From Akkermansiaceae bacterium (GTDB lineage Bacteria > Verrucomicrobiota > Verrucomicrobiia > Verrucomicrobiales > Akkermansiaceae), in contig CAIKHZ010000319.1 in the NCBI GenBank assembly GCA_903827375.1, positions 1-57,376 on the forward strand: 57,376 nucleotides of DNA, written 5' to 3'. The position numbers and the translations under genes were made by a program. Under the pieces are notes generated by a model. It searched no databases and was not told the DNA's origin. It was given only the letters and a program-made list of their open reading frames with translations. Below are positions 1 to 57,376 of this stretch, one piece after another; the stretch's first letter is position 1; each line of letters opens with the position of its first letter.

Positions 1-1
1 C

Positions 2-346
2 AGCCTCTTCAACACCGACATTTGCGGTGGTCTGCCCGCCGTTGTGTTGCGCATGCTGGTGGACTCGCGCCCCGGCCATCTGGACCTGCTACCCGCGCTT
101 CCGCCACAGTGGCCAACCGGATCACTCGCCGGTGCCCGCTGCGTCGGCAACATCGAAGTGCGCATGCTGCGCTGGTCGCCTAACGAAATTTCCGCCACCT
201 TGCGCTCCGCCGTTAGCCAGACGGTGGAGGTGTCGTTTCCCAACGAACCCGCTCCGCGCCAAGTCACCTTGCCCGCCGGCCAAGACATGACGCTAAGCGC
301 CAAACTAACAGGATTAGGCACCGTCAAGCCAGCCCGGGATTTCTAA
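2..346 (+). CDS. C-terminal fragment of a GH95-like alpha-L-fucosidase (5' end outside window)
   Basis: The reading frame is open from the left edge and ends in TAA at 344-346, so only about 114 C-terminal residues are visible. The fragment begins with SLFNTDICGGLPAVVLRML, followed by a segment containing LLPALPPQWPTGSLAG and a region-R-C-V-G-N-I-E-V-x-x-L-x-W pattern. In GH95 enzymes (family knowledge) the catalytic barrel ends with a similar pattern: a Gly-rich helix start, LLPALP-x-x-WP-x-G-x-x-x-G-L-x-A-R-G, then the C-terminal beta-sandwich. The catalytic residues lie upstream of the window. It would act on fucosylated glycans and is probably exported like its neighbours, but the signal peptide cannot be seen. 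The family call rests on this tail only, so a related (alpha/alpha)6-barrel hydrolase is possible. Confidence 0.6.
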   Translation, partial: SLFNTDICGGLPAVVLRMLVDSRPGHLDLLPALPPQWPTGSLAGARCVGNIEVRMLRWSPNEISATLRSAVSQTVEVSFPNEPAPRQVTLPAGQDMTLSAKLTGLGTVKPARDF

Positions 347-393
347 AGTAACCACTTGTCACCCATCGTCGGAGCCATAACCTATCGCGGTCA

Positions 394-1533
394 ATGATCA
401 AACGCATCACCTCACGCCGCAACTCAACCGCAGCCCGCCAGGCAGGAACCGCAGCAGGCGGTATCGGCGGCATCATCTTCGCCTTGGTTTGGATCTGCTT
501 CAGTAGCGTGTTTGTCGCCGTCGGCAGTAAATCCGCTTGGCGCTCGCTCACCCAATCGGCATGGCAGCACGTGCCTTGCGCGATCGACGAATTTCAAATC
601 CTCGACGACCCGAGCCAAGATGAGCCCTTCAGTGTCAAGCTCACGTTCCATTACGAGACGGGCGGCCGCCAACACTGTGGCCACTGCCTCTATCCACCAA
701 AAGCGCCAACCACCAAGCCCCCGGCCACGTCCCAGACCATCGCCCAAGATCGCGACAAGGACTATGAAAAACTAGCTGCCTTGCAACAGCAGTATCTAAC
801 TGCATCAGACCCCGTCTGCCTGGTCGATCCACAGAATCCGGACACTGCCGCACTGATGGTCAAGCGCGACGACCTGTGGGGCAGCCTGGCGTTCGGCGGA
901 TTTGGCCTCTGTTTCGTGGGCGTCGGCGTGGGTTTGCTGCTGCAAAACATCCGCCAAGTGCGTGGCGGAGGCGGCGCTGAGAATTTTCCAGCAGCCATCG
1001 GCGTGCCATTCTTCGGGCTGTTTGCCGCTGCTGGATGCGGCATGTTTTGCTTCATCAGTGTGCCGCTGGTGAAGCACCTGTGGATCAGCCAGTCATGGGT
1101 TGCCACTCCCGCCACCGTCCAGTGGAGCCGCATCGCCATATCCTCAGGAAACAAGGGCGGCAGCACCTACAAGGTGGACATTTTCTATCAATACACATTT
1201 GCCGGCAAGCCTTACCACTCGAATCGCAGCGACTTCATTCAAGCAAGTTCCAGCGGCCGCTCGGGCAAAGAGGCGCTCGTGCGTGCCAACCCACCGGGCA
1301 AGACCATCACCTGTTATGTCAATCCTAACCAACCGTGGGAGGCCGTTCGCAACTGCGGCCCCGGATGGTCGGCGCTCTTCGGCTTATTCCCCATCCCCTT
1401 CATGGCCGTAGGCATAGGTGGTTTATGGTATCTGGTTCGCCAAAGCAAATCCCTGCGGCGAAAATCGCTGACGGGCAGTTCAAGCGGGCACGCCAAGCGG
1501 TCGGTAGCAGCCCCGCCCGGCCACCCGACCTAG
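394..1533 (+). CDS. DUF3592-type membrane protein with two periplasmic-type modules
   Basis: This 379-residue protein has a hydrophobic segment near residues 18-44, two more at about 160-185 and 200-228, and a last one near 325-348. That gives two copies of the layout TM, soluble beta-rich part, TM. Each soluble part contains a conversion of the type W-x-x-x-P-A/C-x-I/V followed by a FHYETGG- or FYQYTFAGKPY-like strand and a V-x-x-x-NP line (VCLVDPQNPDTA; ITCYVNPNQPWEA). This is the pattern of DUF3592 proteins, whose function is unknown. The C-terminal tail is basic and cytoplasmic. It starts 47 bp after the GH95-like fragment, but nothing shows a functional link. No strong ribosome binding site is visible before the ATG. 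Confidence 0.7.
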   Translation: MIKRITSRRNSTAARQAGTAAGGIGGIIFALVWICFSSVFVAVGSKSAWRSLTQSAWQHVPCAIDEFQILDDPSQDEPFSVKLTFHYETGGRQHCGHCLYPPKAPTTKPPATSQTIAQDRDKDYEKLAALQQQYLTASDPVCLVDPQNPDTAALMVKRDDLWGSLAFGGFGLCFVGVGVGLLLQNIRQVRGGGGAENFPAAIGVPFFGLFAAAGCGMFCFISVPLVKHLWISQSWVATPATVQWSRIAISSGNKGGSTYKVDIFYQYTFAGKPYHSNRSDFIQASSSGRSGKEALVRANPPGKTITCYVNPNQPWEAVRNCGPGWSALFGLFPIPFMAVGIGGLWYLVRQSKSLRRKSLTGSSSGHAKRSVAAPPGHPT

Positions 1534-1680
1534 TGGCCTCGAAACGAATGTTCCCTCTTCGGGAGCTTGGCGCAGTAAGCAAAAGTCATTCTTTAAGAAC
1601 GTTTTACAAGCGACAAATATTCTTGCCCGGCTCCTGAGCTTGACCGCAATTTCAAGGGATTAGAGCATGCTCGACCCCGA

Positions 1681-1710
1681 TTTGAGGTCGAACACTGAGT
1701 TCTGAGGCTC
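1681..1710 (+). repeat. Dispersed intergenic repeat B, copy 1
   Basis: A roughly 28-bp element with core TGAGGTCGA, three variable bases, CT(G/A)AGTTCTGAG. Related copies lie at 33274-33300 (same strand) and 51501-51528 (opposite strand). This copy sits in the 249-bp spacer between the DUF3592 gene and the 3' end of the convergent GH51 gene. No other feature is recognised in that spacer. Confidence 0.6.
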
Positions 1711-1782
1711 CCTTTCGCTGCCTAATTGAAGGCTTTTGTCATGCACCCAATCCATTTCCACCGAGATCAGGAACTGTGACGG

Positions 1783-4176
1783 TCATTCCTTCTGCAACCT
1801 GATCACAGTCACCGAATTGGCCGGAAACGAGTGGGTGAAACTCGGCGCGGCATTAGATATCTCAGCTTCGACGGGTGCCACCTTGGCTGGCTCCGCGATG
1901 GAATTCTCGTCCATCGCATTCTTGGAAGTCAGCACAATCGCTTTGGCTCGGGCCGCAATTTTCTTTGCGCCGTCAAGCTTGACGGTTGTGGCTTGGTCGC
2001 TGCTAGAAGCGTTGACAACCTTGAGGATGATCTCCTTGCCGTCCGCCGAGAGAGTTGAAGATACGTGAAGCGAGCGTACAGCCGGCCGCTCGGCTTTCTG
2101 GATGAGTTTGCCATCCAAATAACACTTCACACTGGAACCCATCACTTCCACCTTGATGTCATACCAGCGACCCGTCTCGACGTGGCCATTTACGGTGGGA
2201 CTGCTGCCACCCGGCATCTCGATGCAATGCTTGGAATTCCCCCATCCGCCGATGTTCCACCAGGATTTTCCGGCGCCGCCATCCATCCCGAAAATCACCA
2301 GGAATCCCTCGTCGCCGCCGGTCTTGCGGGCCTTGAGCGTGTAGGTGTAGTTGCTCCAGCCAGGGTCGCCAGTGACGGCTCGGAAGTCCGTGCCGCCAGC
2401 TGTCTGCCCTAACACCCCGGCGTTCACCTTCCACTCGCCGCCATGAAGCTTCCAGCCTTTGGTGCCATCCGCAAAATCACACTTGAGCAGCGTATCGTTG
2501 CCGCGCTGCACCCTGATATCCTTGTATTCTGCCTGCGTGTTCCAAGTGCCCACTCCAACCATGCCGGTGATGGCATCAATGGTATCCGACGACTTGACAT
2601 CGACGGGCAGAACAACGGCACCGCGGTGATCAGCAAACATCTTCTGCACATGATAGGACGGAATCCCATAAGCCTTCGCGCTATCGAAGTTGATCAAATC
2701 TGGGTTCCAGCGCTTGTGATTGATGTTGACAAACAACGGCGCATACGAGGCGAGCACCACCACATCGGAGTTGCGCTCCAAACCGGTCATGAACGCCGCC
2801 TCTCCGACGGCCCCACGCAAACTCCCCTGCCCCGTCCCCTCGGTCACAGCGTATTCACCTACAAACACCTTGAACTTGCTGCGATCATAATTGTCGTACT
2901 TGTGCGAGTTGTTGATGAAAAATTCCGGGTTGCTATAGTAATGCTCGTCCACAATGCCGATCTCTCGGTTAGACGGCATGCCGCCCCAGACGTTGGCAAT
3001 GAGTTGCATGTCCGGCCACTTGGCCTTGATCGCATCATGAAACAAGGCATAGCGCTCGTTGTAAGCCGCACCACCGTTTTCATTGCCAATCTCCATCATC
3101 TTGAGGTGGAACGGCGCCGGATGGCCGGCCTTGGCACGCAACGCTCCCCATTTGCTGTCGGCCGGGCCGTTAGCATACTCGATGGCGTCGAGGGCGTCCT
3201 GGACGTATTCCTGCATCTGGTTCATGGGGACGTTTTCCCGATGCGACATGCCGCAGTTGATATCAAACAGAGGTTCTGCACCGAGGTCTTCACACATCAC
3301 CAGATATTCATGATAACCGATGCCGTGGGTGGCCTTGTATCCCCAGATGTTATTCTGAGTGCGCCGTTCCGAAATATCACCGATCGTCTGCTTCCAACGA
3401 TACGCTTCCTTCATCGTGTCCCCCTCAACCCAACAACCCCCGGGAAATCTCACAAATGCAGGCTTGAGTGCCAATAACATCTCAAAGAGGTCGCTGCGGA
3501 AACCATGACCTTTCCATGTCTTCTCCGGAAAAAGTGAAACCATATCCAGCCAAAATGTGCCGGGCTTGCCCGAACTGATGACCAACCGCGCCTTCGGGTC
3601 GGTGGCCGCCGCCTTCAGCGATAACTTGTAGGGCTTCCACTCGGGCGTCAGGCCGTCAATCTGCCCCGTCGCGCACACCGCGCCGTCGGCAGCCTCCAGC
3701 GTGACAGTTAGAGGTCCGGCAAAATCCGCTCCGCCGCGGGCGTCTAGCGACAATTGATAGGTATCTCCCTTGATGACGGACATGCCATAATAACCACTGT
3801 TGGCAACTCCCGCGCTGCCGCTGCCACTTACCGTGACCTTGAGTGAATGTGGGTTTTTCGCGCTCACTGGTTTGGTAGCATCGACGCTCATTTCAGCCTT
3901 GGCGGTGCCGCCGGCCTTGATAGCCCAGCTTTCCGGTTGGTCCGAATCCTCGAATGAACGGTTTCTAACAAGCTCAGCGTACAATCCGCCGTCAGCCGAG
4001 AGGTTGATATCCTCGAAGAAGATGCCCCAGAGCGTGGGACTCACCTTGATGCCGGGTTTGTCAACGCTGACGCTGATAGTGGATTGCGCGGTGCATGCCG
4101 CAGCGCATGCCAGCAGGACGCTGGCGGTCCATGTTGCGGTGTTCTTCATTCCGGTTCGGTTGTATGGTTTTGACAT
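1783..4176 (-). CDS. Exported GH51 alpha-L-arabinofuranosidase with CBM-like and LamG-like insertions
   Basis: This 797-residue enzyme should release terminal arabinofuranose from arabinoxylan or arabinan outside the cytoplasm. A signal peptide ends near residue 31 (VLLACAAACTAQS). The start could also be the ATG at 4149, giving MKNTATW and 788 residues. After the first GH51 strand (VSPTLWGIFFEDINLSADGG) comes a beta-sandwich of about 75-220 that resembles CBM_4_9. The catalytic barrel follows. The acid/base Glu is E366 in MEIGNEN and the nucleophile is E441 in VFVGEYAV. A second sandwich at about 540-695 (GTWNTQAEYKDI ... RWYDIKVEV) is inserted before the C-terminal jelly roll, as in its neighbour. 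It lies 40 bp downstream of the paralogue at 4217-6823 and is probably cotranscribed with it. Confidence 0.9.
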   Translation of the reverse strand: MSKPYNRTGMKNTATWTASVLLACAAACTAQSTISVSVDKPGIKVSPTLWGIFFEDINLSADGGLYAELVRNRSFEDSDQPESWAIKAGGTAKAEMSVDATKPVSAKNPHSLKVTVSGSGSAGVANSGYYGMSVIKGDTYQLSLDARGGADFAGPLTVTLEAADGAVCATGQIDGLTPEWKPYKLSLKAAATDPKARLVISSGKPGTFWLDMVSLFPEKTWKGHGFRSDLFEMLLALKPAFVRFPGGCWVEGDTMKEAYRWKQTIGDISERRTQNNIWGYKATHGIGYHEYLVMCEDLGAEPLFDINCGMSHRENVPMNQMQEYVQDALDAIEYANGPADSKWGALRAKAGHPAPFHLKMMEIGNENGGAAYNERYALFHDAIKAKWPDMQLIANVWGGMPSNREIGIVDEHYYSNPEFFINNSHKYDNYDRSKFKVFVGEYAVTEGTGQGSLRGAVGEAAFMTGLERNSDVVVLASYAPLFVNINHKRWNPDLINFDSAKAYGIPSYHVQKMFADHRGAVVLPVDVKSSDTIDAITGMVGVGTWNTQAEYKDIRVQRGNDTLLKCDFADGTKGWKLHGGEWKVNAGVLGQTAGGTDFRAVTGDPGWSNYTYTLKARKTGGDEGFLVIFGMDGGAGKSWWNIGGWGNSKHCIEMPGGSSPTVNGHVETGRWYDIKVEVMGSSVKCYLDGKLIQKAERPAVRSLHVSSTLSADGKEIILKVVNASSSDQATTVKLDGAKKIAARAKAIVLTSKNAMDENSIAEPAKVAPVEAEISNAAPSFTHSFPANSVTVIRLQKE

Positions 4177-4216
4177 AGGGTTCGGGGTTATGATGGATTG
4201 AGAGATGGGGACGGCA

Positions 4217-6823
4217 TCACTTGGCTTGGATGCGCAGCACGTTGACTGAAAATGGCGGCAGGGTGACTTGGAAACTCTTCGCGCAATGGTCTAACGGTAA
4301 TAACTGCGGCACGATGCGGTTGGGTGAATCGAGGGTGTTCTCGGCCTCCGGTTTATCAGCACGGATGACGATATGCTGTCCGCTGGCAGCAACGCTGGTT
4401 ACCCCGGCGAGTTGGATCGAGGCAACCAACGGGGTGGCGTTGTAGTTGGTGGCCTTGACCACCACCGTGCTGTCCTTTTTCTGATAACCCGAACTGGCAA
4501 AAAATGCAGGCATCACATCCGCTTCAAGTTTGCTGACGCGCTTGCCGTCGAGCAGAGCCTCCGCCGAATTATTCGTTAGGATAAGACTGATATCATACCA
4601 TCTCTCGTTATCGATGGGACCCTGAATATCGCCGCCGCCCCTGGTGGCGATGCCGTTGGATGGGGTGCCCTGGATGGCGGAGAAATGGTTTTGAGCGGCG
4701 CCGTAGTTGCAGAACATAAAGCGCTCCGGCCCGTCGGCGTGGAAGAACATCAAAAATCCTTCGCTGCCACCCACCCTGCGCGCCTTGACCGTGACGCGCC
4801 CGGACTTGAGCTTCTCCTTGAGGAACAAACTGATCGGGCCGCGGGTGGTGTCGGTTTGTTTGAGCACTCCGTTCTCGGTTTTCCATTGGCCGATGCCCGG
4901 GGTTTCCCAGCGCTCCAGATTGGCGAAATCCTCGCTGAGCACGAGCTTGTTGTTGGCGTCATAGATGCGCAATTCCTTGAATTCATTGGCGGTGTTCCAT
5001 GAGCCGAGGCCGAACTTGCCTTCAAACAACGGCTGGGCCGGGTCTGGCTTGGGCAACACTTCCACGGCAGTGGCCAGATTCACGTCTGGGCGGTTTTCGA
5101 CGTAGGTCTTCTGCACCTGATAGGACGAGTGCACGAAGCTGCGCGAAGAATCGAACTCGATGAGGTTCACGCCCCAACAACTGTTGTGGACGTTGACGAA
5201 AAGCGGCGCATAACTCGCCATCTTGACCAGATCGCCGTTGCGCTCCAACATCATCAGATAGACGGAGTCATCCATCGCCGCGCTCCAGTCGCCGCCACCG
5301 TGATGATGGGCGTATTCGCCGACATAGATTTTCCAAGGTTTGCGGGGGTATTTGTCGAAGTAATCAAAGTTGTTGCGGATCCAGCCCGACGGCCGGTAGG
5401 AATGCTCATCAACCACATCAATCGCCTCGTCGCCTGCCTTGGCGATGGCCGGCGGGTTGAGGCCGCTCCAGTACATGCTCATGATGACGGTCATTTGCGG
5501 GTACTTCGCCTTGATTGCGGCGCGGAATTTCTTGTAGTAGTCGCCGTAAATCGCCGGCGGATGTTCGTTGCCGATTTCAATGTATTTGAGGGGAAACGTC
5601 TTGGGATGGCCCATCTTGGCCCGCACTGCGCCCCATTTTGAACTCACCGGACCGAGCGCGTATTCAATGGCATCTAGCGCCTGTTGGATCACCGGGTCGA
5701 GCTGGTCGAGGGGCACGTTGTTGTCCGGATGCACGGTCATGCCGCAAAATGCCACATACATTGCATCGGAGCCGATGTCCTCACAGAATTGCAGGAATTC
5801 ATGATAGCCGAAGCCATCGGTGGACCGGTATTGCCAATACCCCCACTGGCCCGGCCGCTCTTCGGGCGGGCACACCATCTTACGCCAATCCGGTGCCGAT
5901 TCCCATGACAGACCCTCCACATAACACCCACCTGGATAGCGGATGAACGACGGCTTGAGGGCCTCAAGATGCTTCGCCAGATCCACCCGCAAGCCGTTGG
6001 GGCGATTCTTGTAGGTCGGGGGAAACAACGACACCCAGTCCACCTGCAACTCCCCGGTCCCGCGAAATGACAATACAAAGCGTGCCTCAGGATCACTGGC
6101 GGTGGCTAACAATTTAGCGGTTAGCTGTTGCCAAGTATTGCCCGGGGAGATATTTCCGAAATCGTGTTGGGCGAGCACCTTGCCATCCTTGGATTCGAGG
6201 GTGGCGGACACGGTGCCCTGGAAGGTGCCTGGGCGCAGGTACCATTTCAAATCATAACTGGCATTTGCCTGCACGGAGATGCCCCAGTAGCCGGTGTTGA
6301 TCAATGTGCAGCGGCCGGTGGACTCGCTGGGAGCCGCTATTTTCATCGCAAGCGAGCGGCTGGATGCGGCATTCATCGGATTGGCATCGGTGAGTTTCAT
6401 CTCGCCACTGGCTCCGCCGTGGTTGACCATCGACCAGCCTAACAAAGCGCGATCGGGCTGCCAGCCGCAATTATTGAACCACGGCCAAGGGATAGGCCAC
6501 TTATCCTGGGGAACGCCTGCCGGGAGTTTTTCCAACTCCATCTTGAGGGCTCCGTCATCCTTCTTCACCAGCTTCATGCCCGGCGGCAATACCCCTTCCT
6601 CAAAGCTCCTGTTCTGAATGAGTTCGGCGTATATGCCCCCATCGAACGCATGACTGATCTCCTCCATGAATATCCCGTAAAGCGTCGGCGACACCGGCTG
6701 CTGCGCTTGCGCCACATCGACGCGAATGCTCGCACTGGGCGATTGCCCGGCCACGGGCTGGCTCATAGCTGCAAGACCGCCAAGCAAAATGGCCAGGACA
6801 GCACGGCGGGATGTGGATTTCAT
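4217..6823 (-). CDS. Exported GH51 alpha-L-arabinofuranosidase, paralogue of the next gene
   Basis: The start is placed at the ATG at 6823 because MKSTSRRAVLAILLGGLAAM begins a normal signal peptide. An in-frame extension to 6943 adds 40 residues with no signal character. The 868-residue protein has the same order as its neighbour: GH51 strand (PVSPTLYGIFMEEISHAFDG), CBM-like sandwich (about 130-270), barrel with acid/base E420 in YIEIGNEH and nucleophile E503 in YVGEYAH, a concanavalin-like sandwich (about 605-765; WNTANEFKELRI ... RWYDISL), and the C-terminal jelly roll. The inserted second sandwich resembles the DUF1080/LamG type. It is the first gene of a two-gene operon. GCGAA repeats 111-136 bp upstream may regulate it. 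Confidence 0.9.
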   Translation of the reverse strand: MKSTSRRAVLAILLGGLAAMSQPVAGQSPSASIRVDVAQAQQPVSPTLYGIFMEEISHAFDGGIYAELIQNRSFEEGVLPPGMKLVKKDDGALKMELEKLPAGVPQDKWPIPWPWFNNCGWQPDRALLGWSMVNHGGASGEMKLTDANPMNAASSRSLAMKIAAPSESTGRCTLINTGYWGISVQANASYDLKWYLRPGTFQGTVSATLESKDGKVLAQHDFGNISPGNTWQQLTAKLLATASDPEARFVLSFRGTGELQVDWVSLFPPTYKNRPNGLRVDLAKHLEALKPSFIRYPGGCYVEGLSWESAPDWRKMVCPPEERPGQWGYWQYRSTDGFGYHEFLQFCEDIGSDAMYVAFCGMTVHPDNNVPLDQLDPVIQQALDAIEYALGPVSSKWGAVRAKMGHPKTFPLKYIEIGNEHPPAIYGDYYKKFRAAIKAKYPQMTVIMSMYWSGLNPPAIAKAGDEAIDVVDEHSYRPSGWIRNNFDYFDKYPRKPWKIYVGEYAHHHGGGDWSAAMDDSVYLMMLERNGDLVKMASYAPLFVNVHNSCWGVNLIEFDSSRSFVHSSYQVQKTYVENRPDVNLATAVEVLPKPDPAQPLFEGKFGLGSWNTANEFKELRIYDANNKLVLSEDFANLERWETPGIGQWKTENGVLKQTDTTRGPISLFLKEKLKSGRVTVKARRVGGSEGFLMFFHADGPERFMFCNYGAAQNHFSAIQGTPSNGIATRGGGDIQGPIDNERWYDISLILTNNSAEALLDGKRVSKLEADVMPAFFASSGYQKKDSTVVVKATNYNATPLVASIQLAGVTSVAASGQHIVIRADKPEAENTLDSPNRIVPQLLPLDHCAKSFQVTLPPFSVNVLRIQAK

Positions 6824-6925
6824 AGGGGCGGCAGGATCAAAAGGGTGGCAGCACAAAACCTGCGGGATGGCCGCAGGCCGGGTACTCGGCCCCGATGAAA
6901 CATGATCCCACCCGCCGGGACAATG

Positions 6926-6962
6926 CCAAATCCGCGAATCCATTGGCTAATTTGCGAATGGC
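6926..6962. promoter_or_regulatory. Candidate operator: GCGAA direct repeats upstream of GH51 operon
   Basis: Two boxes of the form AATYYGCGAAT have GCGAAT at 6934-6939 and 6954-6959, exactly 20 bp apart. A weaker GTGAAT follows at 6964. They sit 111-136 bp upstream of the GH51 start at 6823, in a 273-bp spacer. The same box with 19-21 bp spacing occurs before the genes starting at 11482 and 56663. Two helical turns between direct half-sites is typical of AraC-family activators. The regulator itself is not in the window, so this is an inference from pattern only. Confidence 0.4.
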
Positions 6963-7096
6963 CGTGAATTGGCCTGTCCCCTTACTGCAATCTCCCCGAT
7001 CCTGGCTATTTCCTATCACGCGCAACCATCTCCCACTACACAACCCTGCTGATTGCAGACGTTAAAGGGCTAACAGGTGAGCCCCTCTCCCTGCAA

Positions 7097-10000
7097 CTAC
7101 GGCTGGGTGACCTTGAGCCGGATGAAGGTCTTGGCACCTAGCGCAGGAATGCTCACTTTCACATGGTCGAACGAACTGCCAGGCGTGATCGTCACCGGGC
7201 CGGCGCTGGTGGCCGGAATGCTCAGCGCCGTCCAACCGATAAGATCACTGCCGTAGTCCACTTCCTGGGCTGTCGCCGGCGGTAGCGACGAAACACTCCG
7301 CTGGTACTCGAAAAACCAGGCTCCACCGGAATTTGTGATAGTCGGCAATATCACCTGCGAGGCAACCATCGGCGCTCCTCCTAAGACAAATTCCAACAAA
7401 TTCGAGATGCCGTCATGATCGGGATCGGCCAGAGGACCGTCGTTGACGCCGGCGCTGAGACTCTGCGCGGGATTGGCGGCCCAGGTGGCATAGGGCGAAC
7501 TTGGCGCAACGGCGGTGTTGACAATCTGGATGCCGGAAAATCCGTTCTGATTGCTTCCGTTAGAGCTGATTTCCGCCAGCTTGAGATTGCTGGCACTCAA
7601 CCCCGTGAACTTGAGCCAATTGCCGCCGTTGCCCGTGGCCGCCGCATCCGCCAAGGCTTGGGTTGGATACTGGCTTTGGACAAATCCGATGACGGAAAAC
7701 AATTGCACCGAAGACTTGCCGCCACGCACCGAATATTGCGTTCCCAATAATGTGGACGTGCCGGTGTTGGTCGCTTGCCAAGTCAGCGAATAGTTTGAAC
7801 TAAAACCCGCATAGTAAATGTATGCGTCATAGGTTGTGAACGGTATATTAGTTAGACTGACTGACATCGGAGTCCCGTTCAAAAACCCCGAAAGCATCGT
7901 CTGGCTTGGCACACCGTTCCAATTGAAGGTGTTGCCACTGCCTTGAAAACTAGCCGTCATGCCGGGCACCGGATTGCCGCTCTCGTCCACCAACGCCACA
8001 GATGATGGATTGTTAGTGGCACCAGACAAGTCATTCCAGTGCGCCGCCGGAATGACCCCGGCAATATCACTGGAAGCCAGGGCACCGTTGTAACCGACGT
8101 TGATGCTAATGACTTTGGCCGCACCCACCGCGACCACCGTCACGGTGAAGGACGTCGGAGTCGAAGCCGTACCATCACTCACGCTGAGGGTGATGGTTGT
8201 GCTGCCGGTCTGGTTGGCGGCTGGAGTGACTTGCACGGTTCGGGTGGCACCACTGCCGCCTAGCACAATGTTGGTGTTCGGCACCAAGCTGGTGTTGGAG
8301 GAAACCGCGCTCACCGTTAGAGCTGATGCGGCGGTTTCGCTATCACTCACGCTGAAAGCCATCGCCGCAGTGGCGGCATTGGCCATGATGGATTGGTTTG
8401 CCACACTGGAAATACTCGGCGGCGTGTTGCCCGTTGCAACAAATGTGGCGGCAATCGTGTGCGTCGCGGCCACCCCGCTGAATGTATAACTTGCCAGCGC
8501 TCCGACGCTGCTGCCGTCCACCGTCACTCCAGCGATGGCGTAGCCGGTATTGGGCGTGATGGTAAACGCCTGATTGGCTCCGGCATTGACGATGACCGCA
8601 CCGGCCGGACTGATCGAGCCACCACTGCCGGCCGTGGCCGTGATCGCATAGCTGCTGCCGCTGGCGGTCAGCCGGTTGGCTAGAAAATTTTCCAAGCCCA
8701 CCCGTTCGGCATCGGTGAGGGCGGTGGTGTACACAAACGAATCGCCGTAATAGCCGTTGTAGGTCGTCCATCCGTCAGGCCAGTTGCGGCCGAAGGTGAT
8801 ATTGTTAGCGAAACTGCCTGCGACACCTGGCACGAGCGCCGACATATCTGGGCTGCTGGTGCTGGTGATGTTCATCACCTGGGTGCCGTTAGCATAAACC
8901 TTGTAGCTGCCGTCCAGTTGGACAACCAAGCTCAGGATGCTCGTCTGGCCATCGGGAATGGTGGCCGTACTGGTATCCACCGACCCATTGCGGCGCACCA
9001 CCAACTTGCCGCTGCCATTGAGGATTCCCAAAACCAGCCGGTCATAGAAAATGTCCACAATCGACGTCCAGCCCGCATCGCTGCCAAAGCGCGTTGGCTT
9101 GGCGACGACGACCACCGTGGCACCGGTGCAAGGGATGGGCGAGGCGATGCTGCCGAGATTGAGGCAGTCGTAATCGTTTGCCACGTTATTGACGAATTTG
9201 TGGCCGTCGATGATGGCGACTGTCGGGGTGTATTGCGGTGTGAGGGTTTTTCCGCTCGGCAAATAGGATGGCCACGAACTAACGGTTCCGGAAGCGGGCA
9301 GAGCGTCCGTTAGGAATGAACCGTAGATCTTGCCGGTCTGCGGGATGCTGCCAGTGCCGCTGCTGCCGGTGAAGCTGGCGGTGATCGAATGGCTGGCCGT
9401 CACATTGGTAAATGTATAACTATTGCCGCTGCCGACATTCACGCCGTCCACGGTGATTTTTGAAATGGTGAAGCCGCTTCCCGCCACAATGTTATACGTC
9501 TGGCTGCCACCACAAGTGACCAGCGTCGTGCCAGCCGGGGTGATGGTGCCGCCATAACCAGCCTGTGCGCTGAGCGGATAGGAAAATGTAGCGGCGAGCG
9601 TGTGATTGGTTCGCACATCTGCGAAGGTGAAGTTGCCGCGTTGGCCCATTGGCTGGCCATCGACTGCCAAGGCGACAATGGCACCCCCGCTTGGCGTGAT
9701 GGTGAAACTTTGCCCGGCCCCCTGAACCACGCCGATAGCCCCGCTAGGGCTCAAACTGCCGCCCGCGCTGGCAGTGGCATTGAGCGTGAATCCCGGCGCG
9801 CTCGCTGCGAAGGTCGCGGCAATCGTATGGCCCGCGTAAAGCGGATCAAAGGTATAGGAATTGACTGCGCCCACAGAGACGCCGTCCACCGTCACATCCA
9901 AAACGAATTTTCCGGCATCCGGGGTAATGGTATAGCTGGCGGTTTTCCTCTTGAGATAGGTGGTGGTGCCGGCAGGGCTTATGCCGCCGCCGGTTCCGGC

Positions 10001-11482
10001 GCTTGCCGAAACGATATATTTGGCATTGACGTCATCGACGTAGAATGGTGACGCTGGCAAGCCCTCCTTGTTATAGAGATTGCAACCCACTGGATTCTGC
10101 CAACAGGCATAGGCGACACGGCGTGGCGCTGCCACCGAGGGGGATGAAACAATCACGGTATTGCCGACGATGGTGGCGGTGGCCGCATACCAGGATCCGG
10201 TGGCCTCCGCGATGGAAAATTTCTGGAGGCTGCCGCCGACAACCTCTGCCGTGGGCAGATAGGGAGTTTTTGAACCCACCATCAGGCCGCTGCCGATGTG
10301 GTCGAATGCGCACACCAGTGTGCTGCCGGAAATAGTGACATCCTTGAGGATCGGGCCGCTGGTCTCAGTGATGGCCCGGCCATAGTCGTTCTTGAGTGCC
10401 CACAATGCCAACCGTTCACCCAAGTCCAGCTTATCCAGCGGATGCATATCCGCAGAATCCCCGATGTCCAGCGCCGAGGCCATTCCGGCGTGCGGCAACG
10501 CCATCGCATTCGCCTGCTGAATCCGGGTATCCGCATCCCAGCCACCTGATATCAGTACCGGTGTGGCGTCCGTCGGCAGCGTGCCCCAATTTGCCAATTG
10601 CACAAAGTAAAACGCCAGGTCATCCATGCCTGACATCCTCTTGTAACCTTGTGCCAGCGCTTTCATTTTCAGGAAATAACTGTCGGCGGATTGGCTGGTG
10701 CTTTCACTGTTTTCGCCCTGATACCACACCAAGCCTTTGGCCGGCAGCGGTGAGTATGGATAAACCATGCCGTTAAACAACGCGAACGGCCCCCACGGCA
10801 GAATACTCTGGCTGTAAAGGGGTGCCAACACCGGAATGTCCGTCGCTCCCTCAGGTGCCAACCACGGGTCAATACGGGTCCCTCCCACCGACGAAACAAA
10901 CAACCCGATAGGTATCGCCGACCCCTGATCTTGGCAGATTTTTCGACCAAAGTAAAAGGCCACCGCCGAAAATCCCGAGGCGCTCGAAGGACTGCAAACC
11001 GTCCAACTGCCTACCATCGTCTTGAGCGCCACATCCGAGGTGACCAACGGCGCGCTGTACTGCCGCAACACCGGATAATTGGCACTATCAATATCCACTT
11101 GCCGGTTGCACCCGCTCAAGCCAAAGGCCATGTTCGACTGGCCGCTGCAAATCCACACATCCCCAACCACCACATTGCTGATGCTCACCGTGTTAGCCCC
11201 GCTCTCGGTGGCGCTCAGGTTGCCGCCCACCGCATTCACCCCCATCGCATCGAGCATAACCTGCCAGTTGCCAGCGGCATCCGAGGTGCCAGTCTTCGTC
11301 TGCCCGTTGAATGTGACACTGATGGATTTGGCAGGTGAAGCGCTGCCTGTCACCGGCACCGGTTTGCCGCGTTGCAGCACCATGTTGGGGCCGAACAGGG
11401 GTGCCAGCACAACGGTGGCAAGGGCCTGCTGCCAAATAGAGGCTAACAACAAAAATATCGGGAAAATTCGCGGGATAGACAT
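7097..11482 (-). CDS. Exported sialate O-acetylesterase-like mosaic protein (SASA, InlB-type repeats, LamG, Ca-binding motif)
   Basis: I place the start at 11482, where MSIPRIFPIFLLLASIWQQ begins a signal peptide. An in-frame extension to 11740 looks non-coding. The 1461-residue protein begins with a SASA/SGNH esterase domain (about 20-480). The nucleophile is S116 in ICSGQSNMAF, and VGGTRIDPW and VWYQGENS follow as in acetylesterases. Three InlB-like repeats of about 70 residues follow (about 487-705, each ending H-T/S-I/L-x-A-T/S-F). Next are a concanavalin-like domain (about 710-935), a fourth repeat, an Ig/cadherin-like domain (about 1020-1120), and a thrombospondin-3-like DPDHDGISNLLEF motif near 1360. 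The tail ends TFIRLKVTQP. It probably deacetylates xylan or a similar polysaccharide at the cell surface. The mosaic suggests surface display. GCGAA boxes lie just upstream. Confidence 0.8.
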   Translation of the reverse strand: MSIPRIFPIFLLLASIWQQALATVVLAPLFGPNMVLQRGKPVPVTGSASPAKSISVTFNGQTKTGTSDAAGNWQVMLDAMGVNAVGGNLSATESGANTVSISNVVVGDVWICSGQSNMAFGLSGCNRQVDIDSANYPVLRQYSAPLVTSDVALKTMVGSWTVCSPSSASGFSAVAFYFGRKICQDQGSAIPIGLFVSSVGGTRIDPWLAPEGATDIPVLAPLYSQSILPWGPFALFNGMVYPYSPLPAKGLVWYQGENSESTSQSADSYFLKMKALAQGYKRMSGMDDLAFYFVQLANWGTLPTDATPVLISGGWDADTRIQQANAMALPHAGMASALDIGDSADMHPLDKLDLGERLALWALKNDYGRAITETSGPILKDVTISGSTLVCAFDHIGSGLMVGSKTPYLPTAEVVGGSLQKFSIAEATGSWYAATATIVGNTVIVSSPSVAAPRRVAYACWQNPVGCNLYNKEGLPASPFYVDDVNAKYIVSASAGTGGGISPAGTTTYLKRKTASYTITPDAGKFVLDVTVDGVSVGAVNSYTFDPLYAGHTIAATFAASAPGFTLNATASAGGSLSPSGAIGVVQGAGQSFTITPSGGAIVALAVDGQPMGQRGNFTFADVRTNHTLAATFSYPLSAQAGYGGTITPAGTTLVTCGGSQTYNIVAGSGFTISKITVDGVNVGSGNSYTFTNVTASHSITASFTGSSGTGSIPQTGKIYGSFLTDALPASGTVSSWPSYLPSGKTLTPQYTPTVAIIDGHKFVNNVANDYDCLNLGSIASPIPCTGATVVVVAKPTRFGSDAGWTSIVDIFYDRLVLGILNGSGKLVVRRNGSVDTSTATIPDGQTSILSLVVQLDGSYKVYANGTQVMNITSTSSPDMSALVPGVAGSFANNITFGRNWPDGWTTYNGYYGDSFVYTTALTDAERVGLENFLANRLTASGSSYAITATAGSGGSISPAGAVIVNAGANQAFTITPNTGYAIAGVTVDGSSVGALASYTFSGVAATHTIAATFVATGNTPPSISSVANQSIMANAATAAMAFSVSDSETAASALTVSAVSSNTSLVPNTNIVLGGSGATRTVQVTPAANQTGSTTITLSVSDGTASTPTSFTVTVVAVGAAKVISINVGYNGALASSDIAGVIPAAHWNDLSGATNNPSSVALVDESGNPVPGMTASFQGSGNTFNWNGVPSQTMLSGFLNGTPMSVSLTNIPFTTYDAYIYYAGFSSNYSLTWQATNTGTSTLLGTQYSVRGGKSSVQLFSVIGFVQSQYPTQALADAAATGNGGNWLKFTGLSASNLKLAEISSNGSNQNGFSGIQIVNTAVAPSSPYATWAANPAQSLSAGVNDGPLADPDHDGISNLLEFVLGGAPMVASQVILPTITNSGGAWFFEYQRSVSSLPPATAQEVDYGSDLIGWTALSIPATSAGPVTITPGSSFDHVKVSIPALGAKTFIRLKVTQP

Positions 11483-11877
11483 GGTCTTGAAGGATTGGAA
11501 AAGGTGCCGAAACACCCTCGAATCATCACGGCGGCGGGTCACCGAACAAGGCGAATTTCTGCCCAATTCGCGAAGCGATTGGTCATTTTGCGAAAGGCGG
11601 CCATTTCGCTTGAAGAAAATATGCATCCCTCGAACTCTGATCATGAAATGACTTGCATTGGTCCGTTGGATCACCATGCATCTGCCGGAATAGCGGGTCA
11701 CCTTCCAGTCCCCAGGAAAAAAATCATCCTCAACTCCCAAATTTTCACCATCGCTGAGAAATTTTCTGCCACTTGAGGGTTGACATCGCCGGTTTTTGAA
11801 GACGAAATCCGCGTCCCGTGGCGCTTGTGAGCGTCACAAATGGTTCACCCGGCCACCCTATAACCCACAACAAACCT
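11483..11877. other. Divergent promoter region
   Basis: This 395-bp spacer separates the divergent SASA-like gene and the first beta-strand-repeat gene. It contains three GCGAA boxes (11551, 11570, 11590) and an inverted TTTCGC at 11603. On the right side, a TTGACA at 11780-11785 could be a -35 element for the rightward gene, but I see no convincing -10 at normal spacing. No small gene is supported. Confidence 0.5.
11549..11597. promoter_or_regulatory. Candidate operator: three GCGAA direct repeats upstream of SASA-like gene
   Basis: GCGAA occurs at 11551-11555, 11570-11574 and 11590-11594, so the copies are 19 and 20 bp apart. They lie about 70-110 bp upstream of the start at 11482. The last two share an A/T-rich left flank (CAATTCGCGAAG, CATTTTGCGAAA). 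The architecture matches the boxes upstream of the GH51 operon. The function is inferred. Confidence 0.4.
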
Positions 11878-14800
11878 ATGAATCCCGTATCCCGCGTCGC
11901 CCCAGTGCATGGCTGTGCCCTAGCCGCCATGCTTGCCCTCAGTGCTGCCCAAGCTGCCACATACCCGACATTGCTTGGGTATTGGCCTACCAACGAAGGG
12001 AGCGGTACCACCATCTACGATTTTTCCGCCAATCTGAATGATGGCACATTCGCCGCCACCACCCATGCGCCGACGTGGTCAACCGGTCACACTGGTAGCG
12101 ACATCGGCCTGGCCTTCAGCAGTGCGGCCGCCCAGTATCTGACGATACCAGACAATGCATCTCTGCACGTCGGCAACAGCAGCAACAAGCCCTTCACCAT
12201 CGGTTGGTGGGCGTATGACAACTATTCATATTACGGGACCGCTTGGTGCTTCAACAGCAACAATTCCAACGGCGGCCGTGGCCTGTTTGCTCAGGGGCCA
12301 AACTATCCTGCGGATTCGCATATCTATACCACGTACTCAAGTAATGCGAGTTGGAAAATGACCAACGGCTTGATCTGGACGGCAAACGCTTGGCATTACC
12401 TTGCGGTCACTTGGGACGGATCGACGATCAAGGTATTCGTCGATCCGCAAAACCAAACCACGCCGGCTGCTGCCGCGTCCAAGGCTTGTACCGCCTCGCT
12501 TTCCAGTTGGGGCACACTCTATTGGGGATTGGATTACACAGCCAGCGCCGACAAATTTGGCGGCTCGTTGCAGCGGATGACCATTCTGGACAAGGCGGTG
12601 GCGACGCAGGCGGACTTCACATCGCTGAGTGCCGGCACCCACGCGGCACAACTCGGCTACTGGTCCGGCCTGGGAGCCGACACCAACTGGAATAGCTCCG
12701 ATAACTGGGGCGGGGCTCTGCCATCCACCCGACGCCCCCTCATCTTTGACACGTCCACAGCACTCACTAACAACAACAACTTCTCGGCTAACAGCAAGTT
12801 TGCTGGAATCCAGTTCCGAGCCAGTGCCGGGGGCTTCACTCTCAACGGCAATGCCCTCAACCTGACCGGCGACGTGGTCAATAACAGCAGCGCCGCCCAG
12901 ACGATTTCCACGCCGTTAGTGCTTGACGGAGGCACTCGCACGTTCAACGCCGCCGCAGGTGACCTCAGCGTCACCGCCGGCATCACCCAGGCCGCCAGCC
13001 AAACCAACGGCCTCTCCAAGACCGGGGCCAACACCCTCAAACTCGCCGGTACCAGCACGTATTCCGGTGCCACCAGCGTCACAGCCGGCAAGCTCCTGCT
13101 TAACGCCGCCACTTTGGCTAACTCGGCAGTCACCCTCAATGGTGCTTCGGCCGTGCTGGCCGGCAATGGCACCGTCACACCGGCCTTGGCATTGCAAGCG
13201 TCCGCAACCCTCGCGCCGGGCGTCGATGCCAGCAGCGTCGGCACAATCAACTGCGGTGGTGGGTTGTCGCTCAATGCCGCGGCACTCTCCATGAAGCTCG
13301 GCTCCCTCAGCGACCAGATCGCAGTCACTGGTGATGTTACCCTAACCGGAGCCACCACGCTGGCCATCAGCCAGGCCGCCGGGTTCTATTATGGCGACTA
13401 CACGCTGGTGAGTTACACGGGAAATCTGCTAGGCAGCGGGACGATCCAGGCACCGACGAGCACCAGCACGTATGGTTATAGTATTGTTACTTCGACGGCG
13501 CACCAGATCATCCTCCACGTGTATCTGCCGCCATCCACCAAGATCTGGAACGGCCTTGCGGGTGGGCTTTCCAATGGGGTTTGGAATATTGGTTCGGCTT
13601 CAACATGGATGTCCGCCGGGCTGCCTGCTGCCTACAATGAAGGGGCGTACGGCAACGATCCAGTGGTCTTTGATGATAATGCCGCAGGCACCACGGACGT
13701 GACCCTCAACACAACGGTTAGTCCATTCACCATCACATTTGGCAACAGCACCAAGCCGTACACCCTCAGTGGCAGCGGGCAGATTGCCGGAGCCTCAGGC
13801 CTGAACATCAGTGGGGCGGGATCGGTGACGCTTGGCACCGCCAACACGTACAGTGGCGACACCGTGATAGGAGGCGGAACCCTAACCCTAGCCAATGCCG
13901 GAGCGCTGGCCGGCAGCACCCTCAACTACAACAACCAAGGTGGCACCTTGGGTTTTGGCAACCTAACGAACGCAACCTTGGGCGGCCTGAAGGGTGCTGA
14001 GGATCTCATTCTGGACAACGGTTCGGCGGCCGCAATCACTCTGACGGTTGGCGGCAATAACCAGAACCCCCAGTATGACGGCGTATTGAGCGGCGATGGC
14101 AGCCTGAACAAAACCGGCACAGGCACTCTGACCCTAACCAAATCAGCCACTTACCTCGGCACCACCACCGTGAGTGGCGGGGTTCTGGTGGCATCCGCGC
14201 TGGCCAATACCAGCCATGTGAATGTTACCAGCGGCACCCTCAACGTCCAAGGATTGAATGCCGTGGCACCCATCAACGTAGCCAGTGGAGCCACAGCTAA
14301 CATCTCCGGCATCGGCCAAAACCTGGCGGCCATGACCAATGCCGGCGTCATCGCATTCACTGCCGCCAGCGGCACCACCACTCTGGCCAGTCTGGATGGC
14401 CTGGGCACCAGCACCTTTGCGGCAGGCGGCAGCATCGGCACTCTGACCGGAGGCACGGTCAATTTCAACGGCAGCGCGGCGGCGGTCATGACCTTGGGGG
14501 ATGCCACTGTCAATCTAGCCAGCGGCACCATCCTCAGCGTGGCGGGAGGATCCCAGACGACGGGAACCATCAACGGCAGCGGCAGTTTGAATATGAACGG
14601 GACCGGCACCCTCACCTTGAACGGCGCCAACACCTACAGTGGCAACACGACGGTTAACAGTGGCACCTTGAGCACGAACAGCCTGTCCTCACTGGGGAGC
14701 ACCGGCCTGCTCATTGTTGAGAACAATGCCACATTCCAGTACACCGGTTCGGCTTCAGTGACCACCGCGCGATGGTCTGGCAGCAGCGCACCGGGGCAGG

Positions 14801-16377
14801 CGTTTATAGATATTTCCGATAGCAATGCCAATTTCACCATCACCGACAATCGCTCCGATTTGCAGGCGATCACCAAGGTTGGGGCTGGCACGCTCACGCT
14901 GTCCAGCCACGCCTCGCTGGCGGGCAATACCGGCGGCCCGGTGAGCGTCACAGGCGGCACTCTGGTGTTGGCCGGCTACACGGATAACATCAATTGGTTC
15001 AACACGGCATCAGGAATTACGGACGTGCAAACTGGAGCCACGCTGAAGTTTGGCAGGTACACAGATAACAACATGCACAACGGGCAGATTTATGCAGCGG
15101 CCTCGTTTCACATGTCTGGAGGTACCTTTGATCTGAATGGTGATGGTTCTAACACGGTTCCGGTTATCGACGGCAGCGGGTTCATCACGAACAACTCGGC
15201 CAGTGCAGCCACGGCCACCCTCAACGTCAATGCCAACCGCGCGTTCAGCGGAAATATCACCGATGGGTTAGGCAAAGTGACGCTCAATCTGAGCGGCGGC
15301 GGCAACACATGGACCCTCTCCGGGGTGAATACCTACAGCGGCGCCACGTTGATCAACGGTGGCAGTTTAACGGCCGGTTCAACCAGTGCCTTGTCGCCTA
15401 ACTCGAGTTATACGGTGGGCGGCAGTCGGTCCTTGACTCTCGCATCGTTTGATAACGCGATCGGCTCGCTGAGTGGCGGCGGCAACGTGGTGCTTGGCAC
15501 CGCCACTCTCACACTCGGGTCAGACAATACCAGCACGACCTTCACTGGTGGGATTTCCAGCAGCGGCGGCGGATTGGTCAAGACTGGCAGCGGCACTCAG
15601 GTGCTATCCGGCAGCATAGGCTACACTGGCGATACCACCGTCTCCCATGGCACGCTCCAACTGGGGAATATCAATCTAGCCAACGCCGCCTCCACCGTCA
15701 CGATTGCATCCTCGGGTGCCACTCTCAATCTTGCGTTTAGTGGCAGCCAATCCGTAAGCCAACTCTACATTGGCAGCACTCTGATGCCTGCTGGTATATA
15801 CACGGCTATTGGCAACGCCGGCGGCACTGCCATCGCTCAAATATCCGGTACCGGCTCGCTAACCGTCTCCTCCGGGGCCAAGACCGCCTACGCCAATTGG
15901 GCAAGCGCCATGGGACTAACGGGCGAAGCGGGTTCAGCCACCGATCCAGCCCCTTCTGCCAACCCCACCGGCGACGGACGAAGCAATGTTGAGAAATTTG
16001 CCTTCAACGGCAACCCGCTCAACGGTGCCAACGACGGCAAGGTGGTGAGCAAGTTAGTGACCCTGTTATCTAACGGAAGCTATGTATTCACTCTCACCTT
16101 TCCGGTGCGCAGTGGGGCGAGCTTTAGCGGGACTAGCGAGCAGGTGTCGGCCCCCGTCGATGGGATTGTGTACACGATTCAAGGAAGCACTTCACTTGAA
16201 GCGGCGACGTGGAACCTGGCTGTATCGGAAGTCACCGACCCCGGCGATTTGGAGGCCATCCAAGCCGGCCTACCAGCGCTTTCAGATAGCAATTGGACCT
16301 ACCGCACATTCCGCGCACCCGGGAGCATCAGCCCAAGCAATCCGGAGGCATTCCTCCGCGTCATGGTGAGCCAGTGA
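11878..16377 (+). CDS. Exported beta-strand-repeat (PATR) surface protein with N-terminal LamG domain
   Basis: The ATG at 11878 gives MNPVSRVAPVHGCALAAM, a signal peptide ending near AAQAATYP. An in-frame extension to 11818 has no signal character. The 1499-residue protein has a LamG/concanavalin-like domain (about 30-250; LLGYWPTNEGSGTTIYDFS). About a thousand residues follow of G/S/T/N-rich repeats of the passenger-associated transport repeat type. Examples of the core are KTGANTLKLAGTSTYSGATS, NGTGTLTLNGANTYSGNTTV and KTGSGTQVLSGSIGYTGDTT. These form beta-helical stalks in other exoproteins. The last 165 residues (from about 1334) match the end of the next gene: GDGRSNVEKFAFNGNPL, a sandwich, then YRTFRAPG and AFLRVMVSQ. 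No outer-membrane autotransporter barrel is seen. It is paralogous to the next gene, 113 bp downstream. Confidence 0.8.
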   Translation: MNPVSRVAPVHGCALAAMLALSAAQAATYPTLLGYWPTNEGSGTTIYDFSANLNDGTFAATTHAPTWSTGHTGSDIGLAFSSAAAQYLTIPDNASLHVGNSSNKPFTIGWWAYDNYSYYGTAWCFNSNNSNGGRGLFAQGPNYPADSHIYTTYSSNASWKMTNGLIWTANAWHYLAVTWDGSTIKVFVDPQNQTTPAAAASKACTASLSSWGTLYWGLDYTASADKFGGSLQRMTILDKAVATQADFTSLSAGTHAAQLGYWSGLGADTNWNSSDNWGGALPSTRRPLIFDTSTALTNNNNFSANSKFAGIQFRASAGGFTLNGNALNLTGDVVNNSSAAQTISTPLVLDGGTRTFNAAAGDLSVTAGITQAASQTNGLSKTGANTLKLAGTSTYSGATSVTAGKLLLNAATLANSAVTLNGASAVLAGNGTVTPALALQASATLAPGVDASSVGTINCGGGLSLNAAALSMKLGSLSDQIAVTGDVTLTGATTLAISQAAGFYYGDYTLVSYTGNLLGSGTIQAPTSTSTYGYSIVTSTAHQIILHVYLPPSTKIWNGLAGGLSNGVWNIGSASTWMSAGLPAAYNEGAYGNDPVVFDDNAAGTTDVTLNTTVSPFTITFGNSTKPYTLSGSGQIAGASGLNISGAGSVTLGTANTYSGDTVIGGGTLTLANAGALAGSTLNYNNQGGTLGFGNLTNATLGGLKGAEDLILDNGSAAAITLTVGGNNQNPQYDGVLSGDGSLNKTGTGTLTLTKSATYLGTTTVSGGVLVASALANTSHVNVTSGTLNVQGLNAVAPINVASGATANISGIGQNLAAMTNAGVIAFTAASGTTTLASLDGLGTSTFAAGGSIGTLTGGTVNFNGSAAAVMTLGDATVNLASGTILSVAGGSQTTGTINGSGSLNMNGTGTLTLNGANTYSGNTTVNSGTLSTNSLSSLGSTGLLIVENNATFQYTGSASVTTARWSGSSAPGQAFIDISDSNANFTITDNRSDLQAITKVGAGTLTLSSHASLAGNTGGPVSVTGGTLVLAGYTDNINWFNTASGITDVQTGATLKFGRYTDNNMHNGQIYAAASFHMSGGTFDLNGDGSNTVPVIDGSGFITNNSASAATATLNVNANRAFSGNITDGLGKVTLNLSGGGNTWTLSGVNTYSGATLINGGSLTAGSTSALSPNSSYTVGGSRSLTLASFDNAIGSLSGGGNVVLGTATLTLGSDNTSTTFTGGISSSGGGLVKTGSGTQVLSGSIGYTGDTTVSHGTLQLGNINLANAASTVTIASSGATLNLAFSGSQSVSQLYIGSTLMPAGIYTAIGNAGGTAIAQISGTGSLTVSSGAKTAYANWASAMGLTGEAGSATDPAPSANPTGDGRSNVEKFAFNGNPLNGANDGKVVSKLVTLLSNGSYVFTLTFPVRSGASFSGTSEQVSAPVDGIVYTIQGSTSLEAATWNLAVSEVTDPGDLEAIQAGLPALSDSNWTYRTFRAPGSISPSNPEAFLRVMVSQ

Positions 16378-16490
16378 GAGGGCAGTGGAAGAACAGGCAC
16401 CTTAGAGTCTTGTCAAACATCGGTTTTCAGGGTTGAATTTTCTCACGCGTAAAACCCATATTTCAGCGTGGAATCTCCCCGAAACCGATC

Positions 16491-19400
16491 ATGCATTTCC
16501 TAACTACTCCAGGGGCGGCCAGCCGTGCCGCTGTCGCCGCCCTTGCCTCCTTGACCGCAGCCCACAGTGCCTTTGGCGGGTTGGTGGCCTATTGGAATTT
16601 GAACGAAGGCAGTGGCATCACCGCCAATGACATCTCCACGAACCACAACGTCGGCACGTTGACGGCGGTGGTTGGCGGCGGTGTTCCCACTTGGGTGGCG
16701 GGGCACACCGGCCTGGCCGGAGACTACGCGCTCAACACGTCTGTCCAGGGGGATGTGACGGTGCCGGATTCCACCAGCCTGCACATCACCAATGCGTTCA
16801 CCCTCGCTGCTTGGGTGTTAGATAATGGTTCTAACTACGGCCATGTGTTTTGCGCCGGTGCCACTTCGACAACCCGTGCCTGGTTGCTTCAGACCAGTCA
16901 TTCCGGTGGCGACTCCGACTATTTTTGGTCAGACACGGGCAGCACTGGTTTCAAAAAGAGCCTGGGTTACGTCACGCCACTGGCAGCATGGCATCATTTG
17001 GCGCTCACCTATGACGGCAGCAACCTGCGAATCTACAATGACGGAGTGTTGAAGAATACTGTAGCCCAATCTGGATCTCTGGCTGCATGGGGCGAACTTC
17101 ATCTGGGTGCTGCAGCCAATAACTCGGGTGCCAATGGCAGCGCCGTCAATGGCGCCATCGACGACCTGATCATCTTCAACAGCGTCGAAAACATCCCTTC
17201 CATCATGAATGGCTCACACCCCGCCATGGTCAACCTGGTTTGGTCAGGCGCTGCCACACCCAACGGCAACGGCCAGTTGCTCTGGAGCAATCCAGCCAAC
17301 TGGGGTGGAGCCACCATGGCCGCCGGAAAGACGCCCATCTTCGCCACCGCTGCCGCAGCCGGTGCCACCACCAACTTCAATGACTTCCCTAGCAATTCCC
17401 AGTTTGTCGGCATCACCTACAACACCGGCACCGCCGCCTTCACCCTCAACGGTAACACCATCAATCTAACTGGTGACGTCGTCAATAACAGCGCCAACGC
17501 CCAAACGATATCTAATAATTTGGTGATCGATGGTGCCAGCCGCACCTTCAACCCCGCCACTGGCAACCTGTTGATCACCGGGGCCATCAGCCAGCCCGCA
17601 GGCCAAACCAACGGCCTGGTGAAGAGTGGAAGCAACACGCTGGTCCTCACGGGTGCCAGCACCTACACCGGGGCCACCAACGTCAATACCGGCACCTTGC
17701 TGCTCAGCGGCGCTTCGCTAGGTAACACGCCCACCTCAGTGACCGGCAGCAGCGCCCAGTTGGCCGGCACCGGCAGCATGGCAGGCCCTGTGACCGTCGC
17801 GACGTCCGCCCATCTGGCACCCGGCATCAACGCCACCACCATTGGCACTCTCGCGCTGGGCGGCGGACTTACACTTAATGCCGCCAACATGGATATCAAG
17901 GCCGGCGCGCCGGGCACCAGCGACGTGGTAAATGTGACGGGCAACCTGACTCTAACTGGGAACACAAAAATCAACCTAACCCAACAGCTCAGCGGGTTCG
18001 GGCTCGGTGATTTTGTCATTCTAACCTATACCGGGACCCTCGCTGGAAGTGCCAGCCAAATCCTCCCACCCGCTCAGGACGCCTATTTTTCCTACTCGAT
18101 TCAGGCTGCGGGCAACCAGATCAAGCTGCACGTCGCTCCGGCTTCAGCGAAGACCTATTATGTGAGCCAATCCACAGGCAGCGACAACAACTCTGGTCTA
18201 ACTAGCGCTGTGCCATGGAAGACGCTGGCGAAGGCATCGACGGCTGTTCTGAATGCTGGAGACGCAATTTTGCTGAAATGCGGCGACACTTGGAGTGAGG
18301 AACTGCAACCCAAGGGCAGCGGCACAGCGGGCAATCCAATCTATATCGGTGCGTACGGGGCCGGCAACAAACCGCTGATAGACCGCGGGGATTTGGCCCA
18401 GCAAAACGGCATCCATCTAATCGATCAAGAAGGTTACAAGATCGTAGGCATCGAGTTTTCCCACTGCGAGACAGGAATCTTCGGCGAATTTCACACCGGC
18501 AACCCAACCCGGAAATTTGTCTGGATAGAAGACTGCTATTTCCACGACTCCCTGCATTACGGTGACTATCACTCGTACTACACCGCCAAGAACATCAGTG
18601 TCGGTATCTGCTTTTGGACGTTCGAGTCGTGGTCAACCAATGTCTCGCTGCAAGATATCACAGTCAAAAATTGTGTTTTTCGTCGATTGGCCTCGGGCAT
18701 CTGGACGAACAGTCCTGACAATTTCGACTACAACGCGGACAATTTCTACAATTTCTCGAATCTGAGTGTCACGGGTTGCCTGTTTGAAGAGGGCTACCAG
18801 TGGCAGTTGGGTTTGAGGGGGATTGCCGGCGGGCAGATCAGCAACTGCGTCACGCACGACATTGGCCGCCTCAACAACTTTGTGGCATTCAACGGGGTGG
18901 CCGGGGCGATGATGTACCGGCTCAAGGATTTTACTTTTACGGAAAGCGAATGGGGATTTGTTTCCCGTGGCGGTGGCAGCGGCGACGGGGAGGCGTTCGA
19001 CTTGGAAGGCAATAACACGAACCTGACGTTCACCAATTGTTTGTTCCACGACGCGGACGGCCCGTGCATCATGCTTTATCAGGGTGCTGCCCATGGCAAC
19101 GTTGGAAACCAGTTCAACAACTGTGTGTGGAATGGCAAGACGCCGAATTCGAGTCTTGGCAGGGAAGAGATTTTCAACGCGAACGCGGGGGCCAATGATG
19201 CGCAGTTCACCAACTACCGGATCTATCTGAGCGCTGGCGACAGCAGATGCAACAACGAAACATCCATGACTTTCACCAATGGCCTTACCAGCAGCCTCAG
19301 CAACGCGGCCAGCGGGACAAATCTGGCGCTGGCTGCCACCAACTCAGCGTCATCTCAGCAGACAGGTTTTGAAGCGGCTAAGGTCAATGACGGCAATACC

Positions 19401-21770
19401 TCGACGATCTGGCGCCCTGCATCATCATCCAACGAGTGGCTGGAACTCGATTTTGCAAATCCCACACCGGTGAATGAATTGCGGTTCCGAGAAGATCCCA
19501 CATCCTCGATCATCCGCTATACCGTCCAGTTCTGGGATGATGCGTCAGCTGGGTGGTTAGGTTGCTTCAACGGCCGAACCATCGGCAGCAACTTCATCGC
19601 TCCCATCGTCACCCGTACCACCCGCAAATTGCGCCTGTTGATTACCTCGACCACCAGCGGTCCTCCCGGCATCGCCGAGTTTGAAGCCTATTACGTGGCA
19701 ATCCCCCCACCACCCACCACCGCCTCCTGGCGCGTTGGCGACGGCTTGTGGGACATCAACACCACCGCCAATTGGAAGGACAGCGGCGGCAACCCGGTCA
19801 CCTATGTGGAAGGCGATTTTGTGGTTATGGATGATACCGCCAGCGGCAATTCGCCGCTGACCCTCACCCTCAACAACAGTGTGGCTCCCACCAGCGTGAG
19901 CATCAATGCCACCAAGACGTATTTCCTGGCTGGCTCTGGTGGAATTGGCGGCGCTGCCGGCATCATCAAGAACAACAGTGGAACCCTCACACTTTCCGGA
20001 TCTAACACCTACAGCGGCGGCACCACCATCAATGGCGGCACCCTGAGTTTTGGCAGCGCTGCCAACCTGCCAGCCGGCAGTGTGGCGCTGGGTGGCGGCA
20101 CGCTTGAGTTTTCCGGAGGCGGAGCGGCCGGAACCTACAACTTGAGCGCCTCCGGCAATTCCGGCTACCTTGTCAATACCTCCAACGCTGCCGCTGTTCT
20201 AACCGTCACGCGAACCCACGGCAACTACAACGGGATGATCAAGGGCGGTGCCGGCACAATTGTTTTAGCTAACAATTATCAGGATTCCGGGGGCCTGGAG
20301 GTGGACGCCGGCACGGCGATCCTCAATGGCACGAGCAGCAATCCGATTAATTGGTCCACCACTAACACCATCAGTGATGTCAAATCCCAGGCAATCCTCA
20401 AACTGGGCAATACCCAGGTCGGCCAGATTTTCTATGACGGCGGCACGTTTCACATGTCCGGCGGGGTTTTTGATTTAAATGGTCAGAATCCAGCGGCGGA
20501 TCAGAACCACAGCGCACCGGTGATTGACGGCAGCGGCACCATTACTAACAGCGTGGCCGGCACCACAGGCACGGCCCTGTTCAAAGTGGGCGGCAACAAG
20601 ACGTTCAGTGGCAATATGGTGGATGGCGCGGGTGCCGCCAAACTTGCCATCGTTCTCACCAGCGGCAGCAACACATGGTCCCTATCCGGAACTAACACCT
20701 ATAGCGGTGCCACCACCATCAACAGCGGCACCCTGCAGGCGGCCTCAGTCACTGCGTTCTCACCAAACTCGGCCTATGCCGTCGCCAGCGGCGCAACCCT
20801 GGCCCTGGCCGGTTATAGCAACTCAGTCGGATCGCTGGGCGGGGCTGGGAACGTGACGCTTGGCACGGCTGTTCTAACGCTTGGCGCTAATAATTCCGCC
20901 AGCGCGGTATTTTCCGGGGTGATTGGCGGCACCGGCGGGGCGCTCATCAAGACGGGTAGCGGCACCCAATCCCTAACTGGAAACATCACCTACAGCGGCG
21001 ACACCACGGTTGCCCAGGGCACTCTCCAACTCACCAGTGCCAATCCGAACAGCACTGGAGCCACCTTCACCCTCGCCGCCACCGGTGCCACGATCGACCT
21101 GGCCTTTAGCGGCAGCCAGACGGTCAACAGGCTGGTGATTGGGGTGACCCAAATGCCTGCCGGAACTTACAAGGCCGTCGGCAACGCCGCTGCCGGTACC
21201 GCCATTGCGCAGATCACCAGCGGCGGCACCCTCACGGTGCTTAGCGGTGCGGCCTTTGATAGTTATGCGTCCTGGGCATTTGCAACTGGCCTAACGGGAG
21301 CTCCCGGTTCCACCACGGATTCCTCGCCCGGTGCCGATCCCGACCACGACGGCCGCAGCAACTTGGAGGAATTTGCCTTCGACGGCAATCCGCTCAGTGG
21401 CACCCAAGATGGCAAAGTGCAATGCAAGGTGCTTAGCCTGCCCTCGTCAGGTGGCAGGGTGTTGACACTAACGTTGCCGCTGCGCCGGGGAGCCACCTTC
21501 AGCGGTGTTGCCGGGCTGGTTTCCGCGCCTATTGATGGGATCGTTTATACAATTCAAGGCAGTGCCACCCCGCAGGCAGGCCCATGGTCTCTGTCAGTTG
21601 GGGAGATAACGAATCCAACAGATTTGGCCGTCATACAGAGCGGGCTGCCACCCCTCTCCGATCTCAATCATGACGGCATCAGTGAGTGGACCTACCGCAC
21701 GTTCCGCAGTCCCGGCAATGTCACCGGAGCTGCCCCCAGCGCCTTCCTGCGCGCCAAAATCACCAAGTAA
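16491..21770 (+). CDS. Exported beta-strand-repeat protein with inserted beta-helix and discoidin domains
   Basis: The 1759-residue protein starts with a signal peptide (ASRAAVAALASLTAAHSAFG) and a LamG domain (about 30-245; LVAYWNLNEGSGITANDIS). PATR segments with STYTGATNVNTGTLLLSG-type cores follow. From about 552 (KTYYVSQSTGSDNNSGLTS) to 930 there is a right-handed beta-helix of the pectate-lyase/Pel9-like type. From about 937 to 1066 there is a discoidin (F5/8 type C) sandwich (AKVNDGNTSTIWRP ... KLRLLI). PATR repeats then resume up to about 1530. The last 170 residues hold DPDHDGRSNLEEFAFDGNPL, YRTFRSPG and the tail AFLRAKITK, as in the upstream paralogue. It is probably surface-bound or secreted and may bind or cleave a glycan. 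No catalytic residues can be assigned with confidence. Confidence 0.8.
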   Translation: MHFLTTPGAASRAAVAALASLTAAHSAFGGLVAYWNLNEGSGITANDISTNHNVGTLTAVVGGGVPTWVAGHTGLAGDYALNTSVQGDVTVPDSTSLHITNAFTLAAWVLDNGSNYGHVFCAGATSTTRAWLLQTSHSGGDSDYFWSDTGSTGFKKSLGYVTPLAAWHHLALTYDGSNLRIYNDGVLKNTVAQSGSLAAWGELHLGAAANNSGANGSAVNGAIDDLIIFNSVENIPSIMNGSHPAMVNLVWSGAATPNGNGQLLWSNPANWGGATMAAGKTPIFATAAAAGATTNFNDFPSNSQFVGITYNTGTAAFTLNGNTINLTGDVVNNSANAQTISNNLVIDGASRTFNPATGNLLITGAISQPAGQTNGLVKSGSNTLVLTGASTYTGATNVNTGTLLLSGASLGNTPTSVTGSSAQLAGTGSMAGPVTVATSAHLAPGINATTIGTLALGGGLTLNAANMDIKAGAPGTSDVVNVTGNLTLTGNTKINLTQQLSGFGLGDFVILTYTGTLAGSASQILPPAQDAYFSYSIQAAGNQIKLHVAPASAKTYYVSQSTGSDNNSGLTSAVPWKTLAKASTAVLNAGDAILLKCGDTWSEELQPKGSGTAGNPIYIGAYGAGNKPLIDRGDLAQQNGIHLIDQEGYKIVGIEFSHCETGIFGEFHTGNPTRKFVWIEDCYFHDSLHYGDYHSYYTAKNISVGICFWTFESWSTNVSLQDITVKNCVFRRLASGIWTNSPDNFDYNADNFYNFSNLSVTGCLFEEGYQWQLGLRGIAGGQISNCVTHDIGRLNNFVAFNGVAGAMMYRLKDFTFTESEWGFVSRGGGSGDGEAFDLEGNNTNLTFTNCLFHDADGPCIMLYQGAAHGNVGNQFNNCVWNGKTPNSSLGREEIFNANAGANDAQFTNYRIYLSAGDSRCNNETSMTFTNGLTSSLSNAASGTNLALAATNSASSQQTGFEAAKVNDGNTSTIWRPASSSNEWLELDFANPTPVNELRFREDPTSSIIRYTVQFWDDASAGWLGCFNGRTIGSNFIAPIVTRTTRKLRLLITSTTSGPPGIAEFEAYYVAIPPPPTTASWRVGDGLWDINTTANWKDSGGNPVTYVEGDFVVMDDTASGNSPLTLTLNNSVAPTSVSINATKTYFLAGSGGIGGAAGIIKNNSGTLTLSGSNTYSGGTTINGGTLSFGSAANLPAGSVALGGGTLEFSGGGAAGTYNLSASGNSGYLVNTSNAAAVLTVTRTHGNYNGMIKGGAGTIVLANNYQDSGGLEVDAGTAILNGTSSNPINWSTTNTISDVKSQAILKLGNTQVGQIFYDGGTFHMSGGVFDLNGQNPAADQNHSAPVIDGSGTITNSVAGTTGTALFKVGGNKTFSGNMVDGAGAAKLAIVLTSGSNTWSLSGTNTYSGATTINSGTLQAASVTAFSPNSAYAVASGATLALAGYSNSVGSLGGAGNVTLGTAVLTLGANNSASAVFSGVIGGTGGALIKTGSGTQSLTGNITYSGDTTVAQGTLQLTSANPNSTGATFTLAATGATIDLAFSGSQTVNRLVIGVTQMPAGTYKAVGNAAAGTAIAQITSGGTLTVLSGAAFDSYASWAFATGLTGAPGSTTDSSPGADPDHDGRSNLEEFAFDGNPLSGTQDGKVQCKVLSLPSSGGRVLTLTLPLRRGATFSGVAGLVSAPIDGIVYTIQGSATPQAGPWSLSVGEITNPTDLAVIQSGLPPLSDLNHDGISEWTYRTFRSPGNVTGAAPSAFLRAKITK

Positions 21771-21780
21771 CGCATTTCTA

Positions 21781-23004
21781 TCACGGTCCAACCCGCATCA
21801 AGTGGGTGAACGTGCGGATAAACAAGCTGCCATGAGCGATGGCCGGTGTGGCGTGAGTGCCTTCTGCCAAGGTGAAGCGGCCGAGTTCTTGGAATTCAGG
21901 CGAGGCGGCCAACACCACCAGTTCGCCCCTGCGGCTGATCCCGAAAATGCGTTTTCCATCGCTCACTGGCGAGGTATATGTCGGGCCCGTCACTTCCTTG
22001 CTCCACAACTCTTTGCCGGTTTTAAACTCGAGGCATGAGACGCTTCCCTGGTCGTCCCACAGATAGACATGGTTGCCGACAACGATGGGCGTTGGCACAT
22101 ACGGCACCTTCGCTTCCGGCCGATAGAGCAGGCGTGCGGAGTCGCCATCAATGGCCACCACTGCCCCTTCGCGGGTGGCACCCCGGCCGGCGGTGGCCAT
22201 GACGAGCCCGTCGCCGAGCACCGGCGAGGTAATGGCAGTTAGAGTAAACAATCCTTCAACTGCCCAGAGTTGTTTGCCGGTGCGGGGATCCATGCCGGTG
22301 ATTCCGTGGGCGGGGCTGGAGAGCACGAGTTCCTTGCGGCCGTCCTTGCCTAGGCGCAGCGCCGGGGTGGCATACGACGGCATGCCGCTGTGCCGCGCGA
22401 TGCGCCAGCGGGTTTCGCCGGTTTTTCGCTCAAGCCCATGGATAGCCGCATCAGGTGTGTCCTGGTCGTTAGTGACCACCAGCACGTCATCGGCGAGCAT
22501 CACAGAGGCACCAGGGCCGAAGTTAGCGCGGAAGGTGCCCAGATCGCGATGCCACAATGGCTTGCCGTCGTGATCGAGGGCGAGGGCTTCGACCCGATCT
22601 CCGCTGACCCAGCCGATATAAACCGCGTCGGCGTCCACAACAGGCGTGGCGGCGGCCAGGCTGTTATCATTATGCATGCGCTGCTCGGCGCAGGGCATCC
22701 AGGTGGTCCAGAGGATTTTGCCGGACTCCGCATCGAGGCAGGTGATGCAGCGGCGTTTGCCAGCCACATCGTCGCAGGCAGTGAAAACCTGTTTGCCCCA
22801 GAGCACTGGCGACGAGTGGCCGCCACCCGGCAAGGGGGTGTTCCAGCGGATATTCTTTTCAGTTAGGATAGATGGCACTTCGGCGGCCGCCCCAATGCCG
22901 CCGCCATCAGGGCCGCGGAAGCGTGCCCACTCAGCCTGTCCCGCGCAGGCCATCACACTAGCTAACAAGAATGCAACTATCCGTCCCGTGCTCAAATGAT
23001 TCAT
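21781..23004 (-). CDS. Exported PQQ-like beta-propeller repeat protein
   Basis: The ATG at 23004 gives MNHLSTGRIVAFLLASVMAC, a signal peptide ending near CAGQAEWARFRGP. An extension to 23127 is unlikely. The mature part begins WARFRGPDGGGIG and holds propeller blades with the PQQ-like motif: AESGKILWTTWMP, HDGKPLWHRDLG, KTGETRWRIAR, RTGKQLWAVEG and KTGKELWSKEV. At 407 residues it fits a seven- or eight-bladed propeller without a dehydrogenase-specific motif. Such proteins in Planctomycetes and Verrucomicrobia are mostly of unknown role, possibly scaffolds or binding proteins. It is convergent with the beta-strand-repeat gene (10 bp between stops) and divergent from the GH38 gene. Confidence 0.85.
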   Translation of the reverse strand: MNHLSTGRIVAFLLASVMACAGQAEWARFRGPDGGGIGAAAEVPSILTEKNIRWNTPLPGGGHSSPVLWGKQVFTACDDVAGKRRCITCLDAESGKILWTTWMPCAEQRMHNDNSLAAATPVVDADAVYIGWVSGDRVEALALDHDGKPLWHRDLGTFRANFGPGASVMLADDVLVVTNDQDTPDAAIHGLERKTGETRWRIARHSGMPSYATPALRLGKDGRKELVLSSPAHGITGMDPRTGKQLWAVEGLFTLTAITSPVLGDGLVMATAGRGATREGAVVAIDGDSARLLYRPEAKVPYVPTPIVVGNHVYLWDDQGSVSCLEFKTGKELWSKEVTGPTYTSPVSDGKRIFGISRRGELVVLAASPEFQELGRFTLAEGTHATPAIAHGSLFIRTFTHLMRVGP

Positions 23005-23139
23005 ATCCGGCAGGGTGCCTAGATGGGCAGCGGGCGTCAAGCTGAATTGTTGGAGAGAAGATAACTCTGGAGAAAATGCACCGGGGCATGATAAGCATGA
23101 TAGGATGACGCCGTAGAAAGCAGGCAATCCCGGAAAGTT

Positions 23140-25962
23140 ATGAAAACGTCCAAGTCCCCCATGCTCGCCGCTGTGGCAATGATGCCGTTTCTATCAATGA
23201 GTCAAGTGCTGGCTGCCGATGCGCCGCCAGCAGTACCAGCGAGTGTGATAGATGTAAAGGTGCCACCGGTCTGGCTCAAGCAGGATGGCAAGCCGATGCA
23301 AGCCCTGAGGGTGACGGTGCGGCACAGCGGCAGCGAAGGTGAAGCGACCTTGCTAGTGGACGGGGTGGAGGCGGCGAAGATGAAGTTGAAGGCCGGTGAG
23401 CAAGGGATTGAGTTGAAAGTACCGGCTAGCGAAGAAGCCCGCAAGGTCGAGATACGGGTCATGTCCGCTGGCAAGGAGCTGGCAGCCACCACCCTCGAAC
23501 TCAAACCACCACATATCCGCGACCTGTGGATCGTGCCGCACTCGCATGTGGATATTGGCTACACCCACCGCCAAGACGAGGTGGCCAAATTGCAAATCGC
23601 CAATTTGCAAACGGCGATGAAGCTCGCCAAGGCCAGCGCGGGCAACCCGCCCGGCCTGCGATTCAAGTGGAATCCGGAAGCCGTGTGGTCGCTCGATAAG
23701 TATTTCCAGAGCGCCACCCCGGAGGAGCGCATTCAATTGCTAGAGTCGGTGCGCCGTGGCGAGGTGGGTGTGGACGGTCTCTACGGCAATATGCTAACCG
23801 GGCTGTGCCGCCCCGAGGAATTGGCCCAATGCCTGACCATCGGCGCCCAGATGTCCAACCTAACCGGTGTGCCGCTCTCCACCGCGTCGATTTGCGATGT
23901 GCCGGGATACACATGGGGCATCGTCCCGATGATGGCGCAGGCGGGAGTGAAGTACTTTGCCATCGGGCCGAATTTTGGCGACCGTGTGGGCAACATTCAC
24001 CACTGGGACGACAAGCCGTTTTATTGGAAATCGCAAAGTGGCAACGAACGGGTGCTGTGCTGGGTGGTGGATAACTATCATCACTTGGGAGATCTGGAAA
24101 ATTGCGTCCTCGAGCAAGTGGCCCGCCTTGAGCGCAACGCGTTTCCGTACTCGTCGTCATTCATCTTTTGGGTCGGCAGCTGGCCGGGCGGGGGTGTCGA
24201 TAACGCCCCGCCTGATGAAATGATTGTCGAGAAAGCCATCGTATGGAATGCCAAGTATGCCGCGCCCAAAGTGAGTATTGGTCTGACCCGCGAGTTTTTC
24301 GGCGAATTCGAACGCAAGCACGGTGCCAGCCTGCCTGAGTTTGCCGGTGACCTAACACCCTACTGGGAAGACGGCGCGGGCTCCACCTCACGCGAGACCG
24401 GCATGAACCGTCGCACAGCCGAACGCCTGGTGCAGGCTGGCACCCTCTTTGCCATGCGCGATCCGCGCAGCTATCCTGCCGCCAAATTCCAAGAGGCGTG
24501 GAAAAACGTGCTGCTTTACAGTGAGCACACATGGGGTGCGCATTGCAGTATTTCCGAGCCGGATTCTCAGTTTACGAAGGACCAGTGGGACGTCAAACAT
24601 GGATTTGCGAGGGCCGCCGAGGTTCAATCCGAAGACCTTCTCGAGACCGCATTGTCGCCCGACAAACGCCCCAACGAGATCGATGTCTATAACACCACCC
24701 AGTGGGAACGCACAGACCTCGCCGTAATTAGCCGCAAGGTGCCGGAAGATATGTGGGTGTACGAAAATGACCAGCCGATCCCCTGTCAGCGGCTTGACAA
24801 AGGCTTGCTGGCGTTCCTAGCGAAAAACGTGCCGCCCTTCGGTGCCAAGCGCTATCGACTCGGCCCGAAACCCGCAGGTCCGCCCGTCGGTGGCGCGGTT
24901 GCAACGGGAACGACCTTGCAGACGCCGCTTTTGAAGGTGGAAGTGGATCCAAAAACTGGTGCGATCAAGAGCCTGCACCTAGCCGGTCAGGACCACGAAT
25001 ATGTGGATGCCAAGTCAGCGGTGGCGCTCAACGACTATCGTTACGTGTTAGGCACTGATGCCAAGGGAGCCCAAACCAATGGTCCGGTGCGCATCACCGT
25101 GCTGGAGAACGGTCCGTTAGTCGCCTCGCTAGAGATTCTTTCCGAGGCACCCGGCTGTAAATCGCTGGACCGAATCATCCGCGTGGTGGACGGCCTGGAC
25201 CGCGTGGAAATCGTCAACCTTGTCGATCGTAAATCCGTGCGGGAAAAGGACGGGGTGCATTTCGGCTTCGGTTTCAACATCCCTGGCGGCACCATTCGGA
25301 TGGAGACGCCGTGGGCGGTGGTGCGACCGAATTTGGATCAATTGCCCGGCTCATGCCGCAATTGGTTCACCGTTCAGCGCTGGGTCGATGTCTCCAACGC
25401 GGATTGCGGCATCACTTGGGCGCCTTTGGATGCCCCGCTGATGGAGATTGGCGGCCTAACCGCAAATTTGCTCGGCAGCGTCAAGCGCGAGGAATGGATG
25501 ACCACCGCACTGGAATCGCAGACCCTCTATTCCTGGGCGCAAAACAACCATTGGCACACCAATTACAAGATAGACCAACCCGGCGCCACCACTTTCCGAT
25601 ACATGCTGCGGCCGCACCGAGGAAGCTATGCGGCGGCCGACTCCGCGAGATTCGGTCATGAAACCACACGTCCATTGTTAGTTGCAGCGGCCAGCGGCCC
25701 GCAAGTACCTCCTTCGCTTTTCACGATCTCCGCGCCGGGCGTGCTGGTTGAAACCGTCAAGGTAAGTGAGGATGGCAAGGCCCTCATCCTGCGCTTGTTC
25801 GGCGTCTCAGGCCAGCCCGAGTCCGCAACCCTCAAGTGGGGCTCCATCCAACCCACTGCGATCCGGCTGACTGACCTAACCGAGAAGCCGCTATCCCCGG
25901 TGAGCGGGCCCATTGCCGTCCCTGCTTATGGGATTGTGCAGGTGCGGGCGGAGTTGCCATAA
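23140..25962 (+). CDS. Exported GH38 alpha-mannosidase-like glycosidase
   Basis: The 940-residue protein has a signal peptide (MKTSKSPMLAAVAMMPFLSM ... QVLAADAPP), then a beta-rich N-terminal module to about 123. The GH38 catalytic domain opens with IVPHSHVDIGYTHR (134-144), whose His and Asp bind zinc in the family. D253 in SICDVPGYTWG fits the family's catalytic nucleophile and zinc ligand, and LYSEHTWGAHCS resembles the downstream helical-bundle segment. The C-terminal part is the family's beta-sandwich (LQTPLLKVEVDPKTGAIKSL). It would hydrolyse alpha-mannosides outside the cytoplasm. GGAAAG lies a few bases before the ATG, one of the few clear ribosome binding sites here. It is divergent from the PQQ-like gene across a 135-bp spacer that carries the direct repeat GCATGATA at 23087-23100. 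Confidence 0.85.
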   Translation: MKTSKSPMLAAVAMMPFLSMSQVLAADAPPAVPASVIDVKVPPVWLKQDGKPMQALRVTVRHSGSEGEATLLVDGVEAAKMKLKAGEQGIELKVPASEEARKVEIRVMSAGKELAATTLELKPPHIRDLWIVPHSHVDIGYTHRQDEVAKLQIANLQTAMKLAKASAGNPPGLRFKWNPEAVWSLDKYFQSATPEERIQLLESVRRGEVGVDGLYGNMLTGLCRPEELAQCLTIGAQMSNLTGVPLSTASICDVPGYTWGIVPMMAQAGVKYFAIGPNFGDRVGNIHHWDDKPFYWKSQSGNERVLCWVVDNYHHLGDLENCVLEQVARLERNAFPYSSSFIFWVGSWPGGGVDNAPPDEMIVEKAIVWNAKYAAPKVSIGLTREFFGEFERKHGASLPEFAGDLTPYWEDGAGSTSRETGMNRRTAERLVQAGTLFAMRDPRSYPAAKFQEAWKNVLLYSEHTWGAHCSISEPDSQFTKDQWDVKHGFARAAEVQSEDLLETALSPDKRPNEIDVYNTTQWERTDLAVISRKVPEDMWVYENDQPIPCQRLDKGLLAFLAKNVPPFGAKRYRLGPKPAGPPVGGAVATGTTLQTPLLKVEVDPKTGAIKSLHLAGQDHEYVDAKSAVALNDYRYVLGTDAKGAQTNGPVRITVLENGPLVASLEILSEAPGCKSLDRIIRVVDGLDRVEIVNLVDRKSVREKDGVHFGFGFNIPGGTIRMETPWAVVRPNLDQLPGSCRNWFTVQRWVDVSNADCGITWAPLDAPLMEIGGLTANLLGSVKREEWMTTALESQTLYSWAQNNHWHTNYKIDQPGATTFRYMLRPHRGSYAAADSARFGHETTRPLLVAAASGPQVPPSLFTISAPGVLVETVKVSEDGKALILRLFGVSGQPESATLKWGSIQPTAIRLTDLTEKPLSPVSGPIAVPAYGIVQVRAELP

Positions 25963-26002
25963 CAAAACGGCAAATTCAGTCTGAGCACTCGGCTCCCCTG
26001 CC

Positions 26003-26665
26003 CTACTCGGCAGCCGCCTGCTCCTTGGCTGCCTTTTCCTTGGCTTCTTTGTCGGCCTTGGCTTTGGCTTCCTTGGCGGCTTGGGCGGCGAGTTTCTTCT
26101 CCTCGTCGGCCTTGCGGCGGGCGGCCACCTCTGCGGCTTCGAGTGGGCGGAGTTGGGCGTGATAGTCGGTTGAGCGTGCCAAGCGCTGTTTGTTGAACAA
26201 CAGGTCGCCAAAGCGATCGGAGGTGCTCAACTCATATTCGCCATCCATATAGATCGAGTCAAACGGGCAGACTTCGGCGCAAATTCCACAGTTCATGCAG
26301 ACGGACACATCGATATCAAACACCTTCGGACGCTTGAGCGACTTGCCATTTTCATCGCGGTCTAACACGATGTAGATGCACTGCGGCGGGCATTCATTCT
26401 CACAAATCGAGCAGGCCGTGCAGCGCATCCCGGCCATGGCGTCACTGCCATCATAGACCAGGAATGGGAAATTCCGGAAGTTGGGGCTGATGGTGGCGCG
26501 CTCCTCAGGATACTGGACAGTGGTCATCCGATCCTTGCGGTAATAGCTTTGGATCATGTTTGTGGCCGTCACGGCCAAGCCCTTCAGCAAACCGATGCCG
26601 GGAAGCGTCCAGGCAGCCGTGGGCGGCGGGCCGGAGGGGCGGGAGGTAGTTGCGGGATGTTCCAT
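26003..26665 (-). CDS. nuoI: NADH-quinone oxidoreductase subunit I (NuoI)
   Basis: This subunit carries two 4Fe-4S clusters (N6a, N6b) that pass electrons to NuoB in complex I. The sequence shows both ferredoxin motifs: CTACSICENECP and CMNCGICAEVCP, near residues 84 and 128. An N-terminal amphipathic stretch (LPGIGLLKGLAVTATNMIQS) fits membrane-side attachment. The C-terminus is extended by about 45 residues rich in Ala and Lys (KADEEKKLAAQAAKEAKAKA and similar), a likely charged helix not usual in NuoI. The ATG at 26665 gives 220 residues and starts 7 bp after the nuoD stop. A TTG at 26683 would overlap nuoD and is less likely. It is last of the nuoB-C-D-I operon. Confidence 0.88.
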   Translation of the reverse strand: MEHPATTSRPSGPPPTAAWTLPGIGLLKGLAVTATNMIQSYYRKDRMTTVQYPEERATISPNFRNFPFLVYDGSDAMAGMRCTACSICENECPPQCIYIVLDRDENGKSLKRPKVFDIDVSVCMNCGICAEVCPFDSIYMDGEYELSTSDRFGDLLFNKQRLARSTDYHAQLRPLEAAEVAARRKADEEKKLAAQAAKEAKAKADKEAKEKAAKEQAAAE

Positions 26666-26672
26666 GGAATGA

Positions 26673-27833
26673 TTATCTATCAACTTCCCCTAACACGATA
26701 TCGACGCTGCCGAGGATGAGGACGACGTCGGCGAGGTCGAGGCCCAAGCACATATCTTCGAGCAATGTCAGATTGATAAAACTCGGCGGGCGGATGCGGT
26801 AGCGGAAAGGGTTGGCCGTGCCGTTGCTGATGAGGTGGAAGCCGAGTTCGCCCTTGGGACTCTCGATGCGGGCGTATGCCTCACCGACCGGCGGCTTGAA
26901 GTTGCGAATCTTTGCCTTGGGATGAATGTAGGCACCTGCAGGCAGTTGGTCGAGGGCCTGGCGGAGGATGGCGAGGCTCTCTCGCAATTCCAGAAAACGG
27001 ATCATCAAGCGGTCATAGCAATCGCCAGTGGTGCCCAGGGGAATGCGGAATTTAAAGCGATCATAGATGCCGTAAGGCTCGGCTTTGCGGATATCATAAG
27101 CGACGCCCGCAGCCCGCAACATGGGACCGGTGATGCCGCCATTGATGAGGGTTTCCTTGGGCAGCGCACCGATGTTTTGGGTTCTGGCGATGAGAATCTC
27201 ATTGCCAGTGATCAGGTTTTCCAACTCATCAAGGAAACGCGGAAATTCATCCACCAGCACGCGAGCCCTGGCCGCCCATCCGTCCGGCAGGTCGTTGCGG
27301 CAACCGCCGAAACGCATAAAATTGGACATCATCCGAGCGCCGGTTAGATCTTCGAACAGGTCGAGGATTTTCTCACGTTCACGGAACGCATACATCAGGG
27401 CCGAGCCCCAAGCCCCCATGTCGCCGAGGAAGAACCCGACAAAGGCCGTGTGATTGATCAGGCGGGTGAGTTCGGCGGTGATGATGCGGATGTACTCGGC
27501 GCGTTCCGGCACCTCGATGCCAGCGAGTTTTTCCACGGCTTGGGCGTAGGCCCAGTTATTGGTGAGCGGGCAGATATAATCGAGGCGGTCGGTGAAGGGC
27601 ATCGACGAGAGATAAGTGACGCCCTCGGCGATTTTCTCGTGATTGCGGTGGAGGTAGCCGAAGACTGGCTTGAGGCTCACCACGGTTTCGCCGTCGAGCA
27701 CCACATTCATGCGGAACACGCCGTGAGTGGACGGGTGCTGCGGGCCTAACGAAACATGCAGCAATTGGTCCTCGTCCAACTCCGGCTTGGAGGCGGGGCT
27801 GGCGGCAGGCGGCATGGACGGGTTGGAAATCAT
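26673..27833 (-). CDS. nuoD: NADH-quinone oxidoreductase subunit D (NuoD)
   Basis: The 49-kDa-type subunit of complex I helps form the quinone-binding site with NuoB. The sequence shows the family start [21 protein letters not shown] and the lines [51 protein letters not shown] and [13 protein letters not shown]. It ends [20 protein letters not shown], the usual C-terminus of NuoD. At 386 residues it is a stand-alone NuoD, not a NuoCD fusion. It lies 46 bp downstream of nuoC. No Shine-Dalgarno sequence is evident at the ATG. Confidence 0.95.
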
Positions 27834-27879
27834 GCTGGGAAAATTCAGTTAGAGACCATCGATAATAAATTTCAAATAT

Positions 27880-28488
27880 TCAGATCTCGGCTTTGGTGGG
27901 GTAGTATTTTTTGGCTTTTTCCAACACGGCGTCGTGGGGTGTGGGTTCGTATTGGTAATCGTCGGGTGCCACATAATCCTTGCGCATCGGGTGATCCAAA
28001 AATTCATCCCACATCAGAATACGCCGCAGGTCCGGGTGACCGGTGAAGCGCACACCGAACAAGTCGAAAATTTCGCGTTCCTGATATTCGGCGCTCCGAT
28101 AGACGGCCACCACCGAAGGGATGTGCACTTGTTCGGCGCGGTCCGTGGTACGAGTTCGCAACACGAGCGGACCGATGCGGAGAGAGGTTGAGTACAAGTG
28201 ATAGACGACCTCCAGGAAGCCACAGGCGAGCGGCGTGGTGCCTTCGGGTGGCACCGCCACGGCATCTGCCTTGGCGGGTTCCGGCCAATCCACGCCGGTC
28301 ACGTTGGATAGAAGATCGAAGTCAAGGTCGGCAGTATTGCGAAGGAATTGGCAGACGGCGACGAGTGACTCTGGTGCGACTAGCAGGGAGTCTTGGGCGG
28401 ACGGGCTGGGGTTTCGCAGATGTGCGATGGCGGCCGTTGGCAGCGCGGCATGCAGGCGGGTGAGAATGGCGGGAAGGTCAGGCGTCAT
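27880..28488 (-). CDS. nuoC: NADH-quinone oxidoreductase subunit C (NuoC)
   Basis: The 30-kDa-type subunit of the complex I peripheral arm. The ATG at 28488 overlaps the TGA of nuoB as ATGA, which supports this start (202 residues) over an upstream in-frame one at 28527, and suggests translational coupling. Family lines visible are [25 protein letters not shown] and the signature [20 protein letters not shown], then [23 protein letters not shown]. It ends about 25 residues after [12 protein letters not shown]. Confidence 0.93.
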
Positions 28489-29114
28489 GATGCGCTGGCG
28501 TCGCGGGTGAGACTGGGCGGATTCCAAACGTCCGGATTAAACGTCGGCTCAAGGTCGTGCGGGCCAAATTCAGGCACGGGAAGGTCGCCCGGTCCTTTGG
28601 GATCCGCGTGGCGGGCACGGTTGCTGCCCAAAAGTTTCTCTTTGGCGATTTTTTCGCGCAGCGTGATCAGTCCGTGGAGTAGAGCCTCGGGCCGGGGCGG
28701 GCAGCCGGGGATGGAAACATCCACAGGGATGAAGCGGTCGATGCCTTTGAGCACGTTGTAGCCATCCTTGAACGGCCCGCCGGAAATTGCGCAGGCCCCC
28801 ATGGCGATGACGTATTTCGGCTCGGCCATCTGGTTGTAAAGACGCACCACTTGCGGCGCCATTTTCTTGGTCACCGTGCCGGCGACGATCATCAAATCCG
28901 CCTGCCGTGGTGAGGGCCGGAACACTTCCGCGCCAAAACGCGCCATGTCGTATTTGGCCATCGTCGCGGCGATCATCTCGATGGCGCAGCAGGCAAGGCC
29001 AAATTGCAGGGGCCACAGCGAACTGGCGCGGCCCCAATTGATCAAACTCTCGAAGGAAGTGACATGCACTCCCTGCGATTTCAGGTCTTCCGCCAATTTT
29101 TGATCAATTGCCAT
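28485..29114 (-). CDS. nuoB: NADH-quinone oxidoreductase subunit B (NuoB)
   Basis: This subunit binds the 4Fe-4S cluster N2 that reduces quinone. The four cluster cysteines are visible: C42 and C43 in [10 protein letters not shown]108 in MGACAISGG and C138 in [14 protein letters not shown]. The length of 209 residues is normal, with a proline-rich C-terminal tail. It is the first gene of the nuoB-C-D-I operon. No nuoA precedes it in the 490 bp upstream, and none of nuoE, F, G, H or J-N occurs in the window. Confidence 0.95.
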
Positions 29115-29380
29115 GCGTCTAATATCGGGTTGTCCGGGTGCTGCTCAAACGCCAGCCGTGGCACCGCGTCCCTACCAATCCCTTGGCAAATAGCGGCAAA
29201 CAGACTGCCGCCGCCCCCCTCGGATCGAAAGAATCGCCGAGAATGGCGGCGGCCGGATGAAGCAAGGGAACCGATGCCCCGTCAAGCAGCAAAAACCACC
29301 AAATTGCAATTTGCCGGGGCTCACTGCGCCCCATCTCTTATTTCTGCCGCAAATGCTATCATCCCCCCCCCAAGCAAGTC

Positions 29381-29449
29381 AGGCTCAGGAGCCACGCAAG
29401 AATATTTGTCGGTTGTAGCGGCGTGTCTATCACCGCCGATGACCATGAA
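29381..29449 (+). repeat. Dispersed intergenic repeat A, copy 1
   Basis: About 68 bp matching 51572-51640 at roughly four of five positions, with core TGTAGCGGCGTGTCTA conserved exactly. The core and the following ACCGCCGAT can pair as an imperfect hairpin, as in REP-like elements. A partial inverted copy lies at 29504-29523. Confidence 0.6.
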
Positions 29450-29463
29450 TATGCCACGCGCTG

Positions 29464-29502
29464 CGAGACGCAGCACGTACGGCCTGCCGCGAGACGCAGC
29501 AG
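29464..29502 (+). repeat. Short direct repeat GCGAGACGCAGCA x2
   Basis: Two exact 13-bp copies about 26 bp apart lie between the two facing copies of repeat A, so the spacer is a small array of repeats. Confidence 0.5.
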
Positions 29503-29503
29503 C

Positions 29504-29523
29504 CACGCCGCCACAAGACACCT
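29504..29523 (-). repeat. Dispersed intergenic repeat A, partial inverted copy
   Basis: CACGCCGCCACAAGACACC differs by one base from 46057-46075 and is the opposite orientation of the core at 29413-29429. Together with copy 1 it forms a facing pair. Confidence 0.5.
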
Positions 29524-29604
29524 CATGCGCATCGGCGGCCACAGACACGGGGCCTTTGATCGGGACTTGCCAAGGCCCGTGGCCCATCCCTACACTCGTG
29601 CCAG

Positions 29605-30046
29605 ATGATTTGCCGCTACAACCGCGCCCAATGGGTCCGCGCCGGCTTCGCCCTCGTCGGCGGGCTGGCTTGCTTCTTCATGGCTTATCTGTTTTTCCGC
29701 TATCTGCCTGCATTTGTGGCTTGGCAGTTAGGCTGCCCATGGAACCCGGTGCCTGCTCAAATCGTCACGGCCCTAGGCCTGGGGGCCGTCGCCTTTAGCG
29801 GCTATCGCATCTGGCGTGCTGGAGGGGGCCTCCAAGGCTATCATGAGTCCGCCTTATACTCTGGTGGATCACTTTGTTGGAACCATCGATCGCGCCAACA
29901 TCCGGCTGCTCTACGTCATCGTCGGCCTTGCCCTCATGTTCGCCAGTTGTTGCTGGATCCGCAGCCTGGTCCAAGCTCCCCACCGGGATGACGGACAAAA
30001 CGTTTCTGAAACAAGCTCAGCCACCATCCGAATCAAATATACCTGA
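29605..30046 (+). pseudogene. Small membrane protein broken by a frameshift
   Basis: The first frame (from the ATG at 29605) encodes MICRYNRAQWVRAGFALVGG, two hydrophobic segments and GYRIWRAGGGLQGYHESALY. It then turns into Arg/Pro/Ser-rich text up to 29991. The continuation is in the other frame: YTLVDHFVGTIDRANIRLLY, a third hydrophobic segment (VIVGLALMFASCCWI) and an end at 30046. Restoring one TA at about 29855 (TTATAC to TTATATAC) joins both parts as ALYTLVDHF. The repaired protein would have about 147 residues and three membrane segments. I do not recognise the family. It could be a true mutation or a sequence error. Confidence 0.55.
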
Positions 30047-30105
30047 TAGACCAGCCGTTTTGCCCCCGTAGCCAGTTCACTTCTCCGACAATCCCCCCCT
30101 CCATC

Positions 30106-30999
30106 ATGCGCTACCTGCCCCTCATTCTCGCCTGTTTCTCGATCTCTCAGTTGCATGCGGAAGATCAAGCGTTTCTCTATCCGCAATCTGACACCTTCAA
30201 ACAGGACCTGGCCAACGCCCGGCTCAAGGGACTCACCCTAACCGATTATCACATCCATATCCGCGGCGGTATGACCCTCGAAAAAGCTGGCTTGCGCCAA
30301 CAGGCCAGCGGCGTCCAGAGCGCGGTGTTGGAGAACTTCGGCCGCGAGTGGCCGCTCTCGGACAATGCCAAGCTCAAGGACTTCATCGACGTCCATTCGC
30401 AACCCCTGCCTGATGGCCAGCTCCTGCCCGTCGGCATCCAAGTCAATGACCGCGACTGGTTCCGCCAGATCGACCCTGCCCAGTTCAAGCGCCTCAGCTT
30501 CGTGCTGGCGGACACAATGATCCAAGGGGTAACTGCCGAGGGCAAGCCGCGCCGCTTGTGGCTGCCGGGAGTGACGATTGAGGACCCCGAGGCGTGGATG
30601 TTAGATTATCTCGCCCACAACCTGCGCATCCTTGACGAGCCGATATCCATCCTGGCCAATCCGACGTATCTCCCGCCCTGCATTGCCCACCTCTACGACC
30701 AACTGTGGACGGAGGCACGCATGCGCCAGGTCATCTCCAAGGCGGTGGCCAAGGGTGTTGCCCTCGAAGTGCAGGCCGGTTCTGACTTTCCGAAGCCGAC
30801 GTTTCTCAAACTCGCCAAGAGCATGGGCGCAAAGTTTTCGTTCGGCTCCAACAACTTTGACGACAAAGCCAAAGACCTCACCCGATGGTTCCAAGCCATC
30901 GCCCTGCTAGATCTCCAACCCGCCGATGTCGCTAAACCCAAATTGGCAACCCTTCCAGAGACACTGCCCCCGGCGACAGATCAACCCGTGGCTCCTTGA
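30106..30999 (+). CDS. Exported PHP-like metal-dependent hydrolase of unknown substrate
   Basis: The 297-residue protein has a short signal peptide (MRYLPLILACFSISQLHAED). Near residue 47 it has LTDYHIHIRGG, an H-x-H pair that opens metal sites in PHP and amidohydrolase folds. It continues with SGVQSAVLENFGREWPLS, DEPISILANPTYLPP, VALEVQAGSDFPKPTFLKLA and FSFGSNNFDDKAKDLTRW. The last of these resembles the C-terminal metal-binding region of PHP proteins (S/G-x-D/N after a beta strand). An exported PHP-like enzyme may act on phosphoesters or polymer fragments, but the substrate is unknown. It is convergent with the xylanase gene, with 21 bp between the stops. Confidence 0.6.
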   Translation: MRYLPLILACFSISQLHAEDQAFLYPQSDTFKQDLANARLKGLTLTDYHIHIRGGMTLEKAGLRQQASGVQSAVLENFGREWPLSDNAKLKDFIDVHSQPLPDGQLLPVGIQVNDRDWFRQIDPAQFKRLSFVLADTMIQGVTAEGKPRRLWLPGVTIEDPEAWMLDYLAHNLRILDEPISILANPTYLPPCIAHLYDQLWTEARMRQVISKAVAKGVALEVQAGSDFPKPTFLKLAKSMGAKFSFGSNNFDDKAKDLTRWFQAIALLDLQPADVAKPKLATLPETLPPATDQPVAP

Positions 31000-31020
31000 G
31001 CCTAACTGCCCAAAAATCAG

Positions 31021-32160
31021 TCAGCTCAATGCAGCGGCAATGGCCGCGTAGGCCGGCTTCGGGTGGTAGTCGCTGTCGAAGATCAATGCCTGGTCATAAG
31101 TGCCGCCGGAAGTGCCCGGTACCCATGAATAGCGGTCGGTAAATCCCCAAAGCATCACGACAGGGCACTTGCGGGCGGCGAGGGCCGTCTCGATCACACC
31201 GCGGTAAACCGCCGCTTGTTGGTGGAGGTGTTCGGCGGTGGATTGGGCGGGCAGCCACACGTCGAGTTCTGTGATGTGGACGCTGAGGCCGAGGTCATTC
31301 AGGCGGCGGATGTTTCGGGTCACATCGGCGGGGTCTGGGTGCTGTTCGAGTTTCACATGATACTGCAAGCCGACGCCATGGATGGGCACGCCTCGGGCCA
31401 ATAACTCCTTGAGCCACAAGTAACACCGATCAGCCTTGTCAGACATTCCGTCCATCGCGTAATCATTGTAAAATAACAGCGCCTGCGGGTCAGCTTCATG
31501 GGCGAGGTGATAGATTTCTTCCACATAGTTGGAGCCGATGGAATGGAACCAGGGCCCCTCCTCGCGCAAGCCAGGCCCGCTGTCACTCAATCCTTCATTG
31601 AGGACATCCCAGGCGCAAATCCGGCCGCGGAAATGCTTCATCACGGTGAAAATATGCTCGCGCAAAATGGCGAGAGCCTCTTGGCGGGGAAACGTTTTGC
31701 CCTCGGCCCAGGGCGGCAGGGCATCATGCCAGACGAGCGGCACGGCGCGGGCCTGCATGTCATGGGCGGCGGCGAAGGTCATCATCGCGTCGGGCACGGT
31801 GAAATCAAAGGCTCCGCGTTCAGGCTGAATGTCGCAGAGTTTCATGCTGTTTTCGGCTACCAGACAGTTGAATTCGCGAGCTAACACGCCGCCGTAGCCG
31901 GGGTCGTTACGGAACGCTTCGTGGCAAAACGCGGTGCCCAGCAGCAAGCCTTTTTTGGAGGCCAAGGCGCGCAACGTATCGGCGGCGGGCTGCGGACTGG
32001 CGCTGGAGGAATGAGCCGGTTCTGCAACGGCTTGGGCCGGAGCGGATTCGCTGCGGGCCTCCGGAGCGGCGAGCATCGGCATACCAGCGACCAGACCGGC
32101 GGCACCGGTGGTCTTGATGAAACCACGGCGCGTCAGGTATGGGGGAGGAATGGGGTGCAT
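31021..32160 (-). CDS. Tat-exported GH10 endo-1,4-beta-xylanase
   Basis: The ATG at 32160 gives 379 residues starting MHPIPPPYLTRRGFIKTTGA. This is a twin-arginine signal with a hydrophobic stretch ending near LAAPEARS; a GTG at 32190 is possible but less likely. After a Ser/Ala/Pro linker, the barrel starts near residue 67 (KKGLLLGTAF). Family residues are seen: VAENSMKLCDIQPERGAFDF, PLVWHDALPPW, acid/base E189 in WDVLNEGL and nucleophile E298 in VHITELDVW. LWGFTDRYSWVPG closes the barrel. It cleaves xylan backbones, which fits the arabinofuranosidases in the window. The Tat route differs from the Sec-type signals of the neighbours. Confidence 0.93.
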   Translation of the reverse strand: MHPIPPPYLTRRGFIKTTGAAGLVAGMPMLAAPEARSESAPAQAVAEPAHSSSASPQPAADTLRALASKKGLLLGTAFCHEAFRNDPGYGGVLAREFNCLVAENSMKLCDIQPERGAFDFTVPDAMMTFAAAHDMQARAVPLVWHDALPPWAEGKTFPRQEALAILREHIFTVMKHFRGRICAWDVLNEGLSDSGPGLREEGPWFHSIGSNYVEEIYHLAHEADPQALLFYNDYAMDGMSDKADRCYLWLKELLARGVPIHGVGLQYHVKLEQHPDPADVTRNIRRLNDLGLSVHITELDVWLPAQSTAEHLHQQAAVYRGVIETALAARKCPVVMLWGFTDRYSWVPGTSGGTYDQALIFDSDYHPKPAYAAIAAALS

Positions 32161-32280
32161 GGCAGGGTTGGAGGCATGCGAGGGTTTCACGGCTCGCCGG
32201 ACATGTCAATCCACCACCAACATCCTCACCACGAAAAAATATTTGCCCTGACAAATTTTCGCTCGACGTGAGGGAATGGA

Positions 32281-33024
32281 TTGATTATACGGCGTTTCAT
32301 GAGAACCAATATCTCCCCAGCGGATACGCAGGCCATGATGACGGGCACGAGGGCACACGCCACGCAGTCGGCGTCTCCCGATTTGCTTTTGGTATGTCTG
32401 CAAGATCCCTTCGCTGGCGTCGGAAATTCATGCAGCATCGTCCGCTCCACGGTACCAGCAGCTGATGGCACACTGACCCACCAATGGCTGCTGGAAGCGG
32501 CACTGGAACTCAATCCTCCACGGGTTTTCGCCAGTTGGGCCACTCGCGGTGGCTTTGTCCTCGATCTAAGCGTCACCGCCACCACACTGCCGGTGAGCGG
32601 CACCTGGGGAGGCACCGCCACCACTCTATCTGGTAGCGGCAACTGCCAGGTATTGGTGATGCGCAATGGCGATGGCAAGCTGCAGTTCTCGCTCGAGTCA
32701 GGCGCCCGTCATGCCCCTGAAATGGACATGCCAGCACCCGCCCAACAACAGTTTCTAAACGCCGATGTCGCCTTTGAACTCAACGGCAAAAACGCTCTCA
32801 GCGCCGGTGCTGTGGCCGTCATTTCTAACGTCCCGTGGTCGCGCCTCATCGCCGGATCCAGCGCAGCCACCCATGGCCTGGCCTTTGATGATAAATGGCG
32901 CCACAACCTCGCCGCAGGCGATGGCGACGCACTGGCGGTTGGCAGCTGGGCATTCGCGGTGATGTCGCCATCGGACTATCAGGACCTCTGCACGTCCCGC
33001 GGATGGGAACCGTATGTGCTGTGA
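32281..33024 (+). CDS. Hypothetical protein, no recognised family
   Basis: The 247-residue reading frame starts at a TTG preceded by GTGAGGGA at a spacing of about 5 bp. An ATG at 32299 is the alternative. No signal peptide or membrane segment is visible. The sequence holds alternating beta-type segments (LLLVCLQDPFAGVGNSC, VLDLSVTATTLPVSGTWGG, CQVLVMRNGDGKLQFSLESG) and ends PSDYQDLCTSRGWEPYVL. Codon use resembles the surroundings (frequent GCC and GGC third-position C), which supports it as real. It is divergent from the xylanase gene across 120 bp. Function unknown. Confidence 0.6.
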   Translation: MIIRRFMRTNISPADTQAMMTGTRAHATQSASPDLLLVCLQDPFAGVGNSCSIVRSTVPAADGTLTHQWLLEAALELNPPRVFASWATRGGFVLDLSVTATTLPVSGTWGGTATTLSGSGNCQVLVMRNGDGKLQFSLESGARHAPEMDMPAPAQQQFLNADVAFELNGKNALSAGAVAVISNVPWSRLIAGSSAATHGLAFDDKWRHNLAAGDGDALAVGSWAFAVMSPSDYQDLCTSRGWEPYVL

Positions 33025-33175
33025 GATATCGCATCTCTGATAGCTGCAAAAATCAGCACCCAAAGAACTGATGGGGGAAGCTGGCCATCGCATCGCCACA
33101 TCTGGCTCTCAAACCTTGCAGTTCAGCTGTAGGTCGAATTCCGAAATAACAACCACAACGATGGGGTCAGACAAT

Positions 33176-33202
33176 GGGGTCAGTCCTCGCATGGTAACAT
33201 TT
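33176..33202 (+). repeat. Repeat C, copy 1 (27 bp, exact inverted partner at 43631)
   Basis: The 27 bases begin GGGGTCAGTCCTCGCATGG and are the exact reverse complement of 43631-43657. GGGGTCAG-type repeats commonly flank REP-associated (Y1) transposase genes, but no such gene is in the window. Confidence 0.75.
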
Positions 33203-33273
33203 GCTAGATGCGTTCTTCGTCCTCGCACAGCCGACAGTTAGGGAATTTGACTTGTTCGCTCCGTTGTCGAAAG

Positions 33274-33300
33274 TGAGGTCGAGCGCTGAGTTCTGAGCCT
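33274..33300 (+). repeat. Dispersed intergenic repeat B, copy 2
   Basis: TGAGGTCGAGCGCTGAGTTC, then TGAGCCT. It aligns with copy 1 at 1681-1710 with a few mismatches. Confidence 0.6.
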
Positions 33301-33727
33301 CAATTCCCTCGACACGAACTGGTTCGGTGTCCCGTCAATGGGATCCTAAACCGGGTAAGAGTCCAAAAAAACACCGGGTTCTGATACGGTCGGCAGCAGC
33401 TCAGCCTGCTTCTGTTCCCTTTGGCGCTTTAGGTGTTTTTTCATGTCCGTATTTCAGCCAATCGTAGATCCGGACCACCCGGCGGAAGTAGGTTGTCAGG
33501 GTTTGTTCCGATTTATTTTGGATCGGGCACCTCATTTCGTCTTTGGGATCATTGATGCCAGCCCATGAGGCACCGCAGTTACACCCCTCCCCTCCGTGCC
33601 CCATGAGGAAGAAATGTCGCGCCGACAGAAGCCCCGAACCTGGAGCGGGTATGGATTTGCAGCTCATGTTGGCATTGCTTCAGCTCACGGCATCCGCTAG
33701 CATCGCCGCTTGGCACCTGCCCATCCT

Positions 33728-36013
33728 ATGAAATCTCCCTATCAACGATTCCTTGTAGCCGCCCTAGCCACGTTTTTTGCGGCGTCTTCGGCACCGGCGG
33801 CGCTCTCCATTCAAAACGAGCGCATCAAGCTAACGTATGAAGCTGGCAGCCTCACCCTGAGTGATGTAGTCGGCGGCAAATCCTTTGGCGTGGCTACTCT
33901 GGCTGGGGCGGGCGGCTCCGGCAAGGTGGTGGCGGTGAGCGACGCCACCTTCGGCAAAGGCGAGGCCATCGAGATTGCGGACCCGAGTGGAGGCGGCCGG
34001 GTGGAGTTGTTTCCCGGGTTGCCATTTGCGTTGGTCAAATTGCGGGTGACCCATACGGGCAGCGATGTGAAGGTGCTCAACAAGGTGCCGGTGGTCACCA
34101 TCGCAGTGGACCTCGGCAAGCCAGCAGAATCCCTCAGGGGGTTCGGCACCGGCGGACTCTCAAGCCTGGCCGATAACAAAGGCAGTTATATGTGGCAGGC
34201 CCTCGTCGATCCTCTAACGCGCCATGGCGTGGTCGGCGGTTGGCTCACCACCGCTCGCGGCAGCGGCGTCGCCTTCGTCGGCCTCAATGACAAGCAGCCA
34301 AGTTTCAGAGCTCAGGTCGAATACGGTCGGCTTCGCCTCGCGCCAAACCAATCCGAGCCCCTCGAAACCTTTGCGTTTGGCTACTTCGAGGACGCCCGGC
34401 TCGGCATGGAAGCTTGGGCTGATGCTACCGCCAAGGTGCTAAACATCAAGCTGCCGCCCCTGCCCACCGTCTATTGCACCTGGTACCACAGCGGCTCGTC
34501 TGACGAAAAACAACTGCCTCTGCAAGCCGCCTTTGCTGCCAAGAATTTTGCCGCGCACGGGTTTTCTGTGGTCCAGATCGACGACGGCTGGCAGGACGGC
34601 CAGTCAAAAAACGGCCCTCGCAAAAATTTCACCCAGGTCCAGCCCGGCGGCCCTTACGCCTCCGGTATGAAGGCCACTGCGGACAAGATCAAGGCACTCG
34701 GGTTCGTGCCCGGCATCTGGCTGATGCCATTTTCCGGCACACATGACGACCCGTGGTACAAGGATCGGCAGGATTGGTTTGTCAAACGCGACGACGGCAA
34801 GCCGCATGACAGCCCGTGGGGCGGGACGGCATTAGATATGACTCATCCCGAGGTGCTGAAGTATCTGCAGGATGAGATCCACCGCATCGTCAAAGAGTGG
34901 GGATATGGCTATTTGAAAATGGACGGCCTGTGCTCGGGCGCGGCAGTCAATCATTGTTATGTCAATGATGCCTACAAGGATGATAAAATGGGCGACGCCG
35001 TCCTACACAATCCTAACAAAACAAATATCGAAGCCTATCGCGATGGCCTGAAACTGATCCGCGAAACCGCCGGCAAAGATACCTTCATCCTCGGCTGCTG
35101 CACACCCCAGAATATGCGCAGCTACGGCGGTCCCTTCGGTCTCATCGACGCCATGCGCATCGGCCCGGACAACGGCCCGAACTGGGGCGGCATCCGCACA
35201 GGTCCTACCTACGGAGCCCGAAACTATCACCTCAACGGCCGCATCTGGTACAATGATCCGGATCCATTGTATGTCAGAACCAGCCTGCCTATCAACCAAG
35301 CCAGGGCGATTTGCTCATGGGTCACTCTCAGCGGCCAGTTGAGTGCCAGCAGTGACTCGTACCCCGATCTAACGCCAGAACGGATCGATCTGCTGAAACG
35401 CACGATGCCGTCACATCCGCTTCGGCCGCGGCCGGTTGACTTGTTTGAGGCGGATATTCCTGCCATCTGGCTGCTCACCGACACCCGCGCCGCAGCGCGC
35501 CGCGATGTGGTTGGATTGTTCAACTGGGATGAACATAAGGAACTAACGATTGATCGACCGCTGGCCAACATCGGCCTCGATGGCCAGGCTGAGTACGTCG
35601 CTTATGAATACTGGTCCAACAAAATGACCGGGCCGTTCAAAGGCAACTTGAAGCAGACACTCGCCCCTGCAACCTGCGCCATCCTGTCATTGAAGGCGCT
35701 GGCCGTGCATCCGCAGGTGATCAGCAGCTCCCGACATATCACCCAAGGCATCATCGATGTGGTTCAAGAATCATGGGCACCCGCCACCAAGCAACTCAGC
35801 GGCACCAGCCGTCTGGTCGCCAATGATGACTATGAGTTGCGCGTCGTCACACTCATAACTAACGGAAACAATCAGGCGCTCAAGGCCGAGGTTTCCGCAG
35901 AGGACCGGGCAGCCGGGGTCAGCGTGGCTCTGCAGCAACAGGATGGTTTGGCTAGGATTTCACTCAAGTCACCGACCTCAAGGGATGTCAAATGGTCGGT
36001 CGGATTCAATTGA
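33728..36013 (+). CDS. Exported alpha-galactosidase-like GH36/GH27 clan enzyme
   Basis: The ATG at 33728 gives MKSPYQRFLVAALATFFAAS, a signal peptide ending near APAALS; an in-frame ATG at 33710 adds six residues without signal character. The 761-residue protein has an N-terminal beta-sandwich (to about 240). The barrel follows: VVQIDDGWQDG (about 281-291), GFVPGIWLMPFSGTHDD, and GYLKMDGLCSGAA, where D399 matches the catalytic nucleophile of clan GH-D. SYGGPFGLIDAMRIGPDNG probably holds the acid/base region. A C-terminal beta-domain follows. It should hydrolyse alpha-galactosides, for example galactomannan side chains, which fits the GH38 and GH10 enzymes nearby. No strong ribosome binding site precedes the ATG. 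Confidence 0.85.
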   Translation: MKSPYQRFLVAALATFFAASSAPAALSIQNERIKLTYEAGSLTLSDVVGGKSFGVATLAGAGGSGKVVAVSDATFGKGEAIEIADPSGGGRVELFPGLPFALVKLRVTHTGSDVKVLNKVPVVTIAVDLGKPAESLRGFGTGGLSSLADNKGSYMWQALVDPLTRHGVVGGWLTTARGSGVAFVGLNDKQPSFRAQVEYGRLRLAPNQSEPLETFAFGYFEDARLGMEAWADATAKVLNIKLPPLPTVYCTWYHSGSSDEKQLPLQAAFAAKNFAAHGFSVVQIDDGWQDGQSKNGPRKNFTQVQPGGPYASGMKATADKIKALGFVPGIWLMPFSGTHDDPWYKDRQDWFVKRDDGKPHDSPWGGTALDMTHPEVLKYLQDEIHRIVKEWGYGYLKMDGLCSGAAVNHCYVNDAYKDDKMGDAVLHNPNKTNIEAYRDGLKLIRETAGKDTFILGCCTPQNMRSYGGPFGLIDAMRIGPDNGPNWGGIRTGPTYGARNYHLNGRIWYNDPDPLYVRTSLPINQARAICSWVTLSGQLSASSDSYPDLTPERIDLLKRTMPSHPLRPRPVDLFEADIPAIWLLTDTRAAARRDVVGLFNWDEHKELTIDRPLANIGLDGQAEYVAYEYWSNKMTGPFKGNLKQTLAPATCAILSLKALAVHPQVISSSRHITQGIIDVVQESWAPATKQLSGTSRLVANDDYELRVVTLITNGNNQALKAEVSAEDRAAGVSVALQQQDGLARISLKSPTSRDVKWSVGFN

Positions 36014-36124
36014 GGCGGCCCTAGAGTCCTTGAAAAGCCAAATTCGCTGTCGTTAAGTCAAGTTTTCATCTCCTCTGTCTTCAAGTCCTGTGTCTTGTGT
36101 CTGAGGCGCAGCCTCACTAGCAAT

Positions 36125-37711
36125 ATGATTGATCTTCCGTTCAACCTCCGGCTCAAGGAAATCCTGGGGGAAACCGGGCGCTTTCCGCTTGGCGTCGAAC
36201 TGGTGTCCACCCGCGGCACCATGAGCCAACAACTCACCCGAAAAACCCGTGAGTTTTCGCAAGACCTAACGGACAGTCCGCGGGTTGACTGGGTATCTAT
36301 CACCGACAATGCAGGGGGCAACCCGCAGCTCGCGCCCATCGCCTTGGGCACCCCGATCTTGTTTGCCGGCAAGGAGGTGGTGATTCACCTGACGTGCAAG
36401 GACCTGAACCGCTACGCGCTGGAGAGCCAATTGTGGCTGCTGGCCAGCCAGGGGTTTCACAACATTTTAGCGCTGACTGGCGACTATCCGATCGAGTGTT
36501 TTGAGGGTTGTGCAAAGCCGGTATTTGACCTCGACTCAGTGGGGCTGCTGACGCTCATTGAAAAGATGAACGGCGGCTTGGAGGTGACCTCGGGCAGTGC
36601 AAAGGTGGCGACCAAACTGGATCCAACGCATTTTTTTGCCGGTGCAGTAACCAGTAATTTCAAGTTCCGCGAGAACACACTGGTGCCACAATATTACAAA
36701 TTGGAGAAAAAAATCGAAGCCGGTGCCAAGTATATCATCAATCAAATCGGCTTTGATTCCCGCAAGGGTCACGAATTGCTCGAATACCTGCGCCTGCGCC
36801 AACTCGGCCACATCCCTGTCATCGGCAACGTCTATGTGCTGAGCCGCTTTGTGGCGCGGTTGTTCAACCAAATGAAAATCCCGGGAGTGATACTAACCGA
36901 CGAGTTGGAGGCACTTTGTCAGAAGCAAGGGGCATCGCCGGACAAGGGCAAGGTGTTTTTCCATGAGTTTGCGGCGAAGCAGTTGGCTATCTATCGAGGG
37001 CTTGGCTACGGAGCCGGCTATTTGGGTGGAGTGCACAGTTATGCGGAGATTGAGGCGATTCTGAAGGTGGAAAACTCGTTTGCCAAGGATGATTGGAAAC
37101 TCTTCGCCAAGGAAATCTCCTTCTCCCGCCCCGGCGAATTCTTCCTTTTCGAACCCGACCCCGATACCGGACTTTCCCGCCCCGGCACCGTCAACGGAGA
37201 TTGGCAGAAATCCCTGACAACCAAACAATCTAGCAAAAATGTGGGTTTGAGCTACCACCTTTCCAAGCGTTTCCACTCCCTCATGTTTGAACACGGCAAG
37301 GGCCTTGCGCCGCTAGCCACCACCCTTTGCCAAAACGCCATCAATCCCAGCCAGGGACCCAAGTGGCTGCGCGGCATCGAGCACCTGTCAAAATTCCTGT
37401 GGTTTGGCTGCAGGGATTGCGGCGATTGCTCGCTGGGAGAGACGGCATTTTTGTGTCCCGAATCCCAGTGCGCCAAGAACCAACGCAACGGCCCGTGCGG
37501 CGGCACCCGCGACGGCCGATGCGAGGTCTTCGACTACGAATGCATTTGGGCTCGTGCATACGACCGGATGAAATACGAGGGTCGATCCGAACAATTGCTA
37601 GGGCACGTGCCGGTCATTCAGAACCAAGGTCTGCGCGGCACCTCGAGCTGGGCGAATTTTTGGCTAGGCAAAGATCACGCGGCAAAGCAAGACTTCACCA
37701 CCCCCACATGA
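36125..37711 (+). CDS. metF: Methylenetetrahydrofolate reductase fused to a MetV-type Cys-rich domain
   Basis: Residues 1 to about 300 are the MetF barrel: PLGVELVSTRGTMSQQLTRK, WVSITDNAGGNP, VIHLTCKDLNR, LALTGDYPIE and GAKYIINQIGFDS. These fit reduction of 5,10-methylene-THF to 5-methyl-THF. The C-terminal part contains FGCRDCGDCSLGETAFLCPE, QCAKNQRNGPCGGTRDGRCE and ECIWARAYDRMKY, the signature of the MTHFR_C/MetV family. MetV partners MetF in acetogens and some other bacteria. The ATG at 36125 gives MIDLPFNLRL (528 residues); an upstream in-frame ATG is less likely. The stop overlaps the next start as ATGA. No SD is evident. Confidence 0.88.
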   Translation: MIDLPFNLRLKEILGETGRFPLGVELVSTRGTMSQQLTRKTREFSQDLTDSPRVDWVSITDNAGGNPQLAPIALGTPILFAGKEVVIHLTCKDLNRYALESQLWLLASQGFHNILALTGDYPIECFEGCAKPVFDLDSVGLLTLIEKMNGGLEVTSGSAKVATKLDPTHFFAGAVTSNFKFRENTLVPQYYKLEKKIEAGAKYIINQIGFDSRKGHELLEYLRLRQLGHIPVIGNVYVLSRFVARLFNQMKIPGVILTDELEALCQKQGASPDKGKVFFHEFAAKQLAIYRGLGYGAGYLGGVHSYAEIEAILKVENSFAKDDWKLFAKEISFSRPGEFFLFEPDPDTGLSRPGTVNGDWQKSLTTKQSSKNVGLSYHLSKRFHSLMFEHGKGLAPLATTLCQNAINPSQGPKWLRGIEHLSKFLWFGCRDCGDCSLGETAFLCPESQCAKNQRNGPCGGTRDGRCEVFDYECIWARAYDRMKYEGRSEQLLGHVPVIQNQGLRGTSSWANFWLGKDHAAKQDFTTPT

Positions 37712-38634
37712 ATCGACATCCCCTCCACATCATCGGCGAATTGATCAACCATTCCTATGGCCGAGCCCGCAAAGCCTGGCAGGCCCGGGATATCGCCGGT
37801 TATCAGGAATTGGCAAAACTCCAAAGCGCCTTGGGCGTCTCTTATCTAACGCTTAATATTGACGGCACCCGGATCCTTCCTGTGACGATGCAAGAGATGT
37901 TGGATTTCCTGCCGCAACTCATCCCTGCGATCCAGGAGGTGAGCTCCGTGCCTATCAGCTTCGACAACCCCGACGTGGCGTTCCACCGCGAATGCCTCAA
38001 ACACTACGATCCCGCAAAATCCACCGGGCGTCCCATCCTCAATTCCATCGCGGTATCCCGGCATGACGTCGCCGCCATGATTCAACTCGCCAAGGATCAC
38101 GACATGAACGTCATTGTCATGGCTTCCGAATGCCTGAGGCCCGGTGGCTTGCACGGTCCGGCCACCAGCGTGGAGGATATTCTCGACACAACCCGCTATT
38201 TTGTCGCGATGTTGCGTGAGCAGGCGGGCATTGAATGTGACCGAATCATTGTGGACCCGGGGCTGGCACCGATCGCCTCGGACACCAGTGGCTTGATCAA
38301 CCTGTGTCTTGATTCGATAGCCGCCCTGCGAACGGACCCGAATCTACAAGGCATTCACATATCTGTGGGTCTGTCAAACTTTGCGTTAGGCGCGCCCAAG
38401 TCGATGCAAGTGGCTTTGGAGCGGGCATTTTTGCGTTTGGCGATGGATGCTGGCATGGACTTTGCGCTCGCCAATCCCGAAAAAAACACAGTCCCCCTGG
38501 CCCACGATGCCAAGCTGGTGCGCGACCTCAGCCGCGTCCTCGATGAAGGCCGCGTCCACCCTGGCGAATCCGCCGAGGATGCCGGCTATCGTCAACTCGA
38601 CGCGTTGATGGACCTGTGGAGCGATCCCAATTGA
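37708..38634 (+). CDS. Pterin-binding (DHPS-like) methyltransferase, AcsE/MtrH-like
   Basis: The ATG at 37708 overlaps the metF TGA (ATGA), which fixes the start and gives 308 residues. The fold is a pterin-binding TIM barrel: MNRHPLHIIGELINHSYGRA, LGVSYLTLNIDGTRI, VPISFDNPDV, GRPILNSIAVSR, CDRIIVDPGLAPI and GIHISVGLSNFALGAP. This resembles methyl-THF:corrinoid methyltransferases and the MetH pterin domain more than folate-synthesising DHPS, because INH-S-x and NS-x-A-x-S lines occur in the former. It may move the methyl group made by MetF to a corrinoid protein, but no corrinoid protein or CODH/ACS gene is in the window. It is in one operon with metF and the next gene. Confidence 0.8.
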   Translation: MNRHPLHIIGELINHSYGRARKAWQARDIAGYQELAKLQSALGVSYLTLNIDGTRILPVTMQEMLDFLPQLIPAIQEVSSVPISFDNPDVAFHRECLKHYDPAKSTGRPILNSIAVSRHDVAAMIQLAKDHDMNVIVMASECLRPGGLHGPATSVEDILDTTRYFVAMLREQAGIECDRIIVDPGLAPIASDTSGLINLCLDSIAALRTDPNLQGIHISVGLSNFALGAPKSMQVALERAFLRLAMDAGMDFALANPEKNTVPLAHDAKLVRDLSRVLDEGRVHPGESAEDAGYRQLDALMDLWSDPN

Positions 38635-38641
38635 TTGAATC

Positions 38642-39943
38642 ATGCCCGCTCTATCGATGCCCCCGGACGTCCTGGCAAACCTGCGCGTCACCCCGGCTTA
38701 TCCGCTGCGCTGGATCGTCGTCGGAAAATTGCTGGATGCGGCGAATCACCGGGTTCTGACGAACGCTCACCTCATCTATAACTCATCCAATATTCTGTAT
38801 GTCGGCAACGAGCAACCCACTGCGGCAGTTACCGGTGGTCGCCTGACCCCGGATTTGATTTTGGCGGATTTCACGGCGCTGCCCGGGCTGATCGAGGGCC
38901 ACTCACACACATTTTTGGAAGGGGCGGAATTGGCGGCGGAGAAGCGTGGTATCTATCAGAAGCAGGATCCCGCCACCCTCTATCAGCTGGCAGCGGCCCG
39001 ATTGCAAGTCCTGGCCCGGTTGGGTATCATTGCGATGCGTGACGGGGGGGACAAGGACGGGGTTGGCCTGCGGCTGAGCCGGGACACCGTCCCTGATAGG
39101 TGCCCGGCATTCACCGCGCGGGTTTTCAGTCCCGGGGCTGGCATTCACCGCCTCGGCCGCTACGGCGGATTTTTCAGCACGCCGGTGGAAGATCACCTAT
39201 CCATCGAGAGTTGTGTGCAAGCCCGAGTGGCCGAGGGGGCTGACCACATCAAGATTGTGCCCACTGGGATTATCAATTTTGCCAAAGGTGCGGTGACGGC
39301 CAAGCCGCAGTTTGAGGTGGGGGAGATCCAACAATTCCGGCAGGCAGCGCACGCAAACCGGCGGCATCTGATGGCCCACGCCTCTGGAGAGATCGGCGTG
39401 GGGCACGCTATCGACGGCGGTGTCGATACCCTGGAGCACGGGTTTTTTATCAGCTCCGATCAGTTAGCAAAGATGCGTGACAAGGACATCGCGTGGGTGC
39501 CTACCTTCACCCCGGTGCAGGAACAAGTCGATCACTCAGATATCATGGGCTGGGATGCTCCCACGCTGGACCACCTCCGCCGCATCCTCGACAATCATGC
39601 CCGCAGTTTGCAACAGGCCCTGGCGCTGGGCGTCACCGTCTTGGTCGGCAGTGATTCGGGGTCCTGCGGCGTCGCCCACGGCACGGGTTTGTTATACGAG
39701 ATGGAGTTGTTGGAAATGGCCGGCATGCCAACCCTCGACATTCTGTGCCAGGCAACTCGCGGCAACTCGCTGCGTTTGATCGGCGGGGATCACTTCGGTT
39801 CGCTAGAAGCGGGCTTCAGACCGCGCTTCATCCTTACGGCAACCGACCCATTAGCCTCGGTGCGCAACCTCCAACACGAGCGTCTGGTGGTGTTCGATGG
39901 CGCGGCGGAATCCAGCGCGACGGTGAGCCTCGCCAATCTCTAA
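38642..39943 (+). CDS. Metal-dependent amidohydrolase (imidazolonepropionase-like), cytoplasmic
   Basis: The 433-residue protein lies 7 bp after the methyltransferase and is surely in the same operon. It has no signal peptide. Metal-site motifs of the amidohydrolase superfamily are visible: PGLIEGHSHT, HIKIVPTG (putative carbamylated Lys region), MAHASG, DTLEHGFF and VLVGSDSGS. The order and spacing match prolidase/imidazolonepropionase-like members that cleave cyclic amides or dipeptides. The operon context suggests a substrate that feeds or drains the C1-folate pool. The substrate is not predictable from sequence. Confidence 0.85.
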   Translation: MPALSMPPDVLANLRVTPAYPLRWIVVGKLLDAANHRVLTNAHLIYNSSNILYVGNEQPTAAVTGGRLTPDLILADFTALPGLIEGHSHTFLEGAELAAEKRGIYQKQDPATLYQLAAARLQVLARLGIIAMRDGGDKDGVGLRLSRDTVPDRCPAFTARVFSPGAGIHRLGRYGGFFSTPVEDHLSIESCVQARVAEGADHIKIVPTGIINFAKGAVTAKPQFEVGEIQQFRQAAHANRRHLMAHASGEIGVGHAIDGGVDTLEHGFFISSDQLAKMRDKDIAWVPTFTPVQEQVDHSDIMGWDAPTLDHLRRILDNHARSLQQALALGVTVLVGSDSGSCGVAHGTGLLYEMELLEMAGMPTLDILCQATRGNSLRLIGGDHFGSLEAGFRPRFILTATDPLASVRNLQHERLVVFDGAAESSATVSLANL

Positions 39944-40021
39944 CGAATATTCACTTCCGCCCCTGCCATTGTTTCCGACTTGGATATTTATTTTTCGACG
40001 TCGCATGGTTCATCCCCTTGT

Positions 40022-41425
40022 TCAAGGTTTCGGGTGTTCCGGCCAGCTCGACGGATCTAGCCAAATCTCCTGGTTGATACTGCCAATTGCGCCATTCGGG
40101 AAAGGGGAGAGTTGCGTGCCCGGTATCACTTTGCCATTACTCACCTCGGCAGCCGCCCAACCGACAGACAGGTGCCCGTTGCCAGAATTCTGTTTGTGCA
40201 ACGCCTCGATGTAATATTTCTTACCGGCCACGAGACTGATTGGCTTCGACCTCTGGCTTGGAAACTGAGTGAAGTTTCCGGCAGCCGTCGGCTGACGGGT
40301 GAAGGCGACCAGCACCTTGTTCTTCGGGTTTTCATCCGGGCTCAGGTATAACTCCGCGGTGGCGTCGGCCGCGATGGCAAAGTCGTAATCCGCAGTTTTT
40401 GGCGCGTGGACGAAGCCGCGCACTCGTCCACCGTAGAGATTGCCGACGCCTTTTTGGGCTTCAAATTGCTGGAGAACCATGCTGCGAGCCGGCTTCGTAT
40501 CGACGGGGATGTCTGCCAGGGATTTATTGGCTGCAAGCGTTTTTTGAGCGGTGATGGACTTCCACTTGCCCGGATTGATCTTATCAGGCTTGGTGTTTTT
40601 CAGCACAAAATTCACGATAGGTGTCGGGTCCGGGAGACTGTGAGGGCGATGCCCGGCACCCGGCTTTTTAACGAGTGTGACGTCGCCGCCGAGAGCCTTG
40701 TAACGGGTTTCCAACAGTAGCGCATTGCCCTCGATGGCGACCACCCAATCTTGCATATCACCGCAGACGACGAAGATTGGAATCTTCGCGTCGGCCATGG
40801 GCTTGAGATTATCGATCGGGTTGCCCTTGTAAGCACGCGCCTCGGCTTCAGTCATCCCATAGGCATTGAGGCAATCCCGCCAATCCCTGCCGGACGCCCT
40901 GGTCCGCCCACCCCCGCCCGGCCAACATTTGAAATCACACACCGGCGCGTCCAAATACATGCAGGCCACCAAATCCGGGTGACGGATTCCCCAGTTGAGG
41001 GCATACAAACCGCCGCGGCTGAATCCCTCCGGCACGGTCTTGGCGCTGAGATGATAGTTTTCGCAGACAAAGTCGTAGTAGAGGTCCATCGCGTCGAGAG
41101 CCACCGGTGCCCCAAACAGGCCGCCAACACCGATGTAGCCGACGTACACCCCTTTTTCTAGCAGGGCTATATCAGCTTGCGGATCGACCCCGAAAAACTC
41201 GGTGCGCCAAATCCAGGGATTGCCCTCAGCTGGCTTCTTGGGAATGACCAGCAAGGCGCCACGACCGCCCACATTGAAGTTGTGCTGCTCATAACCATTC
41301 CATTCACCCTTCTGAACCCCGGCAGGCGCGGCGAAGGCTTCTTGTGTGACCATCATCGCGCAAAGCGACATCAGCAGGATTGCCGTTCTAACGACTCTAA
41401 ATTGGAGGTGATGAATAGGGTGCAT
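40022..41425 (-). CDS. Exported alpha/beta hydrolase (prolyl-oligopeptidase-like) with PA14-like C-terminus
   Basis: The ATG at 41425 gives MHPIHHLQFRVVRTAILLMS, a signal peptide ending near EAFAAPAG; an in-frame extension to 41599 looks non-coding. The 467-residue protein has an alpha/beta hydrolase core with PEGFSRGGLYAL (nucleophile Ser) and KPGAGHRPHSL (catalytic His). IPIFVVCGDMQDWVV supplies the acid strand. A C-terminal sandwich of about 130 residues (LYGGRVRGFVHAPKTADYDF ... YYIEALHKQ ... HLSVGWA) is of PA14/anthrax-like type. Members of this family often act as carbohydrate esterases or peptidases, but the substrate is unknown. It is divergent from the next gene and shares a spacer with a palindrome. 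Confidence 0.78.
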   Translation of the reverse strand: MHPIHHLQFRVVRTAILLMSLCAMMVTQEAFAAPAGVQKGEWNGYEQHNFNVGGRGALLVIPKKPAEGNPWIWRTEFFGVDPQADIALLEKGVYVGYIGVGGLFGAPVALDAMDLYYDFVCENYHLSAKTVPEGFSRGGLYALNWGIRHPDLVACMYLDAPVCDFKCWPGGGGRTRASGRDWRDCLNAYGMTEAEARAYKGNPIDNLKPMADAKIPIFVVCGDMQDWVVAIEGNALLLETRYKALGGDVTLVKKPGAGHRPHSLPDPTPIVNFVLKNTKPDKINPGKWKSITAQKTLAANKSLADIPVDTKPARSMVLQQFEAQKGVGNLYGGRVRGFVHAPKTADYDFAIAADATAELYLSPDENPKNKVLVAFTRQPTAAGNFTQFPSQRSKPISLVAGKKYYIEALHKQNSGNGHLSVGWAAAEVSNGKVIPGTQLSPFPNGAIGSINQEIWLDPSSWPEHPKP

Positions 41426-41538
41426 GGGTATGGGGTTCCGCCACCAGAGTAGCCATCCAGCGCCGCTTGCCAAGGACAATGCCCAAATGCCACGATGCTT
41501 TAGCCCGGCACCAGGGCTCGACGTCAGGACGAGAACTT

Positions 41539-41571
41539 TGCGAGTTGACTCGCACGGATCGTTGTGCGAGT
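41539..41571. promoter_or_regulatory. Candidate operator: palindrome TGCGAGT-TG-ACTCGCA plus third half-site
   Basis: The perfect inverted repeat at 41539-41554 is followed by another TGCGAGT at 41565-41571, so the first and third half-sites are 26 bp apart. It lies in the 193-bp spacer between the divergent hydrolase gene and the helical-repeat gene. No regulator is encoded nearby. The half-site resembles, but is not identical to, the GCGAA boxes elsewhere. Confidence 0.4.
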
Positions 41572-41618
41572 CCTTGGTCGTGGAATCCCATCTCGACATG
41601 GATCAGCGGTAACTTGCC

Positions 41619-42038
41619 ATGCATTTCTTCACGCATCGCCGCTTGGGCCTCGCATCACACGGCTTCGTGTTAGCCATCGGCTTGCTCGGCGGACTGGTGT
41701 TGCTGGATCGCCATGGCCCGGAACCGGGACGGCTTGCCAGCACCCCGCGGCCACCAGCGCCAAGCGCTCATGCCCGGGCGGTGGCTGCTGCTTGGCTCGA
41801 CCAAGCGCTGGCCAAGGTGACGGCGGATCGCAAGGAGTCCAACCACTTTCTCGATAGAGAGAAACTGCCGATCCCCGAATTGCTCAAGCAAATCCGGCGG
41901 GATTCCAAAGAAGAGCGCGCCGAGACCAGCCAGCGGGTCGATGCCATCGTCAACGCCTCGTCGCGCTACCTGGACACCAACCCGATCCAGCCGCCGCCAT
42001 GCGCGACGCACAGAAGAACCCAACTGCCGAAAACATAG
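41619..42038 (+). CDS. Membrane-anchored N-terminal part of helical-repeat protein, or separate small gene
   Basis: The 139-residue frame has a hydrophobic segment (GFVLAIGLLGGLVLLD) near residues 15-31, a Pro/Ala linker and a helical part (VAAAWLDQALAKVTADRKES ... SQRVDAIVNASSRYLDTNP). The end after QPPP becomes an Arg/Thr-rich tail, CATHRRTQLPKT, as expected for out-of-frame translation. It overlaps the next gene by 40 bp. The two could be one protein of about 665 residues split by a 1-nt deletion near 41995, or two overlapping genes. Confidence 0.55.
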   Translation: MHFFTHRRLGLASHGFVLAIGLLGGLVLLDRHGPEPGRLASTPRPPAPSAHARAVAAAWLDQALAKVTADRKESNHFLDREKLPIPELLKQIRRDSKEERAETSQRVDAIVNASSRYLDTNPIQPPPCATHRRTQLPKT

Positions 42039-43582
42039 ACACCGCGCTCGCCATCTTCCATGCATGGCGGGAACGCGACCCTGAAGCCGCCCTGGCAAGC
42101 CTCGGCAGCAACTGGCACCTGCTGGGTTTTTGCGACACCACGTCGGCATTGCTAGAGCATGAATTTGGCCGGGACTGGATGGCGCAGCAAGTGCGAGAAG
42201 ACAACCTGCCCTATCGGATGCGCCGCGCCATCACCAGCGGCCTGGCAAGCCATTTGGCCTGGGACGCTGGCTTGGCAGGTTTCCTCACCTGCTATCAGAC
42301 CATCCCCGATCCGGAATTGAAGGACCTATTCTGGCGGCGCTTCGCCCAAGAATGGCCACTTGATGACCCGCTGGAAGTGGTTAGCATACTTACAAACAAC
42401 TGCCCGCCAGCCCTGCGCGACAAGCTGTTACATCAATGGGCACCGCCGGAAAGCCCATTCTCAAATCATTCATTGGAAACCACAAACGTGACTGTCGAGT
42501 GGTTCAAGCAGGTCCGTGGGGGACTGGATCCGTCCTTGGTGCCAGAGGCGATCCGGAACAATGAGTGCAAGCCATGGTGGTCGAATCCCTTCGGAATTGC
42601 CTTGCCGGAGCCTAAGTCGCTCGAGGAGGCTATCCATAGCAACCTAACGGAGGAAGCATCCAGGCCCAAAGAGATTGAGCACGCGATGACCCGTATGGTG
42701 GAGCAAGCGATCCAACAAAACCCCGGCCTCGCAGAACCCTATCTAACCGGCGGGGCAACACGCCGGGAATGGCTCGATCAATTGCGGCAGGCCATTCCCG
42801 GTGCGGATGCCTATCCGCAGGCCTTGGAGCAAGCCGCCTGGCGGACCACGGCCGGGCGCTCCGATCCCCAGCAACTCATGGCGTGGGCGGCGGAATTGTC
42901 TAAACAGGATGGCTTCAATGACATGTTTCGCGAGGTGGTGGCTCCTCGCTCCATGAGCAAAGAGGATCGCGATGAGCTGCGCAAACAATGGTTTGAGGAG
43001 TGGGGCCGACGCGATCCGGTCGGGCTGTTCGCCTATCTCGACCAATGTGCGGTATGGCCGGAGTCGCTGCGTCTGCCCTCCGATCTCGCGAGGAGCCGAC
43101 CGGACTTGCTGCTCGATTTCGCCATCCGCAACGGATGCGACGACGCGGCCCACATGCTGAGCTCCCCCTACTGCGACCTGCCAGCGGTGGTCCGCTTGAT
43201 CGATGCTCTGCCCGCTTCGGACGTAGGTCCGTCGCTGAGGAGCATCCGCGACGAAGCCTCGAGGAAACTCGGGGAAACTGGCGTGATACCAGAACATCCC
43301 AGCGCTGCAGATCTCCAGGGCTTGGCCCTCCGCTGCTTGAATGCGGGAGACCTTGACGGATTCTTCAGCCAGTTTGCGTTGGTCAATGAACCCCAAAAAC
43401 AAGATGAATTGGCCAGAGAACTGGGCCGCGAACTCAGAGATATCCTGCTGCCTCTCATCGTAGATCCCAAACTGAGGGACAAATTTGAGAGATGGCCCTG
43501 GGGGGATTCATTCGCCGAACCAATCGATGATCCCCCAGAGAGCGCCAATCCGCCCATGGACCCGTTCTCCGACTCAAACTAA
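41999..43582 (+). CDS. Alpha-helical repeat protein, function unknown
   Basis: The 527-residue frame starts at MRDAQKNPTAENIDTALAIF. It contains repeated amphipathic helices with the pattern W/F-x-x-x-DPEAALASL or DPVGLFAYL (for example RERDPEAALASL, EWGRRDPVGLFAYL, EWPLDDPLEVVSIL). This type of helical repeat is common in exported or anchored proteins of Verrucomicrobiota and has no known function. It has no own signal peptide, which supports joining it to the preceding membrane-anchored frame. The C-terminal tail is acidic and proline-rich (FAEPIDDPPESANPPMDPF). Confidence 0.65.
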   Translation: MRDAQKNPTAENIDTALAIFHAWRERDPEAALASLGSNWHLLGFCDTTSALLEHEFGRDWMAQQVREDNLPYRMRRAITSGLASHLAWDAGLAGFLTCYQTIPDPELKDLFWRRFAQEWPLDDPLEVVSILTNNCPPALRDKLLHQWAPPESPFSNHSLETTNVTVEWFKQVRGGLDPSLVPEAIRNNECKPWWSNPFGIALPEPKSLEEAIHSNLTEEASRPKEIEHAMTRMVEQAIQQNPGLAEPYLTGGATRREWLDQLRQAIPGADAYPQALEQAAWRTTAGRSDPQQLMAWAAELSKQDGFNDMFREVVAPRSMSKEDRDELRKQWFEEWGRRDPVGLFAYLDQCAVWPESLRLPSDLARSRPDLLLDFAIRNGCDDAAHMLSSPYCDLPAVVRLIDALPASDVGPSLRSIRDEASRKLGETGVIPEHPSAADLQGLALRCLNAGDLDGFFSQFALVNEPQKQDELARELGRELRDILLPLIVDPKLRDKFERWPWGDSFAEPIDDPPESANPPMDPFSDSN

Positions 43583-43630
43583 CAAACCCGTGCAAGCTTG
43601 CAAACTCCCCATCTCTCTCTGCTGCCCCGG

Positions 43631-43657
43631 AAATGTTACCATGCGAGGACTGACCCC
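43631..43657 (-). repeat. Repeat C, copy 2
   Basis: Exact 27-bp reverse complement of 33176-33202. It lies 48 bp after the helical-repeat gene and before the TPP riboswitch. Confidence 0.75.
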
Positions 43658-43717
43658 TTCCGTCTGAACTTCCGCCTTGCAAGCGGCGAGTTTCGGGCGA
43701 TGCTGGCGGCCTACACA

Positions 43718-43812
43718 CGACAGGGGAGCCGGGCGATCACCGGGCTGAGATTTTCCAACGCGCGGAAAAGACCCTCCGAACCTGACGCGGGTCATGCCGC
43801 CGGAGGGAGTCG
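43718..43812 (+). promoter_or_regulatory. TPP riboswitch (THI element) upstream of thiC
   Basis: The conserved parts are all visible in order: CAGGGGAGCC at 43721, GGGCTGAGA at 43742, GACCCTCCGAACCTGACGCG at 43770 and GGTCATGCCGCCGGAGGGAG from about 43790. CGAC at 43718-43721 can pair with GTCG at 43809-43812 as P1. The element ends about 100 bp before the thiC ATG. Thiamine pyrophosphate binding should switch off thiC expression. I cannot tell whether it acts through transcription termination or by blocking translation; no clear terminator follows. Confidence 0.9.
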
Positions 43813-43845
43813 AAACTTGGTTTCCCCTCCCCCGGCCGTGCCTGA

Positions 43846-46017
<2,172 letters not shown>

Positions 46018-46053
46018 TCCTCCCGACTCACTTCATTGGTTACGGGCGGGGCT

Positions 46054-46076
46054 TAGACACGCCGCTACAAGACACC
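46054..46076 (-). repeat. Dispersed intergenic repeat A, copy on minus strand
   Basis: TAGACACGCCGCTACAA is the exact reverse complement of 17 bases at 29413-29429, and the following GACACC also matches 29516-29522. It lies between thiC and the response regulator gene. Confidence 0.6.
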
Positions 46077-46126
46077 GACTCTAGGATTGCCCCGGAGCCG
46101 ACGTGGTGTAGCCTAGCGGCAGCCTT

Positions 46127-46807
46127 ATGCACCTTCTAGTCGCCGAAGACGACCCGCGCAGTTTAGAATTCCTCACCAAGGGGTTGAACGAGAACGGCTT
46201 TACGGTGGACGCGGCCACCGACGGTGAAACGGCGTGGCAGCGGATCCGGGAAGTCGCCTTTGACCTGATCATTCTCGATGTGATGATGCCAGCCATGGAC
46301 GGTTGGGACGTGATTACCCATCTGCGTGCCGCCGGCATTGCCACTCCGGTGTTATTCCTAACTGCTCGCGACACGGTCGCCGACCGCGTCAAGGGCCTGG
46401 ACCTAGGAGCTGACGATTATCTGGTCAAGCCCTTTGCCTGGCCGGAGTTTCTGGCCCGAGTGCGGACGTTGCTGCGGCGCAAAGTGGGGCCGGGCCCGGA
46501 GGTTCTGCGGGTGGCCGATCTGGAGCTGGATCTTGCCCGCATGAAAGCCCGGCGCAGTGGCCAGCCCATTGATCTAACCGCAAAAGAGTTCCAAATGCTC
46601 ACTCTGCTGGTCAGGCACCAGGGCGAGGTTGTGTCCCGAGACATGCTGGCCAAGCAAGTTTGGGAAGTGAACTTTTTTGTGGATTCCAATGCCATCGACG
46701 TCGCCCTCGGCAGGCTGCGCAAGAAGGTGGACGAGTCATTTTCCCATAAACTTATCCGCACCATCCGTGGTGCGGGCTATTCGCTGGAGGTGTCTGACCA
46801 TGCCTGA
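46127..46807 (+). CDS. OmpR-family response regulator (heavy-metal/CusR-like)
   Basis: The 226-residue protein has a receiver domain with acidic pocket EDD (7-9), phosphoacceptor D51 in ILDVMMPAMDGWD, T79 in FLTARD and K101 in LVKPFAW. A winged-helix DNA-binding domain follows (ADLELDLARMKARRSGQPID ... LTAKEFQMLTLLVRHQGEVV ... VALGRLRKKVD ... IRTIRGAGYSLE). It is closest in pattern to CusR/CopR-type regulators. Its stop overlaps the kinase start by 8 bp. The upstream 109 bp hold repeat A and no recognised operator. Confidence 0.93.
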   Translation: MHLLVAEDDPRSLEFLTKGLNENGFTVDAATDGETAWQRIREVAFDLIILDVMMPAMDGWDVITHLRAAGIATPVLFLTARDTVADRVKGLDLGADDYLVKPFAWPEFLARVRTLLRRKVGPGPEVLRVADLELDLARMKARRSGQPIDLTAKEFQMLTLLVRHQGEVVSRDMLAKQVWEVNFFVDSNAIDVALGRLRKKVDESFSHKLIRTIRGAGYSLEVSDHA

Positions 46808-48230
46808 ATCCCCCCTACGACGCAGAATGCCCCTCACGCTGCGCCTCGTCATGGGCAGCACGCTGGTTTGTGGCACCTGCCTGTTGGGGGTCGGTTGGCT
46901 CTCCATTCATACGTTGCACCAGCGCTTCGACAGAACGAATGCGAGCTTGCTGGCCGACCACTTGGCGGAGGTTAGGCAAACCGTGTTTGACCACCCCGGG
47001 GACCTTCACGAGGTCGCGGAGTTAATTCTCATTTCCTCCGCCTCCCATCAGGTGAACAGTTACTATGGGCAGCTCACCGATGCATCCGGGGAGGTTGTGG
47101 CGGCCACTCCCGAATTCGGCCAAGTGGTGCCACCGGGCACGGTGTTTCCAGCGACGGTTGGCTCAGATGAAATCCCCGAGCGCGAGCAGCAGTCCCGCCT
47201 AACCGTCCAGAGCGGTGAGTTGTTCCTGCTGGCCGCCAAGGTCCGCCAGAGCGGCGGTGCCCCGGAATTGCTCTATCAGGTGGCCCTCAATGCCGGCCAT
47301 GTCGAGGAATGGCTGGCCAACTACAACCGCACTCTCGGCATCTTCATTGCCATAGCCACGGCAGCCTCGGCCCTGCTAAGCTGGCTGGTGGCGCGCAGCG
47401 GACTGGCCCCGCTGCGGGACATCACCCAATCCGTGCAGCAAGTGAGCGCGCCGGGCCTTACCGGGCTCCTTGGCGTCAGACCCTGGCCTGCCGAGTTGGC
47501 CGCGCTGGCAGGGGAGTTCGACCGGATGCTCGGGCGCCTGGATGATTCGTTCAACCGCTTGTCGCAGTTTACCGCAGATGCCGCCCACGAATTCCGTACC
47601 CCGCTGAGTAACCTAACGGGATCCACCAGTCTCCTTCTCACCAGGGAGCGCTCCGTCGCGGAGTATCGCGAGATCTTGGAAGCCCACCTCAAACAATACG
47701 AGCGGCTAAACCGCATGATTGAAAGCCTGTTGTTTCTGGCGCGAGCGGACGGCAAGACCGTCGCTCCCCAAATCCACCCACTCGCTGCCGGTCACGTGCT
47801 TTGCGATATCGCAGAATTCTTCGCACCCTTGGCCGAGGAGAGTGGTGTAAACCTAACAATTGACGGCGACGCCACCCTGCTGGCCGATGAATCCCTGCTG
47901 CGCATGGTGCTCATCAACCTGATCGCCAACGCCCTCCGCGTCACTCCGCCGGGCGGCACCATTGCCCTAGGCGTGAACCGGGATGAGACGGGCCACACGC
48001 TGGTCACGATCGCGGATACGGGTTGCGGCATCGCCCCGCAGCACCTCTCGAAGATCTTTGACCGCTTCTACCGCGTTGACGCCGCGAGGAGCAGCAGCGG
48101 CACCGGACTCGGCCTGGCTCTCGTACAGACCATCATGAAACTCCACTTCGGCAGCGTGACTGTGACCAGTAAAGCGAACTGCGGCAGCACCTTCCAGCTC
48201 GTTTTCCCAGACGCCATGCCTCCGGACTGA
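46800..48230 (+). CDS. Sensor histidine kinase, heavy-metal/CusS-like
   Basis: The ATG at 46800 overlaps the regulator gene, and the 476-residue protein is its partner. It has membrane segments at about 13-36 (LRLVMGSTLVCGTCLLGVGW) and 178-198, with a periplasmic sensor between them. A HAMP domain follows (SGLAPLRDITQSVQQVSAPG). The H-box is AAHEFRTPLSNLTGS with H263, and the ATPase motifs are NLIANALR, DTGCGIAPQHL, FDRFYRVD and SSGTGLGLALV. The signal is unknown; the layout resembles metal-sensing kinases. The downstream exported InlB-repeat protein could be a target, but no shared operator was found. Confidence 0.93.
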   Translation: MPESPLRRRMPLTLRLVMGSTLVCGTCLLGVGWLSIHTLHQRFDRTNASLLADHLAEVRQTVFDHPGDLHEVAELILISSASHQVNSYYGQLTDASGEVVAATPEFGQVVPPGTVFPATVGSDEIPEREQQSRLTVQSGELFLLAAKVRQSGGAPELLYQVALNAGHVEEWLANYNRTLGIFIAIATAASALLSWLVARSGLAPLRDITQSVQQVSAPGLTGLLGVRPWPAELAALAGEFDRMLGRLDDSFNRLSQFTADAAHEFRTPLSNLTGSTSLLLTRERSVAEYREILEAHLKQYERLNRMIESLLFLARADGKTVAPQIHPLAAGHVLCDIAEFFAPLAEESGVNLTIDGDATLLADESLLRMVLINLIANALRVTPPGGTIALGVNRDETGHTLVTIADTGCGIAPQHLSKIFDRFYRVDAARSSSGTGLGLALVQTIMKLHFGSVTVTSKANCGSTFQLVFPDAMPPD

Positions 48231-48395
48231 GCCCATTGGCAGTTAACATTATTGTCATCTTCCGGATTACTCCTTGCGACGAGTGTTCTGCGAGTGCACG
48301 GATCATGCGTTCCAACCGGGAACGGAGCTTCCCGAGCTCCGTTGACCGGTCGGAAACCAAACCATAGCCTGACATCATACCGCATTCCATCCGCC

Positions 48396-51300
48396 ATGAA
48401 AAACCTCTTCAACTCCAAGTGGTGCATCCTCGGGACGTTCTGCGTCCTCTCCCTCTGGCCCCAATCCGCCCGGGCCAGCATCGCCTACGGAAGTGTTAAC
48501 AACTTCGACACCGTCAATGACACTGGGTCCGAATGTCATGGCTTTGAGATCGAGTTGGACGATTGCCACAGCACCGACGTTACCTATACATACAACTACA
48601 ACCACTACGGGGTGCCTAATATTACCGAGGACAACTCGGTGCCGGCCCATCCAAAGGTGGTGATTCGATGGGAGAGCAAGAAAAACCTGGATGGCACATG
48701 GGCAGCGTACACGGCGATCCCGGCTGGCCCGATCCCACCGACCCAGGGGCACCAGTTCACCAACCCGGCGGTGAATTTCGGCGGCGAGCACTTTGGCTGT
48801 GGTTATAGCGTCCAACCATCGGCCGTGCTCTATAACTGGCTTATCGACGGCGGTGGCGTGTTGGTGCACGGCGGTGCGGTGCAGGTCGCCACACCCACAT
48901 TCACGTACTTTCCACCGGTGGTTGGCAATCCCGTGCCGGCAGTGCAGGCAGTCATTGTGCCGCCGCCGCCGCCCGTCCCGCCGCCGCTTGAGTTTGGCAA
49001 GGCGATTTGGGTGAAGGAAATCAAGACCACCACCCACAACAACAAGGAAGTGAAACTGCGCGAACTGGTGTCTGCCGACCCGGACCACCCGGAACGAAAG
49101 AACTGGAAAAACGGCGAACCGGATGAGGTGGAGGTTGAGTGGCGGATTCTGCAGAAGAGTTCGGTCCAACTGGCTGGGGGCGCGAAGAACCAGTTGGTAG
49201 CGGCAGCCGAAAACCTGCCCGGCGGGGATGAAGTCATCACTCGTCGCTACGAGTTTTACAAATATGTGGGTCCGCTCGATGCCGAAACCGGCGAAGCCAT
49301 GGGCGACCTAGTGGGGCCGGACGGGCTTCACGGGTCAGGGAGTGTGACGTATGCCGATCATTTCGATCTGGGCACCTATGAATGGGTCACGGTGACCACA
49401 GATATGTCCACCGTTCTGGTTGTCGGCGATTTCACGGGTTCGCAAATGGCGGCCGTGGATGTCGCTGCACCGGTTGGGCTGATCGACCATTGCGGCGATG
49501 GCCGGATCAACACACCCTTCGCCGCCCGGACGGTCGTGGTGGAAGGCTCGCATCCGTTCACCGCGGTGAGAACCGGCGATCTGCCTCAAGGCATGAACTT
49601 CGATGAAGTCACCGGCGTGCTCGACGGCACGCCAATCGTCAGCGGCACCTTCACATTCAAAATCACCGCGTCCGACGGCCTCAATCCCGATGTAGCGAAA
49701 AACTACACCCTCACCATTGCGGCCGCCGGCGCCGTCCTGCCTCCGGCAAGCTTGCTAGATACGGCCGATTCCCCGATCGGCAGCGGCACAACCACGGGCG
49801 ATGGTTCGTATGATATCGATACCAACGCCACGGCCACCGCCACGCCAGCACCTGGCTTTGCGTTCCTCAATTGGACGGACAATAGCGTCGTGGTGAGCAG
49901 CGACCCCAACTACACACTCGCCATGAACGTGAACCATTCGCTGGTCGCCAATTTCGTGCCGGTTGTCGTGCAATGGAACATCACCACCAGCGCGGCACCG
50001 GTCGCAGGCGGCACGACCACTGGCGATGGCCTGGCTAACGACGGCACCAGCGTCACCGTGGTCGCCACGCCGAACGCGGGCTATTCATTCACCAACTGGA
50101 CCGTTGCCGGATTGCAAGTGAGCCCTGCGGCGAGTTATACATTTACCGCAACTGCTGACGTGACTTTGGTGGCCAATTTCACGGTGCTCCCGACCTACGC
50201 CGTAAGCACCAGTGCCGTGCCACTCGTGGGCGGCTCTACCAGCGGCGGTGGCAGCTATGTCAGCGGCAGCCGCGTGACCGTTGTCGCGACGCCGAATGCG
50301 GGCTATAACTTCGTCAACTGGACAGAAGGCGGCACCCAGGTGAGCAGCTCTGCGAGTTATGCATTCAACATCGCCGCTGCCCGATCACTGGTGGCCAATT
50401 TCTCCCCAACCGGAGTCACCCTGCGCACGATTGCCACCAGCATCACGCCCGCCGCCGGCGGAACCACAACAGGCGCCGGAGTGTATGCCGATGGATCCAG
50501 CGTCACCGTCGTGGCCATACCTGCCTCAGGTTACAAATTTTCCAACTGGAAAGAGGGAGGAACCACGGTGAGCACGGCGGCGAGTTATACATTCACCGCA
50601 ACGGCGAATCACACACTGGTGGCCAGCTTCACAATCTCATGGTCGATCACCGCCACTGCATCGCCGAGCAATGCAGGCACCACCGAGATGGACAGCAGTT
50701 CCTACAAGGTGGGTGATACCGCCCAGGCACGAGTCAAAACCACCGCCGCAGGCTACCAGTTCGTCAATTGGACCGAGAATGGCGTGGTGGTGAGCACGCT
50801 GACGCCGTATTCGTTCCCAGCCACCGGCAACCGCACCTTGGTGGCGAATTTCCTGCCGACCTATCAACTTGCGCTAACCAGCTCATCGGCTTCGATGGGC
50901 ACCGTAAGCGGCGGCGGTACCTTTGTCAGCGGCACAAACGTCACGGCTACCGCCGCGCCCAAACCGGGCTACATCTTTCTGAAATGGACCGAAGCCGGCA
51001 CGACTGTTAGCACATCCCCGAGTTTTGCCTTTACCCTGCTCGCCCAGCGCAATTTGGTCGGCAACTTCGCGCTCGGCTTCACCGTGGCCGCGACATCTTC
51101 GTTCGCTCCGGGCGGATCTGTCACAGGTGCCGGCAACTACGCCACGGGCGGTGCAGTCACGTTGATCGCCACCCCGTCGGCTGGCTATCAGTTCACCAAC
51201 TGGACTGAAGGCGGCACCGTCGTGAGCAACAATACGAGTTATGGGTTCACGGCCGGCGCCGACCACACGTTCGTTGCAAACTTCATCCCCATCGTCGGCA

Positions 51301-51497
51301 TCACCAACACCGCTCCCGGCATCCTCGGCATCGCCTGGCCCGTCTCCTCGACCGGCTGGATCTTGCAGGAAACCCCTGACTTGAGCCCCGCAAGTTGGGT
51401 GACATCCGCGCGGCAAGTGACAACCAGTGGCCCACTAAACCAAGTCTCAGTTTCCAACCCAACCGGCAAACTATTCTTCAGACTCGTCCATCCATAA
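48396..51497 (+). CDS. Exported protein with unknown N-domain and seven InlB-like repeats
   Basis: The ATG at 48396 gives MKNLFNSKWCILGTFCVLSL, a signal peptide ending near ARASIAYG; an in-frame extension upstream has no signal. The N-terminal 150 residues (VNNFDTVNDTGSECHGFEIE, THRV-like beta segments, Cys-containing) have no family I recognise. Next come a Pro-rich linker (VPPPPPVPPPL) and a beta-rich part. A putative Ig (He_PIG) domain follows (HPFTAVRTGDLPQGMNFDEV ... GTFTFKITASDG), then seven repeats of about 73 residues with cores such as SVTVVATPNAGYSFTNWTV and a closing LVANF. The C-terminus has GWILQETPDLSPASWV and FFRLVHP, a tail common in Verrucomicrobiota exoproteins. The protein is 1033 residues long and surface adhesion is plausible. 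Confidence 0.75.
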   Translation: MKNLFNSKWCILGTFCVLSLWPQSARASIAYGSVNNFDTVNDTGSECHGFEIELDDCHSTDVTYTYNYNHYGVPNITEDNSVPAHPKVVIRWESKKNLDGTWAAYTAIPAGPIPPTQGHQFTNPAVNFGGEHFGCGYSVQPSAVLYNWLIDGGGVLVHGGAVQVATPTFTYFPPVVGNPVPAVQAVIVPPPPPVPPPLEFGKAIWVKEIKTTTHNNKEVKLRELVSADPDHPERKNWKNGEPDEVEVEWRILQKSSVQLAGGAKNQLVAAAENLPGGDEVITRRYEFYKYVGPLDAETGEAMGDLVGPDGLHGSGSVTYADHFDLGTYEWVTVTTDMSTVLVVGDFTGSQMAAVDVAAPVGLIDHCGDGRINTPFAARTVVVEGSHPFTAVRTGDLPQGMNFDEVTGVLDGTPIVSGTFTFKITASDGLNPDVAKNYTLTIAAAGAVLPPASLLDTADSPIGSGTTTGDGSYDIDTNATATATPAPGFAFLNWTDNSVVVSSDPNYTLAMNVNHSLVANFVPVVVQWNITTSAAPVAGGTTTGDGLANDGTSVTVVATPNAGYSFTNWTVAGLQVSPAASYTFTATADVTLVANFTVLPTYAVSTSAVPLVGGSTSGGGSYVSGSRVTVVATPNAGYNFVNWTEGGTQVSSSASYAFNIAAARSLVANFSPTGVTLRTIATSITPAAGGTTTGAGVYADGSSVTVVAIPASGYKFSNWKEGGTTVSTAASYTFTATANHTLVASFTISWSITATASPSNAGTTEMDSSSYKVGDTAQARVKTTAAGYQFVNWTENGVVVSTLTPYSFPATGNRTLVANFLPTYQLALTSSSASMGTVSGGGTFVSGTNVTATAAPKPGYIFLKWTEAGTTVSTSPSFAFTLLAQRNLVGNFALGFTVAATSSFAPGGSVTGAGNYATGGAVTLIATPSAGYQFTNWTEGGTVVSNNTSYGFTAGADHTFVANFIPIVGITNTAPGILGIAWPVSSTGWILQETPDLSPASWVTSARQVTTSGPLNQVSVSNPTGKLFFRLVHP
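49760..51300 (+). repeat. Coding tandem repeat, about 220 bp period (InlB-like)
   Basis: Seven consecutive imperfect units of about 215-225 bp encode the repeats in the exported protein. Landmarks recurring once per unit are the codons for NWT preceded by a GY-x-F pair and for LVANF or LVGNF at the unit end. Confidence 0.7.
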
Positions 51498-51500
51498 GAA

Positions 51501-51528
51501 CCTCAGAACTTAGCATTCGACCTCAAAA
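51501..51528 (-). repeat. Dispersed intergenic repeat B, copy 3
   Basis: Reverse complement of the B consensus, starting CCTCAGAACTTAGCATTCGA, immediately after the stop of the InlB-repeat gene. Confidence 0.6.
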
Positions 51529-51571
51529 GAGCCAATGTGTGGAGCAAGTTCCATTCCCTGAAAATCGCCTC

Positions 51572-51640
51572 AAGCTCATGAGTCGCCCAGGAATATCTGT
51601 CGCCATGTAGCGGCGTGTCTATGACCGCTGATGATGATGA
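51572..51640 (+). repeat. Dispersed intergenic repeat A, copy 3
   Basis: Matches 29381-29449 along its length, with the core TGTAGCGGCGTGTCTA intact and a hairpin-like ACCGCTGAT arm. It lies in the 169-bp spacer with repeat B copy 3, between convergent genes. Confidence 0.6.
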
Positions 51641-51666
51641 GCCGCCAATAAACGAGCGAGCTCCTG

Positions 51667-53187
51667 TCACCGATGCAATGTGATCCGGCGGACATCGGCG
51701 CTGCCATCCGTCGCTGGAAAGTTCAAACGCAGTTGTCTCATGGCCCCGTGATAGTTCAGGTTCTCACTGAGTTTCAAAGCATAAGTGTGCAACTTGCCGT
51801 CGCCCTGCACAGAGCAAGGGATGACTATGGCTGGTGCTGGCGGAAAGTCCTTGCGCTTCGATTCGCTTGCTAATTTCCGCGTGGCATCCTGAGGCTCCCA
51901 TGCCGGAAAATCAGTGCGCTCGGCCAATCCAAATGGCTGAATCACCAACTCGCTTTTCAACCCCAACTCCCCATTGCCACTCTGAAAGGAGGCCTCTATC
52001 TCAAGCACCGGTGCCTCCTCCGCAGCCCAATATATTGCATCGGACACCATCGAACCGCTTGGCGACTTCTGATACGTCAGCTTCAACCCGTCATGAATCG
52101 GCCAGCCGGTATCCTTGGCATTTTCATAAACCCATCCTAACCGATCATTTGCAAACTCCCACGTCACCCTCTGCGGCGGCTGTTTCCCTGCATAGTCGCG
52201 AATCTCGTCCAAACTGCCTACGATGATATGTGTCCGGTAGGTCCAATCCATGTTGTGGTCAAGAATCCGTCTGGCAATCGGCGACAAATAGCCGGTTTGC
52301 CCATCGGTGGGTCCGCCCTTGCCCTTGAGCGGGTCGCCGCCGGAAAACCCACCCGTCATCGTGCAAGTATCCGGCTGGAACAGGCCCACTCCCGTGCCGG
52401 CATCGTTGACCAAGGCCGCCCAATGTTCGGGCGCGTAAAACGTCTCCCACGGCCACCCCTTGTTATCATCCTTGCCGACCACTGTTGTTAGCGCCGCCCC
52501 ACCGCGCGGTTGGTCCCCGATATAGGTGACAAGGCGATACCATGGTCCGTTAGTATAAAGCGCGGGCATCTCCTGATGCCGCGCCGGGTACTGCGTGTGA
52601 TCGGCCCGATGATTGATGATGCGTGCCTCCATCAGGATGGCATTGCCACTAACCAACCGGTACGTCGCCTCAAACACGCATTCCGCCGGCAAGTTAGGAT
52701 GCGGCCACTGCATCGGAATACAGCGTGCCCGAAGGAAATCCGGACCTTGCTCAAACGCGATGGTCTTTGACGCAATTCGCCCCACACTGCCTGCCTGGAT
52801 GGGATTCCAACCAAGGCCCGCCCACTCAGGTGTCGGTTTCTCGCCGTTGGGCCCAATGAATGGGACCGGCCCGCTGTAATAGGAAAGTTGGATCTGCCGT
52901 CCCCAATCGCTGCTGTTGATCATGTTGCCACTCTTGAGTTGCTTGTCCTCGAGATAGGTGACGGCCCCGCCAGCCTGCAGGTTGATCCCAAGTTTCAGGC
53001 GCTCGTTCTCCAGGTAGCGCATCGGCTCGCTACCAAAATCATAAGGCGTTTGAGAGAGAGCTTCGGGTTGTTTCCGGGCATCTGTGGACTTCGCCCCGGG
53101 TGGGCCTTCGCTGCCAGGATCCGCAGCCAAGAGCGTTGCTGGCAGTGCTAACAAGATGCTCGCTAGAATAACTTGAGCAGGGTGCAT
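51667..53187 (-). CDS. Exported beta-sandwich protein of unknown function
   Basis: The ATG at 53187 gives MHPAQVILASILLALPATLL, a signal peptide ending near LAADPGS; an in-frame extension to 53493 is not signal-like. The 506-residue mature protein has a mutarotase-like strand order (ENERLKLGINLQAGGAVTYL, NSSDWGRQIQLSYYSGPVPF, AECVFEATYRLVSGNAILME, ARIINHRADHTQYPARHQEM). A WPWETFYAPEHWAALV segment and a final carbohydrate-binding-like sandwich follow. No catalytic residues can be assigned. It lies near the SGNH hydrolase and peptidase genes and may act on glycans. The family is not named with confidence. Confidence 0.65.
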   Translation of the reverse strand: MHPAQVILASILLALPATLLAADPGSEGPPGAKSTDARKQPEALSQTPYDFGSEPMRYLENERLKLGINLQAGGAVTYLEDKQLKSGNMINSSDWGRQIQLSYYSGPVPFIGPNGEKPTPEWAGLGWNPIQAGSVGRIASKTIAFEQGPDFLRARCIPMQWPHPNLPAECVFEATYRLVSGNAILMEARIINHRADHTQYPARHQEMPALYTNGPWYRLVTYIGDQPRGGAALTTVVGKDDNKGWPWETFYAPEHWAALVNDAGTGVGLFQPDTCTMTGGFSGGDPLKGKGGPTDGQTGYLSPIARRILDHNMDWTYRTHIIVGSLDEIRDYAGKQPPQRVTWEFANDRLGWVYENAKDTGWPIHDGLKLTYQKSPSGSMVSDAIYWAAEEAPVLEIEASFQSGNGELGLKSELVIQPFGLAERTDFPAWEPQDATRKLASESKRKDFPPAPAIVIPCSVQGDGKLHTYALKLSENLNYHGAMRQLRLNFPATDGSADVRRITLHR

Positions 53188-53583
53188 GATTATTTCCGAC
53201 AAGCGATCCAAGGATTTCAATTGGGAAGTTTGGTTATGGTTAGTGTGGTTGGGGCGGAAGCAATCGTCACCCCGGGATGGGTGTTGATTCCGTCGGCATC
53301 GGCTTTGCCTGCCCCTTTCGCAGATCCACAGGTCCATTGAAACGACCCACCTGACTTGATTTGCCCACTTTGAATCCGCCTCAGTGAGACGTCCGCAGTG
53401 GCTTCCACGGGGATTTTGAAAGCCGTTTTCAAATTCACCGGACTCACTAAAAATATCGACATTCCCAGCATTTCTTGAGTATCGATTAGGCATTTCCAGC
53501 GGAAATATGCATTCACCTTGCCAGCGCCCTTGCTTCCCGTATCATCCGGCGAGCGACAGATGGATTGGGGGCACACTCGCGAC
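53188..53583. other. Spacer with remnant of a truncated gene
   Basis: The 396 bp between the sandwich-protein start and the SGNH hydrolase stop hold a minus-strand frame (53217-53576) that looks like the 3' end of an exported enzyme, described separately. No other gene or recognised regulatory site is seen. Confidence 0.5.
53217..53576 (-). pseudogene. 3' remnant of a beta-sandwich-ending exported protein
   Basis: About 80 residues from 53460 onward read like a real C-terminus: VSPVNLKTAFKIPVEATADV, SLRRIQSGQIKSGGSFQWTC, GSAKGAGKADADGINTHPGV and the end TLTITKLPN. The preceding residues look non-coding, and the next gene's stop lies at 53584, so the N-terminal part is missing. It may be the tail of a deleted glycan-active enzyme. 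Confidence 0.4.
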
Positions 53584-54573
53584 TCACTTTTTATGCATCC
53601 GGGTCAATTCATCGATCTGGGTCTGGATGTGTTTGGCAGCGGTTTCCTCGGCGTCAATGTTGCCCGTCTTGGGGGCGACTGGGCGTTCACGGGTATAGCC
53701 GATGTGGTTGAGCCAACCGTTGGAGCGGATGCTGCGATGTTTGCAGACCAAGCTGAAGAGCGGGTCGGCATGCGCATTCGTTAATAGAACTTCCGCGCTG
53801 CCCTGTGGCATAGGAATGCCGAGACCTTGCAGGATGGATTGAGCCATTACAACGTGACCGAGTTCACTGGGATGGACATTATCGTTAGTGAGACGGAAAT
53901 CAGGGGCCGTCTTTCGCCGTTCAGCGCGTGCCGCGCCCATCGCAGTGTGCAGATCAACAACCGCGATGACACCCTTGGGCGGATGAGCCACTTCCCACTC
54001 GGAGAACTTGCCAAGGACCTCGTCGTAAGCCCCCCCCTCAAACACCGGCGGCGTCACAAGAATCACCCGGGCACCAGCGGCCCGGCAGCCATCGGCGAGC
54101 TTGGTGATGCCGTCCTGAAAGGCTTTCATGTTCCCCTCGCTGTAGGGTTGATAGATGCCGTCGTTCATGCCATAGCAGGCGACGACCCACTCCGGCTTGA
54201 CCGCATCGAGGGCCCGCTGGAGGCGTTCATGCACACAGGGGCGGGGAAAGGCGCCGCCAGCATGACCCGTTTCTGATAGGCCCGAGGCGGTTTCACTGGA
54301 GAGACCGACGTTGATGATGTCGAATGATTTTTCCGGATTTGATTTCGTTAGAAAATATTCGAGATAGCTCACATAAGTGCCGTCCTGAGTGATGCTGTCT
54401 CCGAGGATCATCACCCGCTTGCCAGCGAGGAGGTCAACCATTCCAGCGGCAGTTGTCGCGGGCGCTGTGGGAGCCTGGTGAAGCGCCGGAGGTGCCTCGG
54501 CCGATTGGGTTTGGCGGATGCCTACAAGGCCGATGGCGACAAGGATCGCTAAGGTGCTGGGATGGGATTTCAT
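53584..54573 (-). CDS. Exported SGNH/GDSL-type hydrolase
   Basis: The 329-residue protein starts MKSHPSTLAILVAIGLVGIR with a signal peptide ending near TQSAEAPP. SGNH blocks are present: block I GKRVMILGDSITQDG (Ser60), a Gly block near INVGLSSETASG, block III CYGMNDGIYQPY and block V DNVHPSELGHVVM. These are residues of acetyl-esterases and lipases acting on glycans or lipids. It may deacetylate polysaccharides. It is 10 bp upstream of the remnant and 188 bp downstream of the peptidase gene on the same strand, so it may share a transcript with it. Confidence 0.85.
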   Translation of the reverse strand: MKSHPSTLAILVAIGLVGIRQTQSAEAPPALHQAPTAPATTAAGMVDLLAGKRVMILGDSITQDGTYVSYLEYFLTKSNPEKSFDIINVGLSSETASGLSETGHAGGAFPRPCVHERLQRALDAVKPEWVVACYGMNDGIYQPYSEGNMKAFQDGITKLADGCRAAGARVILVTPPVFEGGAYDEVLGKFSEWEVAHPPKGVIAVVDLHTAMGAARAERRKTAPDFRLTNDNVHPSELGHVVMAQSILQGLGIPMPQGSAEVLLTNAHADPLFSLVCKHRSIRSNGWLNHIGYTRERPVAPKTGNIDAEETAAKHIQTQIDELTRMHKK

Positions 54574-54761
54574 AAGATTGGGATGTTACAGTTCACGCAA
54601 CGGTGACCAGAATGGGTGAAGCTATCGGACTGTTTCTTTGTTGTCAAGGTTTTGCGAGGCATTCCTCAATGAACATCTGTGAGAACTCCCGGCGCTCCGG
54701 CATAAACGGTGCGCGGGCACAGATGATATCGTCAGACATGAATTTGATGATTCAGGAAATA

Positions 54762-56663
54762 TCAATCGTGACGGGTGCTCCGGGGCACGGTGGTCACCTC
54801 CGGCGCAGGGGCGCTTCGATCTGCTCCCCAGCGCGGATTGGTGGTCATTTCCGGGTTGACCATTCCGTAGAAAACGCCTTTACTGATAGATCTGGCATTC
54901 AGCTCGATGTCGCCGATGAGTCGCACGGTACCAGATAGGTCCGCGCCACGAATACTGTTCATCACCGCCGCAATTTCGGCCTTGCCATGAATGCGGGAGT
55001 GGTCCTCCTCTATCAGCGTCAATGCACTGAGCCGAGCCTCTTCATTGACCGTGCCACCATACACAGACGCTTCATCCTCGATGCATGCATTGCCTCCGAT
55101 GATTCCGTTGCCAGTCACCAAGGCGTGACCTCGGACGACGGCGTTGTCTCCGACCTTGGCATTGCCGGAAACCACAGCTTGATCGTTGATTTTGGCCTTG
55201 CCGAGCACCTGGGCCCGATCCAGCACCATGGCAGCGGGTCCAACAAATGCTGATGCGTCGGCGTGGGCTGTGGCATCCACCCAGCCACCGCCGTTGGAGT
55301 GGGCCTTCCCCTTGCGGCCGGTAGTTTTGGCGAGCGGGGCTGGATCACTGCCGCGCGGATGGCCACCGCGGATCTCCACCATCCATGGATATCTATAGAT
55401 GGTATAATACATCTGGTCCCAGAAAATCCGCTGGTATTCCGAGGGGGTGGCTGCTACCACCAGCCAAACTTGTTTCTCGTTAGCACGGAGTGGAAACACC
55501 ACTTGCGAGGTCGCGCCGCGTTGCAAAGCGCTGTAGCGGGGCTTGCCTTGATCATCGACGGCCACCAAGCCCCAGCGCCAATCCGAGTTGGGAGCTGGCA
55601 CGCTTTTGGGTTCGTTTTCAAACTTCTGGTCGAACGTGGGGACGTTAGGGGCATTCTGGACGATGCCACGGAACTGGACGGCGACGCTTCGGACATTCCC
55701 GCTTTCATCCGGATCGATGCGCACAAGGTTATATCCGAATCGTTGGGGTGCTCGGTAATCCGGGATGGCGTAGCGGCCCATTTTCCCATCGACGGGTGCA
55801 AGAATCGATACGCGGTTTCGGCGAATGCCGGTGACGTCGTCATAACTGCCGTAACTCTTGCGCAAGACATCACCATTTTTGTAGTCCCAAGTGACATTGT
55901 GCATCGCCCAGAGGCCGAACTGATCGTTGAGTTCTGTGGTTTTCCAACCTTGGTTACGGGCTAACACCAGTAGCGGATCTTCAAGCGCGGTTGCCGGCAA
56001 GCCGGGCTTGGTGGCCTTCGACCATATATCATTGATCGCTGCGTAGCCAAACGTGTCCTTGATGTATTCCCAAAACTGCCAGTTGCCATAGCGGTCGCGC
56101 GTCGATCCATAGTAAAGGTGAGGGGCGTTGACCAATTGGTCGGAGCAACCCACCTGATCGAGATACATCTGATGAGTCATCCATTCGGCATGCGACTCCC
56201 AAGACCAGCCCACATGCGGGGAATCGCGCAACCCCATCGTGGAGAACTGCAAACTGTGGGCAAATTCGTGCGCCAAGGCGTGATTGTCTTTGAAGGCATT
56301 GAAGTGCAGCCACATCGCAGGATCCCATTTGCCGGTTCCGCTGCCGCTCGCCCAGCCCTTATTGCTGAGGTTGACGCTCACTTTGTATTTCAGCGGCTGA
56401 TTTTCATAGGGCTTGGCGAAACCCACCGTTCCCAGATAGAAATCGCGGATGCCTTCGAGCGTTGCCAGGCCTTTCTGCAGGTCCGCATCGCCCAGTGTCA
56501 CGCCGTCATTGTCGTTCCAGCGGGCGACAAAATGTGCGGATTCCGTGAGATGCTGGGATTTTTCGGGTTCCAGGACCTTGTAAGGTTCCTCGGCGGCACC
56601 CCGGCTTGGGTGACCGGCAAGTACCAGGGCGGCAGCGCTGAGCGCGGTGAGGGAGCTTTTCAT
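54762..56663 (-). CDS. Exported zinc metallopeptidase-like (DUF6055) protein with left-handed beta-helix
   Basis: The 633-residue protein has a signal peptide (MKSSLTALSAAALVLAGHPS ... RGAAEEPYK) and a domain with HALAHEFAHSLQFSTMG. H132, E133 and H136 form HExxH. A downstream SWESHAEWMTHQMY could supply a third ligand. The sequence from SAHFVARWNDN to about 400 matches the layout of DUF6055 proteins. A basic Gly/Pro linker leads into a hexapeptide-repeat region (about 480-590; RAQVLGKAKINDQAVVSGNA, KVGDNAVVRGHALVTGNG), typical of left-handed beta-helices. No known acyltransferase catalytic motif is seen there. GCGAA boxes lie 58-83 bp upstream. Confidence 0.72.
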   Translation of the reverse strand: MKSSLTALSAAALVLAGHPSRGAAEEPYKVLEPEKSQHLTESAHFVARWNDNDGVTLGDADLQKGLATLEGIRDFYLGTVGFAKPYENQPLKYKVSVNLSNKGWASGSGTGKWDPAMWLHFNAFKDNHALAHEFAHSLQFSTMGLRDSPHVGWSWESHAEWMTHQMYLDQVGCSDQLVNAPHLYYGSTRDRYGNWQFWEYIKDTFGYAAINDIWSKATKPGLPATALEDPLLVLARNQGWKTTELNDQFGLWAMHNVTWDYKNGDVLRKSYGSYDDVTGIRRNRVSILAPVDGKMGRYAIPDYRAPQRFGYNLVRIDPDESGNVRSVAVQFRGIVQNAPNVPTFDQKFENEPKSVPAPNSDWRWGLVAVDDQGKPRYSALQRGATSQVVFPLRANEKQVWLVVAATPSEYQRIFWDQMYYTIYRYPWMVEIRGGHPRGSDPAPLAKTTGRKGKAHSNGGGWVDATAHADASAFVGPAAMVLDRAQVLGKAKINDQAVVSGNAKVGDNAVVRGHALVTGNGIIGGNACIEDEASVYGGTVNEEARLSALTLIEEDHSRIHGKAEIAAVMNSIRGADLSGTVRLIGDIELNARSISKGVFYGMVNPEMTTNPRWGADRSAPAPEVTTVPRSTRHD

Positions 56664-57161
56664 AGGTTAGGTCTGTCGATTGGCTGTGATTACGATCGGC
56701 TCATTGGGCGCTTTCAAGTGTTCGCATATTGGCCAGTCGGTTTCGCGGAATACACAGCGCTGCGCGGCCTGGTGCTTTCGGCGCTTCGGCGTTTCGATTC
56801 AATAGAAAGCATTCGTCGCTACGCACCGAGTCTTTCGCTCTTCTCTTACTGAAACACCGGACCACGCGGCGGCTACCGAAACACCGAGCCGAGCATTCCC
56901 CTTGCGGGCTGTCCCCGTTTGGCCGATGTCTGGCATGCGGCCACTTGGACCCCCGCATCCACGGCTGGCTGTGCCGCGCCGTTAACCAACCGGAAATCAC
57001 CGCGCGCCTAGCGCCTCCGTTGTTCAGTCGTCTGCGAGTGTCGGTCACACGGCCACCGAGACGTTCAATAGCTCAGGCGGCACAACCCCCGTTATTACCC
57101 GCGCAGTCGTATGATCACACTTCCTGACCTCGGCGGAAAATGGTTTGGCACTTTTGGCGGC
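56664..57161. other. 498-bp spacer, no supported gene
   Basis: Only the GCGAA boxes near the peptidase gene are recognisable. Overlapping frames of 115-132 codons on both strands carry low-complexity Arg/Leu/Pro-rich text with no start signal, and I treat them as non-coding. GAAACACCG occurs twice (about 56851 and 56878). Confidence 0.4.
56721..56746. promoter_or_regulatory. Candidate operator: GCGAA direct repeats upstream of metallopeptidase gene
   Basis: TTCGC occurs on the plus strand at 56721-56725 and 56742-56746, 21 bp apart, so GCGAA is read twice in the direction of the gene starting at 56663. The spacing matches the boxes at 6934/6954 and 11551/11570/11590, although there the orientation relative to the gene is reversed. 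Confidence 0.35.
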
Positions 57162-57376
57162 TCAGACGAGCTGATAGATCAGGCGGGCATGGGTTTCAGG
57201 GTGCAGGAAAGCGAGCTGAGTTAGGTCATCGAGTAGGGCGGCGATGGCCTTGTCGTGGGCCGGAGAGGCCATACGGTGAATGCGGACGGTGAGGGTGTTT
57301 GCCGTCTCGTCGGGCACAAGGTCAGCGGAGGATACGAAGAGTTCGCGGATCATGGCCCGCGCCTCATCCTCCTTGG
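57162..57376 (-). CDS. C-terminal fragment of a probable transposase (continues past window)
   Basis: The frame is open at the right edge and ends in TGA at 57162. The visible 71 residues include AMIRELFVSSADLVPDETAN, TLTVRIHRMASPAHDKAIAA, LLDDLTQLAFLHPETHARL and the end IYQLV. I know similar ends (ADL-x-PD-x-x-x-x-x-LTVRLH ... LLDELN-x-T-x-x-x-PGT-x-x-RL-x-Y-x-LV) from putative transposases in Planctomycetes and Verrucomicrobiota. Catalytic residues lie outside. The family is not certain. Confidence 0.5.
   Translation of the reverse strand, partial: KEDEARAMIRELFVSSADLVPDETANTLTVRIHRMASPAHDKAIAALLDDLTQLAFLHPETHARLIYQLV

Follow-up and report, generated by a model that had tools for sequence, protein, structure and literature searches.

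Three-component O-demethylases and the chloromethane (Cdm) system combine a URO-D-like methyltransferase I (MTI) with a corrinoid protein and an MTII that delivers the methyl group to tetrahydrofolate (H4folate, THF). Acetogens have MetVF and AcsE, with MetV as a protein separate from MetF. We analysed a 57,376-nucleotide stretch (the window) of contig CAIKHZ010000319.1 from a metagenome-assembled genome (MAG) of an Akkermansiaceae bacterium (GCA_903827375.1), a genome that encodes the same protein classes as the three-component systems. The window contains an operon whose products share domain families and aligned pterin residues with acetogen MetVF and AcsE (Moorella, 2e7f). Unlike the Cdm and O-demethylase systems, the module has a dedicated amidohydrolase and a MetF–MetV fusion in the operon, in a genome in which we found neither CdhC nor formate–THF ligase (FTHFS). 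The definition of type 1 mlp clusters in PMC10418091 leaves out those with H4folate methylases within 20 kb, whereas the module described here has such an enzyme at its core. The main text of that study does not mention amidohydrolase, DUF1638 or Verrucomicrob-, and the main text of the Cdm study (PMC13222342) does not mention amidohydrolase or Verrucomicrobi-. The operon probably supplies the folate side of a Verrucomicrobiota three-component system for corrinoid-dependent methyl transfer (demethylation), the parts of which are spread over several contigs in this genome, and the new element is the amidohydrolase tied to an AcsE-type module.

All three frames of the operon are open on the forward strand. 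They encode a MetF–MetV fusion (36125-37711; 528 aa), a predicted AcsE/MTII-type methyl-THF:corrinoid protein methyltransferase assigned by homology (37708-38634; 308 aa) and an amidohydrolase-superfamily protein (38642-39943; 433 aa). The methyltransferase start overlaps the MetF–MetV stop in an ATGA at 37708-37711, and the amidohydrolase follows after 7 bp; for MetF–MetV, an alternative in-frame TTG start is possible upstream, at 36095. Gene order is identical in G028 (locus L042), where MetF–MetV and AcsE are 97% and 95% identical to those of the window and the amidohydrolase is 90% identical over its first 193 residues, at which point the contig end cuts the gene. The order is also kept in locus L043 (76%, 68% and 66% identity, respectively), and we therefore rejected an artefactual operon. 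Promoter and terminator scans returned 4 and 6 candidates, compared with 3.9 and 9.3 in shuffled sequence. Directly 5′ of the operon, as putative context, lies a melibiase (alpha-galactosidase) family gene (33710-36013, forward strand); a similar frame precedes the operon in G028.

The fusion protein matches the methylene-THF reductase domain (MTHFR, Pfam, 47.7 bits, residues 55-264) and the MetV-like MTHFR C-terminal domain DUF5981 (86 bits, residues 417-496), in which eight Cys are invariant across 10 aligned fusions. A separate canonical MetF (305 bits) is encoded in the same genome. The second protein matches Pterin_bind (54.3 bits), and its closest solved structure is 4o0q, followed by AcsE 2e7f, a distant relative (E = 4e-10). 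Residues D86, N112, D183 and N224 align with 2e7f and are invariant in 9/9 family rows, with the AcsE asparagine carried in a GLSN motif; we take this Asp/Asn/Asp/Asn set to be the pterin and N5-methyl contacts. The enzyme is therefore AcsE/MTII-like, with methyl-THF:corrinoid activity predicted from these likenesses. By annotation, the rhizobial and Paracoccus methyltetrahydrofolate cobalamin methyltransferases belong to the same class, at 25-26% identity. The Cdm system offers a further likeness, in that 4o1e and 4o1f, identical in sequence to 4o0q, were the source of ligand positions in the CdmA (MTII) model of PMC13222342. Thus, the three-gene operon, the Cys-rich MetV-like terminus and the AcsE-like pterin methyltransferase of the original prediction were all borne out.

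The same prediction had noted the absence of a corrinoid protein, which holds for the window proteins scanned but not for the genome. A genome search located a methyltransferase-type corrinoid protein on contig C30, close to 1y80, 7xcn and 4jgi and lying beside a URO-D methyltransferase (only distantly related to any solved protein, best E = 0.014) and an S-methyltransferase, as well as RACo and DUF1638 on contig C92. URO-D MTI, corrinoid protein, MTII and RACo are thus all present, though on separate MAG contigs, so their partnership in this genome rests on homology and the locus is classed as a module of a three-component system rather than a complete one. Accordingly, the suggested folate-linked demethylation or C1 route stands as a folate-linked methyl route but was incomplete, a corrinoid protein, URO-D methyltransferases and RACo being encoded elsewhere in the genome.

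Related genomes bring these parts together. In four loci (L092-L095), URO-D, corrinoid protein, AcsE, amidohydrolase and RACo lie on one strand in one stretch, the RACo being a likeness to three-component O-demethylase and Cdm systems; MetF–MetV is also within L092, L093 and L095. The URO-D assignments in these clusters come from weak BLAST matches (20-32% identity), confirmed by Pfam for L093 and L095. L033 holds the same classes plus DUF1638 and an S-methyltransferase, with RACo divergent. In L043, a URO-D gene 60% identical to that of C30 sits just 5′ of the operon, and in G025 (same genus; locus L038) the AcsE-family gene adjoins a corrinoid protein 87% identical to that of C30.

The analysis shows gene families, conserved residues, cluster synteny, the dedication of the amidohydrolase and which genes the searched assemblies contain or lack; all activities, the direction of flux, the donor and the amidohydrolase reaction are inferred. 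A URO-D-family methyltransferase I, such as that of C30, would demethylate the donor; the C30 corrinoid protein would take the methyl group and be kept active by RACo. The AcsE-like enzyme would then move the methyl group from the corrinoid protein to THF, and MetF–MetV would oxidise methyl-THF to methylene-THF, which could be assimilated or oxidised further, with the amidohydrolase perhaps acting on the folate/C1 side, for example by hydrolysing a folate-bound C1 unit. Hemicellulase genes abound in the window and make O-methyl sugars candidate methyl donors, and a GH10 xylanase (31021-32190, reverse strand) may give context for a methylated-hemicellulose donor. In the open-licence PMC literature, we found no paper combining 4-O-methylglucuronate, demethylation and corrinoid; reports elsewhere may be missed. 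These data suggest that a folate-linked, corrinoid-dependent methyl pathway recurs in a polysaccharide-degrading phylum and, should a methylated hemicellulose sugar prove to be the donor, would suggest a fate for some plant xylan O-methyl groups.

The amidohydrolase (Amidohydro_1, 59.4 bits) has a complete active site to which no reaction is assigned. H87, H89, K204, H246, H266 and D338 are invariant in 10/10 aligned sequences, matching the HxH, K, H, H, D metal-ligand pattern of the superfamily. Among the matches listed, with at most 25 candidates scored per genome, strong homologues occur in 11/11 genomes with the amidohydrolase-type arrangement and 0/61 others. The protein is a dedicated component of the MetF–MetV/AcsE module. 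Its pairwise identities track those of AcsE (r = 0.95 over 8 loci), a parallel divergence that shared descent by itself would also give. URO-D sequences, by comparison, are only 15-29% identical in 13/15 pairs over 6 loci, and the URO-D/amidohydrolase correlation (r = 0.78, 6 loci) arises from two close pairs. A predicted structure (pLDDT 42) was not used further.

The original prediction had the route fed by an amidohydrolase substrate. In such a scheme, the enzyme would free the methylated substrate or process what demethylation leaves behind, and the products of the two genes before it would handle the methyl group. Xaa-Pro dipeptidase, arginine carboxypeptidases and ochratoxinase are among its solved relatives, consistent with this role, as is the complete metal site. 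The Xaa-Pro dipeptidase model NF051886 gives 95.6 bits against a curated cut-off of 500. PurU, which hydrolyses formyl-THF, scores above cut-off in 9/11 amidohydrolase-type genomes, so no pathway gap demands C1-folate hydrolysis by the amidohydrolase. However, conservation of the amidohydrolase goes along with that of AcsE, whereas URO-D, the likely point of substrate entry, switches to unrelated paralogues between clusters, which would be unexpected for a substrate-specific enzyme. This weakens the idea of a substrate-fed route, and we regard a substrate-side role as unlikely.

Action on the folate/C1 side is a tentative possibility suggested by the third slot of the operon. Of 26 genomes, 11 have the amidohydrolase in this slot, 9 have FTHFS and 6 have neither; none has both. 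The nine Verrucomicrobiota AcsE + FTHFS operons (L035-L037, L039, L040 and L081-L083 with MetF–MetV; L085 without) thus carry FTHFS where the window operon carries the amidohydrolase; their MetF–MetV is 47-80% identical to that of the window, and their AcsE 34% to 36% (four compared). FTHFS is missing genome-wide from 9/11 amidohydrolase-type genomes, with G196 and G235 encoding it elsewhere, but a full FTHFS is present in just 15/46 background genomes and missing from 31/46, so 2/11 is not telling. Slot choice follows AcsE clades and may reflect just one or two events. Replacement of FTHFS by the amidohydrolase is weakened by this background and by PurU. It is accordingly a long shot that the amidohydrolase is a previously unrecognised 10-formyl- or 5,10-methenyl-THF hydrolase replacing FTHFS in non-acetogenic, corrinoid-dependent oxidation of methyls from O-methylated sugars (for example, 4-O-methylglucuronate) by plant-polysaccharide-degrading Verrucomicrobiota. 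We found no open-licence PMC paper joining an amidohydrolase with a corrinoid protein, tetrahydrofolate or methyltetrahydrofolate, and demethylation; reports elsewhere may be missed.

The S-methyltransferase genes, which adjoin the corrinoid protein in C30 and the module in L092 and occur in the L033 cluster, would also fit methionine synthesis. Flux would then be biosynthetic: MetF–MetV would make methyl-THF, AcsE would load the corrinoid protein and the C30 S-methyltransferase would yield methionine, the set working as a split MetH that RACo activates. The genome's own MetH-type frames (L041) and canonical MetF, together with the URO-D genes within clusters and directly 5′ of the operon in L043, make this direction rather improbable. 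The MetV-type domain and AcsE-like enzyme recall the methyl branch of a Wood–Ljungdahl acetogen, but neither CODH/ACS (CdhC) nor FTHFS was found in this 96%-complete genome. Within the limits of assembly completeness, we rejected that pathway as very improbable, in agreement with the predicted setting outside Wood–Ljungdahl. A dihydropteroate synthase (DHPS) in a folate-biosynthesis operon has a negligible chance of being correct, since the weak DHPS match (TIGR01496, 22.8 bits, cut-off 162.6) is exceeded by PRK07535 (101.6 bits, itself below its cut-off of 259), methyltransferase structures match better, and the GLSN motif and AcsE residues are kept.

Four complex I-type genes (26003-29114) were considered as a specialised electron partner and dropped, since no NiFe-type CxxC motifs were seen by eye in their 49-kDa subunit. 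Relatives listed from a plasmid collection were 25-29% identical. Across the phylum, with at most six first-look candidates scored per genome, at least 16 of 387 sampled Verrucomicrobiota genomes encode a strong member of the window's AcsE family, seven of the 16 together with the amidohydrolase.

The MetF-MetV fusion gene (36125-37711), the AcsE-like methyltransferase gene (37708-38634) and the amidohydrolase gene (38642-39943) are open reading frames that run in the same direction and are tightly packed. The ATGA overlap between the first two and the 7-bp gap before the third were both as originally predicted, and Pfam and NCBIfam backed the names given to the three proteins; this is a real operon. 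The nearest named records carrying it are an Akkermansiaceae metagenome-assembled genome (MAG; AcsE 95%), followed by a Verrucomicrobiales MAG (AcsE 68%). Its best reading is that it forms the folate half of a system of known kind, to which the amidohydrolase adds a new dedicated component.

The methyltransferase, METHYLTRANSFERASE (37708-38634), scored 101.6 bits against PRK07535, the model for methyl-THF:corrinoid methyltransferases (short of its curated cut-off of 259), versus 22.8 bits against the DHPS model, upholding an AcsE-like rather than a DHPS identity. Positions aligned to the pterin contacts of AcsE were invariant in 9/9 family rows. Among solved chains, 4o0q matched best, followed by AcsE itself (2e7f). 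The 4o0q sequence is common to 4o1e and 4o1f, from which, according to excerpts of PMC13222342, the methyl-H4folate and H4folate positions in a model of the chloromethane MTII CdmA were taken. In the phylum sample, 16 of 387 genomes had a family member scoring at least 286 bits and the next match scored 106 bits, a gap that by sequence score shows the AcsE-like proteins to be a distinct family.

The original prediction held that neither CODH/ACS nor a corrinoid protein was present here. No CdhC was found in the genome (6.1 Mb in 370 contigs, 96% complete, 1% contamination). A corrinoid protein is encoded elsewhere in it, on contig C30: this small protein has 1y80, 7xcn (trimethylamine corrinoid protein) and 4jgi as relatives, and a URO-D protein and an S-methyltransferase are encoded next to it. 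It is one of five B12-binding matches; the frames of the remaining four look by eye like MetH, a mutase, a radical-SAM-like protein and a regulator-like protein. MetH seems to occupy two frames of 364 and 932 aa (L041:3596-7687), a natural split or an assembly error. A RACo-type activase was located by genome search on contig C92, adjoining DUF1638, and URO-D gave 16 matches in 15 frames. FTHFS was not found in this genome. A caveat is that the operon and its candidate corrinoid partners sit on separate contigs of this MAG.

In related genomes these parts lie together. At locus L043, a URO-D gene directly upstream of the three-gene operon is 60% identical to that of C30. In a genome of the same genus (G025, locus L038), an AcsE-family gene adjoins a URO-D gene and a corrinoid protein 87% identical to that of C30; MetF-MetV, the amidohydrolase and FTHFS are all absent from this cluster. 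Loci L092, L093, L094 and L095 each carry URO-D, corrinoid protein, AcsE, amidohydrolase and RACo in a single stretch on one strand, three of the four with MetF-MetV; their URO-D matches are weak by BLAST (20-32%), with Pfam confirming L093 and L095 and BLAST carrying L092 and L094. Locus L033 has the same gene classes with a divergent RACo, plus DUF1638 and an S-methyltransferase; its MetV is N-terminal to MetF (Pfam), the reverse of the window's order, as in L034 by BLAST. The amidohydrolases of both loci belong to a second subtype that shares 34-35% identity with that of the window. The corrinoid protein at L093:5869-6831 has an additional C-terminal Virulence_fact domain (PF13769). By eye, AcsE-family genes also lie near a corrinoid protein and Mvh/Hdr-like and NADH-dehydrogenase-like frames (L086), and beside subunits of an electron transfer flavoprotein (L091); these may be electron partners. 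Of two response regulators similar by eye, one (L071:5308-5925) adjoins the 480-aa URO-D gene and the other (L042:29-691) lies upstream of the melibiase-like gene and the operon in G028.

Excerpts of PMC13222342 describe MTI/corrinoid/MTII systems in which MTI is URO-D-like. The type 1 mlp clusters in excerpts of PMC10418091 are defined as having no H4folate methylases close by. Amidohydrolase and Verrucomicrob(i)- are absent from both main texts; excerpts of PMC7857596, PMC12316311 and PMC11264602 held no closer system, and the literature search returned no paper joining an amidohydrolase with corrinoid, folate and demethylation.

We compared 26 genomes that each carry a strong member of the AcsE family (our own, G028, G477 with locus L043, a further 8 from a set of 99 and a further 15 from the set of 387). 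The AcsE neighbour was an amidohydrolase in 11, FTHFS in 9, neither in 6 and both in none. MetF-MetV or MetV-MetF accompanied 9/11 amidohydrolase-type loci, since none was found in G361 (amidohydrolase ~1.1 kb from AcsE) or within the stretch read from G235; MetF-MetV was found in 8/9 FTHFS-type loci, G408 being the exception. On an AcsE tree of the 26 rows, to which two solved proteins and the MetH stretch of our genome were added, amidohydrolase loci formed groups of 8 (support 97/99) and 3 (90/92), and all 9 FTHFS loci joined 5/6 neither-type loci in a group of 14 whose support (93/94) did not earn the tool's star; judged from this grouping, the slot choice follows AcsE clades. The AcsE and FTHFS operons (L035, L036, L037, L039, L040, L081, L082, L083 and L085) resemble a route from methyl groups to formate that might yield ATP; some of them additionally encode an MFS transporter and a fusion of homocysteine S-methyltransferase with MTHFR.

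The amidohydrolase is dedicated to this setting. A profile of 10 sequences, searched in the 26 genomes and 46 background genomes picked without a strong AcsE-family member, gave 11 strong homologues, exactly in the 11 amidohydrolase-type genomes (520-656 bits; 221 in G028, where the contig ends within the gene). Because the 11 were located by adjacency and ten are in the profile, the informative part is 0/61 among the others, whose best match scored 158 bits. All 10 aligned sequences keep the complete set of metal ligands. Pairwise identities of amidohydrolase and AcsE correlated closely (r 0.95, 8 loci; 0.97, 6 loci), although common descent alone would likewise make two folate-side genes diverge together. 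For URO-D and amidohydrolase, r was 0.78 (6 loci) owing to two close pairs; the remaining 13/15 URO-D pairs were 15-29% identical, versus 34-57% for their amidohydrolases. Here C30 URO-D represented our genome, as it adjoins the corrinoid protein, and one of two URO-D proteins represented L033. It is the contrast between URO-D and AcsE in this respect that assigns the amidohydrolase to the folate module.

What it does there is more tentative. As FTHFS occupies the same slot in sister operons, the amidohydrolase may take a C1 unit off folate, and the amidohydrolase superfamily offers a precedent for formyl-carrier hydrolysis in formylmethanofuran dehydrogenase/hydrolase; we regard such folate-side action as possible. 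PurU was above cut-off in 9/11 amidohydrolase-type genomes (not G235, nor G477 at 221 bits), 4/9 FTHFS-type, 0/6 neither-type and 43/46 background genomes, so no pathway gap demands this reaction. FTHFS occurred anywhere in the genome in 2/11 amidohydrolase-type (G196 and G235; the sole match in G121, 35 residues, was below cut-off), 9/9 FTHFS-type, 4/6 neither-type and 15/46 background genomes (besides a 35-residue match in G014), and its absence from amidohydrolase-type genomes is therefore not telling. A role on the substrate side is only slightly less likely. Among the solved relatives of the enzyme are Xaa-Pro dipeptidase, arginine carboxypeptidases and ochratoxinase.

Elsewhere in the window are genes for two proteins of the alpha-L-arabinofuranosidase family, a SASA-type carbohydrate esterase, a GH10 xylanase, a GH38-family protein and a melibiase-family protein, and a UxuA-family gene flanks RACo in two same-genus clusters (L093 and L094), which together make O-methylated hemicellulose sugars candidate methyl donors. 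A separate group of four complex I-type genes, for the 20, 30 and 49 kDa subunits and a 4Fe-4S protein (26003-29114), has a glycosidase gene on one side and the GH10 gene on the other. The predicted ThiC frame (43861-46017) opens with an alanine-rich low-complexity stretch and is followed by a heavy-metal-type two-component pair (46127-48230).
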